A DNA stretch of 64,000 bases from Zhongshania marina (GTDB lineage Bacteria > Pseudomonadota > Gammaproteobacteria > Pseudomonadales > Spongiibacteraceae), in assembly GCF_002915595.1 (NCBI RefSeq), contig NZ_PQGG01000010.1:69501-133500 (forward strand). The letters run 5' to 3'. Positions 1 to 64,000 of this stretch are shown here, piece after piece. Positions within the stretch are counted from its first letter, which is position 1. Each line of letters opens with the position of its first letter. Both the position numbers and the translations under genes were made by a program. A model generated the notes under the pieces. That model was not told the DNA's origin and did not search any database. It was given only the letters and a program-made list of their open reading frames with translations.

Positions 1-2798
1 TCGCCATCGACGTTATCGATACAACGGAAACATAATTCAGGGTGCGCTAAAGACTGCCCCACATCTTCGCGGTGATGCCAGCAGCGCGTGCACTTGGTGC
101 CGTCACTTGCCGCCAAACGAACTTGTAAGCCTTCAACATCAGTTGTGATCGCCTCATTAGCGGTCGACAAAGGCGCCAACCGCGCCGCTGAGGTAATCAA
201 TACAAAACGCAGCTCATCGCCTAAGGCATTCAACGTCGTCATCAATGACTCGTCGCAGAATAAAGTGACTTCTGCCGCTAAGCTACCGCCCACAAAGCCG
301 TCTTTTTTCGCACCTTCTAAGACTTTGTTCACCGCTGACTTAACGTCCTGCACGGTGTCCCAAAATGCATCGCCCATATCACCGTCTGCAGGCATCTTGC
401 TTAGGCCGGAATACCATTCGGCAGCAAACACGGTGCCGCTATGTTCGCCGGGCAAATGCTCCCACAACTCGTCTGCGGTGAAGCTCAAAATTGGTGCGAT
501 CCAGCGGGTAAGTGCCTCGGCAATATGGTAGAGCGCCGTTTGCGCCGAGCGCCGTGGCAGGCTGTTAGCCTTGGTGGTGTACTGACGATCTTTAATAATA
601 TCCAAATAAAAACCGCCTAATTCCAACACGCAGAAGTTATGCAGCTTTTGGTAAACCATATGGAATTGGTAGGCGTCGTATGCGGCAACAATTTCGTCTT
701 GAAGCACCGCTGCGCGGTGCACAATCCAGCGATCCAGCGCCAACATTTCCGACTGTTCAACCGCATGCTCTGTCGGTTCAAAACCAGCCATATTTGCCAA
801 CAAGAAACGCGCTGTATTACGAATACGGCGATAGGAGTCTGCCGTGCGCTTAAAGATTTCGTCGGAAACCGTCATCTCATTGCGGTAATCCGTTGCCGCG
901 ACCCACAGCCGCAAAATATCCGCACCGAGGGTGTTCATGATTTTTTGCGGCGCAACAACATTGCCCACCGACTTCGACATTTTGCGGCCCTGCGCATCCA
1001 CTGTAAAACCGTGGGTTAGTACACCTTTATAAGGTGCTACGCCGCGGGTTGCGATGGACGTCAGTATAGATGACTGGAACCAACCGCGATGCTGATCCGA
1101 ACCTTCTAAATATAAATCTGCAGGGAATTGTAAATTCTCTAGCTGCGACAATACCGCGTAATGGGTTACGCCGGAATCAAACCACACATCTAAGGTATCC
1201 GTCACTTTGCTGTAATGCGCCGCTTCGTCACCCAATAGTTCGGCCGCATCCAAATCAAACCACGCTTGAATACCACCGGCTTCAACACGCGTCGCCACTT
1301 GCTCAATCAGTTCAGCGGTGCGGGGATGCAATTCTGCAGTATCGTTGTGGGCAAACAAGGCAATCGGCGCGCCCCAAGTACGCTGACGCGAGATACACCA
1401 ATCTGGCCGCTCCTGCATCATCGACTCAATACGCGCGCGGCCCCAGCCGGGCGTCCAATTCACGGTATCGACTGCAGCCATCGCCATATCGAGCAGGCCA
1501 TTTTGCTTCATGCTGACAAACCACTGCGGCGTAGCACGGAAAATGATCGGAGTTTTATGGCGCCAGCAATGTGGGTAACTGTGCTCAAAATGCTTGCAGT
1601 GAAGCAAGCGACCACGCTCAGTCAGGGTCGCGATCACATTATCATTCGCTTTAAATACGTGCTGCCCTTCAAATAACTCGGTACCTTCTAAAAAGGTGCC
1701 GTTTGCAGCAACTGGGTTATACACCTCTAAGCCGTACTGTTTGCCCACGACAAAGTCATCTTGACCATGTGCGGGTGCTGTGTGAACCGCGCCGGTACCG
1801 GCATCGGTCGTTACGTGGTCGCCCAAAATAACGGGAACCTGACGCCCGTAAAACGGATGTTGTAATTGAAGGTTCTCTAGCGCCGCACCTTTGCAACGCC
1901 CTACTATCTCAAACTTTTCTACACCGTAACGGGCTAGTGTAGATTCGTGTAGCGCCTCAGCTAATAACAACACCATTGTGTCGCCATTTTCGCGGCTAAA
2001 GCTAACCCACACGTAATCTAAGTCGGGGTGCAAACACACCGCCATATTAGCGGGCAGGGTCCACGGGGTGGTGGTCCAAATGGCTAAGTTTATTTCGCCG
2101 TCAATGCCTGCTGGCAAACCACCTTGGCTAATTGCCGCATCGCGGTTAACCGCCGCAAAGGCCACGTCGATCGCTGGCGAGGTTTTGTCCTTATATTCAA
2201 CTTCGGCCTCGGCCAAAGCCGAACCGCAATCCATACACCAATGCACTGGTTTAAAGCCCTTGTGCATATGGCCATTTTCTACGATTTTGCCGAGGGCGCG
2301 GATAATATTGGCTTCAAAGCCAAAATCCATTGTTAAATACGGCTTGTCCCAGTCACCAAAAACACCCAGACGTTTAAAGTCCTCGCGTTGACCATTGACC
2401 TGCTTATACGCGTACTCGCGGCATTTCTCACGGAAAGTTGCCGCATCGACTTTATGGCCTGCTTTGCCAACTTTCTTTTCTACATTTAACTCAATCGGCA
2501 AACCATGACAGTCCCAACCGGGCACATAGGGCGCGTCGAAACCGCTCAGGGTTTTCGATTTCACAATCATATCTTTGAGAATTTTATTTACCGCGTGGCC
2601 GATATGAATATCACCGTTTGCATACGGAGGGCCATCGTGCAGAACAAACTTCTCGCGGCCGGCACGGGCCTGGCGAATTTGCTCATACACACCCTCTTCC
2701 TGCCAACGTTTCAGCATGGTCGGTTCGCGCTGCGACAGATTCGCCTTCATCGCAAAACTGGTCTCGGGTAAATTCAGGGTGTGCTTATAATCGCTCAT
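1..2798 (-). CDS. ileS: Isoleucyl-tRNA synthetase, C-terminus cut by window edge
   Basis: Class Ia aminoacyl-tRNA synthetase that charges tRNA-Ile in the cytoplasm and edits misacylated valine. About 932 codons are present. The start codon begins [15 protein letters not shown], as in the family. The HIGH signature is literal at residues 65-68 (GDIHIGHA) and KMSKS lies at residues 606-610, both at the usual distances. At the left edge the C-terminal zinc-binding module is visible ([13 protein letters not shown], then HPELCFRC), so only the last few residues lie outside the window. It is the last visible gene of a minus-strand group with murJ and ribF, 51 bp downstream of ribF; in related bacteria lspA commonly follows. 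Recognition is very secure. Confidence 0.98.
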
Positions 2799-2849
2799 AT
2801 AGCTGTACTAACTATTCCAAAGTAATCGGTATTTCATTGAAGGGTCGGG

Positions 2850-3779
2850 CTAGAGATCAAAATAGCGTCGCGCCTGTTCAACATCCCGCGCAATTTGCGC
2901 CTTTAGGGCATCAAGCCCATCGAATTTATGCTCTTCCCGCAGTTTTTTACGGAACACGACTTTGATATTCCGGCCGTAAATGCTCTGCTTAAAATCTAAT
3001 ATATGGACTTCTAAAATCGCCTTGGACAAATCACCTACCGTTGGCCGCACGCCAACATTGGCAACCCCAGGCCGCATGACACTATCCGCGCCGTGTACTT
3101 CAACTGCGAAGACCCCCGACAAGGGCGAGCGCAAACGATGCAATTCCATATTTGCGGTGGGCGTACCAATAGTACGCCCAAGCTGCTGGCCGACAATAAC
3201 TCGCCCAGAAATACTATAAGGCCGGCCAAGTAGGCGCTCCGCCAACTCAAAATCAGCGCTGCCCAATACCTCGCGAATTCGGGTACTGCTAACGCGCTCG
3301 CCAGTCACTTCCAGCGTTGAGGTGTCGACAACCTCAAAACCGTCAATCTTTCCAAACTTGCGCAGTAGATCAAAATCGCCGCTGCGATTGCGGCCAAACC
3401 GCAGGTCATCGCCCACCACGATGTACTTAACACCCAGACCCGCGACAAACAATTTATGTATAAACTCGTTCGCGGTCATATCGCGAAAATCCGGCGTGAA
3501 GCGGATTCTCATCACGCGATCTATGCCTAACTCACGCAGCGCAATAAATTTCTCTTTGAAACTCATCAAGCGCGCGGGAGCCTCATCGGGGGAAAAAAAC
3601 TCCCTTGGCAGCGGCTCAAATAGCACCACGGTAGATGGCAGGCCCATTTCACGGCCCTTGGCAATTAACTGGCGCAACACAGCCTGATGCCCCAAATGCA
3701 CACCGTCAAACGCCCCAATCGTAGCCACGCAACCACGATGACGGGGGCGAAAATGTTGAAATCCGCGAATTAACTCCAT
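2850..3779 (-). CDS. ribF: Bifunctional riboflavin kinase / FAD synthetase RibF
   Basis: Converts riboflavin to FMN and then FMN to FAD in the cytoplasm. The 309-residue length is typical. The N-terminal nucleotidyltransferase domain shows GAFDGVHLGH at residues 22-31 (the HxGH nucleotide-binding signature) and the later STRIREVL motif. The C-terminal flavokinase domain starts near residue 185 with GRPYSISGRV and carries GTPTANM, the PTAN motif that binds ATP and Mg. It sits between murJ (127 bp upstream) and ileS (51 bp downstream) on the same strand, the usual gammaproteobacterial order. Start is an ATG. Confidence 0.97.
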   Translation of the reverse strand: MELIRGFQHFRPRHRGCVATIGAFDGVHLGHQAVLRQLIAKGREMGLPSTVVLFEPLPREFFSPDEAPARLMSFKEKFIALRELGIDRVMRIRFTPDFRDMTANEFIHKLFVAGLGVKYIVVGDDLRFGRNRSGDFDLLRKFGKIDGFEVVDTSTLEVTGERVSSTRIREVLGSADFELAERLLGRPYSISGRVIVGQQLGRTIGTPTANMELHRLRSPLSGVFAVEVHGADSVMRPGVANVGVRPTVGDLSKAILEVHILDFKQSIYGRNIKVVFRKKLREEHKFDGLDALKAQIARDVEQARRYFDL

Positions 3780-3906
3780 GCGACCGTCTTTTTGCCCAGC
3801 AAAGCGAGGGATTATAGCCTAGTGTTGTGCCCGACTAAAACGCCAGTGTTTGTGACTCTTACCGCTGGTGGCGAATACTCGCCAAAGCCAGCGCAATAAA
3901 ACCATC

Positions 3907-5505
3907 TTAATGCGCCGCGCTGCCCTTTATATCGCGTAAACGTAAACCGCAGATCAGCATCACTGCTACATAGGCAGCACCACCGGCTAAGCATAGGGCT
4001 AATAAGTGAAGGGCTCGTTCCCACACACTCCAGCCTTGCCACCCGTCGAACCACTGCAGGCCAAAATACAAGCAGGCACTCATTGCCACCACCGCACACA
4101 GCAGCTGCAAATAATAGCGGCCCCAGCCCGGCAAGGGTGTAAACCCAGCCGCACGACGCAAGCCACGGTACAGTAAGCCCGCATTGAGCCACGCCGAACC
4201 TGCAGTGGCGAGGGCCAAACCGGCATGCCCCACCTGCCAGTAATGATGTAGCGGAATCACCAAGGCGATATTCATCACCATATTTGCCACCATCGCAATG
4301 ATGCCTATACGCACTGGGGTCTTGGTGTCTTGGCGGGCGTAAAAACCAGGGGCCAGCACTTTAATCAGCATGAAGGGAATTAAGCCCAAGGTATAGGCAC
4401 GCAAGCTTAATGCAGACATTTCCACATCGCTCATTTTCAGCTCGCCGTACTGAAACAGGGTAATTAAGATCGGCTCAGCGAGTAACATCAGCGCAACTGC
4501 GGCGGGCACCGCCATAAGTAAGACACTGCGCAAGCCCCAGTCCAGCGTTGACGCAAATGCCGCCTCGTTCCCGCCTGCGCGCTGCCGAGACAAATTGGGC
4601 AAGACCACCGTCGCAATCGCTATCGCAAACACCCCCAGCGGCAATTCCACTAAGCGGTCAGAATAATACAGCCACGAAATACTGCCCGTGGGTAAAAATG
4701 ACGCCAGTATGGTGTCGAGCAGCAAATTAATCTGACTCACCGACACCCCAAAGAGCGCCGGAATCATCAGCGTGACAATCTTTTGTACACCCTCGTTGTG
4801 CCAATCCCAACGGGGGCGAGGCAGCATTTGAATCTGCTGCAAAAATGGCAATTGAAATACCAGTTGCACGGCGCCGGCCATCAACACACCCCACGCCAAA
4901 GCCATTGCCGGCTCAGCAAAATAGGACGACATATAAAGCGCAGATACAATCAGACAAACATTCAGTAACACCGGCGTAAAGGCAGGCACCGCATAGCGAC
5001 CAAAGGTATTTAAAATACCGCCGGCAAAGCCCGTCATCGAAATTAAAAACAGATACGGAAAGGTGATCCGAATCATATCCGAGGTAAGTTGAAACTTAGC
5101 GGGATCATCGCGAAAACCAGGTGCGAACAAGGTTGCCACCAGCGGCGCGGCAATCACCGCTACCGAGGTCACTAGCAGCAATACCCCACCCAGCGCCCCC
5201 GCTGTGCGGTCAATTAATAACTTAACGGATTCCTTGCTGCCGTTTTCATGGTATTCGGATAGCACCGGTACAAAGGCTTGAGAAAAAGCCCCCTCAGCAA
5301 ATAAACGTCGCAAGAAATTAGGAATTTTAAAGGCAACAAAAAAGCAGTCGGCATTACTGCTGGCACCTAAAAATATAGCGATCACCACATCGCGAATAAG
5401 GCCCAATACCCGCGACAACAGGGTCATCACGCTAACCAATAAACTCGAGCGCAGTAAGCCGCGCTGTTTCTTTGGCTTTACGGCCACCTCACTCACGCTA
5501 GCCAC
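3907..5505 (-). CDS. murJ: Lipid II flippase MurJ (MviN)
   Basis: Polytopic inner-membrane protein of the MOP superfamily that flips the peptidoglycan precursor lipid II to the periplasmic face. The 532 residues and about 14 hydrophobic segments fit the family. The N-terminus LLRSSLLVSVMTLLSRVLGL, followed by RDVVIAIFLG and FKIPNFLRRLFAEGAF, is diagnostic. The start is GTG, and the reading frame overlaps the end of the upstream Nudix gene by 13 bp, so the two are probably translationally coupled. In many relatives rpsT lies beside murJ; here the neighbour is a nudF-type gene. Confidence 0.97.
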   Translation of the reverse strand: MASVSEVAVKPKKQRGLLRSSLLVSVMTLLSRVLGLIRDVVIAIFLGASSNADCFFVAFKIPNFLRRLFAEGAFSQAFVPVLSEYHENGSKESVKLLIDRTAGALGGVLLLVTSVAVIAAPLVATLFAPGFRDDPAKFQLTSDMIRITFPYLFLISMTGFAGGILNTFGRYAVPAFTPVLLNVCLIVSALYMSSYFAEPAMALAWGVLMAGAVQLVFQLPFLQQIQMLPRPRWDWHNEGVQKIVTLMIPALFGVSVSQINLLLDTILASFLPTGSISWLYYSDRLVELPLGVFAIAIATVVLPNLSRQRAGGNEAAFASTLDWGLRSVLLMAVPAAVALMLLAEPILITLFQYGELKMSDVEMSALSLRAYTLGLIPFMLIKVLAPGFYARQDTKTPVRIGIIAMVANMVMNIALVIPLHHYWQVGHAGLALATAGSAWLNAGLLYRGLRRAAGFTPLPGWGRYYLQLLCAVVAMSACLYFGLQWFDGWQGWSVWERALHLLALCLAGGAAYVAVMLICGLRLRDIKGSAAH

Positions 5506-6110
5506 CGCTTACGTAACTCATCGCGGTGCGCACGCAACCACTGCAGAGCAATAATGCTGTGGGCATTATTTATTTTACCGGTGTCGAGCATCACCATCGC
5601 GTCGGCAAACGGGATCACCTGAGCGTAGATATCCTCCCCTTCAGCGGCGAGTCCAAAATAGCCACCGGCATTACTCAAATCGGCGCGCCCACAATACAAA
5701 TAAAAATATTCATCACTGCCACCTGGCGAGGAGTAATACTCGGCAATGGATTGCATTTCACCAATATCTAAGCCTGCCTCTTCTTTGGCTTCACGGCGGG
5801 CCACCTCAGAGGGGCTTTCATCGGTGTCGATAATGCCCGCAATCAATTCCAACAACCACGGACTTTGGGCACGACTAAGCGCCCCAACGCGAAATTGCTC
5901 TACCTTTAGAATGCTATCGTTGATCGGATCATAGGGAAGTAAGCCCACCGCTGGGCCACGCATAAATAATTCGCGACTCAACCAATTTCCCCAACCACCG
6001 CCAAACAAGCGATGACGCAAACGCAATGCCCGCACCTGAAAAAAACCGCGCCATGCTGCGCGGTCTTCGTCAATTTCTACATCTTTGCGTTCAAAATCAG
6101 CCATCAACAT
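5493..6110 (-). CDS. nudF: ADP-ribose pyrophosphatase, NudF-type Nudix hydrolase
   Basis: Predicted to hydrolyse ADP-ribose to AMP and ribose 5-phosphate in the cytoplasm. The 205-residue protein has a perfect Nudix box: G92, E98, R106-E107, E110-E111 and G113 with the required GX5EX7REXXEEXG spacing. The N-terminal region (FFQVRALRLRHRLFGG and RGPAVGLLPYD) resembles E. coli NudF rather than other Nudix classes. It overlaps murJ by 13 bp. The first ATG (6110) has little ribosome-binding sequence; an in-frame ATG two codons later (6104), with GGA upstream, is an equally good start. The substrate is inferred from family likeness. Confidence 0.9.
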   Translation of the reverse strand: MLMADFERKDVEIDEDRAAWRGFFQVRALRLRHRLFGGGWGNWLSRELFMRGPAVGLLPYDPINDSILKVEQFRVGALSRAQSPWLLELIAGIIDTDESPSEVARREAKEEAGLDIGEMQSIAEYYSSPGGSDEYFYLYCGRADLSNAGGYFGLAAEGEDIYAQVIPFADAMVMLDTGKINNAHSIIALQWLRAHRDELRKRWLA

Positions 6111-6134
6111 TTCCGTAGAGCAGAAAACTAAAAA

Positions 6135-7151
6135 TTAAAAACGTCGCTCGGTATACCAATTCACATCGCGGGCAGCTTTATCCACTTGATCAGCCACATC
6201 CAATGTCAATGCAAACAAGGCCATACGCACCAGTACGCCATTGTCGGCCTGACGGAAAATCGCCAAATTTGGATTGTCGTTTAAATCATTGTCTAACTCG
6301 TTGGCCTCGGTGCGCGAATCCCGTGGCAGCGGGTGCATAATGACCGTATTGGGTTCGCAATAGCGGGTGTAAATAGACTGATTTAAACGATAGCGGCCGC
6401 GATACAAATCCGCCTCAGCAGGGCTCGCGAAGCGCTCTTCTTGAATGCGGGTAGAGTAGGCAATATCGACTTTCGAAATACTGCCTTCCATTACATCGGA
6501 TTCTTGCACGGTGTGGCCTGCCTGCCTAAGTTGCTCAACAATCGCTTCTGGCATTTTTAGCTCGGTTGGCGAAATGAGTACTACCGTTACGTTTTTATAC
6601 AAGCATAATAATTTGCAAAGTGAATGTACTGTACGGCCATATTTTAAATCGCCAATCATCGCTATCCGCAAGCCGTCCAAATCACTGCGGCCTTGATGCT
6701 GTAATTCTTTGCGTATGGTGTATAAATCTAGCAGGGCTTGGCTGGGATGCTCGTTTGAACCGTCGCCGCCATTCATGACCGGCACCCGACTCGCCGCCGC
6801 AAACTCTGCCACCGAACCAGACACGGGATGCCGCATTACAATTACATCGCTATAACCGCTCAGTACCCGTGCGGTGTCGTAAAGTGATTCACCCTTGGCA
6901 ATTGCAGAGGTTTCAAACCCCGTGGTTTCCCTCACCTCACCGCCGAGCAAATTAAAAGCACAGCCAAAACTTACCCGCGTTCGTGTAGAGGGCTCAAAAA
7001 ACATATTGCCTAAAATCGCACCGTCGAGCACCTTGGTTACACGTTCGCGATGAGCATATGGCACCATACGATCCGCGACCTCAAAGACGCGCTCAATGTC
7101 ATTGCGATCAAACTGGCTGATAGAGAGAATATGACTACCGGAAAATTTCAC
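6135..7151 (-). CDS. pyrB: Aspartate carbamoyltransferase catalytic chain
   Basis: Condenses carbamoyl phosphate with aspartate, the first committed step of pyrimidine synthesis. The carbamoyl-phosphate loop FEPSTRTR lies at residues 52-59, followed by the loop with K86-type lysine context (SAIAKGESLYDT), NGGDGSNEHPSQALLD and MHPLPR near the C-terminus. At 338 residues it is somewhat longer than the 311-residue E. coli chain. No pyrI regulatory chain and no dihydroorotase-like pyrC' gene is adjacent, so it may act as a free catalytic trimer or pair with an unlinked partner. The start is GTG with GGAGAGG upstream. Divided from the Nudix gene by 24 bp and preceded by the ABC exporter, all on the minus strand. 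Confidence 0.95.
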   Translation of the reverse strand: MKFSGSHILSISQFDRNDIERVFEVADRMVPYAHRERVTKVLDGAILGNMFFEPSTRTRVSFGCAFNLLGGEVRETTGFETSAIAKGESLYDTARVLSGYSDVIVMRHPVSGSVAEFAAASRVPVMNGGDGSNEHPSQALLDLYTIRKELQHQGRSDLDGLRIAMIGDLKYGRTVHSLCKLLCLYKNVTVVLISPTELKMPEAIVEQLRQAGHTVQESDVMEGSISKVDIAYSTRIQEERFASPAEADLYRGRYRLNQSIYTRYCEPNTVIMHPLPRDSRTEANELDNDLNDNPNLAIFRQADNGVLVRMALFALTLDVADQVDKAARDVNWYTERRF

Positions 7152-7169
7152 TACTACCTCTCCGAAAAA

Positions 7170-8975
7170 TTAAACCGTCGCCAACACATCTGTGGTGTTT
7201 GCGCCCTCGTCAAACTGCAAGCTCGCCCAACGAGCATAGAGCGGCGAACTCTGTAAAAGTTCTGCATGAGTGCCCGTCGCCACCAACTTGCCATGATCTA
7301 GTACTGCAATAATATCTACATCTACCACGGTGGCTAGGCGATGAGCGATAACGATTGTTGTGCGGCCCTTCATCAGTAATTCTAGCGCCTGCTGAACCTG
7401 GTACTCACTCTCGGCATCCAGAGCACTGGTGGCTTCGTCGAGTAGCAGCAATGTGGGGTCAGCCAAGATCGCACGGGCAATCGCAATACGCTGCCGCTGA
7501 CCGCCCGACAAACGAATCCCCCCCTCGCCCACAAAACTATTGTAGCCCTCAGCCAAGCGCTCGATAAACTCATGGGCATATGCCGAGCGCGCCGCAGATT
7601 CAATTTCCGCCAAACTGGCATCCGGTTTACCGTAACGAATATTGTCCGCCACCGTACCGGTAAACAAGACTGGCTGCTGGGGAACCATCGCGATTTGGCT
7701 GCGCAGATCCTCAAGGCTGAGTTCGCGAATATCAATGCCATCAAAGCGAATTGCCCCGCTTTGCACATCGTAAAAACGCAGTATTAAATCAACTAGGGTC
7801 GACTTACCTGCGCCAGAACTACCGACCAAAGCAAGACTGCTACCCGGCGCGATGTTCAAATTAAGATTATCAATAGCCCGCTGCTCAGGACGAGAAGGAT
7901 AACTAAAACTCACCCCTTCAAACTGCAAATTACCCTGTGGCGAGGCAGGTAATGGCGATGGTGCTGCTGGTGTCGGCACTAAATTTTCAGCCGCCAGCAA
8001 TTCTAATAAGCGCTCCGTCGCACCCGCAGCGCGCTGCAGATCACCGTATACTTCTGAGATTGCGCCAACCGAGGCCGCTACCATCACTGCGTAAAAAATA
8101 AATGCGGCCAACTCGCCACCGCTGATTTTACCTGCCAGCACATCTAAACCACCAACCCACAGCATTGCGGTTACCGCACCCAGCACCAGTGTAATCACTA
8201 TTGTAGAAAGCCATGCGCGCTGATTGATTCGACCAATCGCCACATTAAATGCCGACTCAACGTGGCCGTCAAAGGCTTCTTTATCAAGCCCCTGATGATT
8301 AAAGGCCTGCACCATTTTAATGTTTTTAACCGCTTCGCCTACAAAGCTACCAACGCCAGCGATGCGGTCCTGACTGGTACGCGACAGGCTGCGAACACGG
8401 CGCCCAAACACAATAATCGGCACCACTACCAACGGCACACTAAGCATTACCAAACCGGTTAATTTGGGGTTGGTGATAAATAATAAAATCAGCCCGCCAA
8501 TGAACATCAGAAAATTACGCAGGGCGATAGATACCGACGAGCCGATAACCGTTTGCAGCAATGTGGTGTCGGTAGTGATGCGCGACTGAATTTCGCCGCT
8601 GAGATTGGTTTCAAAATAGCCGGGGTGAAGATGGACGACATGGGCAAAAACCGCTTTGCGCAGGTCTGCACTCACCCGCTCGCCAATCCATGACACCAAA
8701 TAAAAGCGAACAAAAGTGCCCGTCGCCAAAAGCAGAATCAGCACCATAAACAACAGTAAAGCCTGATTTAAAGCATCCACCGAGGCATTGCTCGAAAAGC
8801 CCTGATCAACCAGCATGCGCAAGCCCTGGCCGATAGACAGTGTTATGCCCGCGGTGCAAATTAGAGCAATGCTGGCGCCAACCATCTGCCAGCGATACGG
8901 CCGCAAAAAGCCCATCATCGCTTTCAATACGCCGACGTTCGTGCTTTTTGCGCGCTCTGAACCGGTATCCGTCAT
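7170..8975 (-). CDS. MsbA-like ABC half-transporter (fused permease and ATPase)
   Basis: A 601-residue half-transporter with an N-terminal six-helix type I exporter domain (about residues 20-330) and a C-terminal ATPase domain. Walker A is GSSGAGKS at 385-392, the signature LSGGQRQ at 489-495 and Walker B LLLLDEATS at about 509-517. It should work as a homodimer exporting a lipid, drug or peptide from the inner membrane. The overall type is the MsbA/LmrA group, but nothing adjacent (no lpxK, for instance) fixes lipid A as the substrate. ATG is preceded by GGGGAGAG. It lies 18 bp upstream of pyrB with no evident functional link. Confidence 0.88.
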   Translation of the reverse strand: MTDTGSERAKSTNVGVLKAMMGFLRPYRWQMVGASIALICTAGITLSIGQGLRMLVDQGFSSNASVDALNQALLLFMVLILLLATGTFVRFYLVSWIGERVSADLRKAVFAHVVHLHPGYFETNLSGEIQSRITTDTTLLQTVIGSSVSIALRNFLMFIGGLILLFITNPKLTGLVMLSVPLVVVPIIVFGRRVRSLSRTSQDRIAGVGSFVGEAVKNIKMVQAFNHQGLDKEAFDGHVESAFNVAIGRINQRAWLSTIVITLVLGAVTAMLWVGGLDVLAGKISGGELAAFIFYAVMVAASVGAISEVYGDLQRAAGATERLLELLAAENLVPTPAAPSPLPASPQGNLQFEGVSFSYPSRPEQRAIDNLNLNIAPGSSLALVGSSGAGKSTLVDLILRFYDVQSGAIRFDGIDIRELSLEDLRSQIAMVPQQPVLFTGTVADNIRYGKPDASLAEIESAARSAYAHEFIERLAEGYNSFVGEGGIRLSGGQRQRIAIARAILADPTLLLLDEATSALDAESEYQVQQALELLMKGRTTIVIAHRLATVVDVDIIAVLDHGKLVATGTHAELLQSSPLYARWASLQFDEGANTTDVLATV

Positions 8976-9051
8976 AACTCTCCCCTAGTTAGCCGCGCAT
9001 TATCGCCTTTATCTTCGGCATGGGAAAGCGGCGTTTCAAAGCATAGTGGCA

Positions 9052-9324
9052 TTAGGGACATTGGCGAGACTTTACTGAGATCAACGCATCTTTTTCACTG
9101 CGACGTAGCTTTTTAATTGCGGCTTCACGCTGGGATGCAGTAGAGCGATTCTCCGCCGGCTCGCGATACACAATTGCCTCAGCCGGGTCACCGCGAAAGA
9201 AGCGCGCGCCGCGCCCACCCTCTCCACAATGTTCTCTAAATCTACGTTCTGGATCTGTACTAATGCCGGTATAGAGCTTGCCACTGCGGCTGCGCACCAT
9301 ATACACCCACCACGCCGAACTCAC
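9052..9324 (-). CDS. GIY-YIG domain protein (YhbQ/UPF0213 type)
   Basis: A 90-residue single-domain member of the GIY-YIG nuclease superfamily. The hallmark strand pair is WWVYMVRS then KLYTGISTDPERRFREH, giving the Y..V and YTG halves, followed by conserved Arg and His residues and the GARFFRG motif. Proteins of this stand-alone class are linked to DNA repair or structure-specific cleavage, but the precise role is not known. It starts with GTG and overlaps the sbcB stop in a GTGA arrangement, so it is probably co-translated with exonuclease I, which is consistent with a DNA-processing role. Confidence 0.88.
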   Translation of the reverse strand: MSSAWWVYMVRSRSGKLYTGISTDPERRFREHCGEGGRGARFFRGDPAEAIVYREPAENRSTASQREAAIKKLRRSEKDALISVKSRQCP

Positions 9325-10760
9325 AAACCCTCTTGCTCCAAGGCATCGGCGTAGTCATTTAGTTCGCTCAAAATCATGGCGTCTTTGCTTGAGCTTCGCT
9401 CCCCCGCTAGCGTCACTAAACGCTGACGAAATTCAGTAAAGCCCAATTGACCTTGCTCCGGTTCCCGCAGGCACCGGCGGCAGAAGCTACGCCACTTTTC
9501 GCGTTCAGAATCAGACAAACTCATGGGGAAATTGCGAGCGCGATAGCGCCACAACAATTCAGGTAGGCGAGCATCCTTAAAATGATAACTCTGCATGGCG
9601 AGAATATCTGGGGTTGCCCGCCGAACCTCATCCATCATTTTTTTATCGTCGCCGTTAAAAAAGCCGCCGCCGTATAACATCACATCGGGGTCGTTGCTTT
9701 CGGCAAACTGGCGCGCAGCAAATATCTTCTGCAGTTTTTCTTGCACACCCTGAGCCTTGTGGAGCTGCGCCCAATGACGACGACACTGGCCCATATCAAT
9801 TTGCAGACGCTGACTCACCGCCTCATCCAACAATTTTGCAGTGGCAACAATAGGTGCACGGTTGATATGGATTTCCTTGAGCGGGATGCGCTCTGCGCCC
9901 TCGGGTAAATCGGCGGTGGCGCTGAATACCCGCGCAGCAATATCCTCCGCTGACAGCTCAATCAAAGGTGTGGGATCAACACTTAAATCATAAACAATAA
10001 CGCTGTTTTTATTTTCTGGGTGCAATGCTAAGGGCATCATCAAAGCAGAACAAAACTTAGCCGCAGGCAAACGCCCAGAAACATGCAGAACCGGCACCTG
10101 AGTAACAACATCCAACATTGCCGCCACGCTGCGTTTATCACGCAAACTTAATGCGTATTCAAATAGCTTGGGTTGGCGCTGCTTTAGTAGTTTCGCCAAA
10201 TCGATAGTTGCATACACATCGGATAAGGCATCGTGGGCAGATTCATGACTAAGCCCATTGGCCGCACTTAACTCTTCCAGCCTAAAACTTGGCGTACCGT
10301 CCTCGCGTAAAGGCCATTCAATGCCTTCTGGCCGCAAAGCGCGACACAGGCGCGCAACGTCGATTAAATCCCAGCGGGAGTTTCCGTTTTGCCACTCCCG
10401 TGCATAGGGATCGTAAAAATTGCGGTACAGCGTATAACGCGTCACCTCATCGTCAAAACGAATACTGTTGTAGCCCACGCCGCAGGTGCCCGGCTGAGAC
10501 AATTCTGTGTGAACAGTCGCGATAAACTCTGCCTCGGACACCCCTTCCTGCAAGGCCTGCTGGGGAGTAATACCGGTGATTAAACAGGCTTCGGGATGGG
10601 GGAGGTAATCTGGGCTTGGTCGCGCATAGACCATCAAGGGATCGCCGATGATATTAAGTTCAGCGTCGGTTCGCACACCGGCAAATTGCACCGGTCGATC
10701 GCGGGCGGGATTCGCACCCCAGGTTTCGTAATCGTGCCAGTAGAAGGTTTGATTGGCCAA
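9321..10760 (-). CDS. sbcB: Exodeoxyribonuclease I
   Basis: A 3'-5' single-strand DNA exonuclease acting in recombination and mismatch repair. The DEDDh exonuclease fold starts with FYWHDYETWG (D10, E12), a near-invariant ExoI signature, and continues with VGYNSIRFDDEV and ESAHDALSDVYATIDLAKLL, which carries later catalytic residues. The 479-residue length matches E. coli ExoI (475). Translation appears to start at a TTG codon: GGGGAG lies about seven bases upstream and the N-terminus then aligns with the family. It is followed by a 4-bp-overlapping GIY-YIG gene and preceded by a repeat-containing gap after the fumarase gene. Confidence 0.96.
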   Translation of the reverse strand: MANQTFYWHDYETWGANPARDRPVQFAGVRTDAELNIIGDPLMVYARPSPDYLPHPEACLITGITPQQALQEGVSEAEFIATVHTELSQPGTCGVGYNSIRFDDEVTRYTLYRNFYDPYAREWQNGNSRWDLIDVARLCRALRPEGIEWPLREDGTPSFRLEELSAANGLSHESAHDALSDVYATIDLAKLLKQRQPKLFEYALSLRDKRSVAAMLDVVTQVPVLHVSGRLPAAKFCSALMMPLALHPENKNSVIVYDLSVDPTPLIELSAEDIAARVFSATADLPEGAERIPLKEIHINRAPIVATAKLLDEAVSQRLQIDMGQCRRHWAQLHKAQGVQEKLQKIFAARQFAESNDPDVMLYGGGFFNGDDKKMMDEVRRATPDILAMQSYHFKDARLPELLWRYRARNFPMSLSDSEREKWRSFCRRCLREPEQGQLGFTEFRQRLVTLAGERSSSKDAMILSELNDYADALEQEGL

Positions 10761-10784
10761 ATTGTACTCCCCTAGATGCTAAAC

Positions 10785-10853
10785 GGGAGACAGGAGACGC
10801 AAACACAATCGCGTTTACCGTCTCCCATCAAGCGTCCTCAGCCCGACGTCAGA
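10785..10853. repeat. Hairpin-forming dispersed repeat between fumarase gene and sbcB
   Basis: A short intergenic element. GGGAGAC (from 10786) faces GTCTCCC (ending at 10827), with partly matched sequence inside, so it can fold into a hairpin. The segment 10811-10834 (GCGTTTACCGTCTCCCATC, one variable base, then AGCGT) is nearly identical to 35670-35694 in the element between bluB and cobQ. The neighbouring CCGACGTCAGAC, which includes the fumarase stop codon, is the reverse complement of a second motif shared with that element (35594-35605). It looks like a truncated relative of the same family. It could also act as a terminator stem for the fumarase gene, although there is no T-run. Confidence 0.7.
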
Positions 10854-12366
10854 CTACTTCTATCGCTTGCTCTTCTATTTTAGCCTTCCAAATTTGGGGG
10901 CCAATTTTATGCACCGACTCGCCGCGAACATCGACAGCCACGGTAACCGGCATGTCTTCTATAGTGAACTCATAGATTGCTTCCATTCCGAGCTCGGGGA
11001 AGCCAACTACTTCAGACTTTTTAATTGCCTGCGCCACCAAATACGCCGCGCCGCCCACCGCCATTAAGTAAGTAGCACCGAACTCTTTAATGGCTTCAAT
11101 AGCCACATCGCCACGCTCGGACTTACCAATCATGCCCATTAAACCAGTTTCGGCCAACATAGTGCGGGTAAATTTATCCATCCGCGTCGCAGTGGTTGGG
11201 CCTGCAGGGCCAACGACTTCATCACGCACCGGGTCAACTGGTCCTACGTAGTATATGAAGCGACCTTTCAAATCCACCGGTAGTTCTTCACCCTTGGCGA
11301 GCATATCGACCATTTTCTTATGGGCGGCGTCGCGGCCGGTAAGCATTTTGCCGCTAAGCAAAATCGTATCGCCGGGCTTCCACGTTGCCATTTCTTCTTG
11401 GGTAACGGTGTCTAAATTAACGCGCTTAACGTCACCACCAGCTTCGCGGGTCACTTCTGGCCATTCATCTAACGAAGGCGGCTTAAGTGCTGCTGGACCA
11501 CTGCCATCTAAGGTGAAGTGTGCGTGGCGGGTCGCCGCGCAGTTTGGAATCATGGCAACAGCTTTATTTGCCGCATGGGTGGGAAATTCTTTTACTTTAA
11601 CGTCCAAAACCGTCGTTAAACCACCGAGACCTTGGGCACCAATGCCGAGCTTGTTTACTTTTTCAAACAGCTCTAAACGCAGTTCTTCGCCGCGGTTACT
11701 GGCTCCGCGTTTTTGCAGATCGTGAATATCAATCGGATCTAACAAGGCTTCTTTAGCAATAATCATCGCTTTTTCAGCCGTGCCACCAATACCGATACCC
11801 AACATACCCGGTGGACACCAACCAGCACCCATGGTCGGTACCATTTTCAGCACCCAATCAACTACTGAGTCAGAGGGGTTCAACATGGCGAATTTCGACT
11901 TTGCCTCTGAACCGCCGCCCTTGGCTGCAACGTGAACCTCGACGGTATCGCCAGGAACGATCTCGTAGTGAATAACAGCGGGGGTATTATCTTTGGTATT
12001 GGTACGCGCACCATCTGGGTCGGCCAAAATTGAGGCGCGCAGCACGTTATCTGGCAGATTGTATGCGCGGCGCACACCTTCATTAACCATATCGGTCACG
12101 CCCATTGCACCTTCCCACTGCACATTCATTCCCACGGTCAAGAAAACCGTCACAATACCGGTATCTTGGCAGATCGGGCGCTTACCCTCTGCACACATAC
12201 GAGAATTAATTAGGATTTGCGCCATCGCATCTTTCGCGGCGGGGTTTTGCTCGCGCTGGTAGGCTTCATCCATTGCGCGGATAAAATCTACAGGGTGGTA
12301 ATAAGAGATATATTGCAGCGCGTCGGCCACACTTTGAATAAGGTCATCTTGACGGATTACGGTCAT
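10849..12366 (-). CDS. fumA: Class I fumarate hydratase (iron-sulfur, FumA/FumB type)
   Basis: Interconverts fumarate and malate in the citric acid cycle using an oxygen-sensitive 4Fe-4S cluster. The probable cluster cysteines are C66 (KRPICQDTG), C184 (GAGWCPPGM) and C276 (MIPNCAATRHAHF). The C-terminal beta domain carries AVGGAAYLVAQAIKKSEVV and EFTIEDMPVTVAVD. The reading frame is open further upstream, but the start at 12366 is preferred: ATG is preceded by GGAGTCTTCCA and the resulting 505 residues match the family. Substrate discrimination between fumarase and tartrate dehydratase-like relatives is by overall likeness. Its stop codon lies inside a dispersed repeat motif. Confidence 0.95.
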   Translation of the reverse strand: MTVIRQDDLIQSVADALQYISYYHPVDFIRAMDEAYQREQNPAAKDAMAQILINSRMCAEGKRPICQDTGIVTVFLTVGMNVQWEGAMGVTDMVNEGVRRAYNLPDNVLRASILADPDGARTNTKDNTPAVIHYEIVPGDTVEVHVAAKGGGSEAKSKFAMLNPSDSVVDWVLKMVPTMGAGWCPPGMLGIGIGGTAEKAMIIAKEALLDPIDIHDLQKRGASNRGEELRLELFEKVNKLGIGAQGLGGLTTVLDVKVKEFPTHAANKAVAMIPNCAATRHAHFTLDGSGPAALKPPSLDEWPEVTREAGGDVKRVNLDTVTQEEMATWKPGDTILLSGKMLTGRDAAHKKMVDMLAKGEELPVDLKGRFIYYVGPVDPVRDEVVGPAGPTTATRMDKFTRTMLAETGLMGMIGKSERGDVAIEAIKEFGATYLMAVGGAAYLVAQAIKKSEVVGFPELGMEAIYEFTIEDMPVTVAVDVRGESVHKIGPQIWKAKIEEQAIEVV

Positions 12367-12480
12367 TGGAAGACTCCAGCTAAATGATTGGCGACAGCGC
12401 CCAGAACGGCGGCAGAGTATACACCAGCTGGACGGCGGTAGTGTAGCGCAAAGGGCCACGCCACCGCACGCGGTCGCAAA

Positions 12481-13275
12481 TTAACGCGGAGTTGGACTAC
12501 CAGAATGGTACTGGGTCATGGTTTGGCGCATTGATTCAATGTCGCGATTAACCTGCTTGCGGAAGGCATTAACAGAATCCAACCACTCTTCATTTTGAGT
12601 TATACGGCGCTCAACATCCTTAACTCGTGCATCCAAGCCGCCACCTGAGGCCACCTGCTTACCCATATTCAGCAGCTCTTTACGATTCACCTCTGCCTGG
12701 GCAATGGCTCTGTCTAACTTACCAGACATCGAGGTAATGGATTCACGGTCACTATTATAAGACTTAGATATTTTGCTAAGTTGCTCTTCGCTAGTCTTAA
12801 GCTTGGCTTCTAAAGCAACAATGCGCTTAACGGCCTTATCCATCTCAGACTGTTGTTTGCCTAAAGTAGCATCGTGCTTGGCTAGCTCGTCCTGCTGCTT
12901 TTTCCAAACATTGTCCCAGAGCTTGCGAACCTCCTGATCTAATTCCTTCAATTTAACAGAAGTGGTCACCGTGCTTTCGCTAATGCTTTCATCTGCCGAT
13001 GAGAGGCGCATTTCCAAGGCATCTAAACGATCCTGGCTGGCCAATAGCTGGGTCTGCGTAGTGTTTAATTGGCCGTACAAATAATAAGAAACACCAGCAA
13101 GCAACAAAACCAGTGCCGTTAGCATAAACATGACAAAACCGCCGCTGCCACTCGCTGGCGCGTCCGCAGCAGGAGGGGCGGCCGCCGGAGCAGGCTTTTT
13201 CATCGCAGCGCGCTGCGCGATGTCCTCATCATCTATAGAGAGTGAAATTTTTGGTTCCTGTCTGTCCGTAGTCAC
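12481..13275 (-). CDS. Membrane-anchored coiled-coil protein of unknown function
   Basis: Not recognised as a named family. The product has a short acidic cytoplasmic start, a proline/alanine-rich stretch (KKPAPAAAPPAADAPA), one transmembrane segment (GFVMFMLTALVLLLAGVSYYLY) and then about 190 residues predicted to form long coiled coils (repeated KL, LE and EEQLSK heptads), placing the bulk in the periplasm. The architecture resembles FtsB/ZipA-like or GspM-like anchors only in outline, so no function is assigned. The frame is open to an ATG at 13320, but no ribosome-binding sequence precedes it; a GTG at 13275 with GTGAG upstream puts TTDRQEPKISLSIDDED at the N-terminus and is preferred with modest confidence. 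Confidence 0.65.
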   Translation of the reverse strand: MTTDRQEPKISLSIDDEDIAQRAAMKKPAPAAAPPAADAPASGSGGFVMFMLTALVLLLAGVSYYLYGQLNTTQTQLLASQDRLDALEMRLSSADESISESTVTTSVKLKELDQEVRKLWDNVWKKQQDELAKHDATLGKQQSEMDKAVKRIVALEAKLKTSEEQLSKISKSYNSDRESITSMSGKLDRAIAQAEVNRKELLNMGKQVASGGGLDARVKDVERRITQNEEWLDSVNAFRKQVNRDIESMRQTMTQYHSGSPTPR

Positions 13276-13515
13276 GCTTATTAACTCACTGTATTTTGAA
13301 AGAGGTAAAAGAAGAGGCATTATGACACTGGCATGCTGGGGGTTAAAGCACCGGCCGAGGCATTTGAGTCTTATTCGCTACCCAAGTTCATTGGCTTTGC
13401 TATACTTTAGCGGTTTTAGTGTTGCACACTGCGTAAAGACCGCGCCTAATAGCGCTTTACACAGCCGAACAACAATAAAAACCAACGACACCAACACGAA
13501 AAAGAGGGTACTTTC

Positions 13516-14169
13516 ATGGATGCATTTATTTCACCAGATTTATTGCTGCGCTGGCTTCACGTCCTGTTCGGCATCGCTTGGATTGGCTTACTGTATTATT
13601 TCAACTTTGTGCAAACAGAGTACTTCAAAGAAGCTGAAGCCGCCGCAAAAGCGGATGCCGTCAAAAAATTAGCACCCAGAGCCCTGTGGTGGTTCCGCTG
13701 GGGCGCCATGTTTACCTTCCTAACCGGCCTAGGCTTGCTGCACTTCACAATGGCCCGCGGCCTGAATGGCTACATCATTATCGGCGCGCTAATGGGTACA
13801 TTAATGTTCCTAAACGTGTGGCTGATTATTTGGCCAAACCAAAAAATCGTCTGCGGCATTGTGCCTGGTGACGCGTCAAAAGCCGCGCCTAAAGCTGGCT
13901 TGGCATCTCGCACCAACACCCTATTTTCTGCACCAATGTTGATTGGCATGCTTGGCTCTTTCCACGGCGCTGGCGCTGCAGGAGCCGCAGCGGTCAGTAA
14001 AGCTGGCACCTCTATCAGCCTAGGCTTATGGATTTGTATTGGCTTAATTGTACTGCTTGAGCTGAATGCTATTTTCGGCAAAACCGGCCCAATGACAACC
14101 GTAAAAGGCGTTGTTCATTGCAGCATTGCCTTAGCGCTAGCAATGGTTGCTCTACTACAATTCGTTTAA
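13516..14169 (+). CDS. Urate hydroxylase PuuD-like membrane protein (membrane domain only)
   Basis: A 217-residue polytopic inner-membrane protein. The N-terminus (RWLHVLFGIAWIGLLYYFNF) and the later RWGAMFTFLTGLGLLHF, MGTLMFLNVWLIIWPNQK and MTTVKGVVHCSIALAL match the N-terminal membrane domain of the PuuD family. Full PuuD proteins add a C-terminal cytochrome c domain for urate oxidation; that domain and its CXXCH haem motif are missing here, so urate hydroxylation should not be assumed. Conserved histidines in the membrane segments (H15, H76, H205) could bind haem, which is inference. ATG is preceded by AAGAGGG. A clean terminator follows at once, so the gene is probably monocistronic. Confidence 0.75.
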   Translation: MDAFISPDLLLRWLHVLFGIAWIGLLYYFNFVQTEYFKEAEAAAKADAVKKLAPRALWWFRWGAMFTFLTGLGLLHFTMARGLNGYIIIGALMGTLMFLNVWLIIWPNQKIVCGIVPGDASKAAPKAGLASRTNTLFSAPMLIGMLGSFHGAGAAGAAAVSKAGTSISLGLWICIGLIVLLELNAIFGKTGPMTTVKGVVHCSIALALAMVALLQFV

Positions 14170-14186
14170 GTAGGTTTTAAACAAAT

Positions 14187-14210
14187 GGGAGCCAAATCGG
14201 CTCCCTTTTT
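14187..14210 (+). terminator. Rho-independent terminator after PuuD-like gene
   Basis: Perfect seven-base stem GGGAGCC / GGCTCCC with a five-base loop (AAATC), followed by TTTTTATT, 18 bp after the stop codon. Confidence 0.9.
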
Positions 14211-14222
14211 ATTGCCGTGAAT

Positions 14223-14588
14223 TTAATACTGGCCCGTTCTCAATAAGACTAAGGTACAGGCTTCTTCTACTTGAATTCCCGCGCTTTCCAAGCGCTCAGC
14301 CATCTCATCTGACTCGGTACCGGGGTTAAAGATAACGCGGCGTGGCGCCAGACTAATCAGCTGATCAAGGTCGTTTTTCAATAACTCTGGTCGAACGTAA
14401 ATCGTGGCGGTATCTACTTTTTCACTCGCATCTGCAATTGAGGCAAGACACGCCACACCACTCACTGTTGGATGATATGGATTTACCGGCAATACTTTAT
14501 GGCCATACTCAGTCAGCATTTGTACCGCCTTAAATGAATACCGCTCAGGCTTAGGACTTGCTCCCAACACTAATACTGTTTCTGCCAT
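14223..14588 (-). CDS. CoA-binding protein (YccU-like, CoA_binding_2)
   Basis: A 121-residue Rossmann-fold protein of the small CoA-binding family. The nucleotide-binding start is MAETVLVLGASPKPERYSF, followed by KVLPVNPYHPTVSGVACLAS, TATIYVRPELL and RVIFNPGTES, all typical positions for E. coli YccU relatives. These proteins are presumed to bind CoA or acyl-CoA; the cellular role is not established. The frame extends upstream, but the start at 14588 is chosen because GGGG lies seven bases before it and the fold then starts as in homologues. A terminator for the upstream lipoprotein gene lies just ahead, so it is transcribed separately or by read-through. Confidence 0.85.
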   Translation of the reverse strand: MAETVLVLGASPKPERYSFKAVQMLTEYGHKVLPVNPYHPTVSGVACLASIADASEKVDTATIYVRPELLKNDLDQLISLAPRRVIFNPGTESDEMAERLESAGIQVEEACTLVLLRTGQY

Positions 14589-14607
14589 TTTCAATCCCCA
14601 TATACGC

Positions 14608-14633
14608 AAAAACCGGGCGACAAGCGCCCGGTT
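14608..14633 (-). terminator. Rho-independent terminator of the lipoprotein gene
   Basis: Read on the minus strand, a perfect nine-base stem AACCGGGCG / CGCCCGGTT with a five-base loop runs into T residues. It lies 21 bp beyond the lipoprotein stop and just upstream of the CoA-binding gene. Confidence 0.85.
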
Positions 14634-14653
14634 CTCTGATCGACGTGCTCGAT

Positions 14654-15199
14654 CTATTTGCTGCTGTTACCCATCCAGCGACGCAGAGTAGACGCTAACT
14701 CTTGAGCATTATAAGCCTCTGCATCATCAGGCATAGGATCTTTACCCATTTTAATTTCTAAAGACGCCTGATAGTTTGTGCGGGTAGTCGTTGACGCCAC
14801 CCCACCACTCAAGCGCGATGGCGTTTGAGTGACAACCGTATCGCAGCTCACTAGACCGCAGCGCTGATAAACTGCTGTATGGCCACCAAAATCATTTACA
14901 CCTGAAATACTGGTGCTACTGCGGCTTTTACTTTCTGTGTCGCGATTTACCAAATGAAACCAGTTGTAACCGTTCTGCAAGGTTAACTCAGCGGCGCGAA
15001 GCATGGCGTAGTCGTTTACGGTTTCTTTGTCAGTACGGCTATTACCGGTAAACGTAACACGGTAGCGATCACTACCCAGCTCGGTTTCGGTATAACCATA
15101 GGCGCCGCGCTCTTCAGCGGGTTGGTAGCTAGTTCCGGTGCTGCTGCACCCAACAACTAGGCCAGATAACATAACGGCAAAAATCCACTGCAAACGCAT
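14654..15199 (-). CDS. CC0125/CC1285-type lipoprotein
   Basis: A 181-residue predicted lipoprotein of unknown function. A short positively charged start and hydrophobic stretch lead to the lipobox LVVGC, with the lipidated cysteine at residue 18. The segment GAYGYTETELGSDRYRVTF and GNSRTDKETVNDYAMLRAAE is the recognisable core of the CC0125/CC1285 lipoprotein family, in which AELTLQNGYNWF also recurs. Residues +2/+3 after the cysteine are serines, so transport to the outer membrane is expected. Two extra cysteines (RCGLVSC) could form a disulfide. ATG is preceded by GGGGAA. It has its own terminator and no functionally telling neighbour. Confidence 0.85.
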   Translation of the reverse strand: MRLQWIFAVMLSGLVVGCSSTGTSYQPAEERGAYGYTETELGSDRYRVTFTGNSRTDKETVNDYAMLRAAELTLQNGYNWFHLVNRDTESKSRSSTSISGVNDFGGHTAVYQRCGLVSCDTVVTQTPSRLSGGVASTTTRTNYQASLEIKMGKDPMPDDAEAYNAQELASTLRRWMGNSSK

Positions 15200-15324
15200 A
15201 ATATTCCCCTTTCAATTACATAAATTGTGGCGATTCTATCTACTGTCGCCACTTAACTTTTACAGGGCTTATCTTACGCCTTGGAGCTGAACTGAAACTG
15301 AACGGCAGCGTGTGACGATAAATC

Positions 15325-15753
15325 TTAATGAATGTTTCGCCAATTGTTTTGCATTTCCATATACATAAACGAAGCTGACCAAGCGATCATCACCAGACCA
15401 ATTAAAGACTCCAATCCACATAAAAACCTGAGATCACCGACCGGAACAATGTCGCCGAATCCCAATGAGGTGTACACCGTGAAAGAGAAATAAGCACAAT
15501 CGAGCAAACTATCTGAAAAATTGCCTGTTAAAGTTCCGAAACCACCGTCGGCGTGCAGAAGATAATATGCCACTGAAAAAATCCACACCTCAAAGGTGTG
15601 CGCCAATAGCACCGCAATCAATGCAAGCAAAACTCGGTGGCGCGGTAAGGCTAAACGCGGCAGAAATTTTGATAGGCTAAACAAGGTCTCATAATGTATG
15701 AATACCGCTAGCGATATCACAACAATGTTAATCACACAAAGTACAACAAACAT
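15325..15753 (-). CDS. Two-transmembrane potassium channel family protein
   Basis: A 142-residue small ion channel. Hydrophobic segments near residues 1-20, 40-65 and 112-135 surround a pore loop with the filter sequence YTSLGFGDIVP, a variant of the canonical TVGYGD K+ filter. The layout matches the Ion_trans_2 family of minimal bacterial channels, which tetramerise in the inner membrane. There is no cytoplasmic RCK (TrkA-N) regulatory domain, so gating cannot be predicted. It ends 126 bp before the lipoprotein gene start and follows the mutarotase gene by 15 bp, hence possibly co-transcribed. Confidence 0.85.
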   Translation of the reverse strand: MFVVLCVINIVVISLAVFIHYETLFSLSKFLPRLALPRHRVLLALIAVLLAHTFEVWIFSVAYYLLHADGGFGTLTGNFSDSLLDCAYFSFTVYTSLGFGDIVPVGDLRFLCGLESLIGLVMIAWSASFMYMEMQNNWRNIH

Positions 15754-15768
15754 AGCAGCTTAAACCTA

Positions 15769-16713
15769 TTAGTTAGACGATAGCCGCATAGTCGCCTGCG
15801 CCGCCTCACCCGACACGAGTTCTAACTCGTCACCAAATGCCATACCACGCTCAAGGCATACATAGTCACGGAAATATGGCCCAACATCCGCCAGCCCTGC
15901 CGCCAATGTTTGGCCCGGGTTCCAGATGACTACGGTGTCGCAAGCCTCCCCATCTATTTTAATTTTACGCGACCCATCATGTATTTGCTGACAAGCGCCA
16001 AGGGCTTCATACACGCGATCTATTTCGGCATCAAACTGCAATTCCTGATCTTGTACAAAACGCGCTAGCCCCTGGCAATTATCGAGATACTCTCGCCCTG
16101 CAATACCCTCTATTCTTACAGCATCTAATTCGCTCACTGCAAAATAACTGTGCATGGCAAAGCTTAGCGGCATTGCATCGCCACCTTCGTTCTTAATTCT
16201 TAGCGTTAGGCCTAATTCGCTCCCCATCGATACTTCTAGCTGAGCAGTGAATGGGTAGGGAAATGCCTCTAAATCATCGTCATTTGGACTAAATACAAAA
16301 CGTAGATTTAAGGTTTCATCCGCATCCTGACTCACGTCACCCAAGGTCCACATTTGGGTGCGCGCAACACCGTGTTTGGGCAATTCCGGCTGCCGACGAT
16401 TTACGCCAAACCACGGTAAACACTGCGGAATACCACCGCGAATCGCGTCACCGGTTTTAAATGTCGCCAAGGGGCTAAGCCACAATAAATCTTGCTTTCC
16501 ATTTGGAATAAAAGACAAAACTTGTGCGCCCTGCAGGGAAATGACCGCTCGACATTTTGATGTCACACATTCTAAAACAGGAAAGTCTACCGATGTGGAT
16601 ACTGCAGAAAAGCCATGAGCTGGTGTAAAAACAGCGTTTGCCGCTTTCAAATATATATGGGCATTTTTTAATTCAAGTACATCTAAGCTAGAAGCCAAAT
16701 CATCCGTCACCAC
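15769..16713 (-). CDS. D-hexose-6-phosphate mutarotase (aldose 1-epimerase superfamily)
   Basis: A 314-residue galactose-mutarotase-fold enzyme of the YeaD type, predicted to interconvert the alpha and beta anomers of hexose 6-phosphates. Typical segments are ISLQGAQVLSF, DLLWLSP, RGGIPQCLPWFG, LPKHGVARTQMW, the SFAMHSYFAV stretch carrying the catalytic histidine, and VVIWNPG with DYVCLERG near the C-terminus. Start is GTG with GGGAG seven bases upstream. The methyltransferase gene precedes it by 43 bp and the K+ channel gene follows by 15 bp; no sugar operon is visible, so a housekeeping role in glycolytic flux is the likeliest. Confidence 0.9.
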   Translation of the reverse strand: MVTDDLASSLDVLELKNAHIYLKAANAVFTPAHGFSAVSTSVDFPVLECVTSKCRAVISLQGAQVLSFIPNGKQDLLWLSPLATFKTGDAIRGGIPQCLPWFGVNRRQPELPKHGVARTQMWTLGDVSQDADETLNLRFVFSPNDDDLEAFPYPFTAQLEVSMGSELGLTLRIKNEGGDAMPLSFAMHSYFAVSELDAVRIEGIAGREYLDNCQGLARFVQDQELQFDAEIDRVYEALGACQQIHDGSRKIKIDGEACDTVVIWNPGQTLAAGLADVGPYFRDYVCLERGMAFGDELELVSGEAAQATMRLSSN

Positions 16714-16756
16714 AGCTACTCCCGACGTTCATGGTGTATAAATATTGGTTCTTACG

Positions 16757-17434
16757 TTATTTTTTCCGCAAGATCAGCATATCCATTGCGCCTTTTTGAA
16801 ATTGGTAGGCAACGGGCTTTAACTCGGCAATATAGTCACGCTCATTAAAATACCGCAGCACACCCGGTATATGTTGCGACACTCGACCATCTAAACTTAG
16901 CAAGGGATAAACACGCACTTCTTTGGCGACCCGACTCATTTCAGTAAGGGCGTCGATATGCTGGGCCGCATCAATTTGCTCGCTGTACAAAAAAAGCAAG
17001 TGTGAACACAGCGCCAAGTCAAATTCATCATCAAAGAAAGGCAGCTCAGGTAAACTGGCTTCAATGTATCGCCCCTCTTCAAGGCCTTTTTCAAAATCGT
17101 CGAGAAAGCGATTCATTGCCGACATGCGAACAGAGCCCAAATGGCCGGGATCTTTAAAACTAGTCCAATAGTATTGTTGTGCATTACGGGCAAGTTCGGC
17201 GATCATGCCCGGATAAACGCGCTGAATGCGCCCCCGAATTTCGTCGGCAGAAAATTTATATATTGGGTCGATGGACATAATGCGACCGCCGTTTTGCGTC
17301 AGCTCCGCATTAAAGCTCGCAGGGCCATCACCGCAGCCCAAAATATGGCCTTCTAGATCCCGCTCTGACAGTGAAAACATACGGCAGTATTCGCCGTAAG
17401 ATCGCCCCCATGGAACAATGGATGACAGCTCCAA
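16757..17434 (-). CDS. SAM-dependent methyltransferase-like protein
   Basis: A 225-residue class I methyltransferase-fold protein. The cofactor site starts with HILGCGDGPASFNAEL (glycine-rich motif I, about residues 30-45), followed by the acidic turn RIMSIDP and the later ELPFFDDEFDLALCSHLLF, which corresponds to motif IV. The start region IVPWGRSYGEYCRMFSL is typical of a conserved bacterial family of unknown substrate. Translation seems to start at a TTG with GAGG upstream. No target can be deduced from neighbours. About 260 bp of DNA without recognised genes separate it from the upstream lipoprotein gene, containing that gene's terminator. Confidence 0.82.
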   Translation of the reverse strand: MELSSIVPWGRSYGEYCRMFSLSERDLEGHILGCGDGPASFNAELTQNGGRIMSIDPIYKFSADEIRGRIQRVYPGMIAELARNAQQYYWTSFKDPGHLGSVRMSAMNRFLDDFEKGLEEGRYIEASLPELPFFDDEFDLALCSHLLFLYSEQIDAAQHIDALTEMSRVAKEVRVYPLLSLDGRVSQHIPGVLRYFNERDYIAELKPVAYQFQKGAMDMLILRKK

Positions 17435-17654
17435 AACGTCCTCGCAAAAATGTATACAGCGTCGTATTCGACGGCAATGAAATCGATGTCGGCGGGGCTA
17501 GTGTTAATTAGCACACCGTCACCTGCCGCCGAAGCGCATAAGTCATGAGATTACCAAGGCAAGTATAGTGACCGTCACGGCAACAGCACAAACAGTTTGC
17601 GTCAGGTGCACGCAATTTACGCCGATCTAACTAGGTTTTTAGTCAGGCAATACC

Positions 17655-17684
17655 TAAAAAGGCGACTTTTCAGCCGCCTTTAAA
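17655..17684 (-). terminator. Rho-independent terminator of the calcium-repeat lipoprotein gene
   Basis: On the minus strand AAAGGCG and CGCCTTT (plus 17658-17664 and 17675-17681) pair around a ten-base loop and continue into TT. It lies 14 bp beyond the stop codon. The rest of the gap to the methyltransferase (17435-17654) shows nothing I can identify. Confidence 0.75.
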
Positions 17685-17697
17685 TGGTTGAACACCT

Positions 17698-20502
17698 CTA
17701 AGGGAAAGGGAGCCCGTCCCCGAAGTCTGGAACGTCACCAATGGGCAGCCCACCACCGCCATCAGCCGCAGGCTCACCTACCGAGCCAGAAACATCGGCG
17801 TCGAAATCAGGCTGGCCGTCGGCCTTAACCGCAAATAGCGGTAGGCTCAAGTTTGCCGCTATATTCACCGCGACTATTGTTGCATCACGTGAGAACGCTT
17901 CTAGATACTGGGCGTGGTAGCCACTTACCCACAAACCCAGCTCATCACCCTGAGCAAGCCTCTCAGCAATCCCAACCATATCAATATCTGGGTGCTCGCC
18001 CAAACCGCGAACAGGAGCAACTTGATCGTCTAAAAGTCGCCATTCGCCACCCGCACTTCGAATCGCTACGCCGGTAAACAAGATGGCGTCACAACCAATG
18101 CGCAGAGTAGGAATACTACCCATCGCACATACGGCATCGTTGATGAGTTGCGGCGTGCTAATAGTAATATCGAGCTGCGGAATACCCGCAATAATCAAAC
18201 CATTTTCATCCGTCACGCTCAGCACAGGGATTATCGCGACATCTTGACCCGGTAGATGCGCAACTTGTGCAGCAACACCATTGGGTATATTGCTTGCACT
18301 TAAATTGCTGTACTCGGTAAAACTTACGACGGTATCGTCATTCACCGAACGACGCGCCTTAAATTTATCTAGCGGAATCATCACCGCATCGTTATCGGCA
18401 AGCGATGTGCAAATCTCGTTCTCGCCACTTAAATAATCAGCGGCGGGCAAGCCGCGCAATTTTTCGTCTAGCCATGCGATGGTGGCATCGCGCTGATCAA
18501 TCTCACCGCAGGCAAAATTCCCCGCCGGTGCCTGAAAATAAAGCGGCTCTGGCGTCTCACCAATAAAGCCAGAAATAATATGCCCGCTTTCATGAGTAAG
18601 CAGTCTTACCTCATGACCGGTCTCCGCAACGCGCTCACTTAAACATTGGAAATTCCACCACGCCTCGTTGAAGTTAAATAAGGTGTCGCGAATACCCTGG
18701 GTAAGCAAAACATCCACCCCCGGCTGACCACTGTATGTATTGCTGCCCGGCGCTTCATTAAATTCGCTAGTAATATTGTTGTTCAACTCACTGGCCGCAA
18801 CACTGTAAGGCATGGTTGCCTGACCATTCAGCTCGCACCAATAACGAGGGCTGTGGTAGCTAAACCAATCTAATGCGTCGCGAGGGAATTCATTCGTCGC
18901 TAAGCCACGCACCAAGGTTTCCAGCACAAAGGGGTCTAGACCTCTTGCCAGCGGCGATTCTTGATTTTCTAGGCCTGGTTGATAGCTTCCCGCCGCGCCA
19001 CCGGCCACTAATAACAGAGACCACGCAGATTTCACCACGTCGCCCTGATTTAAACTATAGGGCAGGTTGTGCCAAGTGATATCGGGAACCATAGCATCTA
19101 GGCGCTGCTTTTCGTCAACGCCATGAATCAGCATTTGATAACCGCCACCGTAGCTTGACCCCACCGAACCGGCTAATAGATTAACGCCGCCAGCTATACT
19201 CACCGGCGTTTCTGGCCGAGGCGCAAAGTCGCCACTGCTTTCATCACGCCAGGCCAAGTAATCTAAATTCGCTTCTGCCCAATCTAATATTTGCAGCAAG
19301 TCTAAACCCTCAAACTCGGGGTCCATTACCCTTACGGTGCCGCCGCTATCGCCAAAACCGCGCAAATCTATACTAATTACGGGATAGCCACCCGCCACCA
19401 AACGATCAATGGCATTGCCGGTGTACTCGCCACCGGTATCACTCACCCGCGCACCGCCAAAACCGTGGCCGTGCAATACCAAGGGATGCGCTGCCTGGGC
19501 GCGCTGCCCGCAATGTATTTCGGCGGGCTCAAACACTTCGAAACTGATATTTTCACCGCTGGCTGAAGGAATTTTCACCTGATAATGACGGTTTGCCGCA
19601 ACGCTCGCAAAGCTGTCACCACAGGATGCATTTGTTTGCGTGGTCGCACAGCCGCTGGCATCCACACCTGCACCAGCAGCGGTATCGGCACATAAGTCCG
19701 TTTCATTGCCCACCCCGTCAGCATCGCTATCGCGATTGTCTTCTGGATCACAGGCATCGCCAATACTGTCTTCGTCTAGATCCTGTTGATCTGGATTGGC
19801 CAACATTGGGCAGTTATCAAGGGTGTTTATTACACCGTCGCTATCGCTATCTCGGCCATCTTGATCGTCGCAGGCATCACCAAGACCATCTAAATCAATA
19901 TCGTCTTGCCCTGCATTTGCATCTGCGGGGCAGTTATCTACTCCATTCTCAATGCCGTCGTTATCAGCATCGTTGTCACAGACATCGCCCTCGCCATCTT
20001 CATCGGCGTCCGCCTGTCCCGGATTAGACACACTAGGGCAATTATCGCTGGCATCAAAAATACCATCCAGATCGGTATCTAACGGCTGCTCACCGCCATC
20101 ACCGCCATCACCGCCATCACCGCCATCACCGCCATCACCGCCATCACCGCCATCATTATTATTCACGGGATCACAGGCATCACCAATAAGGTCGCCGTCC
20201 ACGTCTGCCTGATTAGAATTCGCTGTTACTGGGCAGTTATCATTAGCATTTAGAACCCCATCGTTGTCGGCATCGCTATCGCAAGCATCACCGAAGCCAT
20301 CTAAATCAGCGTCTGCCTGCCCCGCATTGCTAGCTAATGGACAATTATCAACGCTATCCCTAATACCGTCCGAATCGGAATCGAGTACTTGTTGATTACC
20401 ACCGCTATTATCGGGAGCGCTAGAGCCCGAAACAGAACTTCCACCGCAGGCAGATAATACTGTGGCGAATAACAGAACGAAGAGATAACGACAGACAGAC
20501 AT
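17698..20502 (-). CDS. Lipoprotein with thrombospondin type 3 calcium repeats and an S15-like alpha/beta hydrolase domain
   Basis: A 934-residue surface or periplasmic lipoprotein. A signal peptide ends in the lipobox VLSAC. Residues about 40-285 hold acidic repeats of the pattern DSDSDGIRDSVDNCP...QADADLDGFGDACD, the calcium-binding thrombospondin type 3 type, interrupted by a pure DGG tract. The rest is a hydrolase: LVLHGHGFGG (oxyanion region), VISIDLRGFGDSGG, and the nucleophile elbow GSVGSSYGGGY, which matches the GxSYxG of X-Pro dipeptidyl-peptidase (S15/CocE) relatives; LLTQGIRDTLF and THESGHIISG could supply Asp and His. Substrate unknown (peptide or ester). The start at 20502 is an ATG with AGGTG upstream; a GTG three codons earlier is less likely. 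Confidence 0.85.
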   Translation of the reverse strand: MSVCRYLFVLLFATVLSACGGSSVSGSSAPDNSGGNQQVLDSDSDGIRDSVDNCPLASNAGQADADLDGFGDACDSDADNDGVLNANDNCPVTANSNQADVDGDLIGDACDPVNNNDGGDGGDGGDGGDGGDGGDGGEQPLDTDLDGIFDASDNCPSVSNPGQADADEDGEGDVCDNDADNDGIENGVDNCPADANAGQDDIDLDGLGDACDDQDGRDSDSDGVINTLDNCPMLANPDQQDLDEDSIGDACDPEDNRDSDADGVGNETDLCADTAAGAGVDASGCATTQTNASCGDSFASVAANRHYQVKIPSASGENISFEVFEPAEIHCGQRAQAAHPLVLHGHGFGGARVSDTGGEYTGNAIDRLVAGGYPVISIDLRGFGDSGGTVRVMDPEFEGLDLLQILDWAEANLDYLAWRDESSGDFAPRPETPVSIAGGVNLLAGSVGSSYGGGYQMLIHGVDEKQRLDAMVPDITWHNLPYSLNQGDVVKSAWSLLLVAGGAAGSYQPGLENQESPLARGLDPFVLETLVRGLATNEFPRDALDWFSYHSPRYWCELNGQATMPYSVAASELNNNITSEFNEAPGSNTYSGQPGVDVLLTQGIRDTLFNFNEAWWNFQCLSERVAETGHEVRLLTHESGHIISGFIGETPEPLYFQAPAGNFACGEIDQRDATIAWLDEKLRGLPAADYLSGENEICTSLADNDAVMIPLDKFKARRSVNDDTVVSFTEYSNLSASNIPNGVAAQVAHLPGQDVAIIPVLSVTDENGLIIAGIPQLDITISTPQLINDAVCAMGSIPTLRIGCDAILFTGVAIRSAGGEWRLLDDQVAPVRGLGEHPDIDMVGIAERLAQGDELGLWVSGYHAQYLEAFSRDATIVAVNIAANLSLPLFAVKADGQPDFDADVSGSVGEPAADGGGGLPIGDVPDFGDGLPFP
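20092..20154. repeat. Nine-base minisatellite, seven perfect copies (DGG tract)
   Basis: The unit ACCGCCATC is repeated seven times without a mismatch inside the calcium-repeat lipoprotein gene and encodes seven Asp-Gly-Gly units. Because the unit is a multiple of three, copy-number change would alter linker length without breaking the frame. Confidence 0.95.
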
Positions 20503-20688
20503 GATGAACACCTAATACTTATTTTTATGATCTGGGATACGCGCGCGACACCCGTACTCGCTAGAACGCAACTATTACACAATATTACAATAATATGTCA
20601 TCACTATACATGATGACTACAGCAAGACAAAACTTAAATACCTAGTTAGATTAAAGTCGTCAAACCTCCCACGGTCAAAATTCAGGCA

Positions 20689-20714
20689 TAAAAAACCCCG
20701 CCGAAGCGGGGTTT
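20689..20714 (-). terminator. Rho-independent terminator of groESL
   Basis: On the minus strand AAACCCCGC and GCGGGGTTT pair perfectly over a TTCG tetraloop and are followed by TTTTTT. It lies 25 bp beyond the groEL stop codon. Confidence 0.95.
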
Positions 20715-20738
20715 CAGGTAAAGCGAGGTGGGGCTAAA

Positions 20739-22406
<1,668 letters not shown>

Positions 22407-22449
22407 TTATTAACTAACTCGTTGATTCAAAAGAAATCTTGTGTCGGCC

Positions 22450-22740
22450 TTAGGCCTCTACTACACCAAAGATTTCTGATTCATTCAGAACGATCAGCTC
22501 TTCGCCGTCGACTTTTACAGTGCTACCCGAGTACTGACCAAAAATGACTACGTCGCCGGTTTTTACGCCAACTGGACGCAATTCACCGCTTTCAAGCAAT
22601 TTGCCTTCGCCAACAGCAAGCACTTCACCTTGGTTTGGCTTTTCTTTAGCTGAACCAGGCAGAACAATACCGCCAGCGCTAGTTTTTTCTTCTTCCTTAC
22701 GACGGACAACAACGCGATCGTATAACGGACGAATTTTCAT
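22450..22740 (-). CDS. groES: 10-kDa co-chaperonin GroES
   Basis: Heptameric lid for the GroEL cage. The 96-residue product has the standard start [14 protein letters not shown], the mobile loop [19 protein letters not shown] and the C-terminal [20 protein letters not shown] at 22740 is chosen over an in-frame TTG three codons upstream because GGAG sits nine bases before it and the N-terminus then matches the family. It heads the groESL operon. I could not identify a convincing heat-shock promoter in the 233-bp gap upstream (22741-22973). Confidence 0.98.
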
Positions 22741-22973
22741 TTTTATCAATCTCCATTAAATCAATGATTTAGAATTTTTTGACCGGGTAAACCGGCATCA
22801 GCCCAAATACTAAAGGCTCTTACACCTGCAAGCATTTTGACCTGAAACCCCTTTCATACGGATCAGAGCGCATTGATGCTCCGACTGGGAAAACCAAGTG
22901 CAATCACCAAGTCACCGTGGGCTGTGCTGTAAATGGGGTTGTTGAAAGGCATTTCAAGAGCCGATCACGAAAA

Positions 22974-23483
22974 TTATTCTTCTTTTTTGTATTCACCTTC
23001 GATAATGACGTTCTCGCCGCCCTTACCTTCGCTAGACGCATTGTGAACCTGCGAACTTGGGCCCGCGCCAAACTCTTGATTCGCTGCACCAAATGGACTG
23101 TCGCCTCCGTGAAATTGGTTCATTTGAACCTGCATTACACCGCGTTTAATCAAGGCTGCAATCAGCAAACGACGCAGCGGGGCAATAAGACACACAAAAC
23201 CAATAGCGTCAGTTACAAAGCCTGGAGTGAGTAATAGTGCACCACCCACCGCCAGCATCAAGCCTTCTAGGATCTCTGTTGCGGGAACCTGCCCAGAATT
23301 CAAACGCTGCTGCGCGCGGGTTAAGGTATCTATCCCCTGCTGTTTTAACAGGGCAGCACCAATAACAGCCGTAGTAGCCACCATTGCTATGGTCGGAAAG
23401 GCGCCAATAACCGTACCCACTTTAATAAGCAACCACATCTCTAGAATGGGTAGACCAATAAACATCACGAATAAAAATCGCAT
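22974..23483 (-). CDS. fxsA: FxsA family membrane protein
   Basis: A 169-residue inner-membrane protein related to E. coli FxsA, known for suppressing F-plasmid exclusion of phage T7. Helices start at MRFLFVMFIGLPILEMWLLIKVG, then FPTIAMVATTAVIGAALLK, with the family motif GLMLAVGGALLLTPGFVTDAIGF, followed by a positively charged stretch and a hydrophilic, glycine-rich cytoplasmic tail. In Gammaproteobacteria fxsA very often lies just upstream of groESL on the same strand, exactly as here (233 bp apart). The physiological function is not well defined. Confidence 0.92.
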   Translation of the reverse strand: MRFLFVMFIGLPILEMWLLIKVGTVIGAFPTIAMVATTAVIGAALLKQQGIDTLTRAQQRLNSGQVPATEILEGLMLAVGGALLLTPGFVTDAIGFVCLIAPLRRLLIAALIKRGVMQVQMNQFHGGDSPFGAANQEFGAGPSSQVHNASSEGKGGENVIIEGEYKKEE

Positions 23484-23660
23484 TACAAACTCACTCAGCT
23501 CAGGCTTTCTTAAGATGTTGGGGTATTAGCGGCAAATTCAAGCGCTGCGCTGGTGAACACAGGCCTATGTGTAATAGCCTGTAAAAACTCCGTCACAATC
23601 CGCCGCTTTGGTTTACAATTGACAGCTGTTATCCGCAGAACATAGGAGAAAAATAGCCCA

Positions 23661-24671
23661 ATGCGATTTCGTCGTTTATTCGCACTGCTTATGTTCTACA
23701 TGGGACAAAGCCACGCGCAAACCATCGACAACACCGCCGAGTGCCTGCAACTGGCAAGTCAGTCCGCGGCGGAATCCACCACCATCGGTGAACTCCGTAC
23801 TTTTTGCAACTCAGCCCAAAACTGGACAAGCAAAAATCAACAAGCGCCATCCCGCGACGCCACCGCACGTACTCGACACAGCGGTGTGATCGGAGAGCGC
23901 TTTGCTTTAGAGCAATTCACCCTCGACAACCCTTTCGTACTGACACCACACAGAACCAATTACATATTGCCGGTGTCCTACCGCGACGATATTTCAGACT
24001 ACAGCGGCTTTCTCGCCAACAATAGCGCCGAACCCGACAGCATTGAATTAGAATTCCAACTGAGCATAAAACTCACCCTGTGGGAGGAGGTTTTTAAGGA
24101 CAAGGGCTATTTGAGTGTTGGCTATACCAATCGCTCATTTTGGCAGGCATACAATAGCGCAGCATCTGCCCCATTCAGGGAAACCAACCACGAACCCGAG
24201 TTAATGCTAACCTTCGCAAACGACTGGGAGTGGATGGGCATACGCAACGTCGCAAATCAGTTTATCTTCAACCACCAGTCCAACGGCCGCGGCGAACCGC
24301 TGTCTCGGAGCTGGAATCGCATTATGTTAAATATGGTATTTGAACGGGATCGCTTCGCGATGTCATTCAAACCCTGGTACCGGCTGCCGGAATCGTCAGA
24401 TGACGACGACAATCCAGACATCGAAAAATACCTCGGCCATTTTGAATGGATGGGTATTTACCAGTGGCACAACAGAACCCTCAGCATCATGCTGCGCAAT
24501 AATTTACGCAGCGAGAGCAAAGGCGCTGTTGAACTAGGCTGGAGCTTCCCAATAAGCTCGCGGGTAAAGGCCTACGTTAAGTACTTTAATGGCTACGGAG
24601 AGAGCCTAATTGAATACAATAACGCCATCGAAAGTATCGGTATTGGTGTACTGATCAGCGACTGGCTATAA
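23661..24671 (+). CDS. pldA: Outer-membrane phospholipase A (OMPLA)
   Basis: Calcium-dependent dimeric outer-membrane beta-barrel that hydrolyses phospholipids in the outer leaflet, keeping lipid asymmetry. A signal peptide ending near SHAQ precedes a mature barrel. The catalytic triad is complete with exact spacing: H205 and S207 in NHQSNGRGEP and N219 in SRSWNR, corresponding to H142, S144 and N156 of the E. coli enzyme. Other family motifs are GYTNRSFWQAYN and YFNGYGESLIEYN. The N-terminal extension between signal peptide and barrel (about residues 21-75) is longer than in E. coli. AGGAG precedes the ATG. It is 28 bp upstream of the carbonic anhydrase gene. Confidence 0.95.
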   Translation: MRFRRLFALLMFYMGQSHAQTIDNTAECLQLASQSAAESTTIGELRTFCNSAQNWTSKNQQAPSRDATARTRHSGVIGERFALEQFTLDNPFVLTPHRTNYILPVSYRDDISDYSGFLANNSAEPDSIELEFQLSIKLTLWEEVFKDKGYLSVGYTNRSFWQAYNSAASAPFRETNHEPELMLTFANDWEWMGIRNVANQFIFNHQSNGRGEPLSRSWNRIMLNMVFERDRFAMSFKPWYRLPESSDDDDNPDIEKYLGHFEWMGIYQWHNRTLSIMLRNNLRSESKGAVELGWSFPISSRVKAYVKYFNGYGESLIEYNNAIESIGIGVLISDWL

Positions 24672-24699
24672 GCAAACCTCACACAACGGGAACCTACAT

Positions 24700-25359
24700 A
24701 TGATCACTGCACAAGAAGCATTAACACGGCTAAAAGAAGGCAATGCCCGCTTTGTCAAAAATGTGAATAGCGATGTTGCCAGCGTTATCCAAACCAAACG
24801 GCCCGAGCTAGTCGAAGTTCAAGCCCCCCTAGCCATCGTTCTGGGTTGTTCTGATGCGCGGGTGCCTGCAGAGCTAGTCTTCGACCAAAGCTTAGGCGAT
24901 TTATTTGTGATTCGTGTTGCCGGCAATGTCGTCGCACCCTCTGGTATCGGCAGTGTCGAATTTGCGGCATTGAATTTTGGCACGCCGCTAGTTGTCGTCC
25001 TAGGTCACTCTCGCTGCGGGGCTATCTCGGCCACCGTTGACGTGCTGACCGGCAATAGCAAAATTCCATCGCAAAACCTGCACTCCATCGTCAAGCGCAT
25101 TCGCCCTGCGGTTGAAACGCTACTCTGCACAGAGCTACGTCACGACCACAAAGCGCTGATAGAGCAATCGGTGCGCGCCAATGTACGGGCCTCGGTAGAA
25201 CACCTCAGCAGCGGTTCATCCACGCTGGAGAACCTCATCAACGAAGGCAAACTCTTGGTAGTCGGCGCGGAATATTCTCTAGAAACCGGCGAAGTTGATT
25301 TCTTCTATGAAGATTACTGGGAGCGCACCCGTAACCTAGAAGCCGAGAGCAACAGCTAA
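24700..25359 (+). CDS. Beta-class carbonic anhydrase
   Basis: Zinc enzyme interconverting CO2 and bicarbonate. The zinc site and catalytic pair are intact: C50, D52 and R54 in LGCSDARVPAE and H103 with C106 in LGHSRCGA. The 219-residue length and the DQSLGDLFVIRVAGN and GSVEFAALNFG segments are typical of bacterial beta enzymes (Can/CynT-like). No signal peptide is evident, so it should be cytoplasmic. It follows pldA closely and is followed 22 bp later by the alkyltransferase-like gene; co-transcription is likely although no shared function is obvious. Confidence 0.94.
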   Translation: MITAQEALTRLKEGNARFVKNVNSDVASVIQTKRPELVEVQAPLAIVLGCSDARVPAELVFDQSLGDLFVIRVAGNVVAPSGIGSVEFAALNFGTPLVVVLGHSRCGAISATVDVLTGNSKIPSQNLHSIVKRIRPAVETLLCTELRHDHKALIEQSVRANVRASVEHLSSGSSTLENLINEGKLLVVGAEYSLETGEVDFFYEDYWERTRNLEAESNS

Positions 25360-25381
25360 AAAACCCTACTAGCGCTGCGCA

Positions 25382-25690
25382 ATGAAGGACGAAGCAAGCC
25401 AGCAAATCTACGCAGCCATTCACAGCGTCCCCATGGGGCGCTTGTGTAGCTACGGCAAAATTGCCGAACTGGCCGGCCAACCGGGCAAGGCCCGCCACGT
25501 AGGACGTTTACTCAGCCAACTCCCCAAAGACACTCGCCTACCGTGGTTTAGAATCGTAAACAGCCAAGGCAAAATCAGCTTCCCGCATGGTAGCGACAGC
25601 TATCAGCGGCAATTAAGTCATTTAATAGAAGAGTCGAGTGCGGAGGAATCAGGTCGCCTTCACTGGCGGCAATGTCGCTGGCCGGAGTAA
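25382..25690 (+). CDS. Alkyltransferase-like protein (ATL, YbaZ type)
   Basis: A 102-residue DNA-binding relative of O6-methylguanine-DNA methyltransferase. The segments YAAIHSVPMGRLCSYGKIAELAG and ARHVGRLLSQLP fit the methyltransferase DNA-binding fold, but the active-site PCHRV is replaced by PWFRIV, with tryptophan (W55) in place of the alkyl-accepting cysteine. That substitution defines ATL proteins, which bind O6-alkylguanine and hand it to nucleotide excision repair instead of removing the alkyl group. The C-terminal WRQCRWPE is also typical. The start is an ATG, 22 bp after carbonic anhydrase. Confidence 0.93.
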   Translation: MKDEASQQIYAAIHSVPMGRLCSYGKIAELAGQPGKARHVGRLLSQLPKDTRLPWFRIVNSQGKISFPHGSDSYQRQLSHLIEESSAEESGRLHWRQCRWPE

Positions 25691-25718
25691 TCTCAATTTA
25701 CGACCGTCAGTATATTTA

Positions 25719-26333
25719 TTATGAACGCGATTCGCGTAACGCCCTGACCATTGCATACCGGCAAAGCATTATTAGTACACCAGCTAACACCCCCACAAAA
25801 TGCGCCTCAACGGCAACCGGCACACCAATGCGAGCAGCGACCCCCGCTAATGTTTCGGGAGCAAAATAATCTCGCATTAATTTAAGGGCCAAGATCAGTA
25901 AAACTGCCCAGGCCCAATAGTGACGAGCGCGAATCAAAGTCACCGCGCCGACAAAAAGCATGCCGTACACTACCGCTGATATGCCTAAATAATAATCGTA
26001 TGAACGCAATAGAATGTGGATCAACACACCTGTAAGCACGGTGCAGAAAAACAGATGAAAAATAAATTCTCTCTCGCTACATCCAGCTATCAACAACAGT
26101 CGACACAGCACTAGCGCTGCCATATTCGGAAGTAAATGCGCAAAATTATTGTGCACCAATTGACCGCTAACTATACGCCACCACTGGCCGTCTTCGACTA
26201 GCTCGCGCTGATAAGACAAATCAAACTGGGTATGGAAAAAATATAAAATGATTAGCGCAATTAGAAAAAGTGCCGTTGGCCAAAAACGACGAAGCAAGCC
26301 CTTGGCACTAAACTTTATTTTGGAGGCATTCAT
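25719..26333 (-). CDS. Rhombosortase-like intramembrane serine protease
   Basis: A 204-residue rhomboid-family membrane protein of the rhombosortase type. Five or six hydrophobic segments are visible. GQWWRIVSGQLVHNNFAHLLPN is the diagnostic loop; the catalytic serine is in LGISAVVYGML (S119) and the histidine in EAHFVGVLAG (H178). The usual rhomboid GxSG reads GISA here. Rhombosortases cleave proteins carrying a C-terminal GlyGly-CTERM sorting tail; no such substrate was noticed in this window. The ATG at 26333 overlaps the stop of the AmpG-like gene by one base (TGATG), so the two are translationally coupled; a TTG one codon earlier is less likely. Confidence 0.85.
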   Translation of the reverse strand: MNASKIKFSAKGLLRRFWPTALFLIALIILYFFHTQFDLSYQRELVEDGQWWRIVSGQLVHNNFAHLLPNMAALVLCRLLLIAGCSEREFIFHLFFCTVLTGVLIHILLRSYDYYLGISAVVYGMLFVGAVTLIRARHYWAWAVLLILALKLMRDYFAPETLAGVAARIGVPVAVEAHFVGVLAGVLIMLCRYAMVRALRESRS

Positions 26334-27607
26334 CAAGCCGGCTTTTCTAGCTCTGATTTAGATTCTGACCAAGGCGCGACTTTAAGCAACATCACCATAC
26401 CGGGTATGGCAACTGCCGTGCACAGCAGGTAAAAATTTGTCCAACCCACTGACTCCACGATAATACCCGTGGTCGCATTCGCAAATGTGCGAGGCAAGGC
26501 CGCGAGTGCGGTGAACAAGGCAAACTGTGTTGCGGCATAGGCTGGCATGGTCGCGCGGGCAATAAAGGCAGTAAAGGCGGCAGTGCCCAAACCCACTCCA
26601 AGATACTCAAAAACAATCACCCCCGCCAAAGCCATGCGGTTGGGACCAATTTCTGCCAAGGCCGCAAAACCCAAAATACTCAGCACCTGCACCACCCCAA
26701 ACAACCACAGCGCGCGGTTAATGCCGAGGCGAATCATAATCACCCCGCCCGCCAAACCGCCGATAATCGCCGCGGTTAAAGACGCAGTTTTAGCAATAGT
26801 GCCAATCTCGGTGAGGGTAAAACCCAAATCCAAATAAAAGGGTGACGACAGGGCTGTCGCCATATTGTCGCCAAGTTTGTACAAGAATAAAAACAGTAAT
26901 AAATACAGGGCGCTGGCCCAACCTTTGCGATTTACAAACTCCCTAAATGGCTCAACCACCGCCGCCCGCAGGCTTAATGGCGCAACGCTGGCATCTACCG
27001 CTTCATCAATCCATATGGTCGCCACCACCGCGATCATCATAAATCCAGCCATCACAATAAAGACCGTACTCCACGGCAAGTAATCGCCAAGAATAACGCC
27101 GATGGAACCCGGTACTAATCCCGCTAAGCGATAGGCCTGCACATGAATAGCATTACCCAGACCAAGCTCATCATCGTGTAAAAGCTCGCGACGGTATGCA
27201 TCTAAAACTACATCCTGACTGGCGCTGCAAAACGCCACCGCCGCCGCGCCGTAGGCAACTAAACCCACAGAAAATACCGGATCAATAAAACCCAATACCG
27301 CAATCGAGATGATGAGACCAATCTGGGTAATCAGCATCCAGCCCCGCCGCCGCCCTAAAAACGGCGGCACATAGCGGTCCATCAAAGGCGCCCAGACGAA
27401 CTTCCAATTGTAGGGAAAGCCCACCAGCGCGAATAAGCCGATTTCCGTCAGCCCCACCCCTTCGCTGCGCAGCCACGCCGGCACCAATTGAATTAAAAAA
27501 TACAAGGGTAGACCGGATGCAAAACCGGTTAAAACGCAGATGAACATATGACGATTAAAAATCGCCTTATGCCAAGGCAGTGCCGATATCGGCTGCTGAT
27601 CACTCAT
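26333..27607 (-). CDS. AmpG-like MFS permease
   Basis: A 12-helix major-facilitator protein of the AmpG family, which imports GlcNAc-anhydromuramyl peptides for cell-wall recycling and indirectly controls beta-lactamase induction. Typical motifs are LVPAWLRSEGVGLTEIGLF, WKFVWAPLMDRYVPPFLGRR, SASQDVVLDAYRRELL and the LGNAIHVQAYRLAGLVPGS stretch. The ATG at 27607 is chosen; a GTG at 27619 is also in frame but has no ribosome-binding sequence. Its stop overlaps the start of the rhombosortase gene. No ampD, ampE or nagZ gene is nearby, so muropeptide transport rests on family likeness and a related transporter role is possible. Confidence 0.85.
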   Translation of the reverse strand: MSDQQPISALPWHKAIFNRHMFICVLTGFASGLPLYFLIQLVPAWLRSEGVGLTEIGLFALVGFPYNWKFVWAPLMDRYVPPFLGRRRGWMLITQIGLIISIAVLGFIDPVFSVGLVAYGAAAVAFCSASQDVVLDAYRRELLHDDELGLGNAIHVQAYRLAGLVPGSIGVILGDYLPWSTVFIVMAGFMMIAVVATIWIDEAVDASVAPLSLRAAVVEPFREFVNRKGWASALYLLLFLFLYKLGDNMATALSSPFYLDLGFTLTEIGTIAKTASLTAAIIGGLAGGVIMIRLGINRALWLFGVVQVLSILGFAALAEIGPNRMALAGVIVFEYLGVGLGTAAFTAFIARATMPAYAATQFALFTALAALPRTFANATTGIIVESVGWTNFYLLCTAVAIPGMVMLLKVAPWSESKSELEKPA

Positions 27608-27717
27608 AGGGGATTCCACAAAAACGATGGCTTCATTCTGGCGACCGCCAGCAATATTGCAAGGGTATTTGAATTACCCTGCGATAATCGCCAGCAAATC
27701 TCGCAATAAACCGTCGA

Positions 27718-28200
27718 TTAATCGCGGAAGTTAGTAAACTGCAAAGGCTGATCTAACTCCTCAGCGCGCAATAGTGCCATCACCTGCTGCAGATCATCAC
27801 GCTTTTTACCAGTCACTCGCACTTGCTCGTCTTGAATCTGGCTTTGCACTTTAATTTTGCTGTCTTTGATCAACTTGACGATTTTGCGCGCCACATCGGA
27901 GGTCAGGCCGCTTTGCATGGTAACCAATTGTTTTACCTGCTTGCCCGCACCTTTTACATCCGCCAAATCCATTGCCTTTGGATCAATTTTCACTTTAATT
28001 AGGGCGGCGCGCAGCAGGTCTTCCATTTGCTGCAATTGAAATTCCGCATCAGCGAACATGGTCACCGTTAGTCCCTCGCGCTCAAAACGCGCGTCCACAC
28101 CTTTAAAATCGAAGCGAGTATCAATAACACGCCCAGCCTGATCGACGGCATTGGTAAAAACGTGCAGATCCACTTCTGAGACAATATCAAACGCTGGCAT
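27718..28200 (-). CDS. yajQ: YajQ family nucleotide-binding protein
   Basis: A 160-residue cytoplasmic protein of the YajQ family. Members bind nucleotides, and the Xanthomonas member has been described as a cyclic di-GMP effector. The sequence is characteristic throughout: MPAFDIVSEVDLHVFTNAVD at the start, DTRFDFKGVDARFE, GKQVKQLVTMQSGLTSDVAR and KIKVQSQIQDEQVRVTGKKRDDLQ. The length equals that of the family. It stands alone, minus strand, between the AmpG-like gene and the divergent panE. Confidence 0.95.
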   Translation of the reverse strand: MPAFDIVSEVDLHVFTNAVDQAGRVIDTRFDFKGVDARFEREGLTVTMFADAEFQLQQMEDLLRAALIKVKIDPKAMDLADVKGAGKQVKQLVTMQSGLTSDVARKIVKLIKDSKIKVQSQIQDEQVRVTGKKRDDLQQVMALLRAEELDQPLQFTNFRD

Positions 28201-28321
28201 AGCCTAGTTTCCTTTGTTATGTTGCGGTCGGCAGTTTAGCATTCTCGGCGAAGCGAAAAAACGCACATAGACAAGCCTAGGCTTGTGCTCACTCATTGGA
28301 TTATCGCTGTCGTGACTAAAA

Positions 28322-29302
28322 ATGCGCCAACCGAGACCCGAGGAAGGTAGTTTGCTCACTCCAGAATCCCCCACAACAATCACTTGGCATATTTTGGGTG
28401 CCGGTGCTATCGGCAGTCTGTGGGCGATATACGGCCACCGCGCTGGCGCCGATGTCCGGCTTATTCTGCGGGATCAGCAAACCTTGGGTGCCTACCAGCA
28501 ATGCGCAGGCATTAGCTTACATAGTGGTGAGCAAACTCTGCACTACCGACTACCCGCAAGTTGCCCTACTAGCCAGTCATCTCCCATTCAGCATTTATTG
28601 ATTACCACCAAAGCGCAGCAAACGCTCCCTGCATTAAAGACGCTCAACACTCATATTGCCGATGATGCGGTACTTTTATTGCTGCAAAATGGCCTCGGTA
28701 TTGCAGAGCAAATCCAGCGCGAGTTTCCCAAGGCGACGGTCATTCAAGGCTCCACAACCGAGGGCTGCTACCGGCAAAACCGCTTCGAATTCGTCCATGC
28801 CGGTCGCGGCCAAACATTTATTGGCAGTAACAAAGACGGCGAGCACGACACCCTTCTTCAGCTTGCCCACTCACTGTCTTTCAGTCCTTTATCGGTGAGC
28901 GTCAGCGACAATATCAAGGCCGTTTTGTGGCGCAAACTGGCCGTGAACTGCGTCATTAACCCCTTAACGGTTATTCATCGCTGTCGCAACGGTGAGCTAC
29001 TAAATAGCCCAGAGCGCCGCGCACAAATGCGACAGGTCGTTGACGAAATACTCGAAGTCAGTGCCGCACTCGGCCACGCGGACTGGGTAGCGGACTTACA
29101 TAAACTCGTCACCGACGTCGCCACCACCACTGCTGCCAATCGCTCATCTATGCTGCAGGATGTGGAAGCCGGACGCGACACAGAGATTGATGCCATTACT
29201 GGCTATCTCTGCCATCTCGCGGCCCAGCACAAGATTGCCGTTCCGATGAATCAACAGCTCTTAGACAAAGTTAAACGCCTATCAAGCCCCCATCAGCCCT
29301 GA
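28322..29302 (+). CDS. panE: 2-dehydropantoate 2-reductase
   Basis: NADPH-dependent ketopantoate reductase of pantothenate (CoA) synthesis. The Rossmann start is WHILGAGAIGSLWA, then ITTKAQQTLPAL, LLLQNGLGIAEQI, VIQGSTTEGCYR and, in the second domain, VLWRKLAVNCVINPLTVI carrying the catalytic lysine, and SSMLQDVEAGRDTEIDAITG. The first ATG gives a 326-residue product with about 20 extra N-terminal residues; a TTG at codon 11, directly preceded by GAGGAAGG, could be the true start. It lies immediately before the cobalamin riboswitch promoter and is not part of the B12 operon. Confidence 0.9.
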   Translation: MRQPRPEEGSLLTPESPTTITWHILGAGAIGSLWAIYGHRAGADVRLILRDQQTLGAYQQCAGISLHSGEQTLHYRLPASCPTSQSSPIQHLLITTKAQQTLPALKTLNTHIADDAVLLLLQNGLGIAEQIQREFPKATVIQGSTTEGCYRQNRFEFVHAGRGQTFIGSNKDGEHDTLLQLAHSLSFSPLSVSVSDNIKAVLWRKLAVNCVINPLTVIHRCRNGELLNSPERRAQMRQVVDEILEVSAALGHADWVADLHKLVTDVATTTAANRSSMLQDVEAGRDTEIDAITGYLCHLAAQHKIAVPMNQQLLDKVKRLSSPHQP

Positions 29303-29320
29303 AGCCGCCATAACCTCAAT

Positions 29321-29349
29321 TTGACAAAAACCCAGCACAGCCTTAGAGT
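29321..29349 (+). promoter_or_regulatory. Sigma-70 promoter of the B12 operon
   Basis: A perfect -35 TTGACA (29321-29326), a 17-base spacer and TAGAGT (29344-29349) as -10. The predicted start falls just ahead of the first conserved box of the riboswitch, which supports the call. Confidence 0.7.
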
Positions 29350-29360
29350 GCGCGCCAAGT

Positions 29361-29545
29361 AACAGGTGCCCTGCGTCACGTATTTGGTGACAAAGAGTTA
29401 AACGGGAAGTCTGGTGCGCGACCACTTTTTCAAGTGAGCGCAATGCCAACGCTGCCCCCGCAACGGTAAGCACATTTCAATATGAAAAGTGCGAGCCCGG
29501 AACCGGCCTTTACTGATTCACCCGATGAAGCGGAGGGCTCCATCA
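29361..29545 (+). promoter_or_regulatory. Cobalamin riboswitch
   Basis: The conserved core of the adenosylcobalamin riboswitch is complete and in order: ACAGGTGCCC (29362 on), AGAGTTAAACGGGAAG (29394 on) followed by CTGGTGCGCG, the B12 box CAATGCCAACGCTGCCCCC and GCAACGGTAAG (29441-29470), then AGCCCGGAACCGGCC and TGATTCACCCGATGAAGCGGA near 29515-29533. It lies in the 313-bp leader between panE and btuB. When B12 is plentiful it should repress btuB and probably the genes behind it. Whether it works by transcription termination or start-site masking cannot be settled by eye. Confidence 0.97.
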
Positions 29546-29615
29546 GCGGTCGTATACTTGTATATAACCCCTACCCCTCCCTCATTGCTTCCTTTTATAG
29601 CTTTGAGGTTTAACC

Positions 29616-31487
29616 ATGAACAAAACAACTCTTGCTGCTGTTAGCAGTGTCCTTACGCTGGTGACATCCCCTATCTTTGCGGCGGATGAATCCCATATTG
29701 AAACCACCATCGTCACCGCGACCCGCACCGAGCAGTCGGTGGCAGACATTCTCGCGCCGGTTACGGTCTTTGAGCGCGCTGACATTGAGCGTATTCAACC
29801 CAATGACTTACAGGAATTACTCTCCCGCGCTGTCGGCGTCAGCTTTGTCCGCAACGGCGGCCGCGGCGCCAGCACCAGCTTGTTTGTGCGTGGCAATCAA
29901 AGTAATCACACCCTAGTGATGATCGACGGCGTACGCATTGGCTCAGCCACCAACGGCACACCAGCGCTCACCAATTTGCCACCAGAGCTAATTGAACGCA
30001 TCGAAATTGTACGTGGTTCACGCTCCAGCCTTTACGGATCAGAAGCCATTGGCGGCGTCATCAATATCATTACCCGCAAATACCACGACACTGATGGCAT
30101 ACAACCCATGTTACAAATTGGCGTGGGCACCCAGGGCACCCGCAAAGTACTAGCCGCTATTAGCGGAGGCAATGAACAAACCCAAGCCAACATCAGTATC
30201 TTGCGTGAAGAGACCGACGGCGTAGACAACACCTCTAGCAAAGCTGGGGTAGCTGGCGACGACGACGCCTTTGAGCAAACCGCTGTCAACGCAAGCTTCA
30301 GTCACAAAATAAACGATAAGGCTGAGCTATTTGCCTTCTATCAAAACAGCCAAACCGAAAGCGACTACGACAATAACTGCCGCGCCGGTGGCGTGACCTA
30401 TACCTGCTCACCCTATACCGACGGCGAAGTCAGCATCGCCAATATTCGCGGCGAATTCCGCCCACTAGAAAACTGGTTACTCACCCTTTCTGCTGGCGAG
30501 TCCAAAGACGAATCCACCATTGACTATCACTATGTCGACCCCGCCGCAGTCGGTGTCAGTGGCGACACCTTTGACACAACGCGACGCGTTTACAGCCTGC
30601 AAAATGACTGGACTATTGGTGAACATCACGTGATTACCGCCGGCTATGAGCGCTTCCTCGACCACGTTGAAAGCAATCTTAGCTACGGCGAGCAAAGCCG
30701 AGCGAACAAAGCTTACTTCGCACAGTGGCAGGCAGATTTTGGCCGCCTAAACTTTACCCTTGGCGGCCGCAATGACGATAACGAGCAATTCGGCTCCAAC
30801 GACACCGGCAACGCCTCCGTGGGTTTTGATATCAGCGATGCGCTAAAAGTCATCGCCTCCTACGGCGAAGGCTTTAATGCCCCGACCTTTAATGATCTGT
30901 ACTACCCATTTTATGGTGTACCTACCCTAGAACCAGAAACTTCTGAAAACACCGAATTAGAACTGCGCGGCAATCACCAGTGGGGTAGCTGGAGCGTGGC
31001 GCGATTTGAAAACGACGTCGACAAACTTATTCAATACAACCCTGCCACCTTTGGCCCAGATCAAATTGAAGGCGCCGAAATCAAGGGCTGGGAATTCAGC
31101 GTAGCAACTGAAATCATGAACTGGAACGTCGACGCCAACATCAGCCTGCTAGACGCCACCGATGCAAACAGCGGCTTAGATTTACGTCGCCGCGCCGACA
31201 AGCAAGCCAACCTCGACGTCGGCCGCGAATGGCAGCACTGGAGTGTGAGCGGCAGCCTGCGCTTAGTGAGCAGCCGTTATGAAGACACCGCCAATACCGA
31301 CGAACTCGGCGGTTACGGCTTAGTAGACGGCACCGTGTCTTACCGCGTAAACGAGCAGGTAAAACTGCAGCTAGCACTGAAAAACATCTTCGATAAAGAA
31401 TATGTCAGCGCCCGCAGTTTTAGCTTTGGCGACTACCTTTCAATCGGCCGCGAAGCGATGTTTAGCATCACCTACACGCCAAAATAA
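29616..31487 (+). CDS. btuB: TonB-dependent vitamin B12 receptor BtuB
   Basis: Outer-membrane 22-strand barrel that takes up cobalamins using TonB energy. The 623-residue precursor has a signal peptide (cleavage near SPIFAADE), a TonB box ETTIVTATRTEQ, a plug domain with SVADILAPVTVFERADIERI and RIEIVRGSRSSLYGSEAIGG, and a barrel ending in FSITYTPK with IFDKEYVSARSFSFGDY. Similar length to E. coli BtuB (614). The B12 assignment is supported by the riboswitch directly upstream and the B12 transporter genes downstream. Start ATG with GAGG. Confidence 0.96.
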   Translation: MNKTTLAAVSSVLTLVTSPIFAADESHIETTIVTATRTEQSVADILAPVTVFERADIERIQPNDLQELLSRAVGVSFVRNGGRGASTSLFVRGNQSNHTLVMIDGVRIGSATNGTPALTNLPPELIERIEIVRGSRSSLYGSEAIGGVINIITRKYHDTDGIQPMLQIGVGTQGTRKVLAAISGGNEQTQANISILREETDGVDNTSSKAGVAGDDDAFEQTAVNASFSHKINDKAELFAFYQNSQTESDYDNNCRAGGVTYTCSPYTDGEVSIANIRGEFRPLENWLLTLSAGESKDESTIDYHYVDPAAVGVSGDTFDTTRRVYSLQNDWTIGEHHVITAGYERFLDHVESNLSYGEQSRANKAYFAQWQADFGRLNFTLGGRNDDNEQFGSNDTGNASVGFDISDALKVIASYGEGFNAPTFNDLYYPFYGVPTLEPETSENTELELRGNHQWGSWSVARFENDVDKLIQYNPATFGPDQIEGAEIKGWEFSVATEIMNWNVDANISLLDATDANSGLDLRRRADKQANLDVGREWQHWSVSGSLRLVSSRYEDTANTDELGGYGLVDGTVSYRVNEQVKLQLALKNIFDKEYVSARSFSFGDYLSIGREAMFSITYTPK

Positions 31488-31509
31488 AGGTATCATTCAC
31501 CGCTCAAAT

Positions 31510-31536
31510 AATCTGCGCTGCAAGCCGGCGCAGATT
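31510..31536 (+). other. Perfect hairpin between btuB and cobO
   Basis: AATCTGCGC and GCGCAGATT pair over nine bases around a nine-base loop, 22 bp after btuB. There is no T-run, so it may be an RNA stability or partial attenuation element that sets btuB apart from the downstream genes rather than a full terminator. Confidence 0.5.
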
Positions 31537-31559
31537 TGACTCAGCGATCAGGAGCCACC

Positions 31560-32165
31560 ATGACCCTTAATGACGAAGAAAAGCACCAAAAGCGAATGCA
31601 GATTAAAAAGGCCATGATCGACGAAAAAGTCGCCAAGGCTACTGAAGAACGCGGTGTGTTAATCGTATTAAGTGGGCCAGGTAAAGGTAAATCCAGCTCC
31701 GGTTTTGGCACCATTATTCGCGCCCTGGGCCACGGCTACAAAGCCGCCGTGGTGCAGTTTATCAAAGGTACTTGGGACTGCGGCGAGCGTAATTTTATTC
31801 AAGAGCGCTGCCCAGAAGTCCCCTTTATTGTGATGGGTTCCGGATTTACCTGGGAAACCCAAAACAAAGAACAAGACCGCGAAGCGGCTCAACAAGCATG
31901 GCAGCAGACTAAAGTATTACTGCAAGACGAGTCCATTCACCTCGTCCTGCTAGACGAACTCACCTATATTTTAAAATACGGCTATATCGACGCCGAAGAG
32001 GTTTACGAGGCACTGCGCAATCGCCCCCGCGAACAAAGCGTGATAATTACCGGCCGAGGCGCGCCCGTCCCCCTCAAAGAATTGGCCGACACGGTGTCGA
32101 TGATCGACGACAAAAAACATGCGTTTCGCGGCGGTATAAAAGCCCGCAAAGGCGTGGAGTGGTAA
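31560..32165 (+). CDS. cobO: Cob(I)yrinic acid a,c-diamide adenosyltransferase
   Basis: CobA/CobO/BtuR-type corrinoid adenosyltransferase that attaches the 5'-deoxyadenosyl group from ATP to cob(I)alamin or precursors. The modified P-loop LSGPGKGKSSSGFG is diagnostic, followed by VQFIKGTWDCGERNF, VLLDELTYILKYGYI and QSVIITGRGAP. With the ATG at 31560 (AGGAG five to six bases upstream) it has 201 residues, the family norm; the frame extends eight codons further upstream without support. Its stop overlaps the btuF start by one base. Confidence 0.95.
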   Translation: MTLNDEEKHQKRMQIKKAMIDEKVAKATEERGVLIVLSGPGKGKSSSGFGTIIRALGHGYKAAVVQFIKGTWDCGERNFIQERCPEVPFIVMGSGFTWETQNKEQDREAAQQAWQQTKVLLQDESIHLVLLDELTYILKYGYIDAEEVYEALRNRPREQSVIITGRGAPVPLKELADTVSMIDDKKHAFRGGIKARKGVEW

Positions 32166-33055
32166 TGCGCGGTCCGCTAAAACTCATTCACGCACTACTT
32201 CTTGGCAGCGCGCTTTTATCAGCAAACGCGCACTCAGAAATCTGCGTCACAGACGATAGCGGCGCCCAACTCTGCCTACCCAAAGCCGCGCAGCGAATTA
32301 TCGCGCTGTCCCCCGGTGCAACCGAATTAGTTTATGCTGCTGGCGCCGGTGATAAATTAGTCGCCGCTGTGAGCTTTAGCGACTACCCAGACGCCGCCAA
32401 AAAACTTCCCCGTGTTGGCAGCTACAACCGCTTTGACCAAGAGGCTATTCTCGCCTTAAAGCCAGATTTACTCATCGGCTGGCTCAGTGGTAATCCGCGC
32501 GAGCAATTATCGCAATTGCAGGCGCTAGGCATGCCTATTTACTACAGCGAATTGCGCGCCTTTGAAGATGTGGCCAGCTCTTTAGAACGCATAGGGAAAT
32601 TAGCTGGCACCACGGACACCGCAAAAACCGCTGCTGCCGATTTCCGTCTGGGCGTCAGTAATTTGCAAAAGCGCTACGCCAACGCCGCGCCGGTAACTGT
32701 ATTCCAGCAAATCTGGATCAACCCGCTGATGACCGTTAACAATGAGCACATCATCAGCGAAGCAACGCGTATTTGTGGCGGCGTAAATGTTTTTGGCGAG
32801 TTGCCCAATTTGACCGCACGCATCGACAACGAAGCCGTGCTCGCCGCCAACCCAGAAGCCATCATCGCCGGTGGCATGGGTGAAGAAAATCACGACTGGC
32901 TCAAAGACTGGCGACGCTTTAGCGGCCTGACCGCCGTGCGTCGCGATAATTTATTTTTTATTCCCCCCTCAACAATTCAGCGCCCCACGCCGCGACTGCT
33001 GCAGGGCACGACCATGCTCTGCGAACATTTGGACACCGCCCGTGGCCGGCGTTAA
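32165..33055 (+). CDS. btuF: Cobalamin ABC transporter substrate-binding protein
   Basis: Periplasmic binding protein that receives B12 from BtuB and delivers it to BtuCD. A signal peptide (cleavage near SANAHSE) precedes the class III binding fold: RIIALSPGATELVYAAGAGDKLVAA, VGSYNRFDQEAILALKPDLL and PVTVFQQIWINPLMTVN. The mature protein of about 270 residues fits BtuF. ATG overlaps the cobO stop (TAATG) and has GGAG close upstream; the end overlaps btuC by 14 bp. Assignment to cobalamin rather than haem or siderophores relies on the riboswitch-led operon. Confidence 0.92.
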   Translation: MRGPLKLIHALLLGSALLSANAHSEICVTDDSGAQLCLPKAAQRIIALSPGATELVYAAGAGDKLVAAVSFSDYPDAAKKLPRVGSYNRFDQEAILALKPDLLIGWLSGNPREQLSQLQALGMPIYYSELRAFEDVASSLERIGKLAGTTDTAKTAAADFRLGVSNLQKRYANAAPVTVFQQIWINPLMTVNNEHIISEATRICGGVNVFGELPNLTARIDNEAVLAANPEAIIAGGMGEENHDWLKDWRRFSGLTAVRRDNLFFIPPSTIQRPTPRLLQGTTMLCEHLDTARGRR

Positions 33056-34046
33056 AAGCAATAGCAGAGCAAAGCCACTGCCGCGCTTTCTTGCGCCGCT
33101 GCTGGTGCTTTTTCTGTTTACCCTTGGCGCACTGATGCTGGCCATAACCACTGGCAGCGTCAGCATTTCTAATCAAGAACTTTGGCAAGTTTTAAACGGC
33201 GGCGGCGAACCATTGCACCGCACACTGGTATTTGAATTACGCCTGCCCCGCGCATTATCCGCCTTTGCCGCAGGCGGCTTACTCGCCGTCGCCGGCGCCT
33301 TAATGCAAGTGTTACTGCGCAACCCACTTGCCGACCCTTATGTGCTGGGTTTATCTGGCGGCGCAGCCGTCGGTGCATTAGTCGCCATGCTCAGCGGATT
33401 AAGCGCCGCCGCGGTATCTGGCTCAGCCTTTGTCGGTGCGATGATATCGGCCATTACCGTATTCGGGCTTGCCCACGGCACGGGCAGCTGGACCCCCACC
33501 CGCTTATTGCTCACCGGCGTGGTAATCGCCTCTGGCTGGGGCGCAGCCATTACCTTTATGTTGGCGGTAAGCCCCAGCGACCAGTTGCCCGGCATGCTTT
33601 ACTGGCTTATGGGCGACCTCGCCTACGCCCGCTCACCGTGGATGGCCCTCGCGGTATTAGCAATTATTTCTGTTGTGATGTTGCCGCTGGGGCGCAGCCT
33701 AAATGTGCTGGCTCGCGGCCAAATGCAGGCATCCGCCTTGGGTGTATCAGTGCGGCCATTAGAGTGGACTATTTATATCTCCGCCAGTTTGCTTACCGCC
33801 TTTGCCGTGACCACCGCCGGCAGCATAGGTTTTGTCGGTTTAATTGTTCCCCATATGCTGCGGCTGGTATTGGGTAACGACCAGCGTCTAATTTTACCCG
33901 CTGCCGCATTAGCTGGCGGTGCGCTACTCACGTTAGCCGACACCTTGGCCCGTACCTTAATCGCGCCGGAGCAATTACCCGCCGGTGTCATTACCGCGCT
34001 GATTGGCGTACCTAGCTTTTTATATTTATTACACCGGAGTCGCTGA
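33042..34046 (+). CDS. btuC: Cobalamin ABC transporter permease (FecCD family)
   Basis: Inner-membrane permease with about ten helices, working as a dimer with BtuD. FecCD-family signatures are ELRLPRALSAFAAGGLLAVAG, LMQVLLRNPLADPYVLGLSGGAAVGA, SIGFVGLIVPHMLRL (the coupling region that contacts the ATPase) and the C-terminal LPAGVITALIGVPSFLYLL. GTG start inside the end of btuF (14-bp overlap); btuD follows after 2 bp, so the three are translationally coupled. Length 334 residues as in E. coli BtuC (326). Confidence 0.94.
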   Translation: MAGVKSNSRAKPLPRFLAPLLVLFLFTLGALMLAITTGSVSISNQELWQVLNGGGEPLHRTLVFELRLPRALSAFAAGGLLAVAGALMQVLLRNPLADPYVLGLSGGAAVGALVAMLSGLSAAAVSGSAFVGAMISAITVFGLAHGTGSWTPTRLLLTGVVIASGWGAAITFMLAVSPSDQLPGMLYWLMGDLAYARSPWMALAVLAIISVVMLPLGRSLNVLARGQMQASALGVSVRPLEWTIYISASLLTAFAVTTAGSIGFVGLIVPHMLRLVLGNDQRLILPAAALAGGALLTLADTLARTLIAPEQLPAGVITALIGVPSFLYLLHRSR

Positions 34047-34048
34047 GT

Positions 34049-34819
34049 ATGTTGGCCGCGACTGATCTCGTCATTGATATTCCCGAGCGTAAAAGTGGCA
34101 CGCCGCTGTCCTTTGAAGTCAAAGCCGGAGAAATCTGGGGCATACTCGGCCCCAACGGCGCGGGTAAAACCACCTTGCTACACACCCTTGCGGGGCTTAA
34201 AAAGCCGCGTGCCGGTTCTGTAAATTTAAACAAAGATAATATTCAACAATTGCGCCGCAAGCAGGTCGCCCAACAACTCGCCGTGGTCTTCCAAAACAAC
34301 GGTGAAGGTTTTCCCGCCACGGTATTAGAAACCGCCATGATTGGTCGCCACCCGTTTATTGCACCGTGGGACATTGAAACCGCCGATGATCTTGCCATTG
34401 CCCGCAAGGCCCTACAAAGATTAGAGCTGGACGATTTAGAACAGCGCCTCGTTAGCACCTTGTCTGGCGGCGAGCGCCAGCGACTGGCCATCGCCACCGC
34501 ACTTTGCCAAACGCCTAAGCTGTGGCTGGCGGATGAACCCAGCAATCATTTAGATCTAAAACATCAAGTGCAAATTATGGGCTTACTAGCCGAACAAGCC
34601 GATGCCGGATGCGGTGTTATTCTCTGCCTTCACGATTTGAATTTAGCCGCCCATTGGTGCGACAAAATACTGCTACTCTATCCCAATGGCGATGCCTGCT
34701 GGGGAGATGCGGAAGCCATGCTAACCGTCGGCGCGCTAGAGCGGCTCTACGACCAAGAACTCAGCATGATCAGCAGTAAAGGCCAAACTTATTTTATGCC
34801 AGTCAGCAGTAGGAAATAA
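34049..34819 (+). CDS. btuD: Cobalamin ABC transporter ATPase
   Basis: Cytoplasmic ATPase subunit of the B12 importer. Walker A is GPNGAGKTT, the signature LSGGERQRLAIATALCQ and Walker B LWLADEPSNHLD, with the switch histidine in CLHDLNLAAHW. The 256-residue length suits BtuD and related FecE/HmuV ATPases. It starts 2 bp after btuC and ends 4 bp before bluB. Confidence 0.93.
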   Translation: MLAATDLVIDIPERKSGTPLSFEVKAGEIWGILGPNGAGKTTLLHTLAGLKKPRAGSVNLNKDNIQQLRRKQVAQQLAVVFQNNGEGFPATVLETAMIGRHPFIAPWDIETADDLAIARKALQRLELDDLEQRLVSTLSGGERQRLAIATALCQTPKLWLADEPSNHLDLKHQVQIMGLLAEQADAGCGVILCLHDLNLAAHWCDKILLLYPNGDACWGDAEAMLTVGALERLYDQELSMISSKGQTYFMPVSSRK

Positions 34820-34823
34820 CACA

Positions 34824-35480
34824 GTGACTGAAGCAGAAAACACCTTGCGCTATAGCGACGAAGATCGAGACACGGTCTATCGTGTCATTGCAGAGCGTCG
34901 CGACATGCGCCATTTCAGTGGTGGGCAGGTTGACGAGGGCACCTTAAAAAAATTACTCGCGGCAGCCCATCTGGCTCCCAGTGTTGGCTTTATGCAGCCC
35001 TGGCGATTTATTCGCATACGCAAAACCGAACTGCGCGAAAATATTTATCAGCTAATCCAAGACGAAAGAATTAAAACCGCCCAAGCGCTTAATGAGCGCG
35101 AAGATGAGTTCATGCGTTTAAAAGTTGAAGGTGTGCGTGACTGTGCCGAACTGCTTGTTGTGTGCTTAATGAATGGCCGCGATAAACATATCTTTGGGCG
35201 CCGCACCCTACCCGAAATGGATCTCGCCTCCGCCTCCTGCGCCATTCAAAACCTGTGGCTGGCTGCCCGCGCCGAAGGTCTGGGCATGGGCTGGGTGTCG
35301 CTATTTGATCCAAATTCACTACAAGATTTACTCAATATGCCTGAAGGCAGCCGCGCCATTGCCGTACTATGCCTTGGCCCAGTTGAAGCGTTTTACCCTC
35401 GCCCCATGCTGGAAACAGAACGCTGGGCCGAGCGTCAGGATATCGACGAATTGATAATGCAAGATGGATGGCGGGACTAG
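34824..35480 (+). CDS. bluB: 5,6-dimethylbenzimidazole synthase BluB
   Basis: Oxygen-dependent flavin-destroying enzyme of the nitroreductase fold that turns reduced FMN into dimethylbenzimidazole, the lower ligand of B12. The 218-residue protein has VYRVIAERRDMRHFSGGQVDE, AAHLAPSVGFMQPWRFIRI, the family-specific EGVRDCAELLVVCL and a C-terminal EGLGMGWVSLFDP. Start is GTG, 4 bp after btuD. A 300-bp inverted-repeat element starts directly at the base after its stop codon. Presence with CobQ and CobO implies lower-ligand supply for corrinoid completion. Confidence 0.94.
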   Translation: MTEAENTLRYSDEDRDTVYRVIAERRDMRHFSGGQVDEGTLKKLLAAAHLAPSVGFMQPWRFIRIRKTELRENIYQLIQDERIKTAQALNEREDEFMRLKVEGVRDCAELLVVCLMNGRDKHIFGRRTLPEMDLASASCAIQNLWLAARAEGLGMGWVSLFDPNSLQDLLNMPEGSRAIAVLCLGPVEAFYPRPMLETERWAERQDIDELIMQDGWRD

Positions 35481-35780
35481 GTCTGGCGTCGGAGGTCTGA
35501 TGTCGGACGTGATGGCTGCAGAATGCTGGACACGGTGGCCGCAGAACGCTGGACGGGAGACGGGAGACGCTAAGAAAATTGGTCGGAGGTCGGGTGTCTG
35601 ACGTCGGACGTAAGTGGATAGGCCGCGATATATTGCCACTCCTCTTCCTAGCTTCGAGCAGTATTTTAAGCGTTTACCGTCTCCCATCTAGCGTAAAGCA
35701 ATCTTGGAAAACGGGTGATGCTAAACGCAGAACGCCAATTCCTTCGTCCGACTTCCGACACCAGACGTCCAACGTCCGAC
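35481..35780. repeat. 300-bp nested inverted-repeat element between bluB and cobQ
   Basis: The whole intergenic stretch is repeat-like. Terminal inverted repeats of 30 bp (35481-35510 and 35751-35780) match at 24 of 30 positions; inner inverted repeats (35555-35574 and 35666-35685) share GGGAGACGG...ACGCT-like sequence. Imperfect direct copies of GCAGAA[T/C]GCTGGAC occur near 35518 and 35541. The motif GTCGGACGT or variants recurs many times in both directions. The element starts at the base after the bluB stop. No open frame inside looks real. A related shorter piece lies at 10785-10853. It resembles a non-autonomous, MITE-like or REP-type dispersed element. Confidence 0.8.
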
Positions 35781-35803
35781 TAATTAAATGAAGTGATACA
35801 ACC

Positions 35804-37243
35804 ATGACCCTAACATTAATGATTCAAGGCACCACCTCAGACGCCGGTAAAAGTGTCACCGTTGCCGGTCTTTGCCGAGTATTTAAACGTCGCGGTCTGA
35901 GTGTGGCACCGTTTAAACCACAGAATATGGCGCTGAACAGTGCCGTCACGCCAGAGGGCGGCGAGATCGGTCGCGCCCAAGCTGTGCAGGCTCAGGCCTG
36001 TGGTTTATTGCCCCACACCGATATGAATCCAGTGTTACTCAAACCCAATAGCGATACCGGCGCCCAGGTTATTATTCACGGCAAAGCCCTGAGTAATATG
36101 GAGGCGCAGGATTATCACGCCTATAAAAAACGCGCCATGAGTGCGGTATTAGAGTCCCATCAACGGCTCAGCGAACAATACGATGTCATTGTCGTTGAAG
36201 GTGCAGGCAGCCCCGCAGAAATTAATTTACGCGCCAACGACATCGCCAATATGGGATTTGCCGAAGCCGTCGACTGCCCCGTTGTAATCGTTGCCGATAT
36301 TGATCGCGGCGGTGTATTTGCTCACCTTGTCGGCACGCTGGATTTACTTTCCGAAACGGAACAAGCCCGAGTTAAAGGTTTTATCATCAATCGCTTTCGC
36401 GGCGATATTGCGCTACTCCAATCTGGTTTAGATTGGCTAGAAGAGCGCACTGGCAAAAAAGTTATTGGCGTGGTGCCCTATATTCATGACCTCCACCTAG
36501 AAGCCGAAGACGCCATCGACAAGCGCCAGCAGGTTTCTGAAAATGCTATTAAAGTAGCCGTGCCGGTGTTCACCCGCATCAGCAACCACACCGATTTTGA
36601 CGTACTGCGCTTGCACCCCCAGGTAGACCTTTGTTTTGTTGGCAAAGGTGAGGCCATTCCGCCCTGCGATCTAATCGTACTTCCCGGCAGCAAAAGCACC
36701 CGTCGCGACCTCGATTATTTGCGCAGCAATAATTGGGACGCAGACATCAACAAGCACCTTCGCTACGGCGGAAAAGTGCTCGGTATTTGCGGTGGATTCC
36801 AGATGCTAGGCAAAGCCGTTCACGACCCCAATGGAATAGAAGGCGATGCCGGCTCAAGTATTGGATTGGGCTTTCTCGACATGGAAACCACCCTCGGCAG
36901 CGACAAAACACTTCGCAGAGTAAGCGGACAACTCATCGGCAGCGGTGCCAAAATTAGCGGCTACGAAATACACGCCGGCATCAGCTCCGGCCCCGCCCTA
37001 GACAATGCCTTCGCAGATTTAAACAGCCATCGCGATGGCTGCCGCAGCGGCGACGGTCAAATTATCGGCAGCTATTTACACGGTCTGTTTGATGAAAGCG
37101 AAACCCGAGAAGAATTACTGCGCTGGGCTGGCGCAAGCGAGATCGAAGACCTCGACTACGCCGGCATCATAGAAAGCAATATCGAGCGCTTGGCAGATTG
37201 CCTTGAAGCGCATTTGGATATTGATGCCTTATTAGCACCATGA
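35804..37243 (+). CDS. cobQ: Cobyric acid synthase
   Basis: Glutamine-dependent amidase that makes cobyric acid by amidating four side chains of adenosylcobyrinic a,c-diamide. The N-terminal synthetase domain has [20 protein letters not shown] (P-loop-like) and [15 protein letters not shown]; the C-terminal glutaminase-like domain has [13 protein letters not shown] with the nucleophile cysteine and [11 protein letters not shown] with the histidine. The 479 residues are typical. It follows bluB but is separated by the repeat element; it converges with the esterase gene 11 bp away. No cobB/cbiA, cbiB, cobU/P, cobS or cobC gene is present in the window. Confidence 0.95.
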
Positions 37244-37253
37244 AAGATAAGTA

Positions 37254-38183
37254 CTACCCAAACAAATCAACAAGCACTTCACGCCCTTGGGGAATAAAAT
37301 CCGCGAAGCTGCAAAAGCCGTGGATTTGCCCAGCTACACACTGATAGTCAACGCGGTTACCCGCCGTCTCCAATCTGTCGGCGTATAGCTTGCCTTCATC
37401 ACATAGCGGATCGTACTCTGCAGTTATAATCACCGCCGGCGGCAAATTGTTTAAATCTGCCGCGAGTAAATCCACATAAGGCGTTTGCGCATTTGATGCT
37501 TCGCCAAGGTAGTGCCGCCAAAACCATTGCATTTGCTCGCGGCCTAAAAAATAGCCCTCGGCAAATTTATGTTGTGATTCGGTATCGCATCCCGGTGAGG
37601 TTACGGGGTATATCAAAATTTGCTTTTGAATTGTCGGGCCTTGGCGGTCTCGGGCCAGCAGGCACAGAACTGCAGCAAGATTGCCACCGGCACTATCTCC
37701 ACAAACTGAAATCGCGTTCGCATCTACACCCAATGCACCCGCCTCTTGGTTCAGCCATAGTAAGGCACGATAAGCATCTTCCGGCGCAGCAGGGAAGCGC
37801 GCCTCTGGCGCCAAACGATAGTCCACTGACACAACAACAGAAGCGCTGGCATTACAGATGGCTCTACACATACCATCATGAGTATCAAGGTCGCAGGCAA
37901 CAAAGCCGCCGCCATGAAAAAATAGTATCGCCGGCAAGGTGCTGGCATTGCCCTCGGCAGCGTGTGGATAATAAATTCGCACCGCCAACGGCTCACTATT
38001 ACCCGCCTCATCATCCAGCGCGGCAATCGGAACTTCGGTATTGAGAACCTTAAACACTGGCTCGACATTTTCCGCCAAGGGCAGCGTTGTTTTACGCATC
38101 ATCTCTGGCGTAAGCTCAGCCAAAGGTACATTCGGCTGGCTATTCAAAAGCACTAATAGGGTTTCCACCTCTGCTGCTAACAT
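37254..38183 (-). CDS. Alpha/beta hydrolase, hormone-sensitive lipase (HSL) family esterase
   Basis: Predicted carboxylesterase of about 309 residues. The oxyanion motif HGGGF (residues 90-94) and the nucleophile elbow GDSAGGN (S164) are those of bacterial HSL/family IV esterases; EYDPLCDEG and GQIHGFCSF supply the Asp and His. No signal peptide, so cytoplasmic. The ATG at 38183 is taken; a GTG two codons upstream is also in frame. It is followed upstream by an SDR gene on the same strand and lies next to the LuxR/Baeyer-Villiger/SDR genes, where an esterase could open esters or lactones. Confidence 0.9.
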   Translation of the reverse strand: MLAAEVETLLVLLNSQPNVPLAELTPEMMRKTTLPLAENVEPVFKVLNTEVPIAALDDEAGNSEPLAVRIYYPHAAEGNASTLPAILFFHGGGFVACDLDTHDGMCRAICNASASVVVSVDYRLAPEARFPAAPEDAYRALLWLNQEAGALGVDANAISVCGDSAGGNLAAVLCLLARDRQGPTIQKQILIYPVTSPGCDTESQHKFAEGYFLGREQMQWFWRHYLGEASNAQTPYVDLLAADLNNLPPAVIITAEYDPLCDEGKLYADRLETAGNRVDYQCVAGQIHGFCSFADFIPQGREVLVDLFG

Positions 38184-38221
38184 GACCACTCCCTAATACT
38201 TAAAACTGAACACCGCTTCGT

Positions 38222-39055
38222 TTAATCGCAAATCACTTGTTCAAACACCGGATTGATTTCCTTAACTAAGGCCTCAGCCTTAGCTATGTAAGTCGGCTTA
38301 AAGTCAGGATGAGTGAATACCCAAAATGCCTTGCGCTCTATCGCATCAAATACCATTTCTGCCACCTCGCTCGGTGCCATACCCGCTTGAATACCCTGGC
38401 GCAGAAAATCATTTAATTGCCCAGCATTCTGCTGGGCCGTATCACTACTATCTATGGCATCCATTATATTGCTGGCTACCTGCGCGGGGCATAGTACCGA
38501 CACGCCAATATCAGCCCCCTGCGACTGCAGCTCATAAAGCAAGGTTTCAGATAGCGACACCAGCGCATGTTTGCTTGCGCTATATGGGCCCATCATTGGC
38601 GAACTAAGTAGACCCGCCAAGGAAGAAGTATTCACAATATGTGCCGGCGATGATTGCGTTAACATACGCGGTACAAAGGCTTTTACTCCGTACACCGCCC
38701 CCAACAAATTAATATTTATTGTTTTCTGCCAGTCCTCAACACTGCACTGCCAAGTTAAACCATTGAGCATAATACCGGCATTATTAAATAGCAGATTGAC
38801 AACACCGTAGCGCTCATAAGCAAAAGCCGCTAGGGCATTCAACTGTTCTGGATCTGAAACATCACAAACCATAACGGCGTGTTCAATACCGCGCTGGTTT
38901 AAATCCTCACTCAGTGCGGCCAAACGCGATGAACTAATATCCGCCGCGACGATCCGTATATTTCTCTGAGCACAAGCGTTCACCAAGCCCAAGCCAATAC
39001 CACTTGCTGCGCCGGTGATCACCGCGACGTTTTGCTTTCCAATGTTCATAACCAT
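38222..39055 (-). CDS. Short-chain dehydrogenase/reductase
   Basis: Classical SDR of 277 residues, probably an NAD(P)-dependent alcohol/ketone oxidoreductase. The cofactor motif TGAASGIG is near residue 15, NNAG near 90, the catalytic serine in VNTSSLAGLL and the YSASK motif (Y and K) about 13 residues on. The acidic residue in VAADIS after the second strand favours NAD(H). Two starts two codons apart (39055 and 39049) cannot be separated. It shares the strand and a 38-bp gap with the esterase gene and diverges from the LuxR-type regulator 161 bp away. Confidence 0.9.
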   Translation of the reverse strand: MVMNIGKQNVAVITGAASGIGLGLVNACAQRNIRIVAADISSSRLAALSEDLNQRGIEHAVMVCDVSDPEQLNALAAFAYERYGVVNLLFNNAGIMLNGLTWQCSVEDWQKTININLLGAVYGVKAFVPRMLTQSSPAHIVNTSSLAGLLSSPMMGPYSASKHALVSLSETLLYELQSQGADIGVSVLCPAQVASNIMDAIDSSDTAQQNAGQLNDFLRQGIQAGMAPSEVAEMVFDAIERKAFWVFTHPDFKPTYIAKAEALVKEINPVFEQVICD

Positions 39056-39216
39056 ACACTCAATGACTTCTTATTAGTTCCTAATGTGCAAGTTAGGAAC
39101 ACATAAATCATCGTCAAGATGGACTAGTACAAAGGCAAACTATGCCGCTATGCTGGCAAGCTATTCCGCGCCTGCGGAAAGACAATAATGAATAAGCACT
39201 CAGCGGATAAGAAAAA

Positions 39217-40377
39217 ATGGCAAACGACACCGCACCATATACATTAAAGGCCTATAGCGAACTTGTTGAAAGCATATACAAAGGCCTAGACGAAACGCCA
39301 CTGTGGCAGAGCTTTTTAAGGCTGCTACGGGAGGAAATGGAAGCAAATATTTGTTTTCTTATTTTGCGCACGCCCAATTTAGGCGATGCGGGATTACTTT
39401 TAAACGATGGCCTACCCACGCCGATTTCTGACACTCCCAACAATGTATATAGCGACGGTCTGTACGCCCTAGATCCCTTCGTCAATCTACCCGCAGGACA
39501 AGTAGTATCGCTGGAAGAGTTTTTACCCAAGGATCAACTCCTACACAGCGAGTTTTATCAACGCTGCATGAAACCCTTTGATTTACTGCATATTCTCGGT
39601 GTAGACATGCAACTGGCTGACGGTATGCGGGCGAATCTGCGTATTACCCGCAGCCCCAATGCTCCGGCGTTTACGGCACAAGACAAAGAAAAAATTGCCT
39701 TATTACTAACACACTTACACAGCGCCATTCCCTTATTTGCAAGATTACAGCGCATGGAAACAGAGCGAACATTACTTGATCGCACCGTTTCACAACTCTC
39801 ACTCGGCACTATTATTCTCAACGACAAGCGACAATTTCTGCACTGCAATGCAATTGCTGATCAAATTCTTGCCGAGAAAAATGGTATCAGCAGTAAGGAT
39901 CGGCAATTGCAAATTAGCCAAGGTAACGAGGCCAGTCACTTCCGACAATTGATTAGCAGCGCCATAGACGCGCACCGTCAAAGCAAACCGCATATTGTGC
40001 AAGCAATGGCAATTACCCGTAGTGCAGGTCATTTACCGCTGAATATTGTTGTGCGCTCCATACCCCAGCTTAGCCAAGTAGACGGCCAAGCCGTCGCCGC
40101 CGTAGCGGTATTTCTTAGCGACCCCGAATATAAATCACAAACCTCAGCAGAAGTGCTGGGCCAACTTTACGGCCTAACCCCAGCGGAATCGCGCTTAGCC
40201 ATGGCGCTAGCGGACGGGCAAAGTTTAGAAGACGCCAGTAACAGCTTGCACATCAGCCGCAACACCGCCCGCGCGCATTTACGGGCAATTTTTGCCAAAA
40301 CCGGCGTCACTCAGCAAACCATGCTGGTAAGCCTGCTACTAAAAAGCGTTGCAGCCTTTCTCGCCTCGCCCCGTTAA
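39217..40377 (+). CDS. LuxR-type transcriptional regulator
   Basis: A 386-residue regulator with a C-terminal LuxR/FixJ helix-turn-helix: LYGLTPAESRLAMALADGQS, then LEDASNSLHISRNTARAHLRAIFAKTGV. The N-terminal two thirds (an alpha/beta region with a possible PAS-like segment around LGTIILNDKRQFLHCNAIADQIL) have no receiver domain, so it should respond to a small molecule or partner rather than phosphorylation. Proteins of this build often sit beside catabolic genes. It diverges from the SDR/esterase pair and precedes the monooxygenase by 103 bp, and is the obvious candidate regulator for both. Confidence 0.88.
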   Translation: MANDTAPYTLKAYSELVESIYKGLDETPLWQSFLRLLREEMEANICFLILRTPNLGDAGLLLNDGLPTPISDTPNNVYSDGLYALDPFVNLPAGQVVSLEEFLPKDQLLHSEFYQRCMKPFDLLHILGVDMQLADGMRANLRITRSPNAPAFTAQDKEKIALLLTHLHSAIPLFARLQRMETERTLLDRTVSQLSLGTIILNDKRQFLHCNAIADQILAEKNGISSKDRQLQISQGNEASHFRQLISSAIDAHRQSKPHIVQAMAITRSAGHLPLNIVVRSIPQLSQVDGQAVAAVAVFLSDPEYKSQTSAEVLGQLYGLTPAESRLAMALADGQSLEDASNSLHISRNTARAHLRAIFAKTGVTQQTMLVSLLLKSVAAFLASPR

Positions 40378-40480
40378 CGATATTGCCCTAAATAGTTTAT
40401 CTGGACGATTTAAGCCGCAACAAAGCCACATAGGATATGCCCCATAACGCAACATGCGCGGCAATTTTGGCTAATAGGGT

Positions 40481-41959
40481 ATGGCTCAGATGAACAATAA
40501 TAAACTTAATACACAGCATCGCTATGTGATTATCGGCGCTGGCATGGCCGGCATTTTAGCCGCCATCAAATTGCGCGAAGCGGGAAAGCACAATGTCCGC
40601 GTTTACGAAAAAGCAGACCGTATCGGCGGCACTTGGCGAGAGAACACCTACCCTGGCTTAAGTTGTGACGTGCCCTCCCATTCTTACACCTATTCCTTTG
40701 AGCCTAATTCTGAATGGACCCGGCATCTTCCACCGGGGCCAGAAGTACAGGCCTACTTTGAGTCCGTAGTTGCCAAATACAAGCTCGAAGAAATAATCTC
40801 TTTCAATGAAGAAATTACCGACTGCCACTTTAAAAATAATCAGTGGCATATCAGCACATCAAAGGGCAACAGTGACTGCGCCGACTTTGTTATTGCCGCC
40901 ACCGGCGTATTGCATCACCCCCGCATTCCGCACATTGACGGCATGGAAAAATTCAAAGGTAAGATTTTTCACAGCGCCCGCTGGGATCACTCCGCATCAT
41001 TAGAAAACAAGCGGATCGCGGTTATTGGCACCGGTTCTACCGGCGTTCAAATTGTGACGGCACTTGCTGAATGCGCTGCTCAGCTATGCCACTACCAACG
41101 CACACCACAATGGATTATGCCGGTGGTGAATGCCGAATTTAGCGAAGCCGAAAAGGCACTATTCCGCAACGATCCAATCGCCCTCAAAAGCATCCAAAAT
41201 GACCCAGAATTAGAAGCAAATATTGAGCGCTTCTCAGTGGCGATTACCGAGCCAGATTCAGCGGCAATGCATGAAATTGAAAACATCGTCAGGGAAAATT
41301 TAGAAAACTCCATTAGCGATCCTGAATTAAGAGAACGCTTACGCCCTAACTACCGCGCCGCTTGTAAGCGACTAATTTATTCCGAAAACTTCTACCAAGC
41401 CGTGCAACAAGCCAATGTAGAAGTACTATTGGAAGGCGTCGATTCCATTGAAGAGAATGGTATTCGCAGTGCCGATGGCACACTCAGAGAATTCGACATT
41501 ATCGTGCTCGCCACTGGCTTTCAGGCCGATCGTTTTATGCGCCCCATGAGAATAACAGGCGAAAACGATATCACACTGGAGCAAGCCTGGGCCGATCGCC
41601 CTACGGCCTATATGTCCGTATCTATTCCAGAGTTTCCCAACCTCTTTATGCTCAACGGCCCCAATGGCCCAGTCGGCAATTTCTCCCTTATCGAAATTGC
41701 CGAGCAACAGTGGCATTACATTAGCCAATTAATGTCGCTGGTTGAAAGCGGTCAATACCAGAAAGTCAGTGCCAGCCAAACTGCGCTAGAAAACTTTGAT
41801 AAAGCAAGAATCGTAGCGGCTAAAAAATCCATTTTCGGATCAGGTTGCCAAAGCTGGTATTTAGATGCGCAGGGCGTACCCGCAACATGGCCGTGGACCC
41901 GCGCTCAGTTTAAAGAAGCCATGCAAAAGCCCGATTTATCAGATTATTGTTTGGCCTAA
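40481..41959 (+). CDS. FAD-dependent Baeyer-Villiger-type monooxygenase
   Basis: A 492-residue class B flavoprotein monooxygenase. The FAD site is IIGAGMAGILAA (glycines at 19-24); IGGTWRENTYPGLSCDVPSHSY is the typical group after it; the Baeyer-Villiger fingerprint FKGKIFHSARWD (residues 158-169) matches FxGxxxHxxxW[PD] exactly; the NADPH site is VIGTGSTGVQI. It should insert oxygen beside a ketone to give an ester or lactone; the substrate is unknown. It lies between a LuxR-type regulator and an SDR (40 bp downstream), a pairing common in cyclic-ketone, terpene or steroid degradation. Confidence 0.92.
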   Translation: MAQMNNNKLNTQHRYVIIGAGMAGILAAIKLREAGKHNVRVYEKADRIGGTWRENTYPGLSCDVPSHSYTYSFEPNSEWTRHLPPGPEVQAYFESVVAKYKLEEIISFNEEITDCHFKNNQWHISTSKGNSDCADFVIAATGVLHHPRIPHIDGMEKFKGKIFHSARWDHSASLENKRIAVIGTGSTGVQIVTALAECAAQLCHYQRTPQWIMPVVNAEFSEAEKALFRNDPIALKSIQNDPELEANIERFSVAITEPDSAAMHEIENIVRENLENSISDPELRERLRPNYRAACKRLIYSENFYQAVQQANVEVLLEGVDSIEENGIRSADGTLREFDIIVLATGFQADRFMRPMRITGENDITLEQAWADRPTAYMSVSIPEFPNLFMLNGPNGPVGNFSLIEIAEQQWHYISQLMSLVESGQYQKVSASQTALENFDKARIVAAKKSIFGSGCQSWYLDAQGVPATWPWTRAQFKEAMQKPDLSDYCLA

Positions 41960-41998
41960 GAACAACACAAATCATCATAAAATAAAAAGGACTAAAAA

Positions 41999-42754
41999 AT
42001 GAGAAACGTAGCCCTTATAACCGGCGCCTGCTCCGGTATTGGCCTCGCCAGTGTAGACGCACTACTTAGCAGCGGCGCCACCATTATCGCCTGCGACATC
42101 AACCCACCATCGGATGCACTATCGGCACTGTGGGAAGCAAAAAATGTGCATTTTTTTAGTCTAAACGTAGAAAGCGAAACAGCCATTCGCACGGCGGTAA
42201 ATCAACTTGCGGATGAATTCGCAGGAATAGATACCTTGGTTAACTGCGCGGGTATAAGTGGCTGGGGCGGCGTCACCAATATTGATATGGCCCAGTGGCA
42301 AAAAGTACTCAACATAAACCTGACCGGCAGTATGCTAATGTGCAAATACGTCATCCCCATTATGCTTGCTCAGGGGGCCGGCAATATCATTAATGTGGCG
42401 AGCATTTTTGGTTTAGAGGCCTGCGATAATAATGTTGCTTACAACGTCTCCAAAGGCGGCATCATCCAATTAACCCGCAGTATTACCGCAGACTATGCTA
42501 GCCGTGGCATTCGCTGTAATAGCGTCGCACCGGGGCTTATCGATACCGCAATGACTAAGGATATCACTCTTGATTCAAGTCTTCATGAAAAATTCATTAG
42601 CTGGCATCTTCAGGGCCGAGCTGGCCGCGCCGACGAAGTTGCCAGTGTTATTAACTTTTTAGCTTCTAACGCCGCATCCTTTGTAAATGGCCAAACCATC
42701 GCTGTTGATGGTGGCTTTAGCGCCGGCCGCAAATTCGCTCCCCATACCGTGTGA
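41999..42754 (+). CDS. Short-chain dehydrogenase/reductase (3-oxoacyl-ACP reductase-like)
   Basis: Classical SDR of 251 residues. TGACSGIG at the N-terminus, NCAG, catalytic serine in NVASIFGLEA, YNVSK (Y and K) and the C-terminal FVNGQTIAVDGGFSAG are all in place. IIACDIN after the second strand suggests NAD(H). It follows the monooxygenase by 40 bp and precedes a strong terminator, so the two form a unit: an alcohol oxidised by this enzyme could supply the ketone for the monooxygenase, which is inference from context. Confidence 0.92.
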   Translation: MRNVALITGACSGIGLASVDALLSSGATIIACDINPPSDALSALWEAKNVHFFSLNVESETAIRTAVNQLADEFAGIDTLVNCAGISGWGGVTNIDMAQWQKVLNINLTGSMLMCKYVIPIMLAQGAGNIINVASIFGLEACDNNVAYNVSKGGIIQLTRSITADYASRGIRCNSVAPGLIDTAMTKDITLDSSLHEKFISWHLQGRAGRADEVASVINFLASNAASFVNGQTIAVDGGFSAGRKFAPHTV

Positions 42755-42762
42755 GAGCTCTT

Positions 42763-42788
42763 GGCTGCCACGAGTGGCAGCCCTTTTT
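42763..42788 (+). terminator. Rho-independent terminator after the monooxygenase-SDR unit
   Basis: Perfect eight-base stem GGCTGCCA / TGGCAGCC with a CGAG loop, followed by CTTTTTACTTTT, 9 bp after the SDR stop. Confidence 0.95.
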
Positions 42789-42941
42789 ACTTTTACTTAT
42801 CGAATAGTCCAATTCAACGATGCTTGAAAAAATCAGCCATGACATAAATAGCATCATGAAAAATGCAGGGCTAAAGATAATCGATAGAGTTCGCATTTTA
42901 CTGCTGTAAAAATAAAAATATTATTTTAGTCGGAGCACACT

Positions 42942-45158
42942 ATGTCGTCATTACGAACCCACTCTCAGTCTGCCGCTGCGCTTATTCTTGCGATCGCGGC
43001 CATAAACACCAGCCATGCCGAACAGTCTAGCAATGGTCTCACGCTAGAGGAGGTCGTTGTGACCGCCCAAAAGAAAACCGAATCTCTGCAAGACGCACCT
43101 ATTTCACTAATCGCATTTGGCAGTGAAAAATTGGAACAATTAGGCATCAGCGATGTTGGCGACATTCAAAGTGCCGTACCCAATTTATCTACCGCACCAC
43201 ACCCAAGTAACCGAAATTCTCTCACCGCATTCATCCGTGGCGTCGGCAATGCTGACCTGCAAATCACCAAAGACCCAGCAGTAGGCGTGTATTTAGACGG
43301 CGTCTATCTCGGTCGCTCGGCGGGTCTAACCGCCGACATTGCCGACGTGCAAGCTATTGAAGTATTACGTGGCCCACAAGGCACGCTTTACGGACGCAAC
43401 ACCACGGGCGGTGCGATCTCGATACGCAGCGCTCAGCCCGATGAAAATTTCAGCCTTAAACAAAAGCTCAGCAAAGGCAATCGCGGTTATTGGCGCACCT
43501 TGACCCAAGCCAACCTCCCCGTGTCCGACACTCTCATGGTACGCGCCGCGTTTAGCCGAAGTGCAGAAGATGGCTGGGTTGAGAACAGTGGCGCCGGCAA
43601 AGATTTTGGCGAGCAACAAAAACAAGCTATGCGTATTGCGGTGCGCTGGCTAGCCAGTGATGATCTAATGCTGGATTACGCCTATGACCAATCAGAGATA
43701 AACGGAGGGCAACTTGCCTATCAGCTTAGCCGCGTAACCAATGCCAATGGTGCCGGCCTTACACCATTTGCCCGCGAAGATCGCCAATCTACCCTGTCGG
43801 TTAATAATTTAAAAAACAGCAGCGACGACATTAGTGGCCACAGCATAACGGCAACATGGTTTGTTAATAATGAACTCACCATAAAATCGATAACGGCTTA
43901 CCGCGAACTAGACGAGTTTGCCTATCAAGATTATTCCGCAAGCGCCCACCACTTTAGCGGCGGCACATTTCCATCAATGGTAGCCAGCGGCGCAGAAATC
44001 CTCGACACCAACACCGACAAAGTGCAAGATCAAATATCCCAAGAAATTCAATTTTTGGGCAGCCTCGCAGACGGAAAAATTGATTACGTCGGCGGGCTGT
44101 ATTATTTCAAGGAAGAAGGCAGCGAAGATCAATTAGCCTCACTCAATCTTTTAGCGCTGGGGGGCTTCCCTGAAATAGCCGAGGAATATTACGAAATTGA
44201 CGCCAGTGCAGAATCCCTCGCAGCGTTCTCTCAAATAGAATACACCCCAGAATTTCTTGAGCAGCGTCTACATATTACCCTCGGCATGCGCTACACCAGC
44301 GACAAACGCGAGGCGACCAAATACGATAATTTGTATAACAATCTTAACGGTGCAAGCGTCAGTGGTGAGCAGACATCAAGCAAATTTACACCCAGTGTGA
44401 CTGTAGCCTATGACCTCAGCGACGACGTCAATGCCTATGCCAAAATCGCCACGGCCTACCGCGCTGGCGGTTTTAATACTCGCGGTACCGAAGCGCGCTT
44501 TGCCGACGGCTTTGACCCCGAAGAATTATTAGCCTATGAAATAGGGACAAAAGCGGAGTTACTAAACCGTCGCGTAAGACTAAACCTCGCCGCCTTTTGG
44601 TATGAGTACACCGATTTGCAGGTAGACCAAAGTGATCCGGTAAATATCATTGCAACCGACACCTTCAACGCCGGTGAAGCAAAAATGTCTGGGGCAGAAA
44701 TGGACTTGACCGCGCTCCTAAGCCGAGATTTGCAGCTTAATATTAGCTACGGTTACCTCGATGCCAGCTACGAATCTTTCATTCAATACGGACAGGAAGT
44801 ATCAAATACCAAAAATGTGCCCTCAGCCCCTCAACACAGCTATAACATCAGTTTAGATTACGCTCGCCCCATCTCCGTGGGTGAACTCAATGCGGCGATA
44901 CATTACAGCTGGGAAGATGAATACTATTTCAGCACCCAAGGTATCGCCCGTAAAGACGACGTTGGCCTACTAGGCGTGACACTCGGCGTCAGCAATATTG
45001 CCATCGGCAATAGCGAACTTAGCGTGCAACTGTGGGGACGTAATCTAGAAAACAAGAGCTATGCCGCCCACGAAATTGACTGGGCCGCGAGCGGCTTTGT
45101 GACCACCATCTTCGGTGAACCACGCAGCTACGGCTTAGACCTAACACTGTCGTTCTAA
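42942..45158 (+). CDS. TonB-dependent outer-membrane receptor
   Basis: A 738-residue TonB-dependent transporter of the type common in Sphingomonads and marine Gammaproteobacteria. Signal peptide ending near SHAE, TonB box LEEVVVTAQKKTESLQDAPI, plug domain with FIRGVGNADLQITKDPAVGVY and VLRGPQGTLYGRNTTGGAI, and a barrel that ends in YGLDLTLSF. The substrate is unknown. It has GGAG before the ATG, lies between two good terminators and therefore is transcribed alone, next to genes for a monooxygenase and a wax ester synthase; uptake of a hydrophobic carbon source is a reasonable guess. Confidence 0.93.
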   Translation: MSSLRTHSQSAAALILAIAAINTSHAEQSSNGLTLEEVVVTAQKKTESLQDAPISLIAFGSEKLEQLGISDVGDIQSAVPNLSTAPHPSNRNSLTAFIRGVGNADLQITKDPAVGVYLDGVYLGRSAGLTADIADVQAIEVLRGPQGTLYGRNTTGGAISIRSAQPDENFSLKQKLSKGNRGYWRTLTQANLPVSDTLMVRAAFSRSAEDGWVENSGAGKDFGEQQKQAMRIAVRWLASDDLMLDYAYDQSEINGGQLAYQLSRVTNANGAGLTPFAREDRQSTLSVNNLKNSSDDISGHSITATWFVNNELTIKSITAYRELDEFAYQDYSASAHHFSGGTFPSMVASGAEILDTNTDKVQDQISQEIQFLGSLADGKIDYVGGLYYFKEEGSEDQLASLNLLALGGFPEIAEEYYEIDASAESLAAFSQIEYTPEFLEQRLHITLGMRYTSDKREATKYDNLYNNLNGASVSGEQTSSKFTPSVTVAYDLSDDVNAYAKIATAYRAGGFNTRGTEARFADGFDPEELLAYEIGTKAELLNRRVRLNLAAFWYEYTDLQVDQSDPVNIIATDTFNAGEAKMSGAEMDLTALLSRDLQLNISYGYLDASYESFIQYGQEVSNTKNVPSAPQHSYNISLDYARPISVGELNAAIHYSWEDEYYFSTQGIARKDDVGLLGVTLGVSNIAIGNSELSVQLWGRNLENKSYAAHEIDWAASGFVTTIFGEPRSYGLDLTLSF

Positions 45159-45170
45159 AGGCAAATCAGT

Positions 45171-45197
45171 AAGTAGCCAGAGCAATGCTGGCTACTT
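45171..45197 (+). terminator. Probable terminator after the TonB-dependent receptor
   Basis: Perfect ten-base stem AAGTAGCCAG / CTGGCTACTT around a seven-base loop, 12 bp after the stop codon; the following sequence is only moderately T-rich. Confidence 0.75.
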
Positions 45198-45493
45198 CTG
45201 TCCCCTCAAATGCCATAAAAAACCTTTAAGCAAAAAATAAACTTAGCCGACCTTATCTAAGCCGAATATTCCCCCATCTATCTCAAACGACCTACAAAAT
45301 GTCGCTAGCTGCCTCTAGCTTTAAAAATACCCGCTCACCACAACCCGATCATGGCCCAGTAATTGCTGAATTTTTTTGGTGTTTCTTAGTCACAAATTGG
45401 TAGTGTCTGGGTCGCTTTGCGAATAAATCCACTGAGTGACACACAGTCGCCACACAAAACACCTAATGTTGTCATCGCATGTAGCACACAATA
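45198..45493. other. Intergenic stretch without recognised features
   Basis: About 300 bases between the receptor terminator and the wax ester synthase gene. I examined it for a sigma-54 promoter (TGG...GC at 12-base spacing), tRNA and hairpins and found nothing convincing. It probably contains the promoter of the downstream gene. Confidence 0.5.
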
Positions 45494-46960
45494 ATGGATC
45501 ACATCACTATGCAACAGTTAGACGGTCTTGATGCACTCTTTGCTCTTAATGAACGCCAACATGCGCCCATGCATATTGCGGCGCTGTTGATTTACAAACC
45601 CAGCCAAATCAAACACAAGACCTTTCTACAGCAGGAGATACGCCAAAGTATTAAGCAACGCCTGCCGACCTCTGCCATCTTTCGGCGGCGACTATTCCCT
45701 GTTGCCTACGGTATAGATCACCCCTACTGGATTGAAGATCAAAACTTTGATTTAGATCAGCATGTGTTCAGCCATTCAATAAAAAGCCACAACGGCGATC
45801 TGCAAAGCCTTTTAACGAGACTGCATGCTCAACCTATGGATATGAGCCGCCCACTATGGGAAGTACACATTATTCACGGCCTAGGAAATTTAAAATGCTA
45901 CGAAAAAGGTAGCTTTGGCCTGTATATGAAAGTTCATCATGCAGCGATGGATGGAGTATCTGGCACCGACATTCTCGCCGCCCTACACAATTTAGAACCT
46001 ATCGCTTTTTCGCCAGACTACACACCACCTAAGGCCGACGACTGGCAGGCAGACACACCACCCTCACAATGGGCCATGACTCGCCAAGCCTGCTTGAACA
46101 ACCTTCGCAAACCGCTAAATTTGGCATGGCAAACGCGGAAACTTATTCCCTCTTGGAAGCGCGCAACCCAGCAGGACGATGGCAGCCACCGCCCTGCGAT
46201 AAGCTGGCAAAAATCCCCCTTCAACAGCCGCATAGATGCCCAGCGCGACATTTTATTACTGCGCTTTGATTTTTCTCGGCTGCGCCAAATTCGCCGCCAC
46301 TACCCCAAAACCACCGTCAATCATGTCATTCTCAGCATTGTCGGCGGTGCGCTGCGGCGTTATCTCATTGCGCTAAACAGCTTGCCAGATAACTCACTGG
46401 CATCAATGGTGCCGGTCAACGTACGCGATCGCCAGAGCGGTTCGGCGGGCAATGCCATCAGTATGATGATTTCCAATTTACGCACCGACATTGAATGCCC
46501 ACTGCAACGCCTACTGGCCGTGCGCGACGCCTCGAACAGTGCCAAGCAGCTATCGAGCAGCATTGGTCGCAACGCGGTCACCTCCCTAGTAAGGACAATG
46601 CCTAGCGGTTTAGAGTCTCTTGCTGTACGCGCGTTATCTGCCCTATCTTACTGGCCCGGCGGTGTTCCCTTACCGGCCTGCACCATTGTCAGCAATGTGC
46701 CGGGGCCGCCAGTTCCACTTTATTTTAATGATGCCAAATTAGTAGACATGCTCGGCCTTGGCTTGCTTATCGACAACTTGGGCTTATTCCACGTCGCCAT
46801 GAGCTACAACGGCGTAATGACCCTATCGGTACTTAGCAGCCCCAGCGCACTAAAAGAACCCGAGCTTTACCGGCGCTGTTTAGAGGAATCTTATGCTGCC
46901 TTGGACGAGGCGATCAGCCGCGAAGAAACTAAAGACCGCCCTTCAAGCAAGCGGGCCTGA
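45494..46960 (+). CDS. Wax ester synthase / diacylglycerol O-acyltransferase (WS/DGAT)
   Basis: Acyl-CoA-dependent acyltransferase making wax esters or triacylglycerol storage lipids at the inner membrane. The catalytic motif HHAAMDG (HHxxxDG) is intact at residues 148-154; LDGLDALF near the start, MDMSRPLWEVHIIHGL, VPVNVRDRQSGSAGNAISMM and NVPGPPVPLYFNDAKL are the other family landmarks. The 488 residues fit the family. The ATG at 45494 or a second in-frame ATG at 45509 could be the start; the second has the better upstream sequence. It suggests that the organism stores carbon as neutral lipid. Confidence 0.93.
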   Translation: MDHITMQQLDGLDALFALNERQHAPMHIAALLIYKPSQIKHKTFLQQEIRQSIKQRLPTSAIFRRRLFPVAYGIDHPYWIEDQNFDLDQHVFSHSIKSHNGDLQSLLTRLHAQPMDMSRPLWEVHIIHGLGNLKCYEKGSFGLYMKVHHAAMDGVSGTDILAALHNLEPIAFSPDYTPPKADDWQADTPPSQWAMTRQACLNNLRKPLNLAWQTRKLIPSWKRATQQDDGSHRPAISWQKSPFNSRIDAQRDILLLRFDFSRLRQIRRHYPKTTVNHVILSIVGGALRRYLIALNSLPDNSLASMVPVNVRDRQSGSAGNAISMMISNLRTDIECPLQRLLAVRDASNSAKQLSSSIGRNAVTSLVRTMPSGLESLAVRALSALSYWPGGVPLPACTIVSNVPGPPVPLYFNDAKLVDMLGLGLLIDNLGLFHVAMSYNGVMTLSVLSSPSALKEPELYRRCLEESYAALDEAISREETKDRPSSKRA

Positions 46961-47241
46961 GAAATAGTAGCCCTGCGCCGATCTACACCAACAAGGCTGA
47001 ATTCATTGGCTAATTGCACTCCGAGCTAGGCAATGCCTTTTGAAGAATGGATTGATAGTCGGCTCTTTTGTGCAAAAAATGATTGAAAAGAATTTGGGAA
47101 GCATCTCAAAACGACACAAAGCGAACATTGGAGTAGATGTAGATCTCTATACACCCTAGCAAGCAAAGTTGCGGTATCATCTACGCCGCAGCTAAACCGC
47201 CAAATTAGCGCTATGTGTAATAAATTTGAGTTCGCCTAACC

Positions 47242-48150
47242 ATGCCCAGCCAACATCTACCCTCGCTGAATTTAATTCGTGTTTTTGAAGTGGCGGCACG
47301 CCGAATGAGCTTTAAAGATGCGGCGGACGAGTTATGCGTATCGCCACCGGCGGTCAGTCATCAGATTAGAATTCTAGAAGAAAGCCTAGGGGTCACTTTG
47401 TTTAAGCGGGAAAACCGCAAAATATCCTTAAGCGCGGAAGGAAAACGCTACTACCTTCACGTAAAGCGAGGTTTGGATTTAATTGATACCGCGACCTTGG
47501 CGGTGCGCAAAGAAAAAAAGAAGCGGCGTTTTATTATCAATACCTTACCCAATATCGCCAGTCTGCTGCTATTTCCGAATATTCATGAGTTTCAAGCCAA
47601 GCACCCAGAGCTCAACATTCAAATCGACTCCGACGTATCACGAATCGACCTAGAAAATTCGGAAACCACCGTCGCCATTCGCCACGAGTGCGGCAATGAG
47701 CCAGAGCTGACTTATCACCCACTGGTGCGTATTGCCTTAACGCCTATTTGCAGTCGCGGTTATCTAGAGCAACACCCAAACTTAACAGAGGGCGATTTCA
47801 GCGATTGCCGAATTATCAAAATCTCCGGCGACACTTACCAGTGGCCGCGCTGGCAGACCCAGTGGAACCTGCTCCCCGCCATGCCCGATGAGCTCGTTGT
47901 CAGCACCGTGCAAGCCAGTATCGAAGCCGTAAAAAATAATATTGGTGTGGCCATGGGCTACCTGCCCACCGCCTACCAATTTATGCGTAAAGACAGTGAT
48001 CTTGTGCTGCCCATGCCCAATAAGGTTACTCCCCACGGCGAGTGCTTTCTGACCTACTGCAATAGCAATGCCGACGATGAGGTCATAAAGGCCTTCCACG
48101 ACTGGGTAGTAGAGATCATCACCCAAGAGTGGTCAGATAAGAATGCCTAA
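47242..48150 (+). CDS. LysR family transcriptional regulator (GcvA-like)
   Basis: A 302-residue regulator. The N-terminal winged helix is SLNLIRVFEVAARRMSFKDAADELCVSPPAVSHQIRILEESLGVTLFKRENRKISLS, in shortened form typical of the GcvA subgroup, followed by a periplasmic-binding-protein-like effector domain from about residue 92 (RRFIINTLPNIASLL). Target and effector are unknown. It lies 281 bp after the WS/DGAT gene; that gap (46961-47241) holds no feature I can identify but should contain its promoter. Confidence 0.9.
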   Translation: MPSQHLPSLNLIRVFEVAARRMSFKDAADELCVSPPAVSHQIRILEESLGVTLFKRENRKISLSAEGKRYYLHVKRGLDLIDTATLAVRKEKKKRRFIINTLPNIASLLLFPNIHEFQAKHPELNIQIDSDVSRIDLENSETTVAIRHECGNEPELTYHPLVRIALTPICSRGYLEQHPNLTEGDFSDCRIIKISGDTYQWPRWQTQWNLLPAMPDELVVSTVQASIEAVKNNIGVAMGYLPTAYQFMRKDSDLVLPMPNKVTPHGECFLTYCNSNADDEVIKAFHDWVVEIITQEWSDKNA

Positions 48151-48236
48151 ACTGAAAGGCGGTATTTTTTCATTTGTCAGCCCCGTGTTTGCGGGGGAAG
48201 ATACTCGGCAGTCACAACAGCAAAAGTGGTAGCCAA

Positions 48237-48518
48237 ATGCCTTTAGATAGCCCCAATATATACCAAATGCCTCCTAAGACCCTGCCCCTCACGCCGCGTG
48301 AGCATCAGGTACTCGAAGAACTTGCGCTCGGTAACAGCAATAAGTTAATTGCAAAAAACTTATCTATCAGCACCTACACGGTTGATGGCTATGTGAAAGA
48401 AATCTATCGAAAATTGGGCGTTCGCAATCGCTCGATGGCGGCGGTGATGGCACTTCATCTTGGCATCCTAGATATGGGCTCTACAGCGTTGGCGCGCAGC
48501 CAGCAGAATCGCGCCTAA
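48237..48518 (+). CDS. Small LuxR-type DNA-binding protein without a sensor domain
   Basis: A 93-residue protein that is almost entirely a LuxR/GerE helix-turn-helix: LPLTPREHQVLEELALGNSN, then KLIAKNLSISTYTVDGYVKE and IYRKLGVRNRSMAAVMALHLG. There is no receiver, PAS or autoinducer domain. The frame is open 21 codons further upstream, but that part is not like protein and the ATG at 48237 is preferred. It lies 86 bp after the LysR gene on the same strand, possibly co-transcribed. Role unknown. Confidence 0.8.
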   Translation: MPLDSPNIYQMPPKTLPLTPREHQVLEELALGNSNKLIAKNLSISTYTVDGYVKEIYRKLGVRNRSMAAVMALHLGILDMGSTALARSQQNRA

Positions 48519-48691
48519 ATGAAGCGGTGCCGTACTTAAGTGGGCAAGGGTGACAGGTGAGGATTTGTTTGCGATATGCGCGTAACGAGTCCTCATTATC
48601 ACCAATAATCTTCTAAATTCCCGCGTATTCCCTAATTAAATACAGCAAAGCTAAATTTTCCCTTGAAATCGCCGAGCAAATCCCCACTTTT

Positions 48692-48719
48692 AGTGTCACA
48701 TAAACGGATAAATGACACT
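48692..48719. promoter_or_regulatory. Inverted repeat upstream of moxR (possible operator)
   Basis: AGTGTCA and TGACACT form a perfect seven-base inverted repeat with a 14-base spacer, 22 bp before the moxR start. The placement would suit an operator or a leader hairpin. No regulator is identified. Confidence 0.35.
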
Positions 48720-48741
48720 CGCTCGGCAAGGGACACCCCCA

Positions 48742-49698
48742 ATGACGGAAAAACAATCTATTGGCCAGCTACGTAGCTGGCTGACTTCGCAAATTATTGG
48801 CCAGCAAAGTCTGGTAGATCGCCTCCTCATTGCGCTGCTGGCCGACGGCCACTTACTGGTCGAAGGCGCCCCCGGCCTAGCCAAGACCAAGGCGATCAAA
48901 ACACTATCAGACGGTATAGATGCCAGCTTTCAACGTATTCAGTTCACCCCCGACTTATTACCGGGCGACGTAACCGGCAGCGATATTTACCGGCCGGAAA
49001 CCGGCGTCTTTGAATTTCAGCCAGGCCCGATCTTCCACAACTTGGTATTAGCCGATGAAATTAACCGCGCACCCGCCAAGGTTCAGTCTGCCTTATTAGA
49101 AGCCATGGCCGAACGCCAAGTCAGTGTTGGCAGCAACACCCTGCCACTCCCCCCCTTGTTTTTGGTAATGGCGACCCAAAACCCGCTGGAACAAGAGGGC
49201 ACCTATCCACTACCAGAGGCGCAACTTGACCGCTTTTTAATGCACGTCAATGTCGCCTATCCCGATGCTGCTGCCGAGTTAGAAATTCTTCGCCGTGTTC
49301 GCGCCGAGGCCAAGGGCGAAGTCGCCACGCCCTCACCACTCAGCCAAGAAACACTGCTCACCGCCCGCAAGCAAATATTAGATTTACACATGGCCGAGGC
49401 CGTTGAGGAATATATGGTGCAACTGGTTGTCGCCAGCCGCGACCCGCAAGCCCTAGACGCCGACCTCGCCAACTGGATAGAAGTCGGTGCCAGCCCCAGA
49501 GCAACCATTGCCCTAGATCGATGCGCCCGCGCCCATGCCTGGCTAAACGACAGAGATTACGTCAGCCCTGACGATGTTCAAGCCGTTGCCCACGACGTAT
49601 TGCGGCACCGACTAATCATAAGCTTTGAGGCCGAGGCCGACGGCATCCGCAAAGATCAAATTATCGACCGTCTTCTGCAGGTGGTGCCGGTGGCATGA
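48742..49698 (+). CDS. MoxR family AAA+ ATPase
   Basis: AAA+ chaperone-like ATPase that heads Bat/aerotolerance-type operons and is thought to remodel or activate partner VWA proteins. Walker A is VEGAPGLAKTK, Walker B LVLADEINRAPAKVQSALLEAM, followed by MATQNPLEQEGTYPLPEAQLDRF (sensor 1) and GASPRATIALDR (sensor 2). The start at 48742 (AAGGGA nine bases upstream) gives 318 residues; a frame extension of ten codons is less likely. Its stop overlaps the next start (ATGA), so the following genes are coupled. Confidence 0.94.
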   Translation: MTEKQSIGQLRSWLTSQIIGQQSLVDRLLIALLADGHLLVEGAPGLAKTKAIKTLSDGIDASFQRIQFTPDLLPGDVTGSDIYRPETGVFEFQPGPIFHNLVLADEINRAPAKVQSALLEAMAERQVSVGSNTLPLPPLFLVMATQNPLEQEGTYPLPEAQLDRFLMHVNVAYPDAAAELEILRRVRAEAKGEVATPSPLSQETLLTARKQILDLHMAEAVEEYMVQLVVASRDPQALDADLANWIEVGASPRATIALDRCARAHAWLNDRDYVSPDDVQAVAHDVLRHRLIISFEAEADGIRKDQIIDRLLQVVPVA

Positions 49699-50645
49699 GC
49701 AACCCGCTGCGCAGCGACTTTAGCGCGCCGGTAAAAGGTGCAGTAGTAGATCAGCAAGAGCTGATCCACACCCGTTTTGCCGCCAGCAAACTAAAGGCAA
49801 AACCACGTCGCCGCCACTTTGCCAAACAAGGCGGCAACCACGCCTCCCCTTTTAAAGGACGCGGCTTGGCCTTTCACCATGTGCGCGAATATCAGGGCGG
49901 CGATGAAATTCGCCATATCGACTGGCGGGTCACTGCCCGTACCGCCAAAGCGCACACAAAAATATTTGAAGAAGAAAAAGAACGTCCGGTAGTGCTGTGC
50001 CTAGACCAACGCGCCGGCATGTTTTTTGGCAGTCGCCACTGTTTTAAATCGGTACTCGCCTGCCACGTCGCCGCCACCCTCGCATGGGCTGGTCTAGAAA
50101 ATAACGACCGCGTTGGCGGATTAGTTTTCGATGACGAACACCACCGCGAAGTCCGACCTCGGCGCAGCCACCGCTCGGTACTAAATTTCATTCACACCGC
50201 CGCGGACTACAATCAAAAACTTGCGCAAGTCAGCGCCGCATCAGATATCGGCAATGCTCAAAGTCTAGCGAGCGCGTTTGAAGAGTTAAGACGCATCACC
50301 CGCCCCGGCTCCACCGTTTATATACTCAGCGACTTCGCCGGCTATCAGCAGGAGGCGGAGCGCCAGCTGCATTTAATCGCCCGCCACAACGACGTAATTG
50401 CCATTTCACTCAGCGACCCCATGGAGGGCAGCCTGCCCGCAAATGGTAATTACCCCGTGAGCAACGGTCGCGAACGCTTGCAAATGGTATTAACAAACAC
50501 CCTGCGCCAACAATTTCTAAACCGTCACCAACAGGCCCAGCACGATCTTTTGGCCAGCTTTAAACGCGGTGGCATTCACCATATTGGCCTTTCAACAGAC
50601 GCGGCATATTTTCAACGTCTGCAACGCGGCATGGGGCAAGGGTAA
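49695..50645 (+). CDS. DUF58 domain protein
   Basis: A 316-residue cytoplasmic protein of the DUF58 family, regularly paired with MoxR. The core motif is AFHHVREYQGGDEIRHIDWRVTART, followed by VVLCLDQRAGMFFGS, which resembles a von Willebrand-type metal site with substitutions. Function is unknown beyond association with MoxR and VWA proteins. It overlaps moxR by 4 bp and the DUF4381 gene follows 2 bp later. Confidence 0.92.
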   Translation: MSNPLRSDFSAPVKGAVVDQQELIHTRFAASKLKAKPRRRHFAKQGGNHASPFKGRGLAFHHVREYQGGDEIRHIDWRVTARTAKAHTKIFEEEKERPVVLCLDQRAGMFFGSRHCFKSVLACHVAATLAWAGLENNDRVGGLVFDDEHHREVRPRRSHRSVLNFIHTAADYNQKLAQVSAASDIGNAQSLASAFEELRRITRPGSTVYILSDFAGYQQEAERQLHLIARHNDVIAISLSDPMEGSLPANGNYPVSNGRERLQMVLTNTLRQQFLNRHQQAQHDLLASFKRGGIHHIGLSTDAAYFQRLQRGMGQG

Positions 50646-50647
50646 CG

Positions 50648-51148
50648 ATGAATAGCCTTCCTCAAATGAACGCCCCCGCGTCGCCGCTAGACCAGCTAGC
50701 AGACATTCACTTGCCGCCTCCCGTTGCCAATTTCCCCTGGGCGCCAGGCTGGTGGGTGCTACTTGGGCTAGGACTTATTGTCCTTGTCGCAAGTTTCATT
50801 TGGCTGCGCAAGCGCCGTCGTAAAAGTGCTTTTCGGCGCGCGGCGCTGCTGGAATTGGCAGCACTTAACGCTGCTGCAAGTGATCAAGAATTCGCGCAGC
50901 AGCTCAATCAATTACTACGTCGTGTCGCATTACACAGCTTTGCCAAAGACGACATCGCCGGACTCAGCGGCGATAAATGGATGGATTTCTTATACCAAAG
51001 CTGCGGCGACAAGCCCGCGTTTAGCGACACAAGCTTAACGGCGTTGCTAGCCGCCGCGTATCAGCCGTCTAGCGATAGCCTCCCCCGCGATGTACTCATT
51101 GCCGAAAGCAAGAGCTGGATACGCCGCCACCGGAGTCGCCATGTTTGA
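50648..51148 (+). CDS. DUF4381 single-pass membrane protein
   Basis: A 166-residue protein with the DUF4381 build: a short proline-rich start LADIHLPPPVANFPWAPGWW, one transmembrane helix (VLLGLGLIVLVASFIWL), a basic RKRRRK stop-transfer segment and a soluble helical domain containing LNQLLRRVALHSFAKDDIAGLSG and W-x-D. It is a standard member of gammaproteobacterial MoxR-Bat operons; its role is unknown. It overlaps the next gene by 8 bp. Confidence 0.9.
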   Translation: MNSLPQMNAPASPLDQLADIHLPPPVANFPWAPGWWVLLGLGLIVLVASFIWLRKRRRKSAFRRAALLELAALNAAASDQEFAQQLNQLLRRVALHSFAKDDIAGLSGDKWMDFLYQSCGDKPAFSDTSLTALLAAAYQPSSDSLPRDVLIAESKSWIRRHRSRHV

Positions 51149-52169
51149 GTTTCAATGGCCATTAATTTTTTTACTCGCCCCGCTGCCACTGCTGGTGCGC
51201 TGGTTGTCCAAACCCCAAAGCCAACACAGCGCGGCTGCATTGCGAGTGCCATTTTTTGCCCAGCTTCGCAGCCTTAGCGGCGAACACAGCGGGCCAAATC
51301 GCAGCGGCAGTTTTTTAAATCTTATTTTACTTTGCCTAGTGTGGTTGGCCCTGCTGGCCGGCGCCGCAAGACCAACCTGGATCGGCGATCCCGTCGCCAT
51401 GCCCACCACGGGCAGAGACCTTATGTTGGCTGTTGATATTTCCGGCTCCATGAGCCAAGAAGACATGGTTATTAAGGATCAAGGTTTGCCACGTATTGCA
51501 GTGGTAAAAGCGGTCGTCAACGAATTTGTCCGCCAGCGTCAGGGCGACAAACTGGGCTTAATTTTGTTTGGCACCAACGCCTATATTCAGTCGCCGCTGT
51601 CTTTCGATTTAGACACCCTCAGCACATTAATGAACGAGGCCCAAGTCGGCTTTGCCGGCAAACAAACCGCGATTGGCGACGCGATTGGCTTTGCCATTAA
51701 ACGCCTTCGTCAGCGCCCTGAAAATAGCCGCGTTTTGATCTTGCTCACTGACGGTGCCGACACCGCCAGCACCTTAAAACCGCTAAAAGCAGCGGAGCTT
51801 GCCGCCGCTGAAAAAATTAAAATTTACACCATCGGCGTTGGCGCCACAGAAATGAAAGTTCCCGGAATTTTTGGCAGTAACTTTGGCGCCCGTACCGTCA
51901 ACCCCTCTGCTGATCTTGACGAAGACACCTTAGAAACCATCGCTGCCAAAACTGGCGGCGAATATTTCCGCGCCCGCAATCCGGCCGAGCTGCAAGCAGC
52001 ATACGATGCAATTGCCGCACTAGAACCAGTAGAGCAAGAACAGGAAATGCTACGCCCAGAACGCTCCCTGCTACACTGGCCATTGCTAATAGCTGGCGCA
52101 CTCATGTTGATATTGGCACTGAGCCGCAACTGGCCCTTTGGCGGCAACGCGAGTGAGGTGTCTGCATGA
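51141..52169 (+). CDS. batA: BatA-like VWA domain membrane protein
   Basis: A 342-residue inner-membrane protein with a von Willebrand factor A domain. The N-terminal FEFQWPLIFLLAPLPLLVRWL and a second helix near residue 60 precede the metal-ion-dependent adhesion site DISGSMS (residues 99-105); later parts are TAIGDAIGFAIKRL and ILLTDGADT; a C-terminal helix follows (LLIAGALMLILALS). Start at 51141 is supported by CGGAG five bases upstream. Aerotolerance (Bat) proteins were named in Bacteroides, and their function in Gammaproteobacteria is unsettled. Overlaps both neighbours. Confidence 0.92.
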   Translation: MFEFQWPLIFLLAPLPLLVRWLSKPQSQHSAAALRVPFFAQLRSLSGEHSGPNRSGSFLNLILLCLVWLALLAGAARPTWIGDPVAMPTTGRDLMLAVDISGSMSQEDMVIKDQGLPRIAVVKAVVNEFVRQRQGDKLGLILFGTNAYIQSPLSFDLDTLSTLMNEAQVGFAGKQTAIGDAIGFAIKRLRQRPENSRVLILLTDGADTASTLKPLKAAELAAAEKIKIYTIGVGATEMKVPGIFGSNFGARTVNPSADLDEDTLETIAAKTGGEYFRARNPAELQAAYDAIAALEPVEQEQEMLRPERSLLHWPLLIAGALMLILALSRNWPFGGNASEVSA

Positions 52170-54154
52170 ATATTGCCGGCATCGAGCTCCACTGGATTCG
52201 TCCCGAGCTGCTGTGGACAGGAATCCCCCTTGTTATCTGCGCACTTCTGCTTAGCCGCCAAGGTTTTCAACAACGCAGTTGGCAAAAGCATATCGACCCC
52301 AGCCTGCTACCTTATTTATTAGACGGCAAACCCGGCGGCAAACCTCGCCGCTCGGCACTAATTTTACTCATCGCCGCTGCACTAACATGGCTAGCCCTAC
52401 TCGGCCCTGCATGGGAAAAAGTCCCCTCGCCACTGCATAAAAACACTGAAGGCTTGGTGGCGGTATTAGACCTGTCTCCATCTATGCTGGCAGAAGACAT
52501 CCAACCTTCACGTATTCGGCAGGCGCGGTTTAAATTACGAGATATTTTGCACTCCCGCCGCGACGGTCAAACCGGCCTTGTGGTGTTTGCCGGCGACGCC
52601 TTTGTGGTGACCCCCTTAACCGATGACGTGAATACCCTGCTAACCCTTATTCCCGGACTTAACCCCGGCATGATGCCCCTGCCCGGCAGCAACCCGCTTG
52701 CCGGCATTAGTCTTGCCAAAGAATTGTTAGATAATAGCGGCGGCAATGGCAGCATTCTGCTCATTAGCGACGGCATCAACAAACAACAACTAAGCAATTT
52801 AAAAGATGCGCTTAGCGACATCGACTACCCGCTGTCGGTGCTTGCTGTTGGCAGTGCCGACGGCGCGCCAATTCCGCTACCCGGCGGCGGTTTTGCCCGA
52901 GACAATAGCGGCAATATTATTGTGCCGAGCCTCACTGTCAGCGAGTTACAGGAACTAGCGGCAGCGGGTAACGGGCAATACCGCGAACTCAGCATCGATG
53001 ACAGCGACATCAATGCGCTGGCCCTAGATACCGCGTCGAGTTTAAAAAATAGCGAAATCGAAGATCGCAGCGAACGTCATTACGATCAATGGAAAGACGC
53101 CGGCCCCTGGCTGGTATTACTGCTGCTGCCTCTCGCATTACTCGGTTTTCGCAAAAGCTGGCTACCCAGCTTGCTGCCCTTGCTGCTGCCTGCTTTATTC
53201 GCGTTTCAGCCAAGTATCGCCAATGCCTTTGAGTTTAAAGATCTTTGGCAAACCCCAGACCAACAAGCCGCCGCTTTATTGCCTACAGACCCGCAGGCTG
53301 CCGCCGCCAAATTTGAAGACCCGATGTGGAAAGCCGCCGCTCAATACCGCGCCGGTGACTTTGCCGCAGCCGCAGAATCTTATCGGCAGTTTGATAGCGC
53401 CGACGCCGATTACAATCGCGGCAATGCACTTGCCAAGGCGAATAAACTAGACGAGGCCATCGCTGCCTACGAGTCAGCTTTGCAAAAAGATCCTACGCTG
53501 AGTGACGCCAGAAAAAATAAAAAAATTCTTGAGGATGCAAAAAAGTCCCAAGAGCAACAGCAGCAATCTGGCGATGACAAGCAAAATCAAAGCGGCGACC
53601 AGAACCAGCAAAATCAGGACTCTCAAAACAATGAGTCACAGAGCGAGCAGTCGCAGGATCAACAGTCTCAAGATCAGCAATCTCAAAACCAGAGTGAGCA
53701 ATCCCAGCAAGAGGACTCACAAAACCAAGAGCAATCCGATTCTCAAGAAAATCAAAATGCCGATCAAGATAGCTCGCAATCTGAGGACAATCAGCAAAGC
53801 GAGGCTAACGAGGGCGAATCTGAGCAAGGCGACACAGAGCCGGAGAGCGAGCAAACGCAGGCTGAAAAAGAAGCCGCCGAACAGCGCGACGCCAAATTAG
53901 CCGAAGACTATGTGCGCCAAGCCGCTGAGCAAAATGAAGCTATACAAAAGGCAATGCAAGAGAATCAAGATGCCAAACAAGCTGCTGCGCTTGCGCCTAG
54001 CGACGAACCCTTGAGCGAAGAAGATCAGGCCCGCGAGCAATGGCTGCGCAAAATCCCGGACAATCCTGGCAATCTACTGCGTAATAAATTCCGCTATCAA
54101 CATCAGCAGCGAAGCGAACAACAAGGTACTAATGAAGACTATGCACCCTATTAA
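52166..54154 (+). CDS. BatB/BatC-like fusion: VWA domain, TPR repeats and a Gln/Ser-rich tail
   Basis: A 662-residue membrane protein. After two N-terminal helices the VWA domain carries the metal site DLSPSML (residues 102-108); a helix near 305-320 and a further hydrophobic stretch follow. From about residue 385 come TPR-like helices (AAESYRQFDSADADYNRGNAL and KLDEAIAAYESALQKDP), then some 130 residues of low-complexity Q/S/N/E/D sequence, and a conserved end (REQWLRKIPDNPGNLLRNKF). This joins the BatB VWA and BatC TPR parts in one chain, the usual gammaproteobacterial form. It overlaps batA by 4 bp. Confidence 0.92.
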   Translation: MNIAGIELHWIRPELLWTGIPLVICALLLSRQGFQQRSWQKHIDPSLLPYLLDGKPGGKPRRSALILLIAAALTWLALLGPAWEKVPSPLHKNTEGLVAVLDLSPSMLAEDIQPSRIRQARFKLRDILHSRRDGQTGLVVFAGDAFVVTPLTDDVNTLLTLIPGLNPGMMPLPGSNPLAGISLAKELLDNSGGNGSILLISDGINKQQLSNLKDALSDIDYPLSVLAVGSADGAPIPLPGGGFARDNSGNIIVPSLTVSELQELAAAGNGQYRELSIDDSDINALALDTASSLKNSEIEDRSERHYDQWKDAGPWLVLLLLPLALLGFRKSWLPSLLPLLLPALFAFQPSIANAFEFKDLWQTPDQQAAALLPTDPQAAAAKFEDPMWKAAAQYRAGDFAAAAESYRQFDSADADYNRGNALAKANKLDEAIAAYESALQKDPTLSDARKNKKILEDAKKSQEQQQQSGDDKQNQSGDQNQQNQDSQNNESQSEQSQDQQSQDQQSQNQSEQSQQEDSQNQEQSDSQENQNADQDSSQSEDNQQSEANEGESEQGDTEPESEQTQAEKEAAEQRDAKLAEDYVRQAAEQNEAIQKAMQENQDAKQAAALAPSDEPLSEEDQAREQWLRKIPDNPGNLLRNKFRYQHQQRSEQQGTNEDYAPY

Positions 54155-54188
54155 TCACTCTGTTGATCGACCATTTAAGGGGAGCGCC

Positions 54189-55928
54189 ATGATGGCAAAT
54201 AAATCCCATAGCGTATTTTCTCATTTCGCTACGCTGTTGGCGGTACTGGTATTACTGATATGCCAAATCAGTAGCGCACACGCCGAAACAAATGTGCGCG
54301 CCTCCGTCGATCGCAATCAGGTTTCAAGCGAAGAATCATTCACCCTGTCACTGAGCGCAGACAGCATATTATTTTCCGGCGAGCCGGATGTCGCTGCACT
54401 CGAAAATGATTTTCATATTATTAATCGCCAACAGAGCAGCCGCACCAATATTATTAATGGCAAGGTTAATAGCAGTCGACAGTGGGATTACACCCTAGTA
54501 CCAAAGCGGGAAGGCACACTGACCATCCCCGAATTGCCTATGGGAAAATACAAAACGCGCCCCATCACCATCACCGTGAGTAAAGCGGCCAAGGCCCAGC
54601 AAGCCGGTAATGAAAGCCTTTATATGGAGTCCGACGTCACGCCACGCACGGCTTATGTACAGGAAGAATTGCAGTACACCGTAAAGATATTCACCTCCGT
54701 CAATATTTTAGATGCCTCACTAGACGCCCCAGAACTCGATAATGCCGTGATAGAAGCCGCCGGCGAAGAGCGCTATCAAACCTTAATCAATGGCCGCTAC
54801 TTTCAAGTAATCGAGCGCCGCTATTCCATCTACCCACAAACCAGCGGCACCCTCACCATTCCCGCCCTCACTTTGCAGGCACGGGTTGAGGGCTATCGCC
54901 CATCTATGCTCGATCCCGGCCGCTTAGTAGTTAAACGCAGTGGCGAACACCGCGTTAAAGTATTGCCGCCTCCAGCAGAATTTAAGGGCTCGGTTTGGCT
55001 GCCAGCCAAAGAAATTGCCTTGGAAGAAAGCTGGAGCAAAAACCCAGACTCTTTAAAAGTCGGCGATTCAATTACCCGCACCGTTAGTATTCAAGCGGAA
55101 GGGCTTTTAGGCTCGCAACTTCCTGCCCTTCCAACTATTAATTTAAACAATGCCAAGCTTTATCCCGACCAGCCCAAAATAGAAAAAGGCGACGACAAAT
55201 CTAAGTGGACTGGCATTCGCAGTGAATCGCTGGCAATTATTCCAACTCGCGCAGGTGAGTTTGTTCTACCAGAAGTACGCATAGCGTGGTGGAATACCGA
55301 CAGCAATAAAGCAGAGTATGCCGTCCTGCCTGAGCGCAAATTTACCGTTGCACCTGCGGTCGCCAACGACGGCGATACGCAAATTACCGCCATTGATTCG
55401 CCCACCCTAAGCGACGCTGTACAACAAAGCGATACCCTACTTAGCAGCGATTCTATAGCGAATAAAGCCAAACAAATTCCAAGCGATCTACCGACCAATA
55501 ACTCTGTGTTATGGTTAGTTATTGCAGCACTGATATTTAGTAATATTGGTTTTGCTATAGCATGGTGGCGGGGACGAAGTCGGGTGCCGGCGAGTTCGGC
55601 AATACCGCCGAAGGATGACAATAACGAGCAAAAGGCATTTAAATCTTTAGAAAAAAGCCTAAAAACCAAGGCCGACCACAATGAGTTACGTGCGGCATTA
55701 AGCTACTGGGGACTGTGCTATTTTAAACGCTCGGTGACCTTGAGCGAGTTAGGCAATGCGATTCCCGAATTGAGCCAGTTTTGCCAACAGCTAGATGCCC
55801 ATTTGTATTCTGGACAGCACTTTGCCATCGACGCCAGCGCGGTACTAGATGCGCTTAAAAAATTCCGCAGCAATAACGGCAAAGAGAAGCAAAGTCAACC
55901 GGCACTGGCACCACTGTACCAGCGCTAA
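54189..55928 (+). CDS. batD: BatD-like periplasmic/membrane protein
   Basis: Secreted protein of the BatD family (about 579 residues from the chosen start). A signal peptide ends near SSAHAETNVRAS; the mature part is beta-rich with ASVDRNQVSSEESFTLSLS, FHIINRQQSSRTNIINGK, WDYTLVPKREGTLTIPEL and YVQEELQYTVKIF, all BatD signatures; a C-terminal transmembrane helix (VLWLVIAALIFSNIGFAIAWW) is followed by a cytoplasmic domain. The ATG at 54189 has GGGGAG directly upstream and yields a clean signal peptide; the frame is open 19 codons further, overlapping the previous gene. It ends the operon. Confidence 0.9.
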   Translation: MMANKSHSVFSHFATLLAVLVLLICQISSAHAETNVRASVDRNQVSSEESFTLSLSADSILFSGEPDVAALENDFHIINRQQSSRTNIINGKVNSSRQWDYTLVPKREGTLTIPELPMGKYKTRPITITVSKAAKAQQAGNESLYMESDVTPRTAYVQEELQYTVKIFTSVNILDASLDAPELDNAVIEAAGEERYQTLINGRYFQVIERRYSIYPQTSGTLTIPALTLQARVEGYRPSMLDPGRLVVKRSGEHRVKVLPPPAEFKGSVWLPAKEIALEESWSKNPDSLKVGDSITRTVSIQAEGLLGSQLPALPTINLNNAKLYPDQPKIEKGDDKSKWTGIRSESLAIIPTRAGEFVLPEVRIAWWNTDSNKAEYAVLPERKFTVAPAVANDGDTQITAIDSPTLSDAVQQSDTLLSSDSIANKAKQIPSDLPTNNSVLWLVIAALIFSNIGFAIAWWRGRSRVPASSAIPPKDDNNEQKAFKSLEKSLKTKADHNELRAALSYWGLCYFKRSVTLSELGNAIPELSQFCQQLDAHLYSGQHFAIDASAVLDALKKFRSNNGKEKQSQPALAPLYQR

Positions 55929-55938
55929 ACCTAAACCG

Positions 55939-55965
55939 GCCAGCGACTAATTTGAGGTCGCTGGC
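55939..55965. terminator. Hairpin between convergent batD and EamA genes
   Basis: GCCAGCGAC and GTCGCTGGC form a perfect nine-base stem around a nine-base loop. It overlaps the last codons of the EamA gene and could stop batD transcription; the missing T-run makes the call tentative. Confidence 0.45.
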
Positions 55966-56831
55966 ACTTCCTTATGCTTTAGTACCAAGACCCCGCCTAA
56001 TACCACGCAGGCAATCCCCATTAGCGTTATCGGGTCGGGAATATGATCCCACACCAGCCAATCCAACAAGCCACTAAACACCACCCCAAAATAACTGATT
56101 GGCGCCAAAGCCGCCGCCGACACATAGCGGTAGGCCAAGGTGTACATAACAAAACTTAAATAGATCACAACGCCCATATACAACAAACCCGGCCATGCGG
56201 ACACAGGTATGGGGCTGTAATTCCAAAGAAAGAACGGCAGGCTAAACAGCAAAGAAATACTAAAATAATAAAATAAAATACGATTCTGAGGTTCGTGCTG
56301 TGCCAGTACTCGGGTGCTCACCATCGATATGGCCAAACCCAGGCCCGACAGCAATGCCAGTAAATGCCACACACTTAGGCCGTCAAAATCCGGCTTTAAC
56401 ACTAATACTATGCCGACAAAGCCGACGAGCAAGGGCGGCCACGTCGCACGGCGCACACGCTGACTAAACCACAAAAATAAAATCAGCGGCACCATCAAAG
56501 GCGCAGATGAACGCAGCAAGGTCGCCTCAACTAAGGTAATTTTACTGAGCGCAAGATAATACAAATAGAAGCACGCACAACCGCTCACACCCCGCACAAA
56601 ATGCAACTTCGGACGCGAAGTAGCTAACCCTGAGCGCCCCGCCCGCAACACCGCCGGCAAGGCAAACAGAAAACTAATGCCATACTGAACAAGCACAATT
56701 GCGGAGACATGCACCTCCTGCGACACGTGCTTACCCACCGCAGCTACTGTGCTAGAAAAAAACACCGTCACCAAAGACAGCAATAAGCCGGTCAGTAATT
56801 GTTTTCGTTCTAGGGTTAATGGCAAAACCAA
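55947..56831 (-). CDS. EamA/DMT family transporter
   Basis: A 294-residue drug/metabolite transporter with ten predicted helices in two EamA halves. The N-terminal LLLSLVTVFFSSTVAAVGKHV, the arginine-rich loop GRSGLATSRPKLHFVRG, LVEATLLRSSAPLMVPLILFLW and, in the second half, LAYRYVSAAALAPISYFGVVF are typical. Substrate unknown (amino-acid or metabolite efflux is usual). It converges with batD and is separated from the HvfA-like gene by 177 bp in which nothing certain was seen. Confidence 0.88.
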   Translation of the reverse strand: MVLPLTLERKQLLTGLLLSLVTVFFSSTVAAVGKHVSQEVHVSAIVLVQYGISFLFALPAVLRAGRSGLATSRPKLHFVRGVSGCACFYLYYLALSKITLVEATLLRSSAPLMVPLILFLWFSQRVRRATWPPLLVGFVGIVLVLKPDFDGLSVWHLLALLSGLGLAISMVSTRVLAQHEPQNRILFYYFSISLLFSLPFFLWNYSPIPVSAWPGLLYMGVVIYLSFVMYTLAYRYVSAAALAPISYFGVVFSGLLDWLVWDHIPDPITLMGIACVVLGGVLVLKHKEVPATSN

Positions 56832-57008
56832 ACTCTCAATAGCGTAAATTTGAGGCGAAGCTAAGGCCTACCGCCATGCTTTGCGCCGCGACACTATAAT
56901 GAGCCTAATTGACATTGGCTAGTAAGTAAGCAAAAAATCAGAACAGGAGGGCGCAGATCCAAACCCCTTTACCTTAGCAAAGAGGCCGGACCTAACGGGG
57001 TCTAGCAG

Positions 57009-57194
57009 TTACTTCTTATCAGCGCCACATTTAGCTTCGCCGCACTTACCTTCTTTAGCAGCTTTGTCTGCGCCGCACTTCGCTTCGCCACACTTGCCTT
57101 CTTTCGCCGCTTTATCTGCACCGCACTTGGCTTCGCCACACTTACCTTCGGTAGATTTTTTCTCAGCGCCACACTTCGCTTCGCCGCATTTGCC
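57009..57194 (-). repeat. Tandem repeat encoding EGKCGEAKCG units
   Basis: The 3' part of the HvfA-like gene consists of four copies of an approximately 48-base unit with near-identical DNA sequence (16 residues each, the last shortened). Internal duplication is the likely origin, and copy number may vary between strains. Confidence 0.85.
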
Positions 57195-57338
57195 TTCTGC
57201 GTCTTTTGCGTAATCAGCAAGCTGATAGCCGCTGCTCATTACTTTCGCCGCAAAGGGGTTGGTATCTGCAACGGCAACTGAAGCCATTGAAGACGCTAGC
57301 ATGGCCGCACCGAGGGCCGTCATCGCAGTATTTTTCAT
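57009..57338 (-). CDS. hvfA: HvfA-type (EGKCG repeat) secreted metallophore precursor peptide
   Basis: A 109-residue precursor. An N-terminal Sec signal peptide (cleavage near VAVAD, residue 24) is followed by TNPFAAKVMSSGYQLADYAK, the conserved leader of HvfA-like proteins, and then four tandem units of EGKCGEAKCG with AEKKST or ADKAAK spacers. The eight cysteines (51, 56, 67, 72, 83, 88, 99, 104) are the only ones. In characterised relatives (HvfA, bufferins) the EGKCG cysteines are turned into oxazolone/thioamide or related copper-binding groups by HvfB (MNIO, DUF692) with HvfC. Those enzyme genes are not adjacent here. AAGGTG precedes the ATG. Divergent from the DoxX gene. Confidence 0.87.
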   Translation of the reverse strand: MKNTAMTALGAAMLASSMASVAVADTNPFAAKVMSSGYQLADYAKDAEGKCGEAKCGAEKKSTEGKCGEAKCGADKAAKEGKCGEAKCGADKAAKEGKCGEAKCGADKK

Positions 57339-57423
57339 TGTGTCATCACCTTATTTAATAAATTAAAAGATCAAATTGGCCGCTTTAGGGCGACGCTGCC
57401 TATAAGAGAATCAACAATCCAAA

Positions 57424-57489
57424 GTGTTACATCACAGAGAAAATAAATTTATTCCACGTGATGTGTAACAAGATTTATCGCTACACGTC
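57424..57489. promoter_or_regulatory. Divergent regulatory region with ECF-type promoter motif
   Basis: Toward the DoxX gene, TGTAAC (57464-57469) is followed after exactly 16 bases by CGTC (57486-57489), the form of an ECF sigma promoter. Toward the HvfA-like gene GTAACAC occurs on the minus strand (57424-57430), with no equally good -10. The two -35-like motifs are embedded in an inverted repeat (TGTTACATCAC facing GTGATGTGTAACA). An ECF sigma gene lies about 780 bp downstream, so control of this divergon by it is likely. Confidence 0.6.
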
Positions 57490-57568
57490 TTAAGGCATGA
57501 ACATGCACCACGATTACCGTCAGCAAAGAACAGTTGCGCAATCGTGACCTCTATACGGAGCAAACCCC

Positions 57569-58180
57569 ATGGTAGATTTTTTTAGCAAAATTCGCGGTCT
57601 ACTCGACACGCTTGGTCGACTGGCAACACCACTTGACGGCCTACCCGCCTTGGCGCTGCGCCTATATTTGGTGCCGGTATTTTGGATGGCCGGCAGTAGT
57701 AAAATGATGCATTTTGCCGATACTGCGCAATGGTTTGGCAATAGCGACTGGGGGCTTGGGCTTCCCTTTCCCTACCTGATGGCCTTTCTGGCAACAGCAG
57801 CGGAGCTCGGCGGCGCCGTATTGTTACTGCTGGGCTTGGCGACCCGCTGGATTTCTATTCCACTGGCGGTAACCATGATTGTTGCAGCCACCACCGTACA
57901 TTGGCATAACGGCTGGCAAGCCATTGCCGACGCCAGCGCACCCTTTGCGAATGAGCGCGTCGTCGATTCTGTTGAAAAACTATCTGCCGCCCGCTCGCTA
58001 TTGGAAGCCCACGGCAACTACGACTGGCTAAGTTCCAGCGGCAATTTTGTGGTACTAAACAATGGGATTGAATTCGCGGTCACTTACTTAGTCATGCTGT
58101 TGGCACTGATAACGATGGGTGGCGGTAGATATGTCAGCGCGGATTATTGGCTGTATCGCGCATTTAACAAGGCCAAATGA
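57569..58180 (+). CDS. DoxX family membrane protein (HvfX-like)
   Basis: A 203-residue inner-membrane protein with four main hydrophobic segments. PALALRLYLVPVFWMAGSSKM is the DoxX start, then GLPFPYLMAFLATAAELGGAVLLLLGLATRW, LAVTMIVAATTVHWHNGWQAI and a final helix near TYLVMLLALITMGGG. DoxX proteins with an extra loop of this kind recur in HvfA/bufferin loci and are called HvfX there; the role (perhaps redox or quinone-linked) is unknown. ATG with CGGAGC upstream. It is divergent from the HvfA-like gene and precedes the ECF sigma gene by 91 bp. Confidence 0.88.
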   Translation: MVDFFSKIRGLLDTLGRLATPLDGLPALALRLYLVPVFWMAGSSKMMHFADTAQWFGNSDWGLGLPFPYLMAFLATAAELGGAVLLLLGLATRWISIPLAVTMIVAATTVHWHNGWQAIADASAPFANERVVDSVEKLSAARSLLEAHGNYDWLSSSGNFVVLNNGIEFAVTYLVMLLALITMGGGRYVSADYWLYRAFNKAK

Positions 58181-58271
58181 GCAATTAATTTAGACGCTAA
58201 TGCAGTGAACAGTTGCCTGCAGGCAGTGGGATCAGAGACACTTAGGACTTAATCATAGTTTGGATTAATCT

Positions 58272-58886
58272 GTGTCTCAGCCCATCGACGATCAACAGCT
58301 TATTGCCCGCCTCAAAACTGGGGATAATTTAGCCTTTAAAGAGCTCATTAGCCGCTATCATCAAAAGCTGCTCATTGTAGCGAGGGCGATCGCCGGTGAC
58401 GTATTTGCAGAGGATGTCACTCAAGAGGCGTGGGCATCGATCTACAAAGCGATTGGCAAATTTGAAAGTCGCTCCAGTCTGTCTACGTGGATGATTCAGA
58501 TTGTGAGCAATGAGGCGAAATCGCGACTGCGTCGCGAAAAACGCCACAGCAGTTTTGGCGACATCGACGAGGTGCGTCCAGAAATTGATGCAGAATGCTT
58601 TAACGACAACGGCCACTGGGTGAACCCACCCTCGCACTGGGATATTAATACACCAGAGCTGATGCTTCAGGAGGATCAATTAAGACACTGTATTGAACAC
58701 ACTTTGACGCTATTGCCCGAAAACCAAAAAGCAGTATTTTTACTGCGTGATGTTGAGCAAGCCAGTTTGGAGGAAATTGCCGACCTGCTAACGCTCAGCG
58801 AGGCCAATGTCCGAGTGATTCTGCACCGTGCGCGATTGCAACTTATGAAAATCATTAACCATTATCAGGAGACCGGAGAATGCTGA
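58272..58886 (+). CDS. ECF-type RNA polymerase sigma factor
   Basis: A 204-residue extracytoplasmic-function sigma factor. Region 2: FKELISRYHQKLLIVARAIAG, DVFAEDVTQEAWASIYKAI and SSLSTWMIQIVSNEAKSRLRR; region 4: LLPENQKAVFLLRDVEQASL then EEIADLLTLSEANVRVILHR. The linker (about residues 95-135) is longer than the minimum. GTG start with weak ribosome-binding sequence. It overlaps the zinc-finger anti-sigma gene by 7 bp, a classical sigma/anti-sigma pair, and lies downstream of the DoxX gene, so it probably regulates the HvfA-DoxX divergon. Confidence 0.93.
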   Translation: MSQPIDDQQLIARLKTGDNLAFKELISRYHQKLLIVARAIAGDVFAEDVTQEAWASIYKAIGKFESRSSLSTWMIQIVSNEAKSRLRREKRHSSFGDIDEVRPEIDAECFNDNGHWVNPPSHWDINTPELMLQEDQLRHCIEHTLTLLPENQKAVFLLRDVEQASLEEIADLLTLSEANVRVILHRARLQLMKIINHYQETGEC

Positions 58887-59131
58887 ACTGCAAGCAATTT
58901 ACCGATCTAGCCAGCGATCATATCGACCTCCAGCGCACCGGCTGGAAACGTGTTGAGATTCGTTTGCACCTGATGATTTGTCGCCACTGCCGACGTTTTA
59001 GTCGTCACCTCGACCGCAGTCGCCAAACAGGTGCCGCTATTGCCGAACAACTTTGGCGCAGCGATTCAGAGCAGAGCGAGGCGATTTTTTCGAAAATCAT
59101 TCCGTCACCACCAAGTGACAAAGCCCCGTAA
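58880..59131 (+). CDS. Small zinc-finger anti-sigma factor
   Basis: An 83-residue protein with a ZAS-like zinc site: an early Cys (C4 in MLNCKQF) and HLMICRHC, giving the H-x3-C-x2-C spacing of anti-sigma zinc fingers. There is no transmembrane segment, so it should be a soluble cytoplasmic sensor, of the kind that releases its sigma factor on metal or thiol stress. The ATG overlaps the sigma gene by 7 bp with GGAG upstream. The basic C-terminal half (FSRHLDRSRQTGAAIAEQLW) is unassigned. Confidence 0.85.
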   Translation: MLNCKQFTDLASDHIDLQRTGWKRVEIRLHLMICRHCRRFSRHLDRSRQTGAAIAEQLWRSDSEQSEAIFSKIIPSPPSDKAP

Positions 59132-59151
59132 ATCCACCACCAGAATCAAGA

Positions 59152-60387
59152 CTAGGCCGCAGGCAAATACACTCTGAATTCAGCGCCTGCGCCTTCATCA
59201 CCAAGCAGCTTCACTCGACCTTCGTGCTCGTCGAGTATGCGCCGACAAATTGCCAAGCCAATGCCGTTACCCTCGTACTCCTGCTCATTGTGCAAACGCT
59301 CAAAGACCCCAAAAATACGGTTGCTATACTGCCTAGCAATGCCGATGCCGTTGTCGCGAATATAAAATCCAAACTCGCCACTGTCGCAGTCGTCAAGGCT
59401 GCCAAACTCAATTTTAGGCGACTCTTGGTCGCGACTAAATTTAATCGCGTTTTCTAATAGCTCCGATATCAACTTGCTCAAATGTCCAATTGGCACCCTG
59501 ACATTGGCATTAAATGTGTCTCTCTGCAGAACTATATTGTATTTTTTCAGGTCGGTTTCGTTTTGTGAAATCGCTTGCTCTAAAGCCTCATCAAGTGATG
59601 CCGGAGTCACATCGGCGACGGTTTGCAGCAGCGAGTATTCACGCAAATCATCAATCATCGATGTGGTACGTTTAGCCGAGGTCACCATCATGCTCAACCA
59701 TTTTTCTTCGTCTTCTGCCAAACGATCGTTTAAACGGTCTGCCAATAATTCACCAAATACGGCAATGGAACGCAGCGGCTCTTTGATGTCCCGCGAGGTA
59801 ACCATCGCATATTGCTCTAGAGCTGTGTTTGAGCGCTCGAGCGAGGCATGATTCTGCTCCAGCAGGGTCTTCATAACTCGCGTTTCAGCAAGCTCATCGG
59901 TACGCTCATCTACTACTTGGCGCAGATCCCGCGACAAGCGCTCTACTTCTGCGCGCTGTTTAATATTATCCGCCACCTCGTCGCGCAGCTTCTGATTCAA
60001 GTCCAGTAATTGCTGATTGCTGGGTATTGCCAAGGCTTTTGGAATCAAAGGCCACACTACGATAGCCGTGCCCACCGAGGCAATCGCGGTAATTAATTTC
60101 ACAATACCGCTCAGCCAATAAGCGCCGTGCCAAACATTAAAAATATTGATGAGGTGGGTCGCGCCGCAGGCGAAAATAAAAATCGCAAACATCACGAACA
60201 TAAAATTAAATTTTAAGTCTTCGCGTTTGCGGACTAGGTACACCAAGGCAACCGGAATGGTGAAGTAGGCTATGGTAATGAGTACATCACTGGTGACATG
60301 CAAACGCACTAAGTCATCGTTCCACAGATAACAATGCCCATGCGGCGGCATTTCTGGGCCCAGCAAGAAGTTCATAAAATCTGACAT
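59152..60387 (-). CDS. Ethylene receptor (ETR1)-like membrane sensor kinase lacking the phosphoacceptor histidine
   Basis: A 411-residue membrane protein. After MPPHGHCYLWNDDLVRLH come three helices homologous to the ethylene-binding domain: D34, Y41, I44, P45, I71, C74 and H78 match ETR1 D25, Y32, I35, P36, I62, C65 and H69 with a constant offset of nine. A coiled coil (about 125-190) leads to a dimerisation domain whose H-box reads VTSRDIKEPLR: arginine R199 (codon at 59791-59793) replaces the histidine. The ATPase domain is intact: N-box ELLENAIKFS, DNGIGIA and GNGIGLAI. ATG at 60387 is preferred to a GTG eight codons upstream. No response regulator is adjacent. Confidence 0.9.
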   Translation of the reverse strand: MSDFMNFLLGPEMPPHGHCYLWNDDLVRLHVTSDVLITIAYFTIPVALVYLVRKREDLKFNFMFVMFAIFIFACGATHLINIFNVWHGAYWLSGIVKLITAIASVGTAIVVWPLIPKALAIPSNQQLLDLNQKLRDEVADNIKQRAEVERLSRDLRQVVDERTDELAETRVMKTLLEQNHASLERSNTALEQYAMVTSRDIKEPLRSIAVFGELLADRLNDRLAEDEEKWLSMMVTSAKRTTSMIDDLREYSLLQTVADVTPASLDEALEQAISQNETDLKKYNIVLQRDTFNANVRVPIGHLSKLISELLENAIKFSRDQESPKIEFGSLDDCDSGEFGFYIRDNGIGIARQYSNRIFGVFERLHNEQEYEGNGIGLAICRRILDEHEGRVKLLGDEGAGAEFRVYLPAA

Positions 60388-60553
60388 GTCAGTAATCCAT
60401 TTTTTGTACACGTGTATTCGTGTTGCCTTCGAGGCAATAGCCTACGAATTCAAATACACAGTTATATCAAGCTAAACGCCAATGCAACACTGTGAATTTC
60501 ACTTAGGCCAGTCTAAATCTGTGATATTCCGGCCTTTCTAGAGGCTGTTCACG

Positions 60554-61168
60554 CTAATTATTTGGCACACTGCAGCAACTGCTATCTTGCTCTGGGTATT
60601 TTGCGGTTACGTCTTTATACACCGACTGGATTTGCGGCAGGTCACTAGATAAGTCGCCGCTAGGATGATACTCCGGAGCCAGCAAAACGGTTCTTTTTGC
60701 GTAATCTAGCTGCGCGGCAATAATCGGAACCCCAGCACCAGCGGCAATGTGATAAAAACCGCCCTTCCACTCAGCCACTTTGCTCCGGGTGCCCTCAGGT
60801 GCAATTATCAATACCATATCGTCGGTTTCCTTAAATAAGTCCACCATCTGGGCCACAAAATTATGATGGCTGCCCCGCTCCACTGCGACGCCACCAAGCC
60901 AGCGCAATAGGCGCCCCAGTAAGCCTTTAAATATGCTGTCTTTAGCCATAAAACGCGCCTGCCGACCAAGGGCTGCGCCAATTACCACCATGAGGAAAAA
61001 ATCCCAATTACTGGTGTGTGGCGCCACAATCATGACGTATTTACGCGCAGTGGGTTGCTGCCGTTCAAACCGCCAGCCCCTCAATGCAAACAAGCCTCCC
61101 ACTGCGCCACGTACTAATTTCAGTAAAAAAGGGTAATGACAAATGGTTTTCCGCTGAGATACAGACAT
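60554..61168 (-). CDS. Lysophospholipid acyltransferase-like protein (PlsC family)
   Basis: A 204-residue acyltransferase of the 1-acylglycerol-3-phosphate acyltransferase superfamily. The catalytic HX4D motif is in VAPHTSNWDFFLM, the second motif in FMAKDSIFK, and the PEGTR block in LIIAPEGTRSK followed by EWKGGFYHIAAGAGVPII. Proteins of this short type act on lysophospholipids or related glycerol lipids at the inner membrane; the exact acceptor is unknown. The ATG at 61168 is chosen, though its ribosome-binding sequence is weak and a GTG at 61201 is also possible. Confidence 0.85.
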   Translation of the reverse strand: MSVSQRKTICHYPFLLKLVRGAVGGLFALRGWRFERQQPTARKYVMIVAPHTSNWDFFLMVVIGAALGRQARFMAKDSIFKGLLGRLLRWLGGVAVERGSHHNFVAQMVDLFKETDDMVLIIAPEGTRSKVAEWKGGFYHIAAGAGVPIIAAQLDYAKRTVLLAPEYHPSGDLSSDLPQIQSVYKDVTAKYPEQDSSCCSVPNN

Positions 61169-61360
61169 CACACACTCACGAATTCTTATTCTATTTACCA
61201 CGTCGCTGCTTTAGCCGCGCCTTATGATTCAAGCAGATATTACACAAAAGATAGACAATGCGCTTGCCGCCCCTGCTCCGCTCCTCTATTCTGAAAAAAA
61301 CACACGGTGCCAACAGCTCTAAGCGCCGTTGAGAATAATACCGACACATAGAGTCCACAC

Positions 61361-62494
61361 TTGCTAATACGCCAATACATCTTATTTAGCCTGCTCTCGC
61401 TAGCGGCGCAAGTCTGTCTTTCCAATACGACCGCGATTGACGCCCCTGACGATAATAGACTGCAGCTGCTACACAGTCGCTATGCTGCATTTCCAGTGAA
61501 TAAGCGCTACACCGACACCGCCTTACAGGGCGACGGCTACGCCTTTTTAAACGACAACGACCGCCTCTTAGATAAGCTTAAAAATATTTATGATGAGGGA
61601 CTGGCACTACAAGGTCGATCTAGGGGCCTATTAGTCATTCCAGGTGATGAAGTCGCGCTGGTGGAACAATTAGAACGTGCGGCAGATGACAAAACCAGCT
61701 TTGCCGCCGGCGGGCACTTCGCCCTACTCACCAAAAATAAGAATTGGATTATTGTTGGCGGCTCAGAATTTACCGGCAGCGGTCGCTTTATCTACGACGA
61801 AGACGATGCCACCCGCCTGCGATTTGCCACTGTTGTTGGCCTGTTTTCATTTGGCCAACTGCAGTCCCATATGGACGTTTCTGCACTGTGGACGAACTAT
61901 CTCGGTGTGAATCACCGCTTTCAGTTTGACGCAATGCCCAACACACATTTTGGCATCACCACTAAAATTCAAAACATCAGCGTTATCGAACGCAGTATTT
62001 CCGTTTCAGAGTACGAAGAAAGTAAGCTTTTCGACCGAGGCAGAGATATCAATAACAATATTCAACTCAATGCCGACTTAGGCGTAGAACATTATGCAGG
62101 GCCCTGGACACTTGGCCTACAAATTGACGATATATACCAGCAGAGCATGAAGGGCGTTGAGGGCACGATTTACCAACAGCGCAGCCGCATCAGCAGCAAT
62201 ATCATTTATACCAATAGCTGGACCAGTTTACAGCTAAGCGCAGACCTGACCCCACAAAAGGGTTTTGGGGAGCTTAACTCACGCCGACGCTATGAGCTAA
62301 GCACCATACTCCCCGTAAGTAATAGAGTCGATATTGTGCTCGGATACCAGTGGTTTGACAGCGACAATGATTCCGACCTGCCCTCTGCGGGTCTCCGCTA
62401 CCGCCTCGGCGAGTTACTTAGAATTGACGCGCAATTTAGCTACGCGGGACCACGGGAGTTTGGCGGCGGAGTTAGTCTGCAACTCCCGCTTTAG
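61361..62494 (+). CDS. Predicted outer-membrane beta-barrel protein (possibly TraF_2-like)
   Basis: A 377-residue exported protein. An N-terminal signal peptide (LIRQYILFSLLSLAAQVCLS) is followed by a soluble helical stretch (about 70-110) and then alternating amphipathic strands rich in aromatic ends (WTNYLGVNHRFQFD, WTLGLQIDDIYQ, SSNIIYTNSWTSLQLSADL), finishing with GGGVSLQLPL, which looks like a barrel closing strand. It loosely resembles the TraF_2 outer-membrane family, which is often mislabelled as conjugal transfer protein; there are no conjugation genes here. Translation would begin at a TTG with poor ribosome-binding sequence. Its end overlaps the GMC gene by 23 bp, convergently. Confidence 0.65.
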   Translation: MLIRQYILFSLLSLAAQVCLSNTTAIDAPDDNRLQLLHSRYAAFPVNKRYTDTALQGDGYAFLNDNDRLLDKLKNIYDEGLALQGRSRGLLVIPGDEVALVEQLERAADDKTSFAAGGHFALLTKNKNWIIVGGSEFTGSGRFIYDEDDATRLRFATVVGLFSFGQLQSHMDVSALWTNYLGVNHRFQFDAMPNTHFGITTKIQNISVIERSISVSEYEESKLFDRGRDINNNIQLNADLGVEHYAGPWTLGLQIDDIYQQSMKGVEGTIYQQRSRISSNIIYTNSWTSLQLSADLTPQKGFGELNSRRRYELSTILPVSNRVDIVLGYQWFDSDNDSDLPSAGLRYRLGELLRIDAQFSYAGPREFGGGVSLQLPL

Positions 62495-64000
62495 CCGCCG
62501 CAATAGCTGGGGCCTGTTTGTCTGGGATAAACGACATGGCATGTTCGCTGATGGCGGTAATCGTTAGTGACGGGTTTACACCCAGATTAGAGGACAAAGT
62601 AGAACCGTCGCACACCAGCATATTTTTATAAGCAAACACTCGGCTTTGCACATCCACAACACCGTCCGCGGCGCTGCGCCCCATGCCCACGCCACCCATG
62701 CAGTGCGCAGTAGCGGGAATATTAAATAGCACTTCGGTAATCAAACTACCCGCCATGCCACCCAGACGACGAGCCGCCTTTAAGGCAAACTCGCTGGCCT
62801 CAGGAATATGTGCTGGAATTTTTGGGCCGACGCTCACCATGCCTTTATTAAAGGGCCAATACCAGCGGCGCTTGTAAAGCATATCAATGTGACCATCTAG
62901 GGTTTGCATACACAAAAATATGACAGTCTGTTTGGCTAAACCAAAGGGGATTAGTGCACCCAAAGCCTTTTTAGGATTGCGCACCAATAAACGAATCATC
63001 GTGGCTATCCAATTAACTATCCGCCGCCAATCTGTATGTCCGCGCACCATTGCGGTAACCAGCAAGCCCATTGCATCTGAACCACTGGGATAGCGCGTAG
63101 CTTCTATATGGGTTTTTTCATCAAGATAAATACCGGAACCAATCGCAATCCCTTTATCCATATTGTCGACCGTTGGCAGGCGAACACCGATCAAAGACTC
63201 GGCATTCGTTCGTACTTGACGACCCAATTGCGCGGAAATATTAGGCAGCGACTTTTTATCTCTAAGCTTAAATAATAGCGCCTGGGTTCCCAAAGACGAG
63301 CCGGCAAAAACCACGGCTTTCACACGCCAGCGGCGCTTTTTACGAAACAAAAAAGAGGTACTACTCACCGTAGTAACCTCATAACCGTCTTCACCATCCG
63401 CCTTTCCGTTTAAAGGGACAACATCTATCACACGGGTTTCGGCATAAACTTCTGCACCCTGCTTTTCGGCAAAATATAAATAATTTTTATCGAGACTGTT
63501 TTTGGCGTTGTAACGGCAACCAACCATGCAACCGCCACAGGCTATGCAACTATTGCGATCTGGGCCCTCGCCACCAAAATAAGGATCTGGGTAAGATTTT
63601 CCCTGCACCTCGCCCTCGTCGCCAAAAAACACCCCAACTTGAGTTTTATAAAAGGTGTCTCCGCAGCCCCAATCTTCTGCTGCCTCTTTCAAAAGCTCAT
63701 CGGCGGGGCCTAAAATGCGATTCTCTGTCACCCCCAGCATTTTTTGCGCAGTGGCGTAGTGTGCTGGCATTTCTGCCTGCCAATCTTTTAAACCCGCCCA
63801 ACTTCCCTGCTGCCAGATTTCCGGCTTAGGCACTAATAGCGTATTTGCGTAAGTGATGGAACCACCGCCCACCGCGTTGCCATGCAATACCAACACATGC
63901 TTAAACCAGCTGATATTAAAAAAGCCTTTCAGGCCCAGCATTGGCTTCCACAGCCAACGATGAAAAGACCAATTAGAGCGGGGATAGGTTTCCGCACTCC
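62472..64000 (-). CDS. GMC-family oxidoreductase, N-terminus cut by window edge
   Basis: FAD-dependent oxidoreductase of the cholesterol oxidase-like GMC branch; about 509 residues are visible and the frame is open to the right edge, so the FAD-binding Rossmann start lies outside. HGNAVGGGSITYANTL is the GMC signature; CIACGGCMVGCRYNAKNSLD is a cysteine-rich segment typical of this bacterial subfamily; VFAGSSLGTQALL and VCDGSTLSSNLGVNPSLTI form the C-terminal FAD and active-site region, with MGGVGMGRSAADGVVD before it. Expected to oxidise a hydrophobic alcohol such as a sterol; substrate unknown. Confidence 0.9.
   Translation of the reverse strand, partial: SAETYPRSNWSFHRWLWKPMLGLKGFFNISWFKHVLVLHGNAVGGGSITYANTLLVPKPEIWQQGSWAGLKDWQAEMPAHYATAQKMLGVTENRILGPADELLKEAAEDWGCGDTFYKTQVGVFFGDEGEVQGKSYPDPYFGGEGPDRNSCIACGGCMVGCRYNAKNSLDKNYLYFAEKQGAEVYAETRVIDVVPLNGKADGEDGYEVTTVSSTSFLFRKKRRWRVKAVVFAGSSLGTQALLFKLRDKKSLPNISAQLGRQVRTNAESLIGVRLPTVDNMDKGIAIGSGIYLDEKTHIEATRYPSGSDAMGLLVTAMVRGHTDWRRIVNWIATMIRLLVRNPKKALGALIPFGLAKQTVIFLCMQTLDGHIDMLYKRRWYWPFNKGMVSVGPKIPAHIPEASEFALKAARRLGGMAGSLITEVLFNIPATAHCMGGVGMGRSAADGVVDVQSRVFAYKNMLVCDGSTLSSNLGVNPSLTITAISEHAMSFIPDKQAPAIAAAKAGVAD

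Follow-up and report, generated by a model that had tools for sequence, protein, structure and literature searches.

Can an ethylene-type receptor go on signalling after its kinase domain has lost the phosphoacceptor histidine? The question is raised by a gene on the minus strand of a 64,000-nucleotide stretch of Zhongshania marina DNA, the whole of which is called the window below. The gene occupies 59152..60387 and encodes 411 aa when read from the ATG at 60387, the start for which the coordinates and strand in the first-pass annotation are right; an alternative GTG at 60411, eight codons upstream of the ATG, would give a product of 419 aa.

The receptor and its phosphoacceptor position

All parts of the receptor are encoded on the minus strand. 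Residues 26-121 (60025..60312) form an ETR1_N membrane domain, matched by Pfam PF25487 with 130.6 bits and E 2.6e-38 against a cut-off of 27. A helical linker follows (residues 122-192; 59812..60024), and a low-confidence AlphaFold2 model places helices at 125-159 and 166-200. The DHp (HisKA) domain is taken as residues 193-262 (59602..59811), where the Pfam HisKA score of 28.9 bits barely exceeds the cut-off of 26.9, and the HATPase (CA) domain as residues 263-411 (59155..59601), with an HATPase_c match of 73.5 bits and E 2.4e-20. Neither a GAF nor a PAS domain is matched by Pfam. The structural model is weak (mean pLDDT 60.8, pTM 0.46, most of the membrane part below 50) and was used solely to check the DHp/CA fold; these two domains take the usual fold in it, and ZraS, RpBphP2, HK853 and DivL are among the structure matches. 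Judged by its sequence, the window protein is an ETR1_N receptor-like sensor.

The sensor site is complete. The first-pass annotation had listed D34, Y41, I44, P45, I71, C74 and H78, which we take to be the full list of the seven ETR1 ethylene-site residues as matched to this receptor; all seven are present and, together with K97, are identical in 24/24 aligned sequences (its own included). Of the ETR1 residues, D25, C65, H69 and K91 are described as belonging to the ethylene site or helix 3 in the excerpted text of PMC11819568, and seven residues as required for ethylene binding in that of PMC6682694.

The kinase half lacks the HisKA phosphoacceptor histidine. The codon at 59791..59793 is CGG, and the resulting Arg199 faces the histidine of solved kinases, as in the alignment of TSRDIKEPL here with ASHDIKEPL of the RpBphP2 kinase 8f71. 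Apart from R199 the H-box (RDIKEPLR) is intact, and the N, G1 and G2 boxes are all present, just as the first-pass annotation had read them. The N-box Asn313 (59449..59451) is invariant in 12/12 His-less receptors of the genus, as are D345, N346, G347 and G349 of the G1 box D345-N-G-I-G349 (59341..59355). In the G2 box G373-N-G-I-G377 (59257..59271), N374 is fixed among the receptors with Arg at the H position and is T, S or R in the nine His-bearing relatives of the family. The sequence supports the earlier proposal that the protein cannot autophosphorylate at the usual place and has probably kept its ATP binding.

Histidine loss in the genus and beyond

Each of 18/18 genus genomes, the window's included, carries one full-length receptor orthologue with no internal stop. 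The residue at the H position is Arg in seven of them (again including the window's), His in six, Glu in three, Asp in one and Tyr in one. All three receptors of the sister genus have His; the 18 genus genomes and these three are together called the family here. The seven Arg species use the codons CGG, CGG, CGT, CGT, CGA, AGA and CGA, four synonymous codons in all, so the codon in the window is not a sequencing error, and a single-strain mutation is ruled out on the same ground. The comparison with homologues that the first-pass annotation had proposed thus finds Arg in the nearest species and His, Tyr, Glu or Asp in more distant members of the genus. Of the three Arg pairs measured, two have saturated synonymous sites and the third has a dS of 0.60; since Arg has been retained over such distances, it is maintained and more than inherited. 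Besides R199, the Arg group has fourteen fixed positions that none of the nine His-bearing family relatives shares. The annotation had also raised the possibility of a compensating histidine close by, which we could reject, as no histidine in the linker or DHp domain is common to all seven Arg proteins.

The number of losses was assessed with a receptor tree built without the H-box and with a tree of rpoB (19/21 family genomes; G013 and G019 gave no rpoB match and were left out). On the receptor tree the His-bearing trio G001, G004 and G014 is sister to the Arg group (support 99/95), and the Tyr, Glu and Asp proteins lie on a separate branch (support 87/87). A single clade of His-less genomes is rejected on rpoB (AU test, p 8e-63), whose tree gives three losses, and a single clade of His-less proteins is rejected on the receptor without the H-box (p 0.015); the sensor and linker by themselves do not reject it (p 0.098). 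On the receptor tree it takes equally few steps to lose His once, early, and regain it in the trio. Because a single His-less clade is rejected on both the receptor without the H-box and rpoB, His was lost at least twice in the genus, unless it was regained in the trio.

Outside the family such losses are rare. Samples of 293 genomes of the order, 369 of the class and 398 of the phylum gave 64 ETR1_N matches over the cut-off outside the family, of which 63 were read (a 48-aa fragment in G894 and sub-cut-off matches were excluded). Among the 50 kinase-type proteins in this set, 49 have the H-box histidine (47 by H-box pattern and two, L117 and L118, by eye), as against 12/18 His-less receptors in the genus. 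The sole exception, L194 of genome G068, is short, keeps an HATPase_c match (E 9.5e-20) and has Asn at the His position (ANELNSPL), a further independent loss of His. The other 13 of the 63 are without a kinase: Pfam finds none in L158, L159, L160, L163, L176, L181, L189 and L197, and five proteins of 148-203 aa (L082, L089, L186, L191 and L196) were judged kinase-less by length. We considered L163 as a degenerate kinase; Pfam does not support this, and the kinase-type total stands at 50, not 51.

Two other ETR1_N proteins deserve mention in their own right. L161 (G054) is short and keeps its histidine (AHELNTPL), with an HATPase score of 29.1 against a cut-off of 26.4, and its ATP boxes look eroded by eye. 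L057 (G010:C1:1521732-1522016) is the second ETR1_N protein of the Tyr-type genome; read by eye as ETR1_N-PAS-PAS-GGDEF, it would join an ethylene-type sensor to cyclic-di-GMP synthesis.

Selection on the kinase half, receivers and the neighbouring copper locus

If the kinase half no longer mattered, its sequence should drift. In the closest Arg pair dN/dS is 0.035 overall, 0.083 in the CA domain and 0.021 in the DHp domain; overall values are 0.051 for the Glu pair and 0.053 for the His pair. Over the two close His-less pairs the CA domain ranges from 0.035 to 0.083 and the DHp domain from 0.021 to 0.071. With such values and no stop inside any of 18/18 copies, decay into a pseudogene can be set aside, and the receptor, as far as its sequence tells, has lost its phosphoacceptor yet is kept under selection. 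Across the 12 His-less proteins 12/149 CA columns are invariant, and they include N313, D345, G347, G349, G373, G375 and G377 (hypergeometric 3e-9, or 1e-10 with N346 counted, for a residue set that was named after looking). ATP boxes kept with the phosphoacceptor gone form the pattern expected of a working pseudokinase, although folding could be the sole reason why the ATP-box glycines persist. Slightly better than even is the chance that we give to our preferred reading: the protein is predicted to be a selectively maintained receptor pseudokinase, dead in phosphotransfer and still ATP-binding. A signalling pseudokinase, as the first-pass annotation had suggested, remains the best reading because the usual autophosphorylation is lost, ATP binding is predicted and selection has kept the protein.

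The alternative with most in its favour, itself unlikely, is a vestigial kinase: the receiver has been lost, the catalytic half is drifting and only the membrane domain is still of use, for instance as a sink for copper or ethylene. It would account for a sensor far more conserved than the kinase half in the His-less set (68/115 invariant columns, against 12/149 in CA; the DHp domain has 3/70), for the strongly diverged DHp domain of the Glu/Asp group and for the lack of a single-domain receiver near any genus receptor. Low dN/dS in both kinase domains, invariant ATP boxes, an Arg fixed through four codons and the absence of internal stops all speak against it. Rates relative to the sensor are 4.4 (CA) and 3.0 (DHp) in the Arg group, not above the 7.8 and 4.1 of its His-bearing sister, though higher than in the deep His group (2.2 and 2.1); the Glu/Asp group reaches 6.5 and 9.1. 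The Arg group therefore has no relaxation beyond its His-bearing sister, and the DHp domain changes fast in Glu/Asp. The excess of the Arg group over the deep His group and the high Glu/Asp ratios fit relaxation as well as retooling.

A cognate response regulator gene near a histidine kinase gene is usual, not required. Among ETR1_N receptors of the HDxxxPLR type outside the family, a comparison set picked after looking, the next gene is a single-domain receiver on the same strand in 15/15 loci examined in the phylum: 12 from a first set (Pfam confirmed all 10 scanned) and three added later (L269-L271). The first set comprised 22 loci, namely these 12, six of other types, L177 without a result and three of the sister genus; L184 and L188 stop at contig ends. 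The receptor and receiver frames overlap in 8/12 loci, a count that depends on the first ATG being taken as the start. Receptors of other types (L165, L166, L175, L178, L179 and L192) have no receiver as the next gene; the gene after L272 encodes a large receiver-bearing protein, and no receiver comes after L273. Within the family a single-domain receiver is the next gene in 0/18 genus loci, and a receiver lies directly next in 0/3 sister-genus loci. A tblastn search with 13 receivers, which covered some 8 kb on either side of all 18 genus receptors (for the window's genome, up to the window's end 3.6 kb upstream), found only receiver domains inside larger upstream kinases, in 11 genomes.

A candidate receiver does exist in part of the family. 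In the sister-genus genome G018 it lies 2.2 kb from the receptor, past two genes on the opposite strand, and in the other two sister-genus genomes it occurs at 84-88% identity, at a similar distance and on the receptor's contig. Its reciprocal best matches, from a search at E 1e-14, lie in G001 and G004. That search missed G014, whose 69% identical copy was found with the G001 copy as the query. In this trio the receiver is an orphan single-domain gene between queF and a conserved hypothetical gene (L234/L235, L241-L243), at C1:2174117-2174521 in G001, and the receiver tree joins the sister-genus and genus groups with support 97/92 on a long branch. At E 1e-9 neither the 12 His-less genomes nor the three deep His-bearing ones (G011, G012 and G015) gave a match. 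The flanks of the queF site are common to the other genus genomes, without the receiver; since the receiver occupies this site in the His trio only, insertion there explains the pattern as well as loss elsewhere.

Receiver presence follows the histidine in raw counts, 6/9 His genomes against 0/12 His-less ones in the family (Fisher 0.0015) and 3/3 against 0/12 at the shared receptor locus described below (Fisher 0.0022), with genomes that are related in both comparisons. Two independent comparisons are well supported (three on all branches), a number with which a sign test cannot reach significance; receiver absence tracks His loss in one supported comparison, with no difference in the other. 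The two losses are not one-to-one, because G011, G012 and G015 are without the receiver yet His-bearing. The co-occurrence is suggestive and rests on very few independent lineages.

These data bear on a quite improbable alternative, in which the DHp domain, with no need of the His, would still hold on to a response regulator and, as the ligand dictates, sequester or dephosphorylate it. The otherwise intact H-box around R199 would suit such a role, and the excerpt of PMC4211667 describes a precedent in DivL, which binds DivK~P while acting as neither kinase nor phosphatase. Against it, none of the 12 His-less genomes yields a match to the sister-genus receiver, whether searched with that protein at E 1e-14 or with the G001 copy at E 1e-9, and the Asp-type H-box is destroyed (DQYGVAVK). 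Many HisKA phosphatases have Thr or Asn at the position that here is Glu203, and the His-bearing sister group has the same Glu.

Beyond its stop codon the receptor converges on a group of genes. A zf-HC2 anti-sigma factor gene (58880..59131, plus strand) ends 20 bp from the stop codon, preceded by an ECF sigma factor gene (58272..58886, plus), by a gene for an HvfX/DoxX-type copper-RiPP maturation protein (57569..58180, plus; NF050144, E 1.7e-71) and by one for an HvfA-type RiPP metallophore precursor with KCGExKCG repeats (57009..57338, minus; NF050137, E 1.5e-31), which scores 51.3 with the whole-length HvfA model, under its cut-off of 95. Window positions 57009-59131 thus look like a putative bufferin-like copper-RiPP (HvfA/HvfX) locus with an ECF sigma/anti-sigma pair; Pfam finds no MNIO (DUF692) enzyme among nine neighbours. 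Bufferin clusters are reported to include sigma factor and DoxX genes, and Buf_EGKCG precursors are counted among RiPPs (PMC12452194, in excerpt).

One conserved receptor locus is found in 15 genus genomes and houses all 12 His-less receptors. The ECF sigma and HvfX genes adjoin the receptor in 14/15 of them, G017 (Glu) being without both, and the HvfA motif was not found near the receptor in G010, G016 and G017. As the receptor adjoins a copper-RiPP locus, copper is a possible ligand, and a copper role is worth testing because the ETR1-type site holds Cu(I), according to the excerpt of PMC11819568; the shared position is weak evidence for such a role. We give little credence to the stronger version, in which the receptor is a copper-sensing regulator of the HvfA/HvfX locus, acting through the sigma/anti-sigma pair, and ethylene is not its ligand. 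The 20-bp spacing, the strong HvfX and HvfA matches, the recurrence of the arrangement and the Cu(I) site favour it; the convergent orientation means no shared operon, some loci lack the genes as listed above, and three His-bearing relatives share the locus too, which may be mere synteny.

Farther upstream, about 5-8 kb from the receptor, two kinase genes stand in conserved order, one for a hybrid kinase and one for a REC-PAS kinase (L058-L074). In the 15 shared-locus genomes both occur in 11, one in two (G001 and G004) and none in G014; the window ends short of this position. We set these kinases aside as in-locus partners, as their shared position with the receptor may be synteny. The nearest kinases by sequence in the window's genome are L025 (31%) and L028 (30%), both with the H-box HDLQEPLR, which are candidate dimer partners only.

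A kinase that uses a different nucleophile, either another His or a Ser/Thr as claimed for plant subfamily 2, is the least probable alternative and hardly credible: the ATP site is kept and tobacco NTHK1 is reported to act as a Ser/Thr kinase (PMC3611092, in excerpt), but the seven Arg proteins share no linker or DHp histidine.

Proposed mechanism and known systems

The pseudokinase reading can be put as a chain of steps, each of them conditional. Binding of the ligand, which could be either ethylene at Cu(I) or the Cu(I) ion, would alter the membrane helices, and the linker would pass this change on to the DHp/CA module. The ATP-dependent shape of that module would then act, through protein binding, on a partner encoded elsewhere in the genome; candidates are a second sensor kinase, a response regulator or a regulator of some other kind. 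The receptor would release no phosphate and would act by contact, as the pseudokinase DivL does in Caulobacter. That the partner is a kinase, as the first-pass annotation proposed, is at most plausible; the genome of the window encodes no further ETR1_N protein. A wider reading, which we hold tentatively and at somewhat less than an even chance, is that an ethylene-type receptor was converted two or three times within the genus from a histidine kinase with a receiver into a phosphotransfer-dead, ATP-binding signalling protein, beside an ECF-sigma copper-RiPP locus to which it perhaps reports copper or ethylene.

If true, bacteria would provide a natural counterpart, as yet unfinished, to the shift of plant receptors to His-kinase-independent signalling. 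Plant ethylene receptors signal mostly without histidine kinase activity (PMC11819568, in excerpt), and the transition from a bacterial-type kinase to a plant-style receptor is hard to study in plants. One genus that holds the same receptor with His, Arg, Tyr, Glu and Asp, mostly in a shared gene neighbourhood, allows a side-by-side comparison, and the candidate receiver, present in only some His-bearing species, adds to the natural series. Such a series could test the role of a receptor pseudokinase and whether ATP binding alone carries a gas or copper signal. In the open-licence literature we found nothing on Zhongshania histidine kinases; among the open-licence matches listed for bacterial ethylene receptors and for pseudo- or degenerate histidine kinases the case is unreported, and none of those listed for ethylene receptors together with bacterial pseudokinases concerns a bacterial ethylene-receptor pseudokinase by its title or the start of its abstract.

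The closest bacterial systems are SynEtr1 (slr1212) and AzoEtr1, which, as excerpted in PMC11819568, also join a three-helix ETR1_N domain to a histidine kinase output domain. AzoEtr1 D35, C75, H79 and K98 correspond to D34, C74, H78 and K97 here. SynEtr1 relies on its histidine kinase activity and passes phosphate from its His to slr1213, and AzoEtr1 is predicted to act alike (PMC11819568, same excerpt), whereas no His is available here; AzoEtr1 further has a PAS domain and slr1212 a GAF domain, and the window receptor has neither, nor an adjacent receiver.

Plant subfamily 2 (ETR2, ERS2 and EIN4) likewise combines an ethylene-type sensor with a diverged kinase domain, and in the available part of PMC3611092 ETR2 and ERS2 are without the His and EIN4 keeps it; an ethylene receptor can therefore work with a diverged kinase domain. 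The parallel that the first-pass annotation drew with this subfamily holds as an analogy and fails as membership: Pfam matches no GAF domain in the window receptor, and the extra N-terminal membrane helix is absent on reading the sequence, with just 25 residues before ETR1_N. The ATP-site boxes are also kept here, and the bacterial losses of His, which fall within one genus, arose separately from those in plants.

DivL of Caulobacter is nearer in its kinase half. It has a non-His residue (Tyr) at the phosphoacceptor position, conserved among homologues, on a kinase fold re-used for protein binding (PMC4211667, in excerpt), and DivL 4q20 is among the sequence matches (E 1.9e-4) and structure matches (rank 23) of the window receptor. 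It differs in its PAS sensor and its Tyr, where the window receptor has ETR1_N, Arg and no PAS match; DivL binds ATP weakly, according to the same excerpt, and the window receptor keeps all ATP-site residues. A further case is ChrS of Corynebacterium glutamicum, a laboratory-evolved, kinase-dead sensor that still promotes signalling, via HrrS (PMC9491836, in excerpt). There, a laboratory frameshift removed the CA function and the His is not relevant; here, the His loss is natural and the CA domain is kept.
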